33,716 nt of DNA, taken from contig NZ_LGDW01000485.1 in NCBI RefSeq assembly GCF_001280005.1, positions 1 through 33,716 on the forward strand. Reading direction: 5' to 3'. Positions 1-33,716 of this stretch are shown piece after piece (positions within the stretch are counted from its first letter, which is position 1; every line of letters starts with the position of its first letter). Below the pieces are notes generated by a model. It was not told the DNA's origin, ran no database searches, and worked only from the letters and a program-made list of their open reading frames with translations. This stretch comes from Streptomyces sp. NRRL WC-3618 (GTDB taxonomy: Bacteria > Actinomycetota > Actinomycetes > Streptomycetales > Streptomycetaceae). The position numbers and the translations under genes are program-made.

Positions 1-1062
1 AGACGGGACAGGGGCGGGGGGTGCGACGGCAGAGGGGGTGGTGTCCGCGCCGGACGCGGAGGCGTTGATGCCGGGCAGGTTGTCCGTCGTGGCCAGGACG
101 GCGACGGTGACGACGACCAGGGCGGAGCCCGCGAGGACGAGTGTGCGGGCGACGCGGCCGTCCCGGGTACCGACCCGGCGCCGCGCGGCGCCCGCGGTGG
201 CGCCGTCGGCCGGCCGGACGGACGGTATCGCCTCGTCCGAGGTGCCGGGTTCGTCCCTGATGACCCGGAGCAGAGCGTCCCGTGCCACCGGAGCCGTCAG
301 CCGTTCCCGGGCGCTCTTGCGCAGCAGCCCCTGGATGACCTGGGTGAGCGGGCCGGCGCGCACCGGGCTGCGCAGCGGCAGCCGGTCGACCGCCCGGAGC
401 GTGGCGTCGGGCCGCCCCCGGTCACGGAAGGGGGGCCGGCCTTCCGCCATCGCGTAGAGGATCGCGCCGAGCGCCCACAGGTCGTCCGACGGTTCGGCGC
501 GCGCACCGTGGGCCTGCTCGGGCGAGGCGTACGAGGGCGCGCCGACCCGCGACAGGGACGTGGCCCCCGCCAGGCCGAAACCGGTCACCACGACCGGGCC
601 CTGGTCCCGCACGAACACCTGGCCGGGGCTGAGTTCGGCGTGCACGATGCCCTCGCGGTGCGCGGCCTCCAGCGCGTCGAGCACCTCGAGTGTGATGCGT
701 GCCGCCCGCACGTAGTTGAACGTGCCCTGCCGTTCGAGGAGTTCACTGAGCGGCGTGCCGTCGATCCACTCGGCGACCGTCCACAGAGTGCCGAACTCCT
801 CGAGGACGTCGATCACGACGCCCACCTGGCCGGGGAGGACCAGTCCGAGGATCTCGGAGGCGCGCGTCACCCGGGCGATGGTCCGGCGCGCGGTCTGTTC
901 CCGGGGATCGGGAGGGAGCTGGATCTGGGTGAGGACGACCGGGCGCGCGGATGCGGTGTCCTCGCCGGCCCAGGAGACCCGATTCGTCTCGCGATGGATG
1001 ACATCGAGGAGTCGGTACCTTCCGGCCACCAACTCATGTGTGGAGACGTGCGCCTTGACCAT
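1..1062 (-). CDS. Membrane-anchored serine/threonine protein kinase-like protein, probable pseudokinase (3' end outside window)
   Basis: The visible 354 residues have a bacterial Ser/Thr kinase (PknB-like) fold order, then a transmembrane helix (about 307-326, TLVLAGSALVVVTVAVLATT) and the start of a Pro/Ala/Ser-rich outer segment; the gene runs off the left edge. The fold is kept (SPEQ at 180-183, DDLWALG at 193-199), but catalytic positions are not. The beta-3 lysine region reads PVVLTQIQL without Lys, the HRD loop reads HAELSPGQ (141-148), so Asp becomes Glu and the metal-binding Asn becomes Gln, and DFG reads GFG (161-163). From family knowledge such a protein is unlikely to be an efficient kinase and may be a scaffold or ligand sensor. 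ATG at 1062 was chosen because GAGGG lies six bases upstream; an in-frame ATG at 1068 is too close to it. It is transcribed away from the polyprenyl synthase operon end, with 220 bases between. Confidence 0.85.
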   Translation of the reverse strand, partial: MVKAHVSTHELVAGRYRLLDVIHRETNRVSWAGEDTASARPVVLTQIQLPPDPREQTARRTIARVTRASEILGLVLPGQVGVVIDVLEEFGTLWTVAEWIDGTPLSELLERQGTFNYVRAARITLEVLDALEAAHREGIVHAELSPGQVFVRDQGPVVVTGFGLAGATSLSRVGAPSYASPEQAHGARAEPSDDLWALGAILYAMAEGRPPFRDRGRPDATLRAVDRLPLRSPVRAGPLTQVIQGLLRKSARERLTAPVARDALLRVIRDEPGTSDEAIPSVRPADGATAGAARRRVGTRDGRVARTLVLAGSALVVVTVAVLATTDNLPGINASASGADTTPSAVAPPAPVPS

Positions 1063-1282
1063 GGCCATCCCTCGCTGAACCCCTGGCTCTCACCTTTCCC
1101 AGAGGTACGAGGGGTGCGATGGGGTCTGTTCAAATATTCCGCAACTCCCGGGCCCGATTCTCCTGTTATTCATCTGCGCCGAGCAACTGTGCGAAGAAAT
1201 GGGTGCATTCCCTGGTCCTTGCGTGACGGCCCACGCACGATCTCCCCACCGGATCCCTCCGCGCCGGATCCCCCGGCCCGGC
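1063..1282. other. Non-coding gap between the kinase-like gene and the polyprenyl synthase
   Basis: These 220 bases hold the ribosome binding site of the kinase-like gene (GAGGG next to 1068) and an A+T-rich patch near 1130-1160 where its promoter probably lies. I could not fix -35 and -10 boxes with confidence. No convincing small gene or terminator was seen for the upstream operon. Confidence 0.4.
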
Positions 1283-2341
1283 TCACAGCTCGCGGCGCGC
1301 CAGGAAGCCCAGCAGCGCCCGCAGCTCGTCGACCGCCCGGCCCGTCAGGGGCAGGTCGTCCAGGCCGCGCTCGACCGCCGCGACGTGCCGGCGGGCCTGC
1401 GCGAGGGCCGCCGTACGGCCGCCCGCCTCCCTGACGAGCGCCGCCGCCCGGCGCGCGAGTGCCTCGTCGGGCGTGTCGACGGACTCCAGGAGCTCGGCGA
1501 GCCGCCGGGCGGCCGGCACCGGCGCGTCGAGCGCGGCCAGTACCGGATACGACTTCTTGCGCTCCCGGAGATCGCCGTGGACGGGCTTGCCGGTGACGGC
1601 CGGATCGCCCCAGATGCCGAGCACGTCGTCGACCATCTGGAAGGCGGCGCCGGCATGCCGTCCCACCCGCTCCAGCGCGGCCGTCGTCGCCGGCGGGGCG
1701 CCGCCCAGCGCGGCTCCCAGCGCGAGCGCGCAGCCGAGCAGGGCCCCCGTCTTGCGCTCGGCCATCGTCCGGTACTCCTCGGGCCGCACCCGCTCGGGCC
1801 CGGTCCACGGGCGGGCGGCGAACAGCAGGTCGTCGGCCTGTCCGGACACCACATCCGTCAGCGCCGCCGACAGCAGCCGCATCCCCGCCGGGCCTCCCGG
1901 CGTCCGCGCGAGCGTCTCGACGGCCAGGGCGAACAGCGCGTCGCCCGCGAGCACGGCCGGACCGGTCCCGTACGCCTTCCACACGGTGGCGCGCCGGCGC
2001 CGGGTCGGGTCGCCGTCCATGATGTCGTCGTGCAGCAGGGAGAAGGTGTGCACCAGCTCCACCGCGACCGCCGCCGCGACCCCGGACCGCGCGGGCGCCC
2101 CGGCCGCCTCCGCGCCGAGCACGGCCAGCGCCTGCCGTACGCCCTTCCCGCCGGACGCGTCGACGGGAGTACCGCCCACCTCGCACCAGCCGAAGGAGTA
2201 CGCGGCCATCTCGCCCAGCCAGGGATGCAGCCGTCCGACGGCCTCGGTGAGCGCGGGCCGCACCAGGTCACGGCACCGGTTGAGGAGTTGGGGCACGGAC
2301 GGGGCCGCCGGCGCCAGTGACCGGGAGCCCGGCGGCGTCAT
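1283..2341 (-). CDS. Polyprenyl diphosphate synthase (geranylgeranyl/farnesyl diphosphate synthase family)
   Basis: A trans-isoprenyl diphosphate synthase that condenses isopentenyl diphosphate onto an allylic diphosphate. The 352 residues match the family length. The first aspartate-rich motif is intact (LLHDDIMDGD, DDxxD at 105-109), followed by the basic RRRR stretch; the second region reads FQMVDDVLGIWGD (about 235-247), a DDxxG variant common in short-chain actinobacterial enzymes, followed by GKPVHGDLRERKKSYPV, which binds the substrate. ATG at 2341 has GGAGG seven bases upstream and overlaps the stop of the TPR gene by four bases (ATGA), so the two are probably translationally coupled. 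Chain length and product (carotenoid, hopanoid, quinone or other terpene) cannot be read here; no terpene cyclase or prenyltransferase lies alongside. Confidence 0.93.
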   Translation of the reverse strand: MTPPGSRSLAPAAPSVPQLLNRCRDLVRPALTEAVGRLHPWLGEMAAYSFGWCEVGGTPVDASGGKGVRQALAVLGAEAAGAPARSGVAAAVAVELVHTFSLLHDDIMDGDPTRRRRATVWKAYGTGPAVLAGDALFALAVETLARTPGGPAGMRLLSAALTDVVSGQADDLLFAARPWTGPERVRPEEYRTMAERKTGALLGCALALGAALGGAPPATTAALERVGRHAGAAFQMVDDVLGIWGDPAVTGKPVHGDLRERKKSYPVLAALDAPVPAARRLAELLESVDTPDEALARRAAALVREAGGRTAALAQARRHVAAVERGLDDLPLTGRAVDELRALLGFLARREL

Positions 2342-3384
2342 CGTGCGGCCTCCGGGTCCGTGTCGAGGCCGAGTTCGGTCTGCGCCCGCGCCACCATCGC
2401 GCGAGCGTGCCGCAGTCCTATCCGCTCCAACTCGCCGGCCAGCTCGGCCAGTTCAGCGGCCGTCTCGGTACGGTCGTGGCCCAGGCGGGCCAGCGACTTG
2501 GCCAGTCCCAGACGTGACAGCGCCTCACCACGCGGCTCACTCATGGCACGGAACTCCGCCAGGGCCCGCAGATACAGGTCGCGTGCCTCGGTGTAACGCC
2601 CCGCGCGATAGAGGACGTTGCCGCGCATCTTGTGGTTGTAGGCGAGCGCGCTGGACAGGTTCATCGCCGTGCAGCTCTCCTCCGCCTCCGAGAGCAGCGC
2701 GAGGGCGCGTTCCGTGTCCCCGTCGCGCACGGACACGATGTCGGCGAGTCCGCGCAACGCCCAGGCGTGGCCACGCCGGTCGTCGGCCCGCGCGGAGATC
2801 TCCGCCGCCTCCTCGAACATGGCGTACGCGCTGTCGTACGAGCCGGTGTTGCGGTGCATCTGCGCGATGCCCTCGAGCGCCCACACCGTGTGCCGCGCCT
2901 CACCGCGCCTGCGAGCCTCGGCGAGCAACTGCTCGTGCAGTCGGCCGACCGCCTCGTAGTCGCCCTGGATCCGGCCGGTCTCAGCCAGCCCCGCCAGCGA
3001 GTAGCCGCGTACGACGATGTCGCCGCCGCGCTCGCCGAACTCGGCGGCGAGTCCCAGCAGTCGCCGGGCCAGCGCGAACGCGCCCCGCTGTCGGGCGAGG
3101 GTGCCGCCGCTCCACAGCGCCCACGCCATCGCCGCGATGTCCCCGTCCGCCCGGGCCGCGCGGTAACTCGCCTTCCAGGCCCGGTCGGCGTCGCCGACGT
3201 GCCCGAGCCGCCGGTGCGCCTCCGCGACCGCGAGCCCCGAACGGGCCGCCTCCGCGCGCCGCCCGGCCCGCTCGGCGGACGCCAACTGCTCGGTGCCCGC
3301 GGCGAGTACGTCGACCAGGGAGGAGTTCACCGAGAGACCGGTAAGTGCGCCCTGGTACTCGGGGGCGAATGCCTTGCCGTACAT
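2338..3384 (-). CDS. Tetratricopeptide repeat protein, coupled to polyprenyl synthase
   Basis: A 348-residue protein made almost wholly of TPR-like helical pairs from about residue 40 to the end, with recurring A/G-Y and A-L spacing such as RRLGHVGDADRAW, RQRGAFALARRLL, RNTGSYDSAYAMF and YRAGRYTEARDLY. I see no DNA-binding, catalytic or membrane segment, so it is a soluble protein-interaction scaffold of unknown partner. The open frame extends to 3519, but ATG at 3384 was chosen: it has AAAGGG just upstream, and the longer form would have to translate through a perfect palindrome (3398-3414) that looks regulatory. Its stop overlaps the polyprenyl synthase start by four bases, which suggests it serves or controls that enzyme. 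Other TPR proteins of this kind act as regulators or chaperones; the role here is inference. Confidence 0.82.
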   Translation of the reverse strand: MYGKAFAPEYQGALTGLSVNSSLVDVLAAGTEQLASAERAGRRAEAARSGLAVAEAHRRLGHVGDADRAWKASYRAARADGDIAAMAWALWSGGTLARQRGAFALARRLLGLAAEFGERGGDIVVRGYSLAGLAETGRIQGDYEAVGRLHEQLLAEARRRGEARHTVWALEGIAQMHRNTGSYDSAYAMFEEAAEISARADDRRGHAWALRGLADIVSVRDGDTERALALLSEAEESCTAMNLSSALAYNHKMRGNVLYRAGRYTEARDLYLRALAEFRAMSEPRGEALSRLGLAKSLARLGHDRTETAAELAELAGELERIGLRHARAMVARAQTELGLDTDPEAAR

Positions 3385-3397
3385 ACAACCCTTTCGG

Positions 3398-3414
3398 TAT
3401 ACGCTCAGCGTATA
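3398..3414. promoter_or_regulatory. Perfect 17-bp palindrome, candidate operator of the TPR-polyprenyl synthase operon
   Basis: TATACGCT-C-AGCGTATA is a perfect inverted repeat with a one-base centre, ending 13 bases upstream of the chosen TPR start. Either half supplies a -10-like TATACN hexamer on the minus strand, so a bound repressor would cover the promoter. The binding protein is not identified; no regulator gene is adjacent. Confidence 0.6.
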
Positions 3415-3442
3415 CATGTCGTGCATAGTGTGCCGAAAATTC

Positions 3443-3465
3443 GCCCCGGCCTTTCGGGCCGGGGC
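3443..3465 (-). terminator. Hairpin terminator downstream of the AIM24 gene
   Basis: GCCCCGGCC and GGCCGGGGC form a nine-pair perfect stem around a TTTCG loop. Read on the minus strand the hairpin is followed by CGAATTTTC, a short T tract, so it fits termination of the TerD-AIM24 transcripts before the TPR operon promoter. The 124 bases between it and the AIM24 stop show no gene. Confidence 0.6.
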
Positions 3466-3588
3466 GGCCTCAGATGTCGTCAGTTGTGGTCGTTGTTGTC
3501 GGGGGGTGTCATAGCTCAAGACGGCGGCGACGGCCGCAGGGTTGCCTGTGCGGCGCAGATCACGTTCGGAACGCCGATGGTGGTGGCG

Positions 3589-4266
3589 TCAGTGCTGCTG
3601 GGGCCTCGGCGCAGTCGCCTCGCTCGGCCGCACGACGACGACCCCCTCGCCCTGCAGCATCAGTTGGACGGCCTCGCCGGAGCCGCCACGGATCATCGAG
3701 CCGAAGGACTGCGAACGGTTCAGCGACGTCTGGAGACTCGCCGTCCAGCCGACGACCGCGTCCGTGTCGACGTACACCGGATACTGAGGCGAGACCGGTA
3801 TCACCAGGGGATTGCCCTCGCACATCAGCCCCAGCTTTCCCTGCCCGGTGAAGACGCTGTTGAACAGGCCCCCGCCGGCGACCCCCGCCCCCTTCACGGT
3901 CTTGATCTCGTACGTCAGCGACGCGTCGAAACACAGCACGTTGCGGCCGTTGACCGTGAAGACGTCACCCGGGTCGATCTCGACGACGAAGCAGTTCTGC
4001 GCCTCGTGCGCGAACCACGCCTCGCCCTGCCCGCGCACCGTCATCAGGGGCAGCCCCTCACCCGTGACCGCACGCTTCAGCATGCCGCCGACACCCTGCC
4101 CCTTGCGCTCGAACTGGAGGTTGCCACGGAAGGCGATCATCGCGCCCTGCCGGGCCAACATCTCGCCGTTGACCGCGTACTTGATGGACTTGGCGTTCTC
4201 GACGGACATCCCGGGCGCTGTGGCCGGCTGCACCATGTACTCACTGGAAAAAAGATCACCCTTCAT
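3589..4266 (-). CDS. AIM24 family protein
   Basis: A 225-residue protein of the AIM24 family, a beta-rich fold (TRAP-like) named after a mitochondrial inner-membrane protein. Family signs are the YAVNGEMLARQGAMIAFRGN segment (about 30-49), the GLPLMTVRGQGEAWFA strand pair and the DPGDVFTVNGRNVLCFD region. No signal peptide or membrane segment is visible. ATG at 4266 begins MKGDLF; there is no strong Shine-Dalgarno sequence, and the open frame continues upstream into sequence belonging to the next gene, which is not used. It lies 83 bases downstream of the TerD-CAP gene on the same strand, and the two are probably one stress-related unit. Biochemical function is unknown for the bacterial family. 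Confidence 0.87.
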   Translation of the reverse strand: MKGDLFSSEYMVQPATAPGMSVENAKSIKYAVNGEMLARQGAMIAFRGNLQFERKGQGVGGMLKRAVTGEGLPLMTVRGQGEAWFAHEAQNCFVVEIDPGDVFTVNGRNVLCFDASLTYEIKTVKGAGVAGGGLFNSVFTGQGKLGLMCEGNPLVIPVSPQYPVYVDTDAVVGWTASLQTSLNRSQSFGSMIRGGSGEAVQLMLQGEGVVVVRPSEATAPRPQQH

Positions 4267-4349
4267 ACGGGCATCGTGTCCCGGACGGTGTCGTTCCGCC
4301 AGGTGAACGCGGGTAAGGGGAATCCCAAGGGTGTTCGGGCCAGGGGCGT

Positions 4350-5654
4350 TCAGGCGCCGAAGAGCTGGGTCCAGTACGTGCCCGCCTTGCCGCCGCCCGC
4401 GAAGCCGATGCCTATGTGGGTGAACTCCCGCTTGAGGATGTTGGCCCGGTGTCCGGGGCTGTTCATCCATCCCTCGACGACCTCGGCGGGGGAGCGCTGA
4501 CCGCACGCGATGTTCTCGCCGATCGTCCGCCGCGCCGACCCCGCCGCTGCCGCCCGGTCCCATGGCTGGCTGCCATCGGGCCCGGTGTGCGAATAGAACG
4601 CGCGGACCACCATGTCCGTACTGTGCGCCTGCGCGGCACGGGTGAGCGGGGCGTCGGGGGCCAGCGACGGCAGTCCGGCCCGGGCCCGCTCCCGGTTGGT
4701 GAGGTCGATGACCTCGGCGGCCGTCCGTTCGAGATCCCCGGGCCTGAGGGGCCGGGCCCAGAGGGCGGTCCAGTACGTGTCACCCGTGCCGGACCCGGTG
4801 ACGAACGCCAGACCGACCTGGGTGAACGCCGGCTCGTGCAGGGTGCGCCGGGCCTGCTCCGTGCGCAGGCAGTAGTCGACGAACTCCTCGGGCGTACGCG
4901 GCCCGGAGACCAGGTGCTCGCCGACGGTCAGATACGTGTATCCGGTGCTGGTGACGCGCTGGTGGACGGAGGTGCCGTCCCGGCTCTCGGTGCCGAGGCG
5001 GCCGGCCGAGGCCATGTCGGCGGTGTGCGCCCGCGCGGCGGCGCAGAGCCGCGCGTCCAGCGAGACGGTCGGGGAACCGGCGGCGACCCGGGCGGAGTTG
5101 ACGAGGGCGAGGAACCCCGCGGCAGCGGGATCCGGCGAGCCCGAGGTACCGGAGGGCGCGCCGGCCGATGAGGCGTCGTCCGCGACATCCACCCCGAAGT
5201 CCCGGGCGAGGCCTGCCAGCCCGTCCGCGTACCCCTGACCCAGCGCGCGCAGCCTCCAGGCCGTGCCCCGCCGGTAGAGCTCGGCGAGCAGCAGTACCGT
5301 CTCCCGCCGCGGGCGCGGAGGTGTGAACCGGGTCAACGCGTGGCCACCGGGGCCGGTGACATGGAGCGTGGGCGCGGGCAGCGCGCCCAGCGCCGTACCG
5401 GGGTCGGCGGCGCTGACCACCACCGTGACCCGGGTGGCGCCGGGGCGCAGAGCCGCCGGGTCGACGGTGAGGGTGTCACCGTGCAGCCGGGCTCCCGGCG
5501 CCGTCGGCTGGTTGTAGAACACGAAGTCGGCGTCGCCCCTGACCTTGCCGCCGTCGTCCGTCACCAGCGCGCTCACATCGAAGGGGCCCGGCACCCGGAG
5601 CGTGAGGGTGCCACCCGGCAGGGGCGTGTTGCCCCCGGGGACCAACTCGCTCAT
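4350..5654 (-). CDS. TerD domain fused to two CAP/SCP domains
   Basis: A 434-residue fusion. Residues 1-157 are a TerD (tellurite/stress resistance) domain, recognisable by LVPGGNTPLPGG at the start, DADFVFYNQP at 41-50 and the LLLAELYRRGTAWRLRALGQG segment; the usual Ca-binding DLDAS stretch reads PFDVS, so calcium sites may be weaker. A linker rich in Ser/Gly/Asp follows, then CAP domain 1 (about 178-303) and CAP domain 2 (about 312-434). Domain 2 keeps the CAP cavity residues (SHTGPDG with H356, GENIA with E380, SPGHRANIL with H402). Domain 1 keeps only the Glu (GEHLV, E246) and lacks both His. CAP proteins are usually exported, but there is no signal peptide, and TerD proteins are cytoplasmic. 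ATG at 5654 begins the TerD domain; in-frame codons upstream are not needed. Confidence 0.9.
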   Translation of the reverse strand: MSELVPGGNTPLPGGTLTLRVPGPFDVSALVTDDGGKVRGDADFVFYNQPTAPGARLHGDTLTVDPAALRPGATRVTVVVSAADPGTALGALPAPTLHVTGPGGHALTRFTPPRPRRETVLLLAELYRRGTAWRLRALGQGYADGLAGLARDFGVDVADDASSAGAPSGTSGSPDPAAAGFLALVNSARVAAGSPTVSLDARLCAAARAHTADMASAGRLGTESRDGTSVHQRVTSTGYTYLTVGEHLVSGPRTPEEFVDYCLRTEQARRTLHEPAFTQVGLAFVTGSGTGDTYWTALWARPLRPGDLERTAAEVIDLTNRERARAGLPSLAPDAPLTRAAQAHSTDMVVRAFYSHTGPDGSQPWDRAAAAGSARRTIGENIACGQRSPAEVVEGWMNSPGHRANILKREFTHIGIGFAGGGKAGTYWTQLFGA

Positions 5655-5727
5655 CGCGCCCGCCCTGGAGTCGTGGTTCGTGCCCCATGGGGGCGTTGCC
5701 CCTGTAACGCCCGGCCGGGGCACCGCG

Positions 5728-5761
5728 GTTCCCCGACCGACTGCGGCGCCGGCCGGGGAAC
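5728..5761 (-). terminator. Possible hairpin terminator after alpha-galactosidase
   Basis: GTTCCCCG and CGGGGAAC form an eight-pair perfect inverted repeat around 18 bases that can pair further (GCCGGCGCC-type core). It sits just past the alpha-galactosidase stop and before the TerD-CAP gene, but has no T tract, so termination is inferred from position and stem only. Confidence 0.35.
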
Positions 5762-5768
5762 TGTCCGG

Positions 5769-7898
5769 CTACGACTCTTCTGCGCGCACCAGGTGCACAG
5801 CCGTGCTGGACCAGTCGCCGGGCGCGAGGTCGAGCCGCATCCCGTACTCGCCGAGCACGTTCGCGTGATGGACGGCACCCGTGTGCGCGTCCCGGTACCT
5901 CGCGCCGGGCGTCAGACCCCGCAGGCGCACCGGAATGCGCGGGAGACCGTGCCGAGGGCCGTACCGGAAGCCCAGCACCAGGGCCTCGGCCGCGTCCTCA
6001 CCGACGTACTGCACGACCGTCGGCTCCTCCCCGAGCGGCTCCGACAGCCGGTACAGCTCACCGTGCTGCACCACATGCCGCACCTTCTTGTACTCGGCCA
6101 CCAGCGCCGCGCCCTCCGCGAGCTCGTCCCGCGACCATTGCGTGAGGTCACCGCCGATCCCGAGCAGCCCGCACATCGCCGCGTGGAAACGGAACCGCAG
6201 CGGCACCGAACGCGCCGTGAGCTGGTTGGGCACGTCCGTCACCCACGCGGACATGGCACGCGCCGGATACACCTGCCCGAAACCGTGCTGGATCACCAGC
6301 CGGTCCACGGCGTCGGTGTTGTCGGACGTCCACGCCTGGTCCGTACGGGAGAGGATGCCGAGGTCGACCCGGCCCCCGCCGCCACTGCACGTCTCCACCC
6401 GCAGTCCGGGGTGGTCGGCGCGCAGCCGGTCGATGACGTCGTACAGGTTCGCGACGTAGCGCGTCCACAGCCGGTCGTTGCCGTCCGGCTGCCCCGGCCA
6501 GCCCGACTCGCCGAAGGCGCGGTTCATGTCCCACTTGAGGAAGTCGACGCCGTGGTCCCCGACCAGCCGGGTCAGCCAGCCGTACGCCCACTCGGCCACG
6601 TCGTCCCGCGCGAAGTTCAGGACGAGCTGGTTGCGCATCTCGGTCCGCGCCCGGCCGGGCACATGCAGCACCCAGTCCGGGTGCTCGCGGTACAGCGCGC
6701 TGTCCGGATTGACCATCTCCGGCTCGACCCAGAGCCCGAACCGCATTCCCAGCCCGTGTACGGCGTCCGCCAGCGGCTTGAGCCCGTCGGGGAAACGCTC
6801 CGGAGTCGGCGTCCAGTCACCCAGCCCGGCCCGGTCGCTGCGCCGCGCCCCGAACCAGCCGTCGTCGACGACATACAGCTCCACCCCGAGCAGGGCGGCC
6901 CGCTCGGCCAGCGCCAGCTGGCTCGCCTCCTCGACGTCGAAACCGGTGGCCTCCCATGAGTTGTAGAGCACCGGCGCCAACTCCCCTGCGCGGGGCAGCA
7001 CATGGGTCGTCGTGTACGTGTGCCACGCACGGCTCGCCGCGCCGAACCCGCCGTCCACGCACAGCCCGGCGAACACCGGCGTGGTGAACTCCTCGCCCGG
7101 CGCGAGCGGAACGCTCGTCCCGTCATGGCCCACGCCTCCGGTGAAGCCGGCCAGCCCGTCGGGGGTGCGCTGGGCGGTGATGCGCCAACTCCCGCTCCAG
7201 GCAAGGGCCGCGCTCCACACCCGGCCGTGCTCCTCCGTCGCCTCGCCCGAGTCGAGCATCACCCACGGGTTGGCGTGATGACTGGTGGTACCGCGCCGAC
7301 TGGTCAGCACCGTCTCGCCGAACGGCAGTGTGTCACGCCGCAGTTGACTCTCGGCCGACCACTGGCCGGTGACATGGCTGAGCCGGTAGTCGCGCAGCGG
7401 CGGCAGCGTCCAGGCGGCGGAGTCGGCACGCAGCAGGTCGACGCGTTCGGCACCGGCGTTGCGCACCACGGTCCGGCGCTCGATGACGTCCGTGTCGGCG
7501 CGGACCGTGTAGTGCAGCGCGACATCGAGGGGGTAGAGGCGGTCGCGGAACTCCAGTACCAGCTCGCTCGCCCCGGGCGCCGGTTCGAGGACCCGGTGAC
7601 CGGTCGGCACCCACTCGAAGCCGCGCGAGAAGTCCGCGTACCGGACCTGGAGCGAGGGCGTGCCGTAACGGGTGCCGCCGTCGACGGGGAGCTCCTCGCC
7701 CACCGGAGGCCGCCCCTCGAAACTGCTCGCCATGTCCTGCGCCGGCGGAATGAGCGCGCCAGCCTCCGCCAGGGTCAGCCGCGGCCCCCACGCGAGATGG
7801 CACGGCGCGCCGCTCTCGTCGATCCGCAGCGCGTACGACGTGCGCGGGGTGGTCAGCAGCCAGACCCCGGTGTCCGGGGAATGGGAGATCAGCGGCAT
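5769..7898 (-). CDS. Alpha-galactosidase, glycoside hydrolase family 36
   Basis: Hydrolyses terminal alpha-1,6-galactosyl residues from melibiose, raffinose-type sugars or galactomannan fragments. The 709 residues match GH36: an N-terminal beta-supersandwich (about 1-300), the TIM barrel starting near LYNSWEATGFDV (311-322), YVVDDGWFGARR (342-353), LWVEPEMVNPDS (389-400), the nucleophile Asp457 in FLKWDMNRAFG and the acid/base Asp526 in WTSDNTDAVDR, then a C-terminal beta domain. No signal peptide is present, so the enzyme acts on imported sugar in the cytoplasm. ATG at 7898 has GTGAGG four bases upstream. It is divergent from a ROK regulator across 178 bases, which probably controls it; no sugar transporter is visible in the window. 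Confidence 0.95.
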   Translation of the reverse strand: MPLISHSPDTGVWLLTTPRTSYALRIDESGAPCHLAWGPRLTLAEAGALIPPAQDMASSFEGRPPVGEELPVDGGTRYGTPSLQVRYADFSRGFEWVPTGHRVLEPAPGASELVLEFRDRLYPLDVALHYTVRADTDVIERRTVVRNAGAERVDLLRADSAAWTLPPLRDYRLSHVTGQWSAESQLRRDTLPFGETVLTSRRGTTSHHANPWVMLDSGEATEEHGRVWSAALAWSGSWRITAQRTPDGLAGFTGGVGHDGTSVPLAPGEEFTTPVFAGLCVDGGFGAASRAWHTYTTTHVLPRAGELAPVLYNSWEATGFDVEEASQLALAERAALLGVELYVVDDGWFGARRSDRAGLGDWTPTPERFPDGLKPLADAVHGLGMRFGLWVEPEMVNPDSALYREHPDWVLHVPGRARTEMRNQLVLNFARDDVAEWAYGWLTRLVGDHGVDFLKWDMNRAFGESGWPGQPDGNDRLWTRYVANLYDVIDRLRADHPGLRVETCSGGGGRVDLGILSRTDQAWTSDNTDAVDRLVIQHGFGQVYPARAMSAWVTDVPNQLTARSVPLRFRFHAAMCGLLGIGGDLTQWSRDELAEGAALVAEYKKVRHVVQHGELYRLSEPLGEEPTVVQYVGEDAAEALVLGFRYGPRHGLPRIPVRLRGLTPGARYRDAHTGAVHHANVLGEYGMRLDLAPGDWSSTAVHLVRAEES

Positions 7899-7936
7899 GG
7901 TGCCTCACGTTCGTGATACTGGGTGTTCCTCGGCGA

Positions 7937-7966
7937 ACTCAACCGTGACCATGGATCATGTGTCAA
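7937..7966 (-). promoter_or_regulatory. Candidate alpha-galactosidase promoter
   Basis: On the minus strand a perfect -35 box TTGACA (7966-7961) is followed after 18 bases by TTGAGT (7942-7937), a weak -10. The -35 box mirrors the TTGACA of the divergent ROK promoter, giving the inverted pair TGTCAATG/CATTGACA. A nine-base direct repeat, ATGGATCAT, occurs at 7951-7959 and 8014-8022 and could be part of an operator. Confidence 0.4.
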
Positions 7967-8041
7967 TGGGATGCCTGTAACAGTCTTTCGCAAGCTTTGA
8001 CGGGCCTGTGGCGATGGATCATCCCATCCATGCTTCTTTCA

Positions 8042-8077
8042 TTGACAGAGGAAAATAACCGGCCTAGGTTCCGGCCA
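8042..8077 (+). promoter_or_regulatory. Promoter giving a leaderless ROK repressor mRNA
   Basis: TTGACA (8042-8047) and TAGGTT (8065-8070) are separated by exactly 17 bases, and the ATG begins seven bases past the -10 box, so the predicted first transcribed base is the A of ATG. No Shine-Dalgarno sequence precedes the gene, which agrees with a leaderless message. Confidence 0.7.
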
Positions 8078-9249
8078 TGCCCTCGACCAGCCGTGCCGAG
8101 ATGTTTCCGGTCCACACACCGGCCGCCGCGCAGATCTTCACCACGGTTCTGTCCCACGGCCCGCTCACCCGCGCCGACGCGGCCCGGCGCGCGGGGCTGT
8201 CCGCCGCCGCCGTCACCAAGGCGGTCCGTCCGCTGCTCGAGGCCGGCTACCTGGTCGAGGACGCGGACGCCGAGACCCGGCCGGTGCTGGGGCGGCCCGC
8301 GAACCTCGTGCGCGTCGACGGCGGAAGGGCACTTTTCATCGGCATCAAGATCACCGGCGACGAGATCTTCGGCGTGCTCACCGACCTGTGCTGCCGCGTC
8401 CGCGTCGCCCGGGATCTCCCGCTGCCCGCCCGTACTCCCAAGGCGGTGCTGGCCTCGGTCGCCGAACTGGTGCGGGAACTGCTCACCGAGGCGGACGGCT
8501 TCGGGGTGCCGGTACTGGGCTGCGGCATGGCCGTCGCCGGAGAGGTCGACCGTGCCGAGGGCGCCGTACGCTACTCGCCGTTCCTCGACTGGCGTGACCT
8601 GCCGCTCGCGGAACTCGCCGCCACGGCGACGGGGCTGCCCGTCACGGTCGACAACGACGTGCGTGCCCTCACCGTCGCCGAGCAGTGGTTCGGCGCCGGG
8701 GTGGGGCTGTCCGACTTCGCCGTGGTGACGGTCGGCGCGGGTGTCGGATGCGGGCTCGTCGTCCACGGGCGTGTGGTCGCGGGGGCGTACGGGGTGGCCG
8801 GTGAGATCGGGCACGTCGTCGTCGATCCGGCGGGCCCGCCCTGCCACTGCGGCCAGCGCGGCTGCCTCCAGGCGTTCGCGGGGGACGCGGAGATCGTCGC
8901 CCGGGTGCGGGAGGTCACCGGCCGCGCGATCACCGACAGCGCCGAGGCCGTCGCCCTGGCCCACGCCGGTCATCCCGGAGTGCGGGAGGTGTACGCGCGG
9001 GCGGGTGCGGCGATCGGCCGGGTCATCGCCACCGTGGCCAATCTGCTCGGCCCCGAACGGCTGATCATCTCCGGCGAGGGACTGGCCGCGTACGACCTGT
9101 TCGCCGAGCAGATCCGCGACGCGTTCACCGCCACCGCCTTCGGCTCCGCCGCCCGCTGCGAGCTGCTGACCCGGCCGTTGCCCTTCGAGGAGTGGGCGCG
9201 GGGGGCGGCGGCGACGGCGATCCGGTCGTTCATCAGGGCGGACGACTAG
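8077..9249 (+). CDS. ROK family transcriptional repressor
   Basis: A 390-residue ROK (repressor, ORF, kinase) regulator. An N-terminal winged helix-turn-helix spans about 15-60 (LTRADAARRAGLSAAAVTKA), then the sugar-kinase-like fold follows: VDNDVRALTVAE (191-202), the phosphate loop VTVGAGVGCGLV, the sugar-binding EIGHV with H246, and the zinc cluster CHCGQRGC (C256, C258, C263) typical of NagC/Mlc/XylR-type ROK proteins. ROK repressors release DNA on binding a sugar or sugar phosphate. Its place next to a divergent alpha-galactosidase suggests galactosides or galactose as inducer; that is inference. ATG at 8077 was chosen because it lies at the predicted transcription start; an internal ATG at 8101 lacks a ribosome binding site. 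Confidence 0.93.
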   Translation: MPSTSRAEMFPVHTPAAAQIFTTVLSHGPLTRADAARRAGLSAAAVTKAVRPLLEAGYLVEDADAETRPVLGRPANLVRVDGGRALFIGIKITGDEIFGVLTDLCCRVRVARDLPLPARTPKAVLASVAELVRELLTEADGFGVPVLGCGMAVAGEVDRAEGAVRYSPFLDWRDLPLAELAATATGLPVTVDNDVRALTVAEQWFGAGVGLSDFAVVTVGAGVGCGLVVHGRVVAGAYGVAGEIGHVVVDPAGPPCHCGQRGCLQAFAGDAEIVARVREVTGRAITDSAEAVALAHAGHPGVREVYARAGAAIGRVIATVANLLGPERLIISGEGLAAYDLFAEQIRDAFTATAFGSAARCELLTRPLPFEEWARGAAATAIRSFIRADD

Positions 9250-9282
9250 GAGCCGCGCAGGCAGATCCAGGCTGATCAGGCG

Positions 9283-9316
9283 GCCCCCGCCGGGCCCCGC
9301 CCGACTGCCCGGGGGC
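9283..9316 (+). terminator. Weak candidate terminator after the ROK gene
   Basis: GCCCCCG and CGGGGGC pair across 20 bases shortly after the ROK stop. The loop is long, and only TT follows, so this is a tentative call based on position. Confidence 0.25.
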
Positions 9317-9451
9317 TTGCCGGCGGATCGCCGAGATCAGTCCGCCAGGCTGCTCCGCGAGCGCTGCGGCGGGTGCTGATCGGGCGGCCGGAGGCGGCAG
9401 CGCGCTCGCGCAGGGCTGCGGCTGCCGGCCTTCCATCCGTGCCCGGCCGGC

Positions 9452-9607
9452 GGGCTCGCCGGGTCGCCGGGCAGCGGCGAAGGCATGGGCCAGTGGGTCG
9501 CGGAACAGGGCGTTCTCCCGCTCGGTCTCCAGCGCCCGCGCCCGGGCCACCCCCACCGCCGTGGCCCACACTCCCGACGGCTGCGCCCGCTCCTGCTCAT
9601 CAGTCAC
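9452..9607 (-). pseudogene. N-terminal remnant of a class I SAM-dependent (leucine carboxyl methyltransferase-like) O-methyltransferase
   Basis: From a GTG at 9607 the frame reads SGVWATAVGVARARALETER then ALFRDPLAHAFAAA, which is the signature start of the actinobacterial PPM/TIGR00027-type methyltransferases. The match ends there. The continuing open frame, to 9233, turns into low-complexity Ala/Pro/Arg sequence with no SAM-binding motif, and overlaps the end of the ROK gene. Full-length family members have about 270-300 residues, so this is a truncated relic of about 50 residues. It could also be a chance survivor of a rearrangement at the ROK gene end. Confidence 0.6.
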
Positions 9608-9803
9608 TGCGCCGGCCCGGATGATCGTGCCAAGGGGGCTGAGGAGTGGAGCCAGGTTCATTCGCGGGCAGCCGGTCACGCGCGCACTGATCGCCTTCGG
9701 TATCGCCTTCGACGGCCGACTCTCCGCAGCCCGTCAGCAACCCCGACCACCCTGGTCGCACCGTTCGTTTGAGAGCGCCGTCTCAGCGGGTCCCGGGGGC
9801 CCG
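9608..9803. other. Non-coding stretch
   Basis: Between the methyltransferase remnant and the F420-dependent reductase-like gene I see no coding signal, strong hairpin or repeat. It is probably decayed sequence. Confidence 0.4.
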
Positions 9804-10466
9804 TCAGCCCTTGAAAGCGTCCTTGCGCTCCGGGGAGGCCTCGGCGAGGGCCTTCGTGACGGCTTCGACGCCGGCACGCAGCCCGTACACGGGGGTTTCG
9901 GGCTGCTGGCGCCAGGAGTCGTCGAGGCCGCCCGCGTCGACGGTGTCGAAGCCGAGTTCGTCGATCAGGGCGCGGACCTTCTTCTTGGCCGCCTCGTCGT
10001 CACCGGCGACCGGCAGGGCCATCCGGTCGGGGTCCCCGGCCGGGAGAGGCCTGGTCAGGATGTCGTCGGCGTAGGTGCCGTTGAAGGCCTTGACCACGGG
10101 GTGTCCGAGGTGTTCCGCCGTCCAGCGGCTCTCGGTCAGGCCCTCGTCCTCGATGGCGGCGATCCGGCCGTCGCGCTGCTTCGGGTAGTAGTTACCGGTG
10201 TCGATGACGACGAAGCCCTCGGCCGCCTTGTCGAAGAGGCCCGACGGCAGGTCGGGTACGTTCTTCAAGGGGATCGTGACGACGACGACCTCGGCGCCGG
10301 ACGCCGCTTCGCCGACGGTGACCGGGGTCGCGCCGGTCTCCTCGGCGAGGGCGCTCAGGGTCTGCGGGCCGCGCGAGTTGGCGATGGACACCTTGTGCCC
10401 GAGGGAGGTGAGCCGGCGGGTCAGGTTGCCGCCGATGTTGCCTGCGCCGATGATGCCGATCTTCAT
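9804..10466 (-). CDS. NADPH-dependent F420 reductase / NAD(P)-binding oxidoreductase-like protein
   Basis: A 220-residue Rossmann-fold protein of the F420-dependent NADP reductase-like group (related to the NAD-binding half of ProC and STEAP-type reductases). The dinucleotide motif GAGNIGGNL lies at 7-15, followed by the 2'-phosphate-type segment KVSIANSRGPQTL, and the conserved VVVTIPLKN and VIDTGNYYPK strands; HPVVKAFNGTYADD resembles the motif that lines the active cleft. The full F420 reductase reaction transfers hydride between NADPH and coenzyme F420, but many such short relatives have unknown substrates, so only the cofactor binding is secure. ATG at 10466 has GGAG six bases upstream. 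The neighbours do not point to a pathway, and about 190 bases upstream hold no gene. Confidence 0.87.
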   Translation of the reverse strand: MKIGIIGAGNIGGNLTRRLTSLGHKVSIANSRGPQTLSALAEETGATPVTVGEAASGAEVVVVTIPLKNVPDLPSGLFDKAAEGFVVIDTGNYYPKQRDGRIAAIEDEGLTESRWTAEHLGHPVVKAFNGTYADDILTRPLPAGDPDRMALPVAGDDEAAKKKVRALIDELGFDTVDAGGLDDSWRQQPETPVYGLRAGVEAVTKALAEASPERKDAFKG

Positions 10467-10656
10467 GGTGTCTCCAGTGCGTGAGGGGTGGTCAGGCCTC
10501 GCGACAGTCCGAACCCCCCGCCGCTGCCCCGCATTCCCGTCGGCGTGCAGTCGCCTCAGAACGCCTGGTGGGGCAGGCGCTACGAAGCCGCCGGTCCACG
10601 AAGGTCACCAGGAGCGGGATCGGCGCCCCCCCCGGGCGTGCGCTGCTGATCCCCGC

Positions 10657-11097
10657 TCAGCGGCGGCCGGTGGCCAGGATGACGAGGAACTGGCCGCCGC
10701 CCGCCTCGATGTCGGCGCTCACCGGCAGCCCTGGTGTCAGCCGGGAGAACCGGTCCACCAGCCAGTCCGCCGCTTCCTGGGCGTCCTGCTTGGTCGGACA
10801 ACGGCCCACCATCTCGCGGCCCCCCTTGCGCTCCAACCTCGCGGCAACGGCCATCAGCGGCGCGGGTTCGACCACGTACAGGCTGTCCGGCCAGGCGATG
10901 ACCGCCTTGACCGCGCCCTTGCGGGTGTTGCATCCGCGGTGTGCAAGCCGCTCGGCGACCTTGGCCTTCCGGTCGGCGGTCCGGCTGTCGACGCTGGGCC
11001 CCTGCGGGTCGTTCACCGATTTGTCGGGGTCGACCGGTTCGTCGCACACCCAGCACCGCCAGCCGTCACGCTCGGCCACATCATCAAGGAGACTCAT
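10657..11097 (-). CDS. HNH endonuclease-like zinc-binding protein
   Basis: A 146-residue protein with an N-terminal CWVC pair (C15, C18) and HRGCNTRKG at 53-61, which together resemble the HNH/McrA-type treble-clef motif (CxxC and HxxCNxxKG). The usual central His-His or Asp-His catalytic pair is not plain: the region between reads VDSRTADRKAKVAERL. Nuclease activity is therefore uncertain. The C-terminal half (about 70-146) is unrecognised and may bind a partner. There is no Shine-Dalgarno sequence; TAGCTT lies six bases before ATG, so a leaderless message is likely. It stands alone on the minus strand between the F420 reductase-like gene and the LAL regulator. Confidence 0.72.
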   Translation of the reverse strand: MSLLDDVAERDGWRCWVCDEPVDPDKSVNDPQGPSVDSRTADRKAKVAERLAHRGCNTRKGAVKAVIAWPDSLYVVEPAPLMAVAARLERKGGREMVGRCPTKQDAQEAADWLVDRFSRLTPGLPVSADIEAGGGQFLVILATGRR

Positions 11098-11109
11098 CCG
11101 AGCAAGCTA
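11098..11109 (-). promoter_or_regulatory. Candidate -10 box for leaderless HNH-like gene
   Basis: TAGCTT (11109-11104 on the minus strand) followed by six bases and ATG places transcription start at the initiation codon. No good -35 box was found. Confidence 0.4.
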
Positions 11110-11186
11110 GCCTGCCCCGCCGCCACTCCGCGCACCAGGGCCTCGGCAGCCAGGCAGGCCGGGTCCATGTCGGTGGCGTCCTGCGC

Positions 11187-14144
11187 CTACGAGGCCGCCT
11201 GGATCAGCCCCTCGCGGTGGGCGACCGCCACCGCCTCCCCACGGCTCGCCGCGCCCAGCTTGGCCAGGATGTTGGAGACGTGGACACTGGCCGTCTTGCC
11301 GCTGATGAACAGTTCCTCGCCGATCTGACGGTTGCTGCGGCCGAGGGCGAGGAGCCGCAGGACGTCCTGTTCGCGGGCGGTGAGGGGCGTCGGGACGGTG
11401 CCGGGATCCCCGACGGGAGAGGGTTCCGTGAGCCGGCCGCGGCGGATGAGGGCGTCCACCTCCTGGAGCAGGGGCGTGGCGCCCAGACGTACCGCCGTCT
11501 CGCGGGCCGCGCGCGCCTGTGCGGCGGCCTCCTCACGGCGGCCGTCCGCCAACAGAGCCTCGGCGAACCGCCTTCTGCAACGGGCCTGTTCGTAGACGTC
11601 GCCGAAGCCGAACCCCGTGACCGCCCGTTCCCACGCCCCCGCTTCGGGACCGGCCGTCGCCCGTGCCCACTCCGCTTCGGCGCGAGCCAGCCAGGCGTGT
11701 CCCTCGGGGCCCTGTGGGCTGCCGTCGCGACCGATCGCGCCCCGGGTCCTGGCCAGCTCCATCAGTTCGGCCGCCGTGTCCGTCCACCGCCGTGTCCCCG
11801 CCTCGTCGCCGGACCGGCGCAGGCGGACGGCCGTGTCGGCGACGGCGGCCAGCGCCAGGGCGACGAGCCGCACCGCTACCTCCGGGCGGGCCCCGGCGTC
11901 GTCGGTGAGCGCCTTCACCGTGCCGCGCACGCGCTCCACGGCCGCCTCGGGGTCACCCGCCAGCGCGGCGGCGTCGGTGAGCACGATGCTCGCGACCAGC
12001 GTGGCCATCCAGTCGAACGGACCGTCGAGAAGAGCCCGGGCGCGGTCGGCGGCGCCCAGATCACCGCGTGCCAGCGCCACGTACAGCGAAGGCCCCGCCA
12101 CATAACCGGCAGCCGCGGGCAGCACCTCGGTGTCGGCCGCCGCCGCGCGGGCGCACTCGTCCCACCGGCCCAGCGTGTACAGCACCAAGGAGTGCAGATA
12201 GCGCATCTCCAGGGGGTAGGGCGAGGAGAGGAGGCCGACGCGGCGGGCGCGGTCCAGGCCCTCGGAGAGCCACGGCAGACTCTCCTCCAGCAGACCGGAC
12301 TCGAAGCTGCCGATCGCGAGATTGAACAGCGCGCGCATCTCCACCGGCGTACAGCCTGAGTGCCGGGCCAGTTCCCGGGCCTCCAGGAACCGTTCGCGGG
12401 CCTCGGGCGTGCGACGGCCCCCTTCTTCGAGACCGGCCACGGAGATCATGAGATCGGCCTGCGCGTCGAGGGCCTGCAACCGCTCGGCGACCGAGAGAGC
12501 CTGCCGGGCCACCCGGAGCGCGGTGACGTTGTCGCCCATCTGCCGTGCCGCCATGACATGGGTGGCCGCCGCCCACACCCACGTCCGCGACGGAGGGTCG
12601 GCCGGGATCAGGGCGAGTGCCTCGCTGCTGTAGGCGTACGCGGCCGACAGGTGATCGATGGTCATCAGGTTGTCGGCGAGCGTGTAGCGCACGCGGGCCG
12701 CGAGTTCGGCGTCCGTGTCCCGGCCGGATCCCGCGAGCGCCGCCCGGGTGAGCGACACCGCGCGATGCGCCTCCCCGGCATGGGCCGCCGCGGCGGACGC
12801 CCGCAGCATGAGCGTCACCGTGTCCAGGCCCTCGCCCGTGGGCCGGGCGCCGGCCTCCACCGCCGGCCACATGTCGAGGGCGGCCTCCAGATGCCGCAGC
12901 TCCTCCGCGGGCGCGCCGACGCGAGCGGCGTGATCGGCGGCCTCCAGCGACGCGGTGAGCGCCTCGGCCAGGTCATGGCTCTCCCGGTAGTGGTGCGCGC
13001 GCTCCGCCGCACTCTCGGCGGGGCGTCCCCGCCCGGCCAGCAGCCGCGCGAACGCCCCGTGCAGTCGCGACCGCTCGCCCGGCAGCAGGTCGGCGTAGAC
13101 GGCCTCGCGGGCGAGGGCGTGTCTGAAGGAGTACGTGTTGCCCTCGCCGGGGACGAGGAGTTGCCGTCCGACCGCCTCGCGCAGCGCCGACTCCAGCTCG
13201 TCCTGCGGCAGTTGGACGGCGTCGCTCAACAGCTCGTGCTCGACGCGCCGCCCGGCCACGGCGGCCGTGCGCAGCACCTGCTGGGCGGTGTCGGACAGTT
13301 GCTCGAAGCGGATCAGGAGAACGTCGGCGAGCCCGCTGGGTACACCGCCCGATTCCGTGTCGGTGGCCGCGAGCAGCTCCTCCGCGTAGAAGGCGTTGCC
13401 CTCGGCCCGCTCGACGATCCGCCGCACGGTCGTGTCCGGCAGCGGCCCCTCGCCCAGGGCGCGCACCAGCCGGGCCACCTCGGGGTCGGCCATCGGCCGT
13501 AGCTCCAGCCTTTCCACGGCGGGCAGCCGCACCAGCTCCGCGAGCAGCGGGCGCAGCGGATGGCGGCGGTGGAGGTCGTCGGCGCGGTACGAGGCGAACA
13601 CGGCGAGCCGGTGACCAGGGGCGCCCGCCGATCCCTGGAGCACGCCCCGGCTGAGCAGGAACCGCAGCAGATCCCGGGAGGACTGGTCGGCCCAGTGCAG
13701 GTCCTCCAGGACGAGCAGCAGCGGCGCGACCTCGGTGACAGCGGCCAGCAGGCCCGCCATGCCCTCGAACAGACGCAGCCGCCCACCGGCGTCCCGCGCC
13801 CCGTCGTCCGCCCCGCCGCCGAGCAGCCGACCGACCACGGGATGCGCGGCGAGCGCCCCGGCGAACCGCTCGTCGGCCGCCAGCACCCCCAGGATCTCGG
13901 TGAACGGCAGATACGGCAGACCGACGTCACCGAGATCGACACAGTGCCCCGTGAGCACGGTCATCCCCCGGTCCGAGGCCCGCCCGGCCGCCTCCGCCAG
14001 CACCCGTGTCTTGCCCACCCCGGCGTCCCCGGCGATGAGCACGGCACGGGCCTCACGGACCCGGGCACGGTCCAGCACAGCGGCGAGACGGGTCAGCTCG
14101 TCGTCGCGGCCGATGAGGGGGGTGTCGAACAGGTTCTGCGGCAC
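11187..14144 (-). CDS. Large ATP-binding LuxR-family (LAL) transcriptional regulator
   Basis: A 985-residue LAL regulator. An N-terminal AAA/NACHT-like ATPase carries Walker A GDAGVGKTR (39-47) and Walker B LLLVLEDLHWAD (142-153); a long alpha-helical, TPR-like middle (about 330-880) probably senses a ligand or partner; the C-terminus (about 918-985) is a LuxR helix-turn-helix, with LTAREQDVLRLLALGRSNRQ and SGKTASVHVSNILAKLGA. Length and order match MalT-like LAL proteins, which activate sugar-use or secondary-metabolite genes in Streptomyces. The start is GTG at 14144; there is no clear ribosome binding site, and CAGGAT six bases upstream could be a leaderless -10. No obvious target cluster adjoins it, so the regulon is unknown. 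Confidence 0.94.
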   Translation of the reverse strand: MPQNLFDTPLIGRDDELTRLAAVLDRARVREARAVLIAGDAGVGKTRVLAEAAGRASDRGMTVLTGHCVDLGDVGLPYLPFTEILGVLAADERFAGALAAHPVVGRLLGGGADDGARDAGGRLRLFEGMAGLLAAVTEVAPLLLVLEDLHWADQSSRDLLRFLLSRGVLQGSAGAPGHRLAVFASYRADDLHRRHPLRPLLAELVRLPAVERLELRPMADPEVARLVRALGEGPLPDTTVRRIVERAEGNAFYAEELLAATDTESGGVPSGLADVLLIRFEQLSDTAQQVLRTAAVAGRRVEHELLSDAVQLPQDELESALREAVGRQLLVPGEGNTYSFRHALAREAVYADLLPGERSRLHGAFARLLAGRGRPAESAAERAHHYRESHDLAEALTASLEAADHAARVGAPAEELRHLEAALDMWPAVEAGARPTGEGLDTVTLMLRASAAAAHAGEAHRAVSLTRAALAGSGRDTDAELAARVRYTLADNLMTIDHLSAAYAYSSEALALIPADPPSRTWVWAAATHVMAARQMGDNVTALRVARQALSVAERLQALDAQADLMISVAGLEEGGRRTPEARERFLEARELARHSGCTPVEMRALFNLAIGSFESGLLEESLPWLSEGLDRARRVGLLSSPYPLEMRYLHSLVLYTLGRWDECARAAAADTEVLPAAAGYVAGPSLYVALARGDLGAADRARALLDGPFDWMATLVASIVLTDAAALAGDPEAAVERVRGTVKALTDDAGARPEVAVRLVALALAAVADTAVRLRRSGDEAGTRRWTDTAAELMELARTRGAIGRDGSPQGPEGHAWLARAEAEWARATAGPEAGAWERAVTGFGFGDVYEQARCRRRFAEALLADGRREEAAAQARAARETAVRLGATPLLQEVDALIRRGRLTEPSPVGDPGTVPTPLTAREQDVLRLLALGRSNRQIGEELFISGKTASVHVSNILAKLGAASRGEAVAVAHREGLIQAAS

Positions 14145-14165
14145 AGATCAATCCTGACACGCACC

Positions 14166-14193
14166 ACTGACAGCCCTGGACTGACAGCCCTGG
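14166..14193. repeat. 14-bp perfect tandem duplication upstream of the LAL gene
   Basis: ACTGACAGCCCTGG occurs twice in direct succession in the 60-base gap between the LAL start and the zinc finger gene stop. It lies in the probable LAL promoter region, just upstream of it on the minus strand, and may be a replication-slippage duplication or a doubled binding site. Confidence 0.6.
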
Positions 14194-14204
14194 CCGGTCA
14201 CGGC

Positions 14205-14555
14205 TCAGCGCAGGATCTCCGCCCAGTTCGCCGGCACCCGTCCCGCCGGTCCCGGTGCGGGCTGGTCGGCCGGGTGGCTCGTCGGGGCGGCCAGGGCCGG
14301 GCCGGACTCGTAGAGCTCGGACGTCTCGAAGTTCCAGAACCAGGCCTCGCCCGGTTCGTAACTGCGGATCACCGGATGGCCGGTGTCCCGGAAGTGGCCG
14401 GTGGCGTGCTTGGCGGGCGAGTCGTCGCAGCAGCCGATGTGGCCGCACAGGGCGCAGCGCCGCAGATGGAACCACCAGCCGCCGTCGGCGTCGCACTCGA
14501 CGCATCCGGCGCCGCTGGGCGGGACGCTGGGATCGATTCCGGTGTCCTTGGTCAT
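14205..14555 (-). CDS. UBP-type zinc finger protein
   Basis: A 116-residue protein whose first 85 residues form a ZnF-UBP domain. The likely zinc ligands are present in order: C18 and C21 (CVEC), C34 and C37 (CALC), C42/C43 in GHIGCCDDS, H50, H54 and H60 (KHATGHFRDTGHPVIRSYEP), followed by the GEAWFWNFETSE strand. In eukaryotic deubiquitinases and HDAC6 this domain binds the free C-terminal Gly-Gly of ubiquitin; the bacterial ligand is unknown. The tail (about 86-116) is Pro/Ala-rich and ends NWAEILR. ATG at 14555 overlaps the histidine kinase stop by four bases (ATGA), so it is the last gene of a coupled three-gene operon and should be made in step with the kinase and the response-regulator fusion. 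Confidence 0.93.
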   Translation of the reverse strand: MTKDTGIDPSVPPSGAGCVECDADGGWWFHLRRCALCGHIGCCDDSPAKHATGHFRDTGHPVIRSYEPGEAWFWNFETSELYESGPALAAPTSHPADQPAPGPAGRVPANWAEILR

Positions 14556-16021
14556 GACGGCTCCTGGGCCGGGTCGGGGGCGGCATCCGGGTCGGCGGCG
14601 GTGAGGGGGAGCAGCACCTGGAAGCGGGTGTCGCCGGGTACGGACTCGACCTTCAGGTCACCGTGGTGCTTGTTGACGACGATCCGCCAGGAGATGTCGA
14701 GCCCCAGCCCGGTACCCTCACCCACCGGCTTGGTGGTGAAGAACGGGTCGAAGATCCGGCCCCGGATCTCCGCCGGCACCCCCGGGCCCGTGTCGCGGAA
14801 CTCGACCAGAAGCCGGTCGTGCACCAGCGCCGTCCGTACGGTCAACGTCCCTTCGCCGCCCGCGCTGTTGATGGCGGAGACCGCGTTGTCGATCAGGTTG
14901 GTCCACACCTGGTTCAGCTCGGCGGGGTAGGCCGGGATCCTGGGCACCGAACGGTCGTACTCCTTCACGACCTTGACGAGCGGCCCGATCTTGCCGGACA
15001 GCATCAGCAGTGTGCTGTCGAGGAGTTCGTGCACATCGGCGACCTGGTAGGGGGCGCGGTCCAGCTGCGAGTACTGCTTGGCGGCGTCGACGAGGTGCGA
15101 GATACGGGTGGTGGAGTCCTCGATCTCGGACATCAACAACTCGGTCTCGACCGTGTAGTTGAGCCATCCGACGGCACTCTGAAGGATCTCCTCGTCGACG
15201 GCCGCCGCGACCTGTTCCAGCCAGTCGACGTCGAGACCGCCCTGTACGAAGGTCGGCGCGATCTGCCAGCCGCCCTGGACGCCGTGGTCGTCGAGCCAGT
15301 CGGCGAGTTCGTCCTCGCGGTCGGACGCTTCGAGCGGGCTCAACGCCGGTGCCTTGGCGACCCGTTCGGCCGTACGCTCCTGGATGTCTACCAGGGCCTT
15401 CAACGCGTCGCGCTGGTAGGGGCCCGAGGCGATGATGCCGAGCTTGTTGCGCATGTGCGCGACCCGGTCCCTGAGCGACGAGGTGGCCCGTACGGCCGCC
15501 GCGGCCGGGTTGTTGAGCTCATGGGTGAGACCCGCGGACAACGAGCCCAGCGCCAGCAGCCGTTCACGCTGCCCGACGGCCCGCTGAGTGGTCTGCGAAC
15601 CGAGGAACAGCCCCTCCAGGAGATGCACCGCCATCGGAAACCACTCGTGCATGACCTTCGCGAACGAGTCGGCGGGCAGGACGAAGAACCGGGTGGGCCG
15701 CGACACCCGCACCGAGTTCATGTACCGCTGCGGCTTCCGGTCCCCCAGGTACGCCTGGACGGCCCCCGCGTACACCCCGGACTGGGACGTGCGGCTCACT
15801 TCGACGTCGTCGCCGCCCACCCGGCGCGACATGACGACCGTGCCCTCGATCATCACGTAGAAGCAGGTCGCCGGGTCGCCCTCGGCGTAGACCGGCCCCG
15901 GGTCGAACAGTTCCACCCGTCCCTCGCTGCACAGCCTGCCGAGCTGCTCGGCTGTCAGCTTCTCGAACAGGAACAGCGCACCGATCTCCGCCGGGCTGCA
16001 CGGCATCAACCGCCCGCTCAC
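14552..16021 (-). CDS. Cyclic-nucleotide-binding-domain histidine kinase
   Basis: A soluble 489-residue sensor kinase. Residues 10-130 are a cyclic nucleotide-binding-like (CRP/cNMP) beta-roll (PVYAEGDPATCFYVMIEGTV), though the phosphate-binding Glu/Arg signature of true cAMP sites is not evident. The kinase core has an H-box LSAGLTHELNNPAAAAVRA with H167, an N-box LNQVWTNLIDNAVSAI (369-384), G1 DTGPGVP (410-416), FDPFFTTKPVG and G2 GEGTGLGLDIS (434-444). The helical insert between H-box and N-box (about 185-310) is longer than usual. No membrane segment is present. GTG at 16021 was chosen: GGAG lies six bases upstream and it overlaps the previous stop by four bases (GTGA); an ATG at 16006 has a weaker context. 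The obvious partner is the receiver domain encoded immediately upstream. Confidence 0.92.
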   Translation of the reverse strand: MSGRLMPCSPAEIGALFLFEKLTAEQLGRLCSEGRVELFDPGPVYAEGDPATCFYVMIEGTVVMSRRVGGDDVEVSRTSQSGVYAGAVQAYLGDRKPQRYMNSVRVSRPTRFFVLPADSFAKVMHEWFPMAVHLLEGLFLGSQTTQRAVGQRERLLALGSLSAGLTHELNNPAAAAVRATSSLRDRVAHMRNKLGIIASGPYQRDALKALVDIQERTAERVAKAPALSPLEASDREDELADWLDDHGVQGGWQIAPTFVQGGLDVDWLEQVAAAVDEEILQSAVGWLNYTVETELLMSEIEDSTTRISHLVDAAKQYSQLDRAPYQVADVHELLDSTLLMLSGKIGPLVKVVKEYDRSVPRIPAYPAELNQVWTNLIDNAVSAINSAGGEGTLTVRTALVHDRLLVEFRDTGPGVPAEIRGRIFDPFFTTKPVGEGTGLGLDISWRIVVNKHHGDLKVESVPGDTRFQVLLPLTAADPDAAPDPAQEPS

Positions 16022-17694
16022 GACTGCTCCAGATACCGGTGGACGAGCATCACGGCCATGGCTCCCTCTCCGACGGCGGACGCGACCCGCTTGGCGGACT
16101 CCGCGCGCGCGTCCCCGGCGACGAACACACCGGGGATGTTGGTCTCCAGGTGGTACGGCGGCCGGTCCAGCTCCCAGTCCGCGGGCGGCCGTCCGTCGGG
16201 GGTCAGGTCGGGACCGGCGAGGATGAACCCGCGCTCGTCCCGCAGCACCGTGCCGTCCAGCCAGTCGGTCAGCGGGGCCGCGCCGATGAACACGAACAGC
16301 CACTGCGCGTCGACCAGTTCGGTCTGCCCGCTCGCCGTGTCGCGCAACGTCAGCTGCTCGAGATGGTCGCCGCCGTGCGCGGCCTCGACGACCGTGGCGG
16401 CCCGCACCGAGATGTTCGGCGACTCGGCGATCTGCTGGACCAGGTAGTGCGACATCGATGCCGTGAGATCCGCTCCGCGCACCAGCAGCGTGACCGACTT
16501 GGCGCCCCTGGACAGGTACATCGCCGCCTGCCCGGCCGAGTTGGCGCCGCCCACGATGTACACGTCGTGGCCTTGGCAGGCGGCGGCCTCGGTGAGCGCC
16601 GACCCGTAGAACACCCCGCAGCCCGACAGCTCGGTGGCGCCCGGCGCCTCCAGCTGCCGGTACGACACACCGGTCGCCAGGATCACGCTGTGCGCGGCGA
16701 TCTGAGACCCGTCCGAGAACCGCACGAGCCGCGCCGCACCGCTCACCTCCAGGCCGGTCACCTCGCGCGCGGAGAGGATCTCGGCGCCGAACTTCGTGGC
16801 CTGGCGGCGCGCCCGGTCGGTGAGCTGGCCGCCGGACACCCCGTCCGGGAAGCCCAGGTAGTTCTCGATGCGTGAACTCTGCCCGGCCTGCCCGCCGGTC
16901 GCCGACCGTTCCACCAGCACCGTCCGCAGCCCCTCCGAGGCCCCGTACACGGCCGCGCCCAGCCCGGCGGGCCCGCCGCCGATGACGACCAGGTCGTAGA
17001 AGTCGGCCGTGGGCGTCGTCGCCAGCCCCACCTGAGCGGCCAGCTCCGGCACCTCCGGCTCGACGAGCGGCGTACCGTCCGCCGTGATCACCACCGGCAG
17101 CCGCTGCCCGTCCTGGCCGCAGGCCGCGAGCAGCCGCTGCCCCTCGGGTTCCTCGGTGGAGTACCAGCGGTACGGCACCTGGTTGCGGGCCAGGAACTCC
17201 CGTACGTCCGACGAGCGGGCCGACCACCGGTGACCGATCACCTTGGTGCTCGGCACGGGCCGGAAGTCACTGCACCGCCACGCCTCGAGGAGATCGTCGA
17301 GCACCGGGTAGAGCTTCTCCTCCGGCGGATCCCACGGCTTGAGGAGATAGTGGTCGAGGTCGACGACGTTGATCGCGTCGATCGCCGCGTTCGTGTCCGC
17401 GTACGCGGTGAGCAGCACCCGCCGGGCGCCCGGATAGACGTCCAGGGCCTGTTCGAGGAACTCGATGCCGTTCATCTGGGGCATCCGGTAGTCGGCCAGG
17501 ATCACCGCGACCAGATCACCGCGCAGCTTCAGCTCCCGCAGCGCGTCCAGCGCGGACTCCCCGGACTCGGCGCGCACGATCCGGTACGACTCGCCGTAGC
17601 GCCGCCGCAGGTCGCGGGCGACGGCCCGGGACACCCCGGGGTCGTCGTCCACCGTCATGATGACGGTCCGCGCCGTGTCCGCGGCCTGTGGCAT
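16018..17694 (-). CDS. Response regulator fused to glutaredoxin-like and thioredoxin-reductase-like domains
   Basis: A 558-residue three-part fusion. Residues 8-140 are a complete receiver: acidic VDDD (15-18), phosphoacceptor D68 in ILADYRMP, T96 and K119 (LLKPW). Residues about 148-215 look like a glutaredoxin/thioredoxin-fold segment, but the CPYC site is replaced by WSARSS. Residues about 232-558 are a thioredoxin-reductase-type flavoprotein: FAD motif VVIGGGPAGLGAA (237-248), TGGQAGQSSRIENYLGFP (267-284), NAD(P) motif VGGANSAGQAA (381-391) and a C-terminal GDAR (528-531). The reductase CxxC position reads YGSAL with no cysteines. So phosphorylation seems possible, while dithiol exchange is not. 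ATG at 17694 has GGGAG four bases upstream; an ATG at 17724 lacks one. It leads the coupled operon with the histidine kinase and the UBP zinc finger gene. Confidence 0.92.
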   Translation of the reverse strand: MPQAADTARTVIMTVDDDPGVSRAVARDLRRRYGESYRIVRAESGESALDALRELKLRGDLVAVILADYRMPQMNGIEFLEQALDVYPGARRVLLTAYADTNAAIDAINVVDLDHYLLKPWDPPEEKLYPVLDDLLEAWRCSDFRPVPSTKVIGHRWSARSSDVREFLARNQVPYRWYSTEEPEGQRLLAACGQDGQRLPVVITADGTPLVEPEVPELAAQVGLATTPTADFYDLVVIGGGPAGLGAAVYGASEGLRTVLVERSATGGQAGQSSRIENYLGFPDGVSGGQLTDRARRQATKFGAEILSAREVTGLEVSGAARLVRFSDGSQIAAHSVILATGVSYRQLEAPGATELSGCGVFYGSALTEAAACQGHDVYIVGGANSAGQAAMYLSRGAKSVTLLVRGADLTASMSHYLVQQIAESPNISVRAATVVEAAHGGDHLEQLTLRDTASGQTELVDAQWLFVFIGAAPLTDWLDGTVLRDERGFILAGPDLTPDGRPPADWELDRPPYHLETNIPGVFVAGDARAESAKRVASAVGEGAMAVMLVHRYLEQS

Positions 17695-17794
17695 ACGTCT
17701 CCCACCCCGAGCGCTCGGCATCACCGGGCGGCGTCAGCACGGTGCCGCGTCGCCTTCGATTCATCGTATGTTCGATCGTCCCGCTTCGCTCCGG

Positions 17795-18148
17795 TCAGCT
17801 CCGCCGCGAGCCGAGCACACAGAACTCGTTGCCCTCCGGGTCCACCAGAGTGGTCCAGGACTGCTCTCCCTGGCCGATGTCCGTGTGGCGAGCTCCGAGG
17901 GCCAGCAGCCGGTCGACCTCGGCCTGCCGGTCGTCGGGCCGGAAGTCGAGGTGCAGCCGGTTCTTGACGGTCTTCGGCTCCGGGACGTGCACGAACAGCA
18001 GGCCGGGCATCCGGTCCGGGGCGGGCCGGATCTCGTACTCCTCGGGGGAGTCGTCGACCACCACCCAGCCGAGGGCATCGGCCCACCAGCGGCCCAGCGC
18101 CGCCGGGTCCGCCGCGTTCACGATCACTTGTTCCCATTCCAAGGTCAT
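17795..18148 (-). CDS. VOC family (glyoxalase/bleomycin resistance/dioxygenase superfamily) protein
   Basis: A 117-residue single VOC domain protein with the usual two beta-alpha-beta-beta-beta halves: WEQVIVNAADPAALGRWWAD then LGWVVVDDSPEEYEI, and NRLHLDFRPDD then HTDIGQGEQSWTTLVDPEG with NEFCVLG. Possible metal ligands are H in NRLHLDF and E in NEFCVL; substrate cannot be told. ATG at 18148 starts MTLEWEQ, the usual family start; it has no Shine-Dalgarno sequence but TACCCT lies six bases upstream, so a leaderless message is possible. An in-frame ATG at 18184 is less likely. It is divergent from the universal stress protein gene and 100 bases upstream of the response-regulator fusion on the same strand. 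Confidence 0.85.
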   Translation of the reverse strand: MTLEWEQVIVNAADPAALGRWWADALGWVVVDDSPEEYEIRPAPDRMPGLLFVHVPEPKTVKNRLHLDFRPDDRQAEVDRLLALGARHTDIGQGEQSWTTLVDPEGNEFCVLGSRRS

Positions 18149-18160
18149 GAGTGCAGGGTA
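18149..18160 (-). promoter_or_regulatory. Candidate -10 box for leaderless VOC gene
   Basis: TACCCT (18160-18155 on the minus strand) is followed by six bases and the ATG, the same spacing as at the ROK, HNH-like and AlkB genes. A -35 box is not evident. Confidence 0.35.
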
Positions 18161-18211
18161 GTGAAGACTGGTCCCGGTACGCATCCAAGATCACGACCCA
18201 GAGGCAACCGT

Positions 18212-19084
18212 ATGACGCGCCCGATCACGGCAGGGGTGGACGGATCGCCCGAAAGTCACGCGGCGCTGGCCTGGGCGGCCCGGGAGGCCGTACGCCGTGA
18301 CCTCCCGCTGCGGCTGGTGCACGCCTGGCAGCTGGTGCCGGACCAGGCGTTCGGGGCCGCGAGCCGGGAGACCCACGACCAGTGGGTGCGCGAGGGCGTG
18401 GACGAGGCCGCGCGGAGCGTCGCCGAACGGCATCCGGAGCTGGACCTCACCGTCGACGTGGTGGAGGGCGGTGCGGCGGACGTCCTCGCCGAGGCCGCGG
18501 CGCGGGCCGAGACGCTGGTGCTCGGCTCCCGTGGGCACGGGGCCGTCCTCGGGTTCCTGCTCGGCTCCGTCGGGCAGCACGTGATCGCCGAGTCCACGCG
18601 TCCCGTCGTCCTCGTCCGGGCGCAGGACCGCGCCTCCGACGAGGCCGCCGGACGTGACGTCGTCGTGGGCCAGCACGGCGACCCGCAGGAGAGCACGCCG
18701 GCCCTGCGGTTCGCGTTCGAGGCCGCGGCGGCTCGCGGCGCCGGTGTCCGCGCCGTACGCGCCTGGAGCCTGCCGCCGATGTTCGCGTACAGCCCGGGCT
18801 CGCTGAAGCTCCTCGACGAGGCCGGGGGCATGGAACCGTACGAGCGGAACGCGCTGGCCGCCGCGCTGGAGCCGTGGCGCGAGCGCTTCCCCGAGGTGCC
18901 GGTCACCCAGCACGTGGAGATGGGCAGCGCGGGGGAGGTGCTGCTGTCGGAGGCCGCGCGGGCGCAGCTCCTGGTCGTCGGGCGGCGCGCCCACCGCTCG
19001 GCCGTGGGCGCGCGGATCGGCTCGGTCGCCCACGGCGTCCTGCACCACGCGCACTGCCCGGTGGCCGTGGTCCCGCACGAGTGA
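18212..19084 (+). CDS. Tandem universal stress protein (two UspA domains)
   Basis: A 290-residue cytoplasmic protein with two UspA domains (about 1-142 and 150-290). Domain 1 begins ITAGVDGSPESHAALAWA and carries the ATP-binding loop GSRGHGAVLGFLLGSVGQHV; domain 2 has the related GRRAHRSAVGARIGSVAHGV and ends HHAHCPVAVVPHE. The domain 1 loop fits the ATP-binding G-x2-G-x9-G-S pattern; in domain 2 the first glycines are altered (GRRAH), so ATP binding there is doubtful. ATG at 18212 has AGAGG seven bases upstream. Usp proteins help survival under starvation, hypoxia or oxidative stress. It converges on the DUF4032 gene with a single base between the two stop codons. Confidence 0.95.
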   Translation: MTRPITAGVDGSPESHAALAWAAREAVRRDLPLRLVHAWQLVPDQAFGAASRETHDQWVREGVDEAARSVAERHPELDLTVDVVEGGAADVLAEAAARAETLVLGSRGHGAVLGFLLGSVGQHVIAESTRPVVLVRAQDRASDEAAGRDVVVGQHGDPQESTPALRFAFEAAAARGAGVRAVRAWSLPPMFAYSPGSLKLLDEAGGMEPYERNALAAALEPWRERFPEVPVTQHVEMGSAGEVLLSEAARAQLLVVGRRAHRSAVGARIGSVAHGVLHHAHCPVAVVPHE

Positions 19085-19085
19085 C

Positions 19086-20336
19086 TCAGCCGGGCGGCGC
19101 CGTCTCGTCCGTCGGCAGGGGCAACGACTGGCGGGCCTTGGGCAGGATGTTCACGATGTAGTCCTTGACCGCCTCGTCCAGCCCGATGTCGTGCTGCGCC
19201 CGCTCGGACAGGTACCAGCGGTGCTCCAGGAGCTGGTGGTAGATCTCGGCGGGGTCCACGTTCCCGCGCAGCACGCGCGGCACCTCCCGGACGGTCGGCC
19301 TGAACACCTCCCGCACCCACCGGTGCGCGAGCACCTCCGGGCTGGCGCCCAGGGGGTCGCCGGGCTCGTAGTCGTCCTGGGTGGCCATCCAGCTCTCCAG
19401 GTCGCTGAGGAGGCGCCTGGCCTGGTTCTCCTCGGTGTCGAGCCCGGTCAGCCGCAACAGCTGCCGCTGGTGGTGACCGGCGTCGACGACCTTCGGTACG
19501 AAGGTCACCGTGTCGCCGTTCGAGGAGTGCTCGATCTGCATCTCGGCCACGTCGAAACCGAGCTCGTTGAGGCGCCGGATGCGGCGCTCGATGTAGTGGT
19601 ACTTGCCCGCCGGGTAGACGGAGGTGCGGGTCAGCTCCTGCCACAGCCGCTGGTAGCGCGCGCATATCTCCATGCCGAACTCGATCGGGTCCACGGAGGG
19701 GTGCAGAGCGCCGGACGCCTCCAGGTCCAGCAGCTCACCGCTGATGTTCACGCGGGCGAGATCGAGGTCGTACTCGCGCTGTCCGTCGCTGAGCTGCGGG
19801 TGCAGATCGCCCGTCTCGGCGTCGACCAGGTACGCGGCGTAGGCGCCCGCGTCACGCCGGAAGAGGGTGTTGGACAGGGAGCAGTCGCCCCAGGCGAACC
19901 CGGCGAGGTGGAGCCGCACCAGCAGGACGGCCAGCGCGTCCATCAGCCGGTGCATGGTGGCGGGGCGCATCGTCGTCTCGAACATCGAGCGGTACGGCAT
20001 GGAGCCGCCGAGGTGGCGGGTGATCAGCACCGGCTCCAGGGCGCCGCCCTCGTCGTCGGCGCGTCCGGTGACCACGGCCAGGGGGTCGACGGCGGGGATG
20101 CGGAGCCGGTCCAGGTCCCGCAGCAGCTCGTACTCGCGCAGGGCGGGGCGTTCCGCCAGTTCCTTGACGGCGATGACCTCGTCGCCGGCGCGGGCGTAGC
20201 GCACGACGTGCCGGGAGATACCGCGCGGCAGCGGAACGAGGTAGCGGTCGGGCCACTCCTCCAGCGGGAGGTGCCACGGCAGTTCGAGCAGGAGTGCGGG
20301 ATGCTCGGGGTTGGTGGCGCTGATCTGCAATGCCAT
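19086..20336 (-). CDS. DUF4032 protein with lipopolysaccharide-kinase-like (Kdo/WaaP) domain
   Basis: A 416-residue protein with an N-terminal kinase-like lobe (about 1-185) and a C-terminal DUF4032 helical region. Kinase-like residues are in place: Lys58 in EVIAVKEL, an Asp in WGDCSLSNTLF (D151, with N156 as metal ligand) and an Asp in YLVDAETGDLH (D172). This is the layout of WaaP/RIO/aminoglycoside-kinase folds, although actinobacteria have no lipopolysaccharide, so the phosphate acceptor is unknown. DUF4032 follows with HSSNGDTVTFVPKVVDAGHH and HRWYLSERAQHDIGLDEAVK. A TAGAGT hexamer (20380-20375 on the minus strand) may be its -10 box. The gene is widespread in actinobacteria and here stands next to a metallo-hydrolase gene on the same strand. 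Confidence 0.9.
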   Translation of the reverse strand: MALQISATNPEHPALLLELPWHLPLEEWPDRYLVPLPRGISRHVVRYARAGDEVIAVKELAERPALREYELLRDLDRLRIPAVDPLAVVTGRADDEGGALEPVLITRHLGGSMPYRSMFETTMRPATMHRLMDALAVLLVRLHLAGFAWGDCSLSNTLFRRDAGAYAAYLVDAETGDLHPQLSDGQREYDLDLARVNISGELLDLEASGALHPSVDPIEFGMEICARYQRLWQELTRTSVYPAGKYHYIERRIRRLNELGFDVAEMQIEHSSNGDTVTFVPKVVDAGHHQRQLLRLTGLDTEENQARRLLSDLESWMATQDDYEPGDPLGASPEVLAHRWVREVFRPTVREVPRVLRGNVDPAEIYHQLLEHRWYLSERAQHDIGLDEAVKDYIVNILPKARQSLPLPTDETAPPG

Positions 20337-20390
20337 GGCTCGACCGTTCTCGTTCCGCCGGTGATCGTCAGGTCACTCTAAAGTGCCTGC

Positions 20391-21131
20391 TCAGTGTGCC
20401 CGCTCCCGCGCCTGCTGGGCCGCCTCCCGCACGCTGCCGTGGTGCACGGGTCCGTGGCCGGGCAGCAGGACGTCGGCCTGGAGCTTTTCGAGCAGGTCCA
20501 GCGAGGCCACCGCACGCGCGCGCTCGTGGTGGAACATGTCGGGCAGCAGTTGCGGGCCCTTGAGCCGGGAGGTCGGGTGCTCGCTGACCAGGGCGTCGCC
20601 GGAGACGAGGACTCCGGCGTCCGGGAGGTGGAAGGCGCAGTGCCCGTCGGTGTGCCCAGGGGTGTGGACGGGGACCGGCCCGCCGGGCAGGTCGAGCGCC
20701 TCCGGGAACGGCTGCGGCTCGGCGACCGGCACCCGGGTGGTGCCGCCGGAGCGGATCGCGTGCACCGCCCAGGGGAGCACCCCCGGCCGCCACCCGTTCC
20801 TGAGCACCTCCCCGACGCTCACCTGGTGCAGGAAGTCCCGGCGCGCGTGCGGCACTTCGGCCTCGTGTGTCAGTACCGGCGTGCCGTAGGTGGAACGCAG
20901 GTACTCGGCCGAGCCGAGGTGGTCGTTGTGGGCGTGCGTGACGAGTACCGCAGTGACCGCCTCCGGTGAGCTGCCCACCTGCGTCAGCGAGTCGAGCACC
21001 AGCTGCCGGTCGCCCAGGTACCCGGTGTCGATCAGGGTGGCGGCGTCGCCCTCGGTGAGGATCACCCAGTTGGTGTTGCTTCCGTGCACGAGGTGAATGC
21101 CATCGGCGACTTGTTGGACGTCTGCCCGCAT
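20391..21131 (-). CDS. MBL-fold metallo-hydrolase
   Basis: A 246-residue metallo-beta-lactamase-fold hydrolase. The zinc motif is THAHNDHLG (H66, H68, D70, H71), followed by further ligands in VHTPGHTDGHCAFH and the bridging Asp in VLVSGDALVSEH, and a late LLPGHGPVHHG histidine. This places it with glyoxalase II-like/soluble MBL hydrolases; the substrate is not evident. No signal peptide is present. ATG at 21131 has GGGAAG just upstream; in-frame codons further up are not supported. It lies 54 bases upstream of the DUF4032 gene stretch in transcriptional order reversed (downstream of AlkB by 89 bases), all on the minus strand, but operon membership is not certain. Confidence 0.92.
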   Translation of the reverse strand: MRADVQQVADGIHLVHGSNTNWVILTEGDAATLIDTGYLGDRQLVLDSLTQVGSSPEAVTAVLVTHAHNDHLGSAEYLRSTYGTPVLTHEAEVPHARRDFLHQVSVGEVLRNGWRPGVLPWAVHAIRSGGTTRVPVAEPQPFPEALDLPGGPVPVHTPGHTDGHCAFHLPDAGVLVSGDALVSEHPTSRLKGPQLLPDMFHHERARAVASLDLLEKLQADVLLPGHGPVHHGSVREAAQQARERAH

Positions 21132-21220
21132 GATCTTCCCGTTCTGCAGAGCGCTGCCGGATGACCCACAGCAAAGCAGACGCCGGGGGAGCGGCTCACC
21201 ACCGGGCGGGCAGCCGGTGC

Positions 21221-21847
21221 TCACCCCACCCCGTGCGGCCGGAACTGGATGCTGATCCGGGGACCCGTGGCTCGTGTGCTCTTGGGAATGGCGTGCTCCC
21301 AGGTCCGCTGGCAGGAGCCGCCCATCACGATCAGGTCCCCGTGCCCGAGCGGACGCCGCAGCGTCTCACCGCCGCCCACCGGCCGCAGCATGAGGTCGCG
21401 GGGTGTGCCGACGGAGAGAATCGCGACCATGGTGTCCTCGCGCGCACCCCGCCCGGTCCGGTCCCCGTGCCAGGCGACGCTGTCCCGCCCGTCGCGGTAG
21501 TAGCAGAGCCCGGCCGTGGTGAACGGCTCCCGGAGCTCGGCGGCGTAGTGTGCGCAGAGCGCGTTCCGTGCCTCGTCCAGCACCGAGTGCGGCAGCTCGT
21601 CCCCCTCGCCGTAGTAGGCCAGCAGCCGGGGGACGTCCACGACGTGGTCGTACATCTTCCGGCGCTCGGCCCGCCACGGAACCTCGGCCGCCAGCAGCTC
21701 GAACAGGGCGTCGGCCCCGTGGAGCCAGCCGGGGAGTTCGTCGATCCAGGCACCGTGACCGAGCGTCGTGCGGTGTGTTCCGGCCAGTGCGCCCAGCCGG
21801 ATCTCGTCGGTCTGATCGAAGAGAGAGCCTTGGAGATGCGCGGTCAT
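21221..21847 (-). CDS. AlkB-like 2-oxoglutarate/Fe(II)-dependent dioxygenase
   Basis: A 208-residue AlkB family enzyme, expected to remove alkyl groups from DNA or RNA bases by oxidative demethylation. The iron ligands are WHGD (H127, D129) and H185 in RTWEHAIPKS; the 2-oxoglutarate arginines are in GPRISIQFR (R197, R203). The RLLAYYGEGDELP segment and the CYYRDGRDSVAWHGD stretch match the nucleotide-recognition lid and core of the family. ATG at 21847 has no well-spaced ribosome binding site (GGGAG is 12 bases away) but TAAGCT lies six bases upstream, so a leaderless transcript is likely. A LexA-like sequence covers the spacer of that promoter, consistent with DNA-damage control. The gene is divergent from the TetR regulator. 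Confidence 0.92.
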   Translation of the reverse strand: MTAHLQGSLFDQTDEIRLGALAGTHRTTLGHGAWIDELPGWLHGADALFELLAAEVPWRAERRKMYDHVVDVPRLLAYYGEGDELPHSVLDEARNALCAHYAAELREPFTTAGLCYYRDGRDSVAWHGDRTGRGAREDTMVAILSVGTPRDLMLRPVGGGETLRRPLGHGDLIVMGGSCQRTWEHAIPKSTRATGPRISIQFRPHGVG

Positions 21848-21853
21848 GGCGCC

Positions 21854-21884
21854 AGCTTACTCCCGTGTTCGAATGCATGTTCCT
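21854..21884 (-). promoter_or_regulatory. AlkB promoter with LexA (SOS)-like box
   Basis: TAAGCT (21859-21854 on the minus strand) lies six bases before the AlkB ATG. The sequence TCGAAT-GCAT-GTTCCT at 21869-21884 matches the actinobacterial SOS box TCGAAC-N4-GTTCGA at nine of twelve defined positions and would sit between the -35 and -10 regions. LexA binding is inferred from this match and from the DNA-repair function of the gene. Confidence 0.5.
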
Positions 21885-21927
21885 ATTTGGTGAGTGGTGA
21901 AAAATCGCTCCCCTGCGCCCCCTTTTG

Positions 21928-21943
21928 GATACATCGATGTATC
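21928..21943. promoter_or_regulatory. TetR operator 1, perfect palindrome
   Basis: GATACATCGATGTATC is a perfect 16-bp palindrome 50 bases before the TetR start. Together with operator 2 it overlaps a plausible promoter (TTGGAT 21925-21930, 16-base gap, TACATT 21947-21952), so autorepression by the downstream TetR protein is the simplest reading. Confidence 0.7.
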
Positions 21944-21944
21944 G

Positions 21945-21960
21945 GATACATTCCTGTATC
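21945..21960. promoter_or_regulatory. TetR operator 2, same arms as operator 1
   Basis: GATACATTCCTGTATC has the same GATACA and TGTATC arms with a four-base centre, and starts 17 bases after operator 1, under two helical turns away. The tandem layout suggests two dimers binding side by side. Confidence 0.65.
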
Positions 21961-21977
21961 GAACGGAGGGCCGGAAC

Positions 21978-22619
21978 ATGGCGGTCGAGGGAACGACGGG
22001 GCGGGTGACCAAGCGGCGCGTGCGGACGCGGGCCAATCTGCTGGAGGCCGCGTTCGCGGTCTTCGCCGCGAAGGGGTTCGGGCGGGTCTCGATCGAGGAG
22101 GTCTGCGAGGCCGCCGGCTACAGCAGAGGCGCCTTCTACTCGAACTTCGACAGCCTCGACGAGCTGTTCTTCGCCCTCTACGCGCAACGGGCCGGACTGA
22201 TCGCCGACCAGGTCGCGGGCGCGCTCGCCCTGGACGGTCCCGATCTCGACGTGGCCGCGGCCGTCGACAGGGTCACCGAGGTCCTGCTGCTCGACCTCGA
22301 CTGGCTGCTGGTCAAGACCGACTTCCTGGTCCACGCGGCCCGGATCCCGGCCGTCGCCCGGACCCTCCTGGAACAACGGGAGCGGCTGCGACGGGCCGTC
22401 GCGGACCGGCTCGCCCGGGCCACCGGGCACACCGAACTGCCCGCCGTACTCGGCGACACCGAGGGCGCCGCCCACGCGGTGATCGCCGCGTACGACGGCG
22501 TCACGACCCAACTGCTGCTGGACAAGGACGTCGAGCACGCGCGCGTGTGGCTCAAACAGCTGCTCACCGCACTGCTCACCGACGGCCACGACAACCCGGC
22601 CGCGCACAGCGGCGGATGA
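21978..22619 (+). CDS. TetR family transcriptional regulator
   Basis: A 213-residue TetR regulator. The N-terminal helix-turn-helix lies at about 14-60: RANLLEAAFAVFAAKGFGRV then SIEEVCEAAGYSRGAFYSNF, the usual recognition helix ending. The C-terminal ligand domain (about 70-205) is helical and not assignable to a ligand. ATG at 21978 has GGAGGG seven bases upstream; the open frame continues to 21894 but that part contains the operators. Two tandem palindromes directly upstream are its probable binding sites. The flavin dehydrogenase gene follows 17 bases later on the same strand (or overlaps by ATGA if its earlier ATG is used), so it is probably both co-transcribed and controlled by this protein. 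Confidence 0.93.
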   Translation: MAVEGTTGRVTKRRVRTRANLLEAAFAVFAAKGFGRVSIEEVCEAAGYSRGAFYSNFDSLDELFFALYAQRAGLIADQVAGALALDGPDLDVAAAVDRVTEVLLLDLDWLLVKTDFLVHAARIPAVARTLLEQRERLRRAVADRLARATGHTELPAVLGDTEGAAHAVIAAYDGVTTQLLLDKDVEHARVWLKQLLTALLTDGHDNPAAHSGG

Positions 22620-22636
22620 GGAAGGGAACGGTCGCC

Positions 22637-24310
22637 ATGGATGCGGACGTCATCGTCGTCGGAGCCGGCCTCGCCGGACTCGTCGCGGCCCACGAGCTGA
22701 CCAGCAAGGGCCGGCGGGTCGCGCTCGTCGACCAGGAGAACGCCGCCAACCTCGGCGGACAGGCCTTCTGGTCGTTCGGTGGGCTGTTCCTCGTCGACTC
22801 ACCGGAGCAGAGGCGCCTCGGCGTCAAGGACTCCTTCGACCTCGCCTGGAGCGACTGGCAGGGCAGCGCCCAGTTCGACCGCGTCGACGACGAGGACTCC
22901 TGGGCGGTGAAATGGGCGCGCGCCTACGTCGAGTTCGCGGCCGGAGAGAAGCGGTCCTGGCTCGCCGGTCACGGCATCTCGTTCCTGCCGACGGTCGGCT
23001 GGGCCGAACGCGGCGACCTGCGCGCCCACGGACACGGCAACTCCGTACCGCGCTTCCACGTCTCGTGGGGCACGGGCACCGGAGTCGTCGAACCGTTCGT
23101 GCGCAGCGCCAAGCAGGCGTCCCGCGCCGGGCTGCTGACCTTCCACCACCGCCACCAGGTCGACGAACTCGTCGTCACGGAGGGCGCCGTGCGCGGCGTA
23201 CGCGGCACGGTCCTCGCCGAGGACACCTCCGCGCGCGGAGTGGCCTCCAACCGGGAGCGGATCGGCGACTTCGAACTCACCGCCCAGGCCGTGATCGTCA
23301 CCACCGGCGGCATCGGCGCCAACCACGACATCGTGCGCCAGTACTGGCCCGAGCGGCTCGGCACGGCGCCGGCCACCATGGTCACCGGGGTGCCCGCCTA
23401 CGTCGACGGGCGGATGCTCGCCATCAGCGCCGAGGCCGGAGTCCGCCTCGTCAACCGCGACCGCATGTGGCACTACACCGAGGGCATCCAGAACTGGAAC
23501 CCGGTCTGGCCCGGCCACGGCATCCGCATCCTGCCCGGCCCGTCCTCCATGTGGTTCGACGCGCTCGGCCGCCGCCTGCCCGACCCGTGCCTGCCCGGGT
23601 ACGACACCCTCGGCACCCTCAAGTACCTGCGCACCACCGAGGATCTCGCCGAGCACGACCACTCCTGGTTCGTCCTCACCCAGCGGATCATCGAGAAGGA
23701 GTTCGCGCTCTCGGGTTCCGAGCAGAACCCCGACATCACCGCCAAGAACCGCAAGGCGTTCCTCAAGGAGCGCATCCTCGGCAAGGGCGCCCCCGGCCCG
23801 GTGGCCGACTTCGTGAGGAACGGCGCGGACTTCGTGGTCGCCGGCACCCTCGACCAACTCATCGGCAAGATGAACGAGTTGACCGACAAGCCGCTCCTCG
23901 ACGTGGCCCGGGTGCGCAGCCAGATCGAGGCCCGCGACCTCCAGATCGCCAACCCGTACAGCAAGGACGCCCAGGTCCAGGGCATCCGCAACTCCCGCCG
24001 CTACATCGGCGACCGGCTCGGCCGCACCGCCGTCCCGCACCGCATCCTCGACCCCGAGGCCGGCCCGCTGATCGGCGTCAAGCTCCACACCCTCACCCGC
24101 AAGACCCTCGGCGGCATCCAGACGGACCTCGACTCACGCGCGCTGGGCGCGACGGGCGAACCCGTCGAGGGCCTGTACGCGGCCGGTGAGGTCGCCGGGT
24201 TCGGCGGCGGCGGCGTCCACGGCTACAACGCCCTGGAGGGCACCTTCCTCGGCGGCTGCCTGTTCTCGGGCCGCGCGGCGGGACGGGCGGCGGCACGGGC
24301 GACGGTCTGA
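22637..24310 (+). CDS. FAD-binding dehydrogenase (fumarate reductase / ketosteroid dehydrogenase-like flavoprotein)
   Basis: A 557-residue flavoprotein. The N-terminal dinucleotide motif is DVIVVGAGLAGLVAAHEL (4-21), followed by the FAD-contacting ALVDQENAANLGGQAFWS; the second FAD segment is VIVTTGGIGANHD and the C-terminal one YAAGEVAGFGGGGVHGYNAL with LEGTFLGGCLFSGRAAG. This is the layout of the succinate dehydrogenase/fumarate reductase and 3-ketosteroid delta-1-dehydrogenase superfamily; length fits the large FAD-binding dehydrogenases of actinobacteria. Substrate is unknown; a steroid, unsaturated acid or other hydrophobic compound that is also the TetR ligand is plausible. ATG at 22637 follows GGAAGGG; an in-frame ATG at 22616 overlaps the TetR stop by four bases and would add seven residues. 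It converges on the DUF488 gene with seven bases between. Confidence 0.9.
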   Translation: MDADVIVVGAGLAGLVAAHELTSKGRRVALVDQENAANLGGQAFWSFGGLFLVDSPEQRRLGVKDSFDLAWSDWQGSAQFDRVDDEDSWAVKWARAYVEFAAGEKRSWLAGHGISFLPTVGWAERGDLRAHGHGNSVPRFHVSWGTGTGVVEPFVRSAKQASRAGLLTFHHRHQVDELVVTEGAVRGVRGTVLAEDTSARGVASNRERIGDFELTAQAVIVTTGGIGANHDIVRQYWPERLGTAPATMVTGVPAYVDGRMLAISAEAGVRLVNRDRMWHYTEGIQNWNPVWPGHGIRILPGPSSMWFDALGRRLPDPCLPGYDTLGTLKYLRTTEDLAEHDHSWFVLTQRIIEKEFALSGSEQNPDITAKNRKAFLKERILGKGAPGPVADFVRNGADFVVAGTLDQLIGKMNELTDKPLLDVARVRSQIEARDLQIANPYSKDAQVQGIRNSRRYIGDRLGRTAVPHRILDPEAGPLIGVKLHTLTRKTLGGIQTDLDSRALGATGEPVEGLYAAGEVAGFGGGGVHGYNALEGTFLGGCLFSGRAAGRAAARATV

Positions 24311-24317
24311 GAAGGCT

Positions 24318-24689
24318 TCAGCGCCCTCCTCCGGACGTCAGCAGTTCGGCCAGCACGGAAGCATGGCTCCGCGCGGGGGACCTGGTGGCGGTCACGAGCG
24401 TCACCGGTCCCTTGGCGGCGAGTGTGCGCAGCGCGTCCAGGGACTCCGCCGCGTCAGGCGCGGCCAGCTCCGCCTCGTAACGACGCCGGAACTCGTCGTA
24501 CGCGTCGGACATGTCCTCCTGGGCGTGGTACCAGCGGCGCAGCTCGGTCGACGGGGTGAGCGCTTTCGGCCACTCGTCGACCCGCGCCGCCTCCTTGGAC
24601 AGGCCGCGCGGCCAGAGCCGGTCGACCAGGACGCGTACCCCGTCGTCCGGCTCGGGAGGTTCGTGGACACGGCGGACGTGAACGGTCAC
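24318..24689 (-). CDS. DUF488 family protein
   Basis: A 123-residue DUF488 protein. Typical sequences are VRVLVDRLWPRGLSKEAARV (about 17-36), the WPKALTPSTELRRWYHAQ segment and the C-terminal PVTLVTATRSPARSHASVLAEL. No activity is established for the family; conserved Arg, Trp and His residues suggest an enzyme or nucleic-acid role. GTG at 24689 was chosen because GGAGG sits six bases upstream; an in-frame upstream start at 24761 has no such site. It is divergent from the M1 peptidase gene across 160 bases. Confidence 0.88.
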   Translation of the reverse strand: MTVHVRRVHEPPEPDDGVRVLVDRLWPRGLSKEAARVDEWPKALTPSTELRRWYHAQEDMSDAYDEFRRRYEAELAAPDAAESLDALRTLAAKGPVTLVTATRSPARSHASVLAELLTSGGGR

Positions 24690-24849
24690 GAGCGGCCTCC
24701 GGCAGTGGGGGAAGAGATACGGGACCGAAAGCATGATCTGTCCGGTCGGTAAGTCTCGCAACTTGACCGTTTGGAGGAGGAAACCGCGCGGTGGCGCCTC
24801 TATGGTGAAAACCCTGAAGAAGATCAGATCTCATACCGTAGGAGCTCGC

Positions 24850-26274
24850 GTGAGACCCCCCAGGAAGTACGCAGGCATACGCACCACCGTTCTGCGCCGT
24901 GACGCCGTCGTCGCGACCGTGCCCGTCGCACTCGCGGCCCTGCTGGCCGCCGCGGGCCCCGCGGGAGCCGCGACGGCAGGCGCCTCCGGAGTCGGAGACC
25001 CGTACTTCCCGCAGGCCGGAAACGGCGGCTACCACGTCGGCCACTACGACCTGAACCTCCGCTACGACCCCACGAGCCACCGCCTCGACGGCAGGGCCGT
25101 ACTCACCGTCCGCGCCACCCAGAAGCTGACCCGCTTCAACCTCGACCTGAGCGGCCTGAAGGTCACCGCGCTCACCGTCGACCGCGTCAACGCGGGTTTC
25201 CGGCGCTCCGGGCAGGAACTGACCGTCACCCCGCGCCGCGCCCTGAACAAGGACCAGACGTTCAAGGTCGCCGTCAGCTACACGGGCGTCCCCAAGGCGG
25301 TCACCGACCCGGACGGCTCGAAGGACGGCTGGATCACCACCGACGACGGCGCGTTCGTCGCCGGGGAGCCGCAGGGCTCCATGAGCTGGTTCCCCGGCAA
25401 CAACCACCCCAAGGACAAGGCCTCCTACGACTTCACGATCACCGTCCCCCGGGGGCACACCGCGGTCGCCAACGGCGTTCTCCTGGGCCAGCGGACGGCC
25501 GCCGGCAAGACCACCTTCCGCTGGCGCCAGTCCGAGCCGATGGCCTCCTATCTGGCCACGGCCACGGTGGGGAAGTTCAAGGTCGAGCAGTACACCACCC
25601 GCAGCGGCATCAAGGTCTACAACGCCGTCGATCCGCGCGAGGCCGCCGCCGCCGCGCCCGTGCTGAAGAAACTGCCGTCCGTCCTGGACTGGGAGGCGAA
25701 GCTCTTCGGCCCCTACCCGTTCCGCGCCGCCGGATCCATAGTCGACCGCGCCCCGCAGGTCGGCTTCGCACTGGAGACGCAGTCCCGTCCCGTGTACGAC
25801 CGGGCACCCGACCTGAGCACCCTCGTCCACGAGAACGCACACCAGTGGTTCGGCGACTCCGTCGCCCTCACCACCTGGAAGGACATCTGGCTCAACGAGG
25901 GCTTCGCGACCTACGCGGAGTGGCTGTACGCGGAACAGCACGGCGGCCCGAGCGCCCAGAAGACCTTCGACCGCCTCTACGCCACGGCCAAGAACAACGA
26001 GCTGTGGTCGTTCCCGCCCGCCGACCCGGGCAGCGGCGCGAACATCTTCGGCCGGCCCGTCTACGACCGCGGCGCCATGGCCCTGCACAAGCTCCGCAAG
26101 ACGGTCGGTGACCAGGCGTTCTTCAAGACCCTGCGCACCTGGGCCACCCAGCACCGAAACGGGCACGGTACGACCGCCCAGTTCACCGCCCTCGCCGAGC
26201 GGATCTCCGGCAAGGACCTGGACAACCTCTTCCGGACCTGGATCGGCACCAAGGGCAAGCCCACCGCGCCGTAA
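24850..26274 (+). CDS. Secreted M1 family zinc metallopeptidase
   Basis: A 474-residue M1 (gluzincin aminopeptidase) protein. The first 42 residues are a long export signal: basic MRPPRKYAGIRTTVLRR, a hydrophobic VATVPVALAALLAAAGPAGA and a probable cleavage after AGA near 40. The N-terminal beta domain (about 60-250) precedes the catalytic domain with the zinc site HENAHQ (H327, E328, H331) and NEGFATYAEW (E350). The substrate motif GAMEN is replaced by VGFALETQS (304-312), as in some short bacterial M1 relatives, so exopeptidase specificity is uncertain. The usual C-terminal HEAT-like domain is absent. GTG at 24850 has AGGAG five bases upstream; an in-frame upstream ATG at 24802 would lengthen the leader and lacks a site. 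A strong hairpin ends the gene. Confidence 0.93.
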   Translation: MRPPRKYAGIRTTVLRRDAVVATVPVALAALLAAAGPAGAATAGASGVGDPYFPQAGNGGYHVGHYDLNLRYDPTSHRLDGRAVLTVRATQKLTRFNLDLSGLKVTALTVDRVNAGFRRSGQELTVTPRRALNKDQTFKVAVSYTGVPKAVTDPDGSKDGWITTDDGAFVAGEPQGSMSWFPGNNHPKDKASYDFTITVPRGHTAVANGVLLGQRTAAGKTTFRWRQSEPMASYLATATVGKFKVEQYTTRSGIKVYNAVDPREAAAAAPVLKKLPSVLDWEAKLFGPYPFRAAGSIVDRAPQVGFALETQSRPVYDRAPDLSTLVHENAHQWFGDSVALTTWKDIWLNEGFATYAEWLYAEQHGGPSAQKTFDRLYATAKNNELWSFPPADPGSGANIFGRPVYDRGAMALHKLRKTVGDQAFFKTLRTWATQHRNGHGTTAQFTALAERISGKDLDNLFRTWIGTKGKPTAP

Positions 26275-26286
26275 CACGCGGCCCGC

Positions 26287-26310
26287 CTCCCCGGGCTCCG
26301 GCCCGGGGAG
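26287..26310. terminator. Strong hairpin terminator between convergent genes
   Basis: CTCCCCGGGC and GCCCGGGGAG form a perfect ten-pair stem with a TCCG loop, 12 bases after the M1 peptidase stop and 22 bases before the stop of the convergent cyclic-nucleotide-binding gene. It can serve both directions; there is no long T tract. Confidence 0.75.
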
Positions 26311-26332
26311 CACATTCGCATGCCGGCGCTTC

Positions 26333-26788
26333 CTATATGGGTCCCCGCTTGTTCAGGGAGAGGTTGTCCATCAGCCGGCCCCGGGTCAGCTCCAGCCGAT
26401 GGGCGAGGATCTCGGCGATGACCCGCACCAGCTGGAGCCCGAGAGCGGGGTCCTCCTCGCAGAGCTCGAGCACTGACGCGGCATCGAACTCGTACGCGCG
26501 TACGGGGCTGAAGGCCTCGGCACCGAAGTCCCACCGGTGGGGAGGGAAGAGCCAGGACCAGCCGAGCAGATCGCCCGCACCGAGGCTGGCCACCGTCACC
26601 CGCTGCGCCGGCGTCACCTGCTGCACCAGGGAGACCGCGCCGGAGCGGACCACCCAGAACCGGTCGGCGGTGCCGCCCGCCTCGAAGATCGTCTGGTCCT
26701 CCGGGAAGGACACCTCGGTCGCGAGAGCCAGCAGACGCTCACGCCGGGGCGGGGGAAGGGCGGTCAGCAGCTTTGTCGCTTTGGTCAT
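26333..26788 (-). CDS. Small cyclic nucleotide-binding domain protein
   Basis: A 151-residue protein that is a lone CRP/cNMP-binding beta-roll with a short helical tail: FPEDQTIFEAGGTADRFWVV (about 28-47), the VTVASLGAGDLLGWSWLFPP loop and the closing helix VRVIAEILAHRLELTRGRLM. It has no DNA-binding helix-turn-helix, so it is not a CRP regulator. The loop has GDLLGWSW in place of the GExAL-x-x-R/T cAMP-binding motif, so the ligand may not be cAMP. ATG at 26788 has GAGGAG eight bases upstream. It is a stand-alone module that could act on a partner protein; the neighbouring Gfo/Idh gene lies upstream on the same strand after a 153-base gap. Confidence 0.88.
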   Translation of the reverse strand: MTKATKLLTALPPPRRERLLALATEVSFPEDQTIFEAGGTADRFWVVRSGAVSLVQQVTPAQRVTVASLGAGDLLGWSWLFPPHRWDFGAEAFSPVRAYEFDAASVLELCEEDPALGLQLVRVIAEILAHRLELTRGRLMDNLSLNKRGPI

Positions 26789-26812
26789 GAGCAGGGCTCC
26801 TCGCCGGCGATC

Positions 26813-26873
26813 TGGAGGGAGGCCGTCCGCCTCGGCAGCGCACTACCCGGTTCCGGTGGCTCCCCTCCCTCCA
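26813..26873. repeat. Perfect 10-bp inverted repeat, arms 41 bases apart
   Basis: TGGAGGGAGG (26813-26822) and CCTCCCTCCA (26864-26873) pair perfectly. They lie in the gap upstream of the cyclic-nucleotide-binding gene and downstream of the Gfo/Idh stop. The arm at 26864-26873 reads TGGAGGGAGG on the minus strand as well as the other reading so on the plus strand, which would suit either a large stem-loop or paired protein-binding sites. Confidence 0.45.
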
Positions 26874-26941
26874 TTTCAGCCGTTGCGGACGCGCCGGGCA
26901 CCTCGGCGGCGGACACAGAACCGCTCTGTGACACACAGTGC

Positions 26942-27877
26942 TCAGCCCTTGGACACCTGGGCCATCAGCGTCTGCAGATGCAGGCCCCGGCGGGCGTCGA
27001 GGTCACCGGGGACGCCGGTGCGTACGGCGGTCGCGAACTCGCGGCGCAGCACCGGCCAGCTCTCCTCGTGGTCGAGTTCGGTGCCGTCGAACACCAACTC
27101 CGGTCCCGAACCGAAGAGTTCGACACGGGCGATACCTCGCGGAACGTTCACCGAACCGGACAGGGAGGCCTGACTGACCGCGCCGTTCTCGTGCTCACAG
27201 GTGAGTTCGACCCAGCGGCGCGGATCCCCGGTACCGCGCACCCGCGCGATCCGCCCCACCGCCGCGTCGAGCAGATCGAGGACATGCGGTCCCAGATCGA
27301 GCAGCGCGCCGTGTTCGAGCCGCCAGGACGTCGCGAACGCGCCGCCCAGGAAGGCATCGCTCAGAAAACACGCCCGCGCCCCGAACACGTCCGCCTCGCT
27401 CGCCGCCTTCAGGAAGCGGCGGGTCTCTGGGTGGTACCGGTTGGTCAGGGTGACCTGGGAGACGACCCCCGCCTCGTCGATCGCGTCCACCAGCCGCCGG
27501 GCCGCCGCCAGATCCTCGGCGACGGGCTTTTCCAGCAGCAGCGCCTTGCCGGCCTTCGCGGCGCGCAGCGCGAGCTCGGCCTGTACGGCGGGCGGCACGG
27601 CGAACGCCACCGCCTCGCAGGAGTCGAGGAGTTCCTCGAACCGGGCCGCCACCGGTGCCCTGTACGGCGCCGCCGTCTCCTGAGCGGCTTCGGGGCGCCG
27701 CGCCCAGACCCCGGCGAGCTCTGTCTCGGGCCCGGCGGCCAGCACGCGCGCGTGCACCCACTGGGCCCAGGGCCCGGCGCCCACGAGCCCGACCTTGACG
27801 GGCGCCTGCGCCCACAGTGCGGCGGTACTGGTCACGGCAGGGTCCAATCCGTACGGGGAGGCCGATGCGGAGATCAC
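26942..27877 (-). CDS. Gfo/Idh/MocA family NAD(P)-dependent oxidoreductase
   Basis: A sugar or polyol oxidoreductase-like protein of about 310 residues. The Rossmann motif VKVGLVGAGPWAQWVHARVL appears near the start; LLLEKPVAEDLAAARRLVD carries the family EKP lysine motif, and the C-terminal beta sheet domain includes VTLTNRYHPETRRFL and LDLGPHVLDLLDAAVG, the HxxD-type catalytic histidine region. Substrate cannot be assigned. The start is uncertain: GTG at 27877 has GGAGG ten bases upstream; GTG at 27886 is too close to it, and GTG at 27835 gives a more usual short N-terminus but no ribosome binding site. It lies about 48 bases after the acyl-CoA ligase stop on the same strand and may share its transcript. 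Confidence 0.88.
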   Translation of the reverse strand: MISASASPYGLDPAVTSTAALWAQAPVKVGLVGAGPWAQWVHARVLAAGPETELAGVWARRPEAAQETAAPYRAPVAARFEELLDSCEAVAFAVPPAVQAELALRAAKAGKALLLEKPVAEDLAAARRLVDAIDEAGVVSQVTLTNRYHPETRRFLKAASEADVFGARACFLSDAFLGGAFATSWRLEHGALLDLGPHVLDLLDAAVGRIARVRGTGDPRRWVELTCEHENGAVSQASLSGSVNVPRGIARVELFGSGPELVFDGTELDHEESWPVLRREFATAVRTGVPGDLDARRGLHLQTLMAQVSKG

Positions 27878-27925
27878 TCTGCGCACCCCTCCGCCGTACC
27901 GTCAACAGGCGTCCGCGCCGTGGGC

Positions 27926-29836
27926 TCAGCGGAACACGTTGTCCGCGTCGTCCCAGTGCGCGAGTTCGTCCGCCGCCGCGTTCGGCCGGGGGGAGCGCTT
28001 CCTGGCCTGGTACATCGCGTCGATCTCGAAGGCGTAGTGCCGCACGATCGCGTCCCGGCGCAGCTTCATCGAGGGGGTCAGCAGGCCGTTGCTGAGGTCG
28101 AAGGGCTCCGCGAGGACCCGGAACACCCGGATCGACTCGGAGCGCGACACCGTGCTGTTGGCGGCGGCGACGGCCCGGCCGATCTCCTCCCGCAGGGCGT
28201 TCTCCTCGCGCGCCTGGCGGTGCGGCGTGTCCTCCTGCAGGGCCAGCGAGGCGCGCCAGTGCGCCAGGAACTCCGGGTCGAGGGTGATCAGGGCGCCCAC
28301 ACACGGCCGGTTGTCGCCCACTATCACCGCCTGGTGCACCAGCGGATGCATACGCAACCGGTGCTCCATGGCGGCAGGGGCGACGCTCTTGCCGCTGCTG
28401 GTGATGATGATGTCCTTCTTGCGTCCGGTGATCGTCAGATACCCCTCCTGATCCAGCTGCCCGATGTCCCCCGTGGCCAGCCAGCCGCCCCGCAGCGCCG
28501 CCCGGGTGCCCGCGTCGTCGTTCACGTACCCCTGGAAGACGGAGACGCCGTGCACGAGGATCTCGCCGTCCTCGGCGACCCGGATCTCCGTGCCGGGCAG
28601 CGGCCGCCCGACCGTCCCGAACTTCACCCGGCCCACGGGGTGTGCGGTGATACCGCCGCTGGTCTCGGTGAGGCCGTAGCCGTCGTTGACGAGGATGCCG
28701 ATACCCGCGTAGAAGAGGGCGAGTTCGCGGTTGAGAGGTGAGCCGCCGGAGACCGCGCCGCGGACCCGCCCGCCCAGGGCGGCGCGGAGTTTGCGGTACA
28801 CCGTCCGCTCGTAGAGGGCGTGTTGGAGCCGCAGGTCGAAGCCGGGCCCGGAACCCGTGCCGAGCCGCTGCCGTTCCTCTGCCGTCGCGAAGTCCCGTGC
28901 GGTGCTGACGGCCCGCTCGAACAGGCTGCCCCGGCCCGCTTGCTGGGCGGCGCGCAGGAAGTTCTTGTAGATCTTCTCGAACACCGACGGGACCGCGTAC
29001 AGAGACGTCGGCCGGAACGAGAGCAGCGCCGACGACAGCGCGTCCCCGGTCAGCTCGGGTTCGTGCCCCATCAGCACGCCGCCGCGCAGACACAGACCCT
29101 GGATCATCAGGCCGTACACGTGGGAGAAGGGCAGGAAGGCGAGGACCGCGGGCTGTTCGCCGGGCGGTGCCGCCGTGTGCCGCCAGCCCGCGAGAAGGGT
29201 GTCGCACGGGCCGGCCAGATTGCGGTGGGTCAGGGCGCAGCCGTGAGGACGCCCGGTCGTGCCGGAGGTGTAGGCGACCACCGCGGCCGAGTCAGGCAGC
29301 ACGATCCGGCGCATCGAGTCGACCGTGGCGTTCGGCACCGGCCGCCCCAGCTCCACGAGCTGGCGCAGAGCTCCGTCGTCGAGCTGCCACACGTTGCGCA
29401 ACAGGGGCAAAGAGGTGCACACCGAGCCGACGGTCATCAGGCCCTGCTCGTCCTCGACGACCACGGCGCTGCACTGCGAGTCGGCGAGGATCCAGGCGAC
29501 CTGGTCGCGGGAGGAGGTCGGGTAGATCGGCACGACCTCGGCGCCCACCGTCCACAGCGCGTAGCAGAGCACCGTCCACTCGTAGCGGGTGCGGGCCATG
29601 ATGGCCACGCGGTGGCCCGGCGAGATGCCGGAGGCGATGAATCCCTTGGCCAGGTCGACGACCTCGTCCCGCAGTTCGGCGGCCGTCATCTGCGTCCAGA
29701 CCTGCTCGGCCGGGTCGGCGCGGCGCGCGATCTGCGGCAGGTTCGGTGCACGCAGCGCCGTGTCGAAGACGCTGTCGGCGAGCCCGCCGGTCAGTGGTGC
29801 GGGGGTGTGGGGGGGAGCGAGGGCGAAGTCGCGCAT
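27926..29836 (-). CDS. AMP-dependent long-chain fatty acid-CoA ligase family protein
   Basis: A 636-residue adenylate-forming enzyme, expected to activate a fatty or other carboxylic acid with ATP and join it to CoA. Motifs: the P-loop AYTSGTTGRPHG (188-199), FLPFSHVYGLMIQ, DGYGLTETSGG, GWLATGDIGQLD and the catalytic-lysine region near the C-terminus (NGLLTPSMKLRRDAIV). It lacks a signal peptide and matches the FadD/long-chain ligase length of about 600 residues. ATG at 29836 was chosen: AGGAG lies six bases upstream, whereas GTG at 29869 has none. Product and pathway are unknown. It follows glgB on the same strand with 120 bases between and no clear terminator, so read-through from the glucan operon is possible. 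Confidence 0.93.
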   Translation of the reverse strand: MRDFALAPPHTPAPLTGGLADSVFDTALRAPNLPQIARRADPAEQVWTQMTAAELRDEVVDLAKGFIASGISPGHRVAIMARTRYEWTVLCYALWTVGAEVVPIYPTSSRDQVAWILADSQCSAVVVEDEQGLMTVGSVCTSLPLLRNVWQLDDGALRQLVELGRPVPNATVDSMRRIVLPDSAAVVAYTSGTTGRPHGCALTHRNLAGPCDTLLAGWRHTAAPPGEQPAVLAFLPFSHVYGLMIQGLCLRGGVLMGHEPELTGDALSSALLSFRPTSLYAVPSVFEKIYKNFLRAAQQAGRGSLFERAVSTARDFATAEERQRLGTGSGPGFDLRLQHALYERTVYRKLRAALGGRVRGAVSGGSPLNRELALFYAGIGILVNDGYGLTETSGGITAHPVGRVKFGTVGRPLPGTEIRVAEDGEILVHGVSVFQGYVNDDAGTRAALRGGWLATGDIGQLDQEGYLTITGRKKDIIITSSGKSVAPAAMEHRLRMHPLVHQAVIVGDNRPCVGALITLDPEFLAHWRASLALQEDTPHRQAREENALREEIGRAVAAANSTVSRSESIRVFRVLAEPFDLSNGLLTPSMKLRRDAIVRHYAFEIDAMYQARKRSPRPNAAADELAHWDDADNVFR

Positions 29837-29956
29837 GCGCTGCTCCTGGATCGTACTGACTGTGACCACGCCGACGAGTGGAGTTATCGACGGTGAACGA
29901 ATCTAGCTCAGGTGACGGAGTTTGTTGCCGGGAACTGTGAAGTCTCTTTCCCCGCC

Positions 29957-32170
29957 TCACCCACGCAGCGGCGTCAGCCACACCGTGGCGAGCGGCGGCA
30001 GCGTCAGCCGCACACAGGACGAACGGGACTTCACAGCACCGGAGTTGATGACATCGCTGCCACCGTACCGGGCGGCATCGGTGTTGAGGACCTCCTGCCA
30101 GGCGGTGACCGGGCCCGGAACATCGAGGCCGTACTCGTGCCGCACCACCGGCGAGAAGTTGCTGACGGCCAGCAAGGGCGCTCCGTGTGCGTCGAAGCGC
30201 AGGAAAGCGAAGACGTTGTCCTCGGCGGCGTCCCCGGCCACCCACCGGAAGCCGGCGGGGTCGGTGTCGCGCTGCCACAGGGCGGCGGTGCGCCGGTAGA
30301 CGGCGTTGAGGTCGCGGACCAGGTCGCGCACGCCCCGGTGGTCGGGCTCGGCCGCGTACTGCGGGTCCAGCAGCCACCAGTCCGGCCCGTCGGCCTGCGA
30401 CCACTCCGACCCCTGGGCGAACTCCTGCCCCATGAAGAGGAGTTGCTTGCCGGGGTGGGCCCACATGAAACCGAGGTACGCGCGGTGGTTCGCCCGTTGC
30501 TGCCACCAGTCGCCCGGCATCTTCGACACCAGCGAGCGCTTGCCGTGGACGACTTCGTCGTGGGAGATCGGCAGGACGTAGTTCTCGCTGTAGGCGTACA
30601 CCATCGAGAACGTCATCTCGTGGTGGTGGTACTTGCGATGGACCGGCTCGTGGCCCACATAGCCGAGCGAGTCGTGCATCCACCCCATGTTCCACTTCAG
30701 GCCGAAGCCGAGCCCGCCGCTGTCCGTGGGCCGGGTCACCCCGTCCCACGCCGTGGACTCCTCGGCGATCGTCATGACCCCCGGGACCCGCCGGTACACG
30801 GTGGCGTTCATCTCCTGGAGGAAGGCGACCGCGTCGAGATCCTCCCGCCCGCCGTACACGTTCGGCGTCCACTGCCCCGAGTCGCGCGAATAGTCGAGGT
30901 AGAGCATCGACGCGACCGCGTCGACCCGCAGCCCGTCGAGATGGAACTCCTCGCACCAGTACACGGCGTTGGCGACCAGGAAGTTGCGCACCTCGGTGCG
31001 CCCGAGGTCGAACTCGTACGTCCCCCAGTCCGGATGCTCGGCCCGCCGCATGTCGCCGGGCTCGTACAGGGGCGTCCCGTCGAAGCGGGCCAGCGCCCAG
31101 TCGTCCTTGGGGAAGTGCGCGGGCACCCAGTCCAACAGAACACCGACACCGGCCCGGTGCAGCGCGTCGACCAGATACCGGAAGTCGTCCGGGGAACCCA
31201 GCCGGGCGGTCGGGGCGTAGTAGGAGGTGACCTGGTACCCCCAGGACGGGCCGAACGGATGCTCGGCGACCGGCATGAGCTGCACATGGGTGAAACCCAG
31301 GTCGGCCACGTATGCGGGGAGCTCGTCGGCGAGTTGACGGTACGTCAGTCCGGGCCGCCAGGACGGAAGGTGGACCTCGTACACGGAGAACGGCTCCTCG
31401 TGCACGGCACTGCCGGAGCGGCGCGCGAGCCACTCCTCGTCGCCCCACTGGTAATGGGAGGCGGTGACGACGGACGCCGTCGCGGGCGGCACCTCGGTGC
31501 GCCGGGCCATCGGGTCCGCCTTCATGACCCGGCCGCCGTCTGGGCCCACGACCTCGAACTTGTACCGCTCGCCCTCACCCACGCCCGGCACGAACAGCTC
31601 CCACACCCCGGCGGCGCCGAGGGAGCGCATCGGGTGGGCGGTACCGTCCCAGCACGTGAAGTCCCCGGCGACACGGACCCCTTGGGCGTTCGGCGCCCAG
31701 ACGGTGAAGCGGGTCCCGGTGACGCCCTGGTGGGTCATGGGCTGTGCGCCCAGCGCCTTCCACAGCTCCTCGTGGCGCCCCTCGCGGATGAGATGCAGAT
31801 CCAGCTCACCGAGCGCGGGCAGGAAACGGTAAGGATCCTCGACCTCCGACTCGCCGCCCTCGTACGACACCAGCAACGTGTAGGCGGGCAGCGCGGCGCC
31901 GGAGGGATCGAAGGGGAGCACGGCGCTGAAGAACCCGTCACCGTCGTCGTCGAGCCTGATCCGCCGCCCGTCGACGAGCACACTCACCCCGCGCGCGTAC
32001 GGGCGCAACGCACGGACGACGACGCCGCCGGGCCCGGGATGCGCGCCGAGCAGCGCGTGCGGATCGTGATGGGTGCCGGCCAGCAGACGCTGCTTCTCGC
32101 CGGGATCCCACAGGCTGTCGGGCCTGCCCAGGGAAGGCGTGTCGGAGAGAGAGGGATCATGCAGGGCCAC
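29957..32170 (-). CDS. glgB: 1,4-alpha-glucan branching enzyme GlgB
   Basis: Cuts alpha-1,4-glucan chains and rejoins them as alpha-1,6 branches. The 737 residues contain an N-terminal GlgB/CBM48 region ([13 protein letters not shown], then [20 protein letters not shown] near 153-172) and a GH13 barrel with [11 protein letters not shown], the conserved [12 protein letters not shown], the nucleophile D417 in [13 protein letters not shown] and acid/base E470 in [10 protein letters not shown], and [11 protein letters not shown]; the C-terminal beta domain follows. GTG at 32170 has GAGGAGG nine bases upstream and lies five bases after the maltokinase stop. With mak and treS upstream it belongs to the GlgE pathway, where it branches the maltose 1-phosphate-derived glucan. 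Confidence 0.97.
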
Positions 32171-32175
32171 AGCTG

Positions 32176-33552
32176 TCAGCCTCCTCGGACGGAGAGTCGC
32201 TCGATCGCCGCCATCGGGACGGGGAGCCAGTCGGGGCGGTGCCTGGCCTCGTAGACGGCCTCGTACACGGCACGGTCGGTCTCGTACGCGCGCAGCAGCC
32301 CCGAGTCGCGGCGCGGGTCCCACCCGGCGCGGGCGGCGTACCCCGCGCAGTAGGCCTCGCGGCAGCGCCGCGCCCACTCGGGGCGCCACGGCAGGCGGGT
32401 GCGGGCCGCGTAGTCGAAGGAGCGCAGCATGCCCGCGATGTCCCGTACCGGTGACTGGGCGCTGCGCCGTTCGGCGAGCGGGCGGGACGGCTCGCCCTCG
32501 AAGTCGATCACGAACCAGTCTCCGCCGGCACCGCCGGTGCGCAGCACCTGCCCGAGGTGCAGATCACCGTGGACGCGCTGCGCCGCCGGACCGGCGTCCA
32601 GCCCGGCCAGGGTGTCGAACGCGGCCCGCAGTCCCGGGGCGTACGGCCGCAACGCCGGTACGCAGTGCACGGCGGCGTCGAGACGCTCGGTCATGGCCGC
32701 CGCCGTACGCCTGCTGTGCCGCACGCCACGGGTGTCGCGGGGGAAGGCGGTCGCGAGGGCCAGGTGTACGTCGGCGGTGGCCCGCCCCAACTCGTGCGCC
32801 TCGTCGGTGAACGGGTGCCCGGCGGCGAGGGCGCGCAGGGCCAGCGTCCAGCCGTCGAAGGCGCCGGGCAGGAAAGGCTGGAGGACACCGAGGGTCGCGT
32901 CCTGGGGCAGATCGGTGCGGAACCAGGCGGCCGGGGCGGGTACGCGGGCGCAGCCCTGCCGGGCGAGGGCGGCGGGCACCTCCAGGTCGGGGTGGACACC
33001 CGGCTGGACGCGTCTGAGCACCTTCAGGATGAACGAGTCGCCGTACACGAGCGAGGAGTTGGACTGCTCGACGTCGAGGAGACGCGGGGTGAGTCCGGCG
33101 GGCACGCTGATGCCGGGGTCGGCCTCGAAGCGCAGGGGGCCGGCTGTTCCGGGGTGTCGGAGGCGATCGAGGAGCAGGCCTGCCGCCCGGGGGTCCCGCA
33201 AGGCGTCGTAGACCAGCAGACCGGCCAGGGGGCCCTCGTCCGCGCGGCCGAGGAGGGCCCGGCGCAGGCGCGGCGACGGGTGGTCCCGTATGCCGAGGAG
33301 CAGTTGGTAGCAGTCGCCGGGCGGGGGAGGGCCGCCGGGGGTGGGGACGGCCGTGTGACCGGTGCGGACGAGCAGGTGCAGACAGCCCGGGAACAGCTCC
33401 GTCATCGACAGCAGGTCCAGGTCCGTGACGGGCCGGTTCTTGCCCGCGAACCAGCGCTGCTGCGGCAGCCACTCGCGCAGCAGCCCGCCGAGTGAGGTCA
33501 GCGGCTCGGCGAGGTCCGTCCCGCTCGGGCGAAGAGATGCGGTCTTCGACAT
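32176..33552 (-). CDS. mak: Maltokinase (Pep2/Mak)
   Basis: Phosphorylates maltose to alpha-maltose 1-phosphate, the substrate of GlgE. The 458 residues fit the aminoglycoside-kinase-like Mak family: the N-terminal cap [17 protein letters not shown] (24-40), the phosphate-anchoring Lys177 in [22 protein letters not shown] before it, the catalytic loop [11 protein letters not shown] (327-337) with the Asp and Gln ligands, and metal-binding [12 protein letters not shown] (348-359). ATG at 33552 has AAAGGA nine bases upstream, and 28 bases separate it from the treS stop. The five-base spacing to glgB marks one operon. Confidence 0.95.
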
Positions 33553-33580
33553 GGTGACGCGTCCTTTCGCGGGCCCACAC

Positions 33581-33716
33581 TCACGGTCGTCGGGCAGTGC
33601 GCGGGGCGACTCGGGCGAGCCGGAACCAGTAGAAGCCGTGGCCTGCGAGGGTGAGGAGGTAGGGGAGTTCGCCGATGGCGGGGAAGCGGACTCCGCCGAT
33701 GAGTTCGACGGGGTGG
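33581..33716 (-). CDS. treS: Trehalose synthase/maltose interconverting enzyme, C-terminal end only
   Basis: The last 44 codons before the stop at 33581 read PVELIGGVRFPAIGELPYLL then TLAGHGFYWFRL, the C-terminal beta sandwich end of TreS (fused or not to other activities cannot be seen). TreS interconverts trehalose and maltose. The rest, including the catalytic barrel, lies beyond the right edge. The gene leads the mak-glgB operon, with glgE expected further upstream. Confidence 0.85.
   Translation of the reverse strand, partial: HPVELIGGVRFPAIGELPYLLTLAGHGFYWFRLARVAPRTARRP

Follow-up and report, generated by a model that had tools for sequence, protein, structure and literature searches.

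A dithiol-free receiver-flavoprotein fusion encoded with a CNB histidine kinase and a UBP zinc finger in Streptomyces

Results

The gene set in the window

The stretch of DNA analyzed here (the window) comprises 33,716 nucleotides from Streptomyces sp. NRRL WC-3618 and contains three consecutive minus-strand genes, which encode a receiver-containing flavoprotein, a histidine kinase, and a small zinc-finger protein. Their features are as follows.

16018-17694, minus strand: fusion of a receiver (REC), a glutaredoxin-like domain, and a thioredoxin reductase (TrxR)-like flavoprotein, 558 aa, ATG start (open reading frame and Pfam; similar full-length fusions occur elsewhere)
17323-17661, minus strand: receiver domain of the fusion, residues 12-124 (Pfam Response_reg), with the codon of D68 at 17491-17493, T96, and K119
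17020-17247, minus strand: glutaredoxin-like domain of the fusion, residues ~150-225, without redox cysteines (alignment to the Pfam Glutaredoxin domain of dithiol sisters)
17212-17226, minus strand: WSARS of the glutaredoxin-like domain, residues 157-161, where dithiol relatives have WCxDC
16021-17010, minus strand: TrxR-like FAD/NAD(P) domain of the fusion, residues 229-558 (Pyr_redox_2; PDB matches among thioredoxin reductases)
16591-16608, minus strand: position of the TrxR CATC site, here Y-G-S-A-L-T, residues 363-368 (alignment with true TrxB)
14552-16021, minus strand: CNB histidine kinase, 489 aa, GTG start, overlapping the fusion gene by GTGA (Pfam)
15647-15892, minus strand: CNB (cNMP_binding) domain of the kinase, residues 44-125 (Pfam; pocket Glu and Arg not conserved)
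15521-15523, minus strand: predicted phospho-accepting His167 of the kinase in the HELNNP box (His in 55 of 55 rows)
14600-14923, minus strand: HATPase_c domain of the kinase, residues 367-474 (Pfam; N, G1, and G2 boxes conserved)
14205-14555, minus strand: UBP-type zinc-finger protein, 116 aa, ATG start, overlapping the kinase gene by ATGA (Pfam)
14319-14504, minus strand: zf-UBP domain, residues 18-79, with nine conserved Cys/His (Pfam and alignment)

Because the plus strand reads TCAC at 16018-16021 (coding GTGA) and TCAT at 14552-14555 (coding ATGA), both four-base overlaps proposed in the first-pass annotation are real. Its suggestion that the proteins are made in fixed proportion is tenable for no more than close relatives, since the overlaps are not general: the gap between the matched regions of 50 actinobacterial fusion-kinase pairs ranges from 0 to 137 bp. 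The domain calls of that annotation were upheld by Pfam, which places Response_reg at residues 12-124 and Pyr_redox_2 at residues 233-544 of the fusion, cNMP_binding and HATPase_c in the second protein, and zf-UBP in the third. The HisKA region of the window kinase scores under the Pfam cut-off. No glutaredoxin domain was matched by Pfam in the fusion; in the predicted model, strands and helices alternate in this segment. None of the three proteins has a DNA-binding domain by Pfam, and the window's operon contains no response regulator besides the fusion.

The flavoprotein core

The core of the fusion shares FAD and NAD(P) Rossmann domains with low-Mr TrxB; TIGR01292 aligns over residues 233-555, and thioredoxin reductases are its best structural matches. 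However, the TIGR01292 score is 213.6 bits against a cut-off of 343.45, the fusion adds an N-terminal receiver and a glutaredoxin-like domain, and CATC is missing. As an alignment control, the Y-G-S of the fusion falls opposite CATC in the true TrxB of the same genome. Across 191 family rows, no cysteine is found at either TrxR active-site position, and the glutaredoxin site has both cysteines in none and one cysteine in eight. Ser occupies position 158 in 153 of these rows (15 gaps), and the window fusion has S158 and S161. The family has neither the CxxC of thioredoxin reductases nor the CxxC or CxxS of glutaredoxins, which bears out the annotated absence of both dithiols.

The cofactor motifs are retained, also as annotated. 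G239, G241, and G244 of the FAD-binding GxGxxG are invariant in 37 rows, and in the second Rossmann domain G382, S386, and R406 of the NAD(P) motif are found in 193/193 rows and N385 in 192/193, a set that takes in two dithiol sister rows (L101 and L103). Near-copies from single genomes remain in both the 191- and the 193-row sets, in which the window's own copy may also be counted twice. Within the 193 rows, position 369 is acidic in nearly all (Glu in 172, Asp in 10) and C373 is present in 144, with mostly Tyr, Met, Leu, or Val as substitutes.

The thiol-less family forms one clade with 100/100 support, and the dithiol sister group falls outside it, in a tree with one TrxB as sole outgroup from which L256 (no glutaredoxin part) was left out and L042, L047, and L132 are missing. 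Given this single clade, both redox centers would most simply have been lost once, with the FAD and NAD(P) motifs retained. The absence of cysteines in close homologs means that the window does not merely hold a decayed copy; they appear only in the sister group, at 37-43% identity. The predicted model superimposes better on the flavin-reducing TrxR conformation (5mh4, TMt 0.94) than on the flavin-oxidizing one (5mjk, 0.63), a preference that may be the predictor's bias and not a property of the protein.

Pairing of kinase and receiver

The receiver of the fusion is intact, as first annotated, with the acidic pair D16-D18, acceptor D68, T96, and K119. The H, N, G1, and G2 boxes of the kinase are present and invariant or nearly so in 55 actinobacterial rows. 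We sampled 148 actinobacterial genomes, which contain 79 full-length fusion matches. This sample has 61 kinase matches, 54 of them at most 300 bp from a fusion (a count over 116 rows that leaves out the N-terminal halves of three split fusions, G111, G100, and G132), and each of the 54 fusions with a kinase shares its strand with the nearest one. Receivers were then scored in 81 fusions, consisting of 78 of the 79 full-length matches and three of four partial ones (the omitted G046:C13 and G008:C27 both have a kinase). An intact receiver is accompanied by a kinase in 54 cases (no more than 141 bp away in 53, 517 bp away in the other) and stands without one in a single case, while the 26 degenerate receivers are all without a kinase; L107 was scored intact though its acidic pair lies beyond the contig, and the degenerate rows L111, L129, L132, and L133 have less than 1.3 kb downstream. 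This co-variation represents only two to three independent changes. The lone intact receiver without an adjoining kinase (L062) has a kinase match 22 kb away on its contig.

The pairing is also seen in other phyla. Among the 80 named loci that best match a cyanobacterial query, an uneven sample with phyla assigned from record titles, a kinase lies no more than 700 bp away in 61 (on the same strand in 57) and the receiver is intact in 79, the single degenerate one being without a kinase. The 19 loci with no kinase in this range, some on cut contigs, include 9 of 18 from cyanobacteria and both from Chlorobi/Kapabacteria. In an even sample of Bacteroidia, seven of eight fusions adjoin a kinase (six of the seven newly read, plus L208). 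Kinase and receiver thus go together in relatives, as the first-pass annotation would have it, and the kinase is a core partner of the fusion.

CNB domains that bind cAMP or cGMP, such as that of CRP, contain a Glu and an Arg in the phosphate-binding cassette. With columns matched by eye, both residues are absent from the CNB of the window kinase, and the annotated cyclic-nucleotide-fold input therefore lacks the residues for binding; Ala/Gly/Ser at position 87 and Tyr at position 100 are each found in 55 of 55 actinobacterial rows. Some other kinases (e.g., L187, L202, L211, and L220) keep the GE and R.

The UBP zinc finger

In 25 aligned rows, the putative zinc ligands C18, C21, C34, C37, C42, C43, H50, H54, and H60 are invariant. 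Trp72 is invariant and Trp74 nearly so, in a stretch aligned with aromatic-pocket residues, although the UBP model is poor (pLDDT 60). His39 aligns with the carboxylate-binding Arg of ubiquitin readers (R221 of USP5). Compared with such readers, the finger keeps the zinc site and differs at the carboxylate-binding position.

Membership of the finger in the set, assumed at first, is supported by co-occurrence and weakened by the many fusions that lack it nearby. Of the 73 actinobacterial genomes that carry the thiol-less family, 69 encode a UBP finger, compared with 19 of the 75 that do not carry it; here related genomes were treated as independent and any UBP finger was counted, including those that form the tails of antiporter-like membrane proteins. 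Such fingers are common in the class (88 of 148 genomes). The finger is farther than 2.5 kb away or absent for 57 of the 79 full-length fusions of the class sample and 59 of the best 80 named loci, and absent from six of eight Bacteroidia genomes with a thiol-less fusion (present in two). Among the best 80, it is adjacent in Actinomycetota (7/17), Bacteroidota (11/16), Cyanobacteria (2/18), and Acidobacteriota (1/11), in differing gene orders. The 31 matches that start near position 150 comprise nine dithiol sisters, one with a UBP gene near, and 22 thiol-less relatives without a REC match, eight of which have an adjoining UBP gene. Seven genomes with a dithiol sister alone contain no UBP finger. 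Nine annotated plasmid regions carry a relative; UBP is adjacent in five and had no match in those of Nostoc, Cupriavidus, Gloeocapsa, and Deinococcus. For 20 UBP proteins of the same long type as in the window, picked for not lying beside a fusion, the surrounding loci were free of matches to a fusion, a kinase, or a chaperone, and no common family pattern emerged among ten flanking proteins drawn from six of them. The UBP finger is a likely though optional partner of the flavoprotein.

Comparison with known systems

The dithiol sisters (L101, L103, and L250-L257) share the glutaredoxin-then-TrxR order and homology over residues ~150-556. They differ in having CATC (10 of 10) and WCxDC (all nine with a readable glutaredoxin part), and their frames contain no receiver or CNB match (L255 and L256 are cut by a contig end). 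A second group, annotated as "cyclic nucleotide-binding domain-containing thioredoxin-disulfide reductase," has the same thiol-less glutaredoxin-like and TrxR-like core and in several cases an adjoining UBP gene (L082, L083, L084, and others). Unlike in the window fusion, the CNB is joined directly to the flavoprotein, and no kinase lies within 300 bp of any of the 31 matches in the length class of this group. In some actinobacteria, the CNB-fused gene is the last of a dnaK-grpE-dnaJ-cbpM-clpB-trxA-UBP row; the thioredoxin in the chaperone operon of L082 has WCGPC. AhpF, in which Trx-fold domains precede a TrxR-like domain and which carries dithiols, is the top Foldseek row for the fusion and has a similar layout. 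Its dithiols have no counterpart in the fusion, and the full-length rmsd is poor (17-28).

Burroughs, Iyer, and Aravind reportedly predicted in 2011 that bacterial ZF-UBP proteins act in a cyclic-nucleotide-dependent redox signaling system, which qualifies the earlier statement that no functional description of the set was known. The domain architecture of the window fusion is, moreover, already in print as a REC-thioredoxin reductase, called Mycobacterium-like, of two Heimdallarchaeota (PMC5847659); the passages of that paper on REC-thioredoxin reductase make no mention of cysteines, a kinase, or UBP.

Discussion

From the observed gene set, motifs, family-wide dithiol loss, linkage, and receiver/kinase co-variation, we infer a phosphotransfer, a flavin chemistry, a direction of control, and a role for UBP. 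Our current hypothesis, to which we would give about an even chance, is that the CNB kinase and the REC fusion make up a two-component pair in which an NAD(P)H-flavin module that has no dithiol exit serves as the output, with UBP as an optional link. The soluble kinase would autophosphorylate at His167 and pass the phosphate to Asp68 of the receiver, which would act through the redox-dead glutaredoxin-fold linker to control the TrxR-fold NAD(P)H-FAD domain. Having lost its own dithiol, this domain could not reduce disulfides in the TrxR way; the reduced flavin might either deliver electrons to a non-dithiol acceptor or serve as a redox read-out. Where present, the UBP finger probably has a peptide or protein tail as its ligand and would couple the module to a target.

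Signal flow could also be reversed, such that the flavin redox state, set by NAD(P)H/NAD(P)+ or oxygen, alters how phosphate drains from the kinase to the receiver, the kinase signals elsewhere, and the flavoprotein is the sensor. The lack of a conserved dithiol exit, the retained FAD and NAD(P) motifs, and the absence of a DNA-binding domain from the three proteins would all suit this arrangement. In 15 of the best 80 named loci, including 6 of 11 acidobacterial ones, the set has near it a member of a further cluster of receiver-bearing genes, the representative of which has a NarL/LuxR-type look by eye; these are possible alternative targets of the kinase. On the other hand, 65 of these 80 loci have no member of such a cluster, the fusion is the sole response regulator in the window's operon, and the kinase has a CNB input domain of its own, and we consider reversed flow somewhat unlikely. 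It is improbable, in our view, that UBP is a mere neighbor and the true unit is kinase plus fusion. The many fusions without UBP alongside, the long-type UBP loci with their unpatterned flanks, and the four UBP-free plasmid regions speak for this, but the genome-level co-occurrence (any finger counted), the adjacency in four phyla with differing gene orders, and the UBP genes beside eight REC-less relatives and in five plasmid regions speak for a tie.

Thiol chemistry that persists through other cysteines, such as C373 of the fusion or those of UBP, appears very improbable. C373 is frequent, the acid at 369 is kept, and some CNB-fused relatives have a thioredoxin in their chaperone operon; yet no conserved second cysteine was seen near C373, its replacements are mostly Tyr, Met, Leu, or Val, the UBP cysteines look like zinc ligands, and the genomes with only a dithiol sister have no UBP. 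A functionless, decayed thioredoxin reductase would explain why both redox motifs are gone; this explanation, of negligible probability, is refuted by a loss common to the whole clade and by the near-invariant FAD and NAD(P) positions.

The two-component reading can be extended to the CNB-fused relatives. In this extension, which we consider possible but less likely than not, the kinase or the fused CNB would gate a TrxR-fold NAD(P)H-flavin switch that shed both dithiols in a single ancestor, so that a former disulfide reductase became a component of a bacterial signaling class. UBP would couple the switch to protein tails and in this way connect NAD(P)H status with chaperones and with cation/proton antiporters, ubiquitin playing no part. 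The thiol-less core occurs with two domain solutions, a receiver with a separate CNB kinase or a CNB fused directly. Some sources label these proteins "thioredoxin reductase," and the missing dithiol speaks against such a function. The set is spread across several phyla, and if the kinase gates flavin chemistry, the output of this two-component system would be the state of a redox cofactor and not transcription. If true, the model would also give a bacterial role to a zinc finger known chiefly from the ubiquitin field.

Organization of the three-gene set

The set encodes a fusion protein, a kinase and a UBP zinc-finger protein, and is located in a 9.3 Mb genome together with the following neighbors.

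14205-17694, minus strand: three-gene set, in the order fusion, kinase, UBP
11190-14144, minus strand: LuxR-type regulator with an AAA_16 ATPase domain, directly downstream of the operon
17798-18184, minus strand: glyoxalase-like gene, upstream of the operon
20394-21224, minus strand: metallo-beta-lactamase (MBL)-fold gene, upstream of the operon

The paired gene overlaps, GTGA and ATGA, claimed in the first-pass annotation were borne out by the bases of the window. Pfam assigns the receiver (REC) and the thioredoxin reductase (TrxR)-like flavoprotein of the fusion, as well as the CNB domain of the soluble kinase and the UBP zinc finger; the glutaredoxin-like part of the fusion was assigned from a structure model and from alignment with the Pfam Glutaredoxin domain of dithiol-bearing sisters. 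The best 120 fusion homologues listed are 89-95% identical, and the named ones are mostly Streptomyces "FAD-dependent oxidoreductase", with some "thioredoxin reductase (NADPH)". The S. fungicidicus annotation contains all three genes in the identical order, and an MBL-fold gene is found near the set there too. In three related fusions (L063, L143, and L144, from genomes G111, G132, and G100), an insertion near the glutaredoxin-like domain apparently divides the match into two parts. A short stretch at G000:C166:82342-82599 (L003), within a 238-aa frame, shares 64% identity with the C-terminus of a CNB-TrxR-like protein; it may be a remnant, or a second copy that was misassembled.

Both dithiols are absent from the family

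The missing cysteines at the TrxR site, also noted in the first pass, proved to be a family trait: CxxC was found in 0 of 81 actinobacterial REC fusions, and the genome's own TrxB has CATC. Nor was CxxC found at this site in the best 80 matches to a cyanobacterial query, which come from several phyla and are not an even sample (hereafter, named loci). With CNB-fused and shorter forms taken in, none of 191 family rows has Cys at either TrxR position, where Gly/Ala and Thr/Ser predominate, and none keeps both glutaredoxin Cys (one is kept in 8); the glutaredoxin positions are mostly Ser (153/191 and 113/191). The FAD and NAD(P) motif residues are essentially invariant, position 369 is acidic (E in 172 and D in 10 of 193 rows), and a single Cys373 is present in 144/193.

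A dithiol sister group of ten loci (37-43% identity) has FCATC at the TrxR site and, in the 9 loci with a readable glutaredoxin part, WCxDC; Pfam identifies this domain as Glutaredoxin in 3 of 3 tested. The sister-group frames gave neither a receiver nor a CNB match; two of them are truncated by a contig end. A tree built without the CxxC columns groups the thiol-less rows in a single clade (100/100), and the dithiol forms are basal when this tree is rooted on TrxB, a single outgroup row on a long branch. Based on this topology, both redox centers would most simply have been lost once, on the branch to the family carrying REC, CNB, or neither.

The structure model of the fusion is good (pLDDT 87, pTM 0.72). 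In the flavin-reducing form of TrxR, NADPH meets the flavin, and in the flavin-oxidising form, the dithiol is brought to the flavin; a protein without a dithiol would not need the latter. Compared with Lactococcus TrxR, the flavoprotein part gave a much closer match to the flavin-reducing form (TMt 0.94, rmsd 2.4) than to the flavin-oxidising form (TMt 0.63, rmsd 7.6), and a second comparison gave rmsd values of 1.7 and 7.4, respectively. The modelled flavin-reducing conformer fits the dithiol loss, the predictor's choice of conformer being weak evidence.

The kinase accompanies intact receivers

Across 148 genomes of the class, 54 of 61 kinase matches are within 300 bp of a fusion, which accounts for 50 of 79 full-length REC fusions and four matched in part only; one further REC fusion has a kinase at 517 bp. 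Among the 81 fusions, intact receivers occur 54 times with a kinase and once without, and degenerate receivers 26 times without and never with. The pattern is clean, yet few independent events underlie it: it amounts to two to three changes on the tree. One of these is L111, a fusion that has lost receiver residues and whose genome has an intact paralogue.

The best 80 named loci were sorted into nine groups by record titles. A kinase is within 700 bp in 61 of them (four on the opposite strand only) and in neither of the two Chlorobi/Kapabacteria loci. All ten kinases scanned from these loci have the CNB domain (L212 is a fraction of a bit below the Pfam cut-off) and nine have HATPase_c; the exception, L184, is recorded as two separate frames. 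Among 119 genomes sampled evenly from Bacteroidia, the class of Dyadobacter, the fusion occurs in 8 and the kinase adjoins it in 7 of the 8. The residues that bind cyclic nucleotides are missing from the CNB pocket of the actinobacterial kinases, which have an invariant Tyr100 instead; some kinases outside actinobacteria retain these residues. Fifteen of the 80 named loci, including 6 of 11 acidobacterial ones, have a receiver-bearing ORF cluster nearby, so the kinase may have other partners there too. This cluster, present at L199, L200, L222, L223, L227, and other named loci, is located upstream of the fusion, in divergent orientation, in several Acidobacteria.

The UBP zinc finger co-occurs with the thiol-less family

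A UBP gene is within 2.5 kb of 22/79 REC fusions, 8/22 thiol-less relatives that gave no REC match, and 1/9 dithiol forms, the last being L103 (1.5 kb), whose genome, G130, also has a thiol-less form. With antiporter tails counted, the finger occurs in 69 of 73 genomes with the thiol-less family versus 19 of 75 without (Fisher p = 2e-19, genomes treated as independent and kinship uncorrected), and in 0 of 7 holding the dithiol sister only. Of the 8 fusion-bearing Bacteroidia genomes, 2 have UBP (adjoining the fusion in one), against 0 of the 111 that lack the fusion, which is consistent with co-occurrence and with UBP being optional. Most Bacteroidota loci with UBP have the order kinase-fusion-UBP, and the Streptomyces order is fusion-kinase-UBP; this variation argues for a functional tie.

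The finger is also the C-terminal tail of long antiporter-like membrane proteins (L044, L105, L135-L139, L142), which, by eye, we take to be CPA1- and CPA2-like, two cation/proton antiporter types. It retains nine Cys/His; however, ubiquitin readers have a carboxylate-binding Arg where the UBP here has His. The long UBP type, to which the window's protein belongs, has a conserved C-terminal tail, PGPxxRVPxxW, past the finger (window 14208-14318; L039, L040, L041, L045, L046, L097, L111).

Proposed function

Based on gene context, Burroughs, Iyer and Aravind reportedly proposed in 2011 that bacterial ZF-UBP belongs to a cyclic-nucleotide-dependent redox signalling system. The general idea is therefore probably theirs, and we do not claim that any single point on the set is new to the literature. 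No experimental study of such a set was found in the literature searched. REC-thioredoxin reductase is described as an architecture in PMC5847659.

Our favored direction is that the kinase would phosphorylate the receiver, which in turn would control the flavoprotein. The flavin would then pass electrons to a non-dithiol acceptor or serve as a redox read-out, with UBP as a putative tail-binding adaptor. The data establish the linkage, the motifs and the family history; phosphotransfer, flavin chemistry and control direction are inferences. The main rival reverses the flow and would make the flavin the sensor. In actinobacteria, a dnaK-grpE-dnaJ-cbpM-clpB-trxA-UBP row is followed by a CNB-TrxR-like gene, which closes it at L089, L090, L092, and L095 (4 of 20 thiol-less loci that gave no REC match) and follows the full row at the plasmid loci L082 and L083; at L094 (1 of 20), it closes the row without UBP. 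This chaperone row connects protein disaggregation with the thiol-less flavoprotein.
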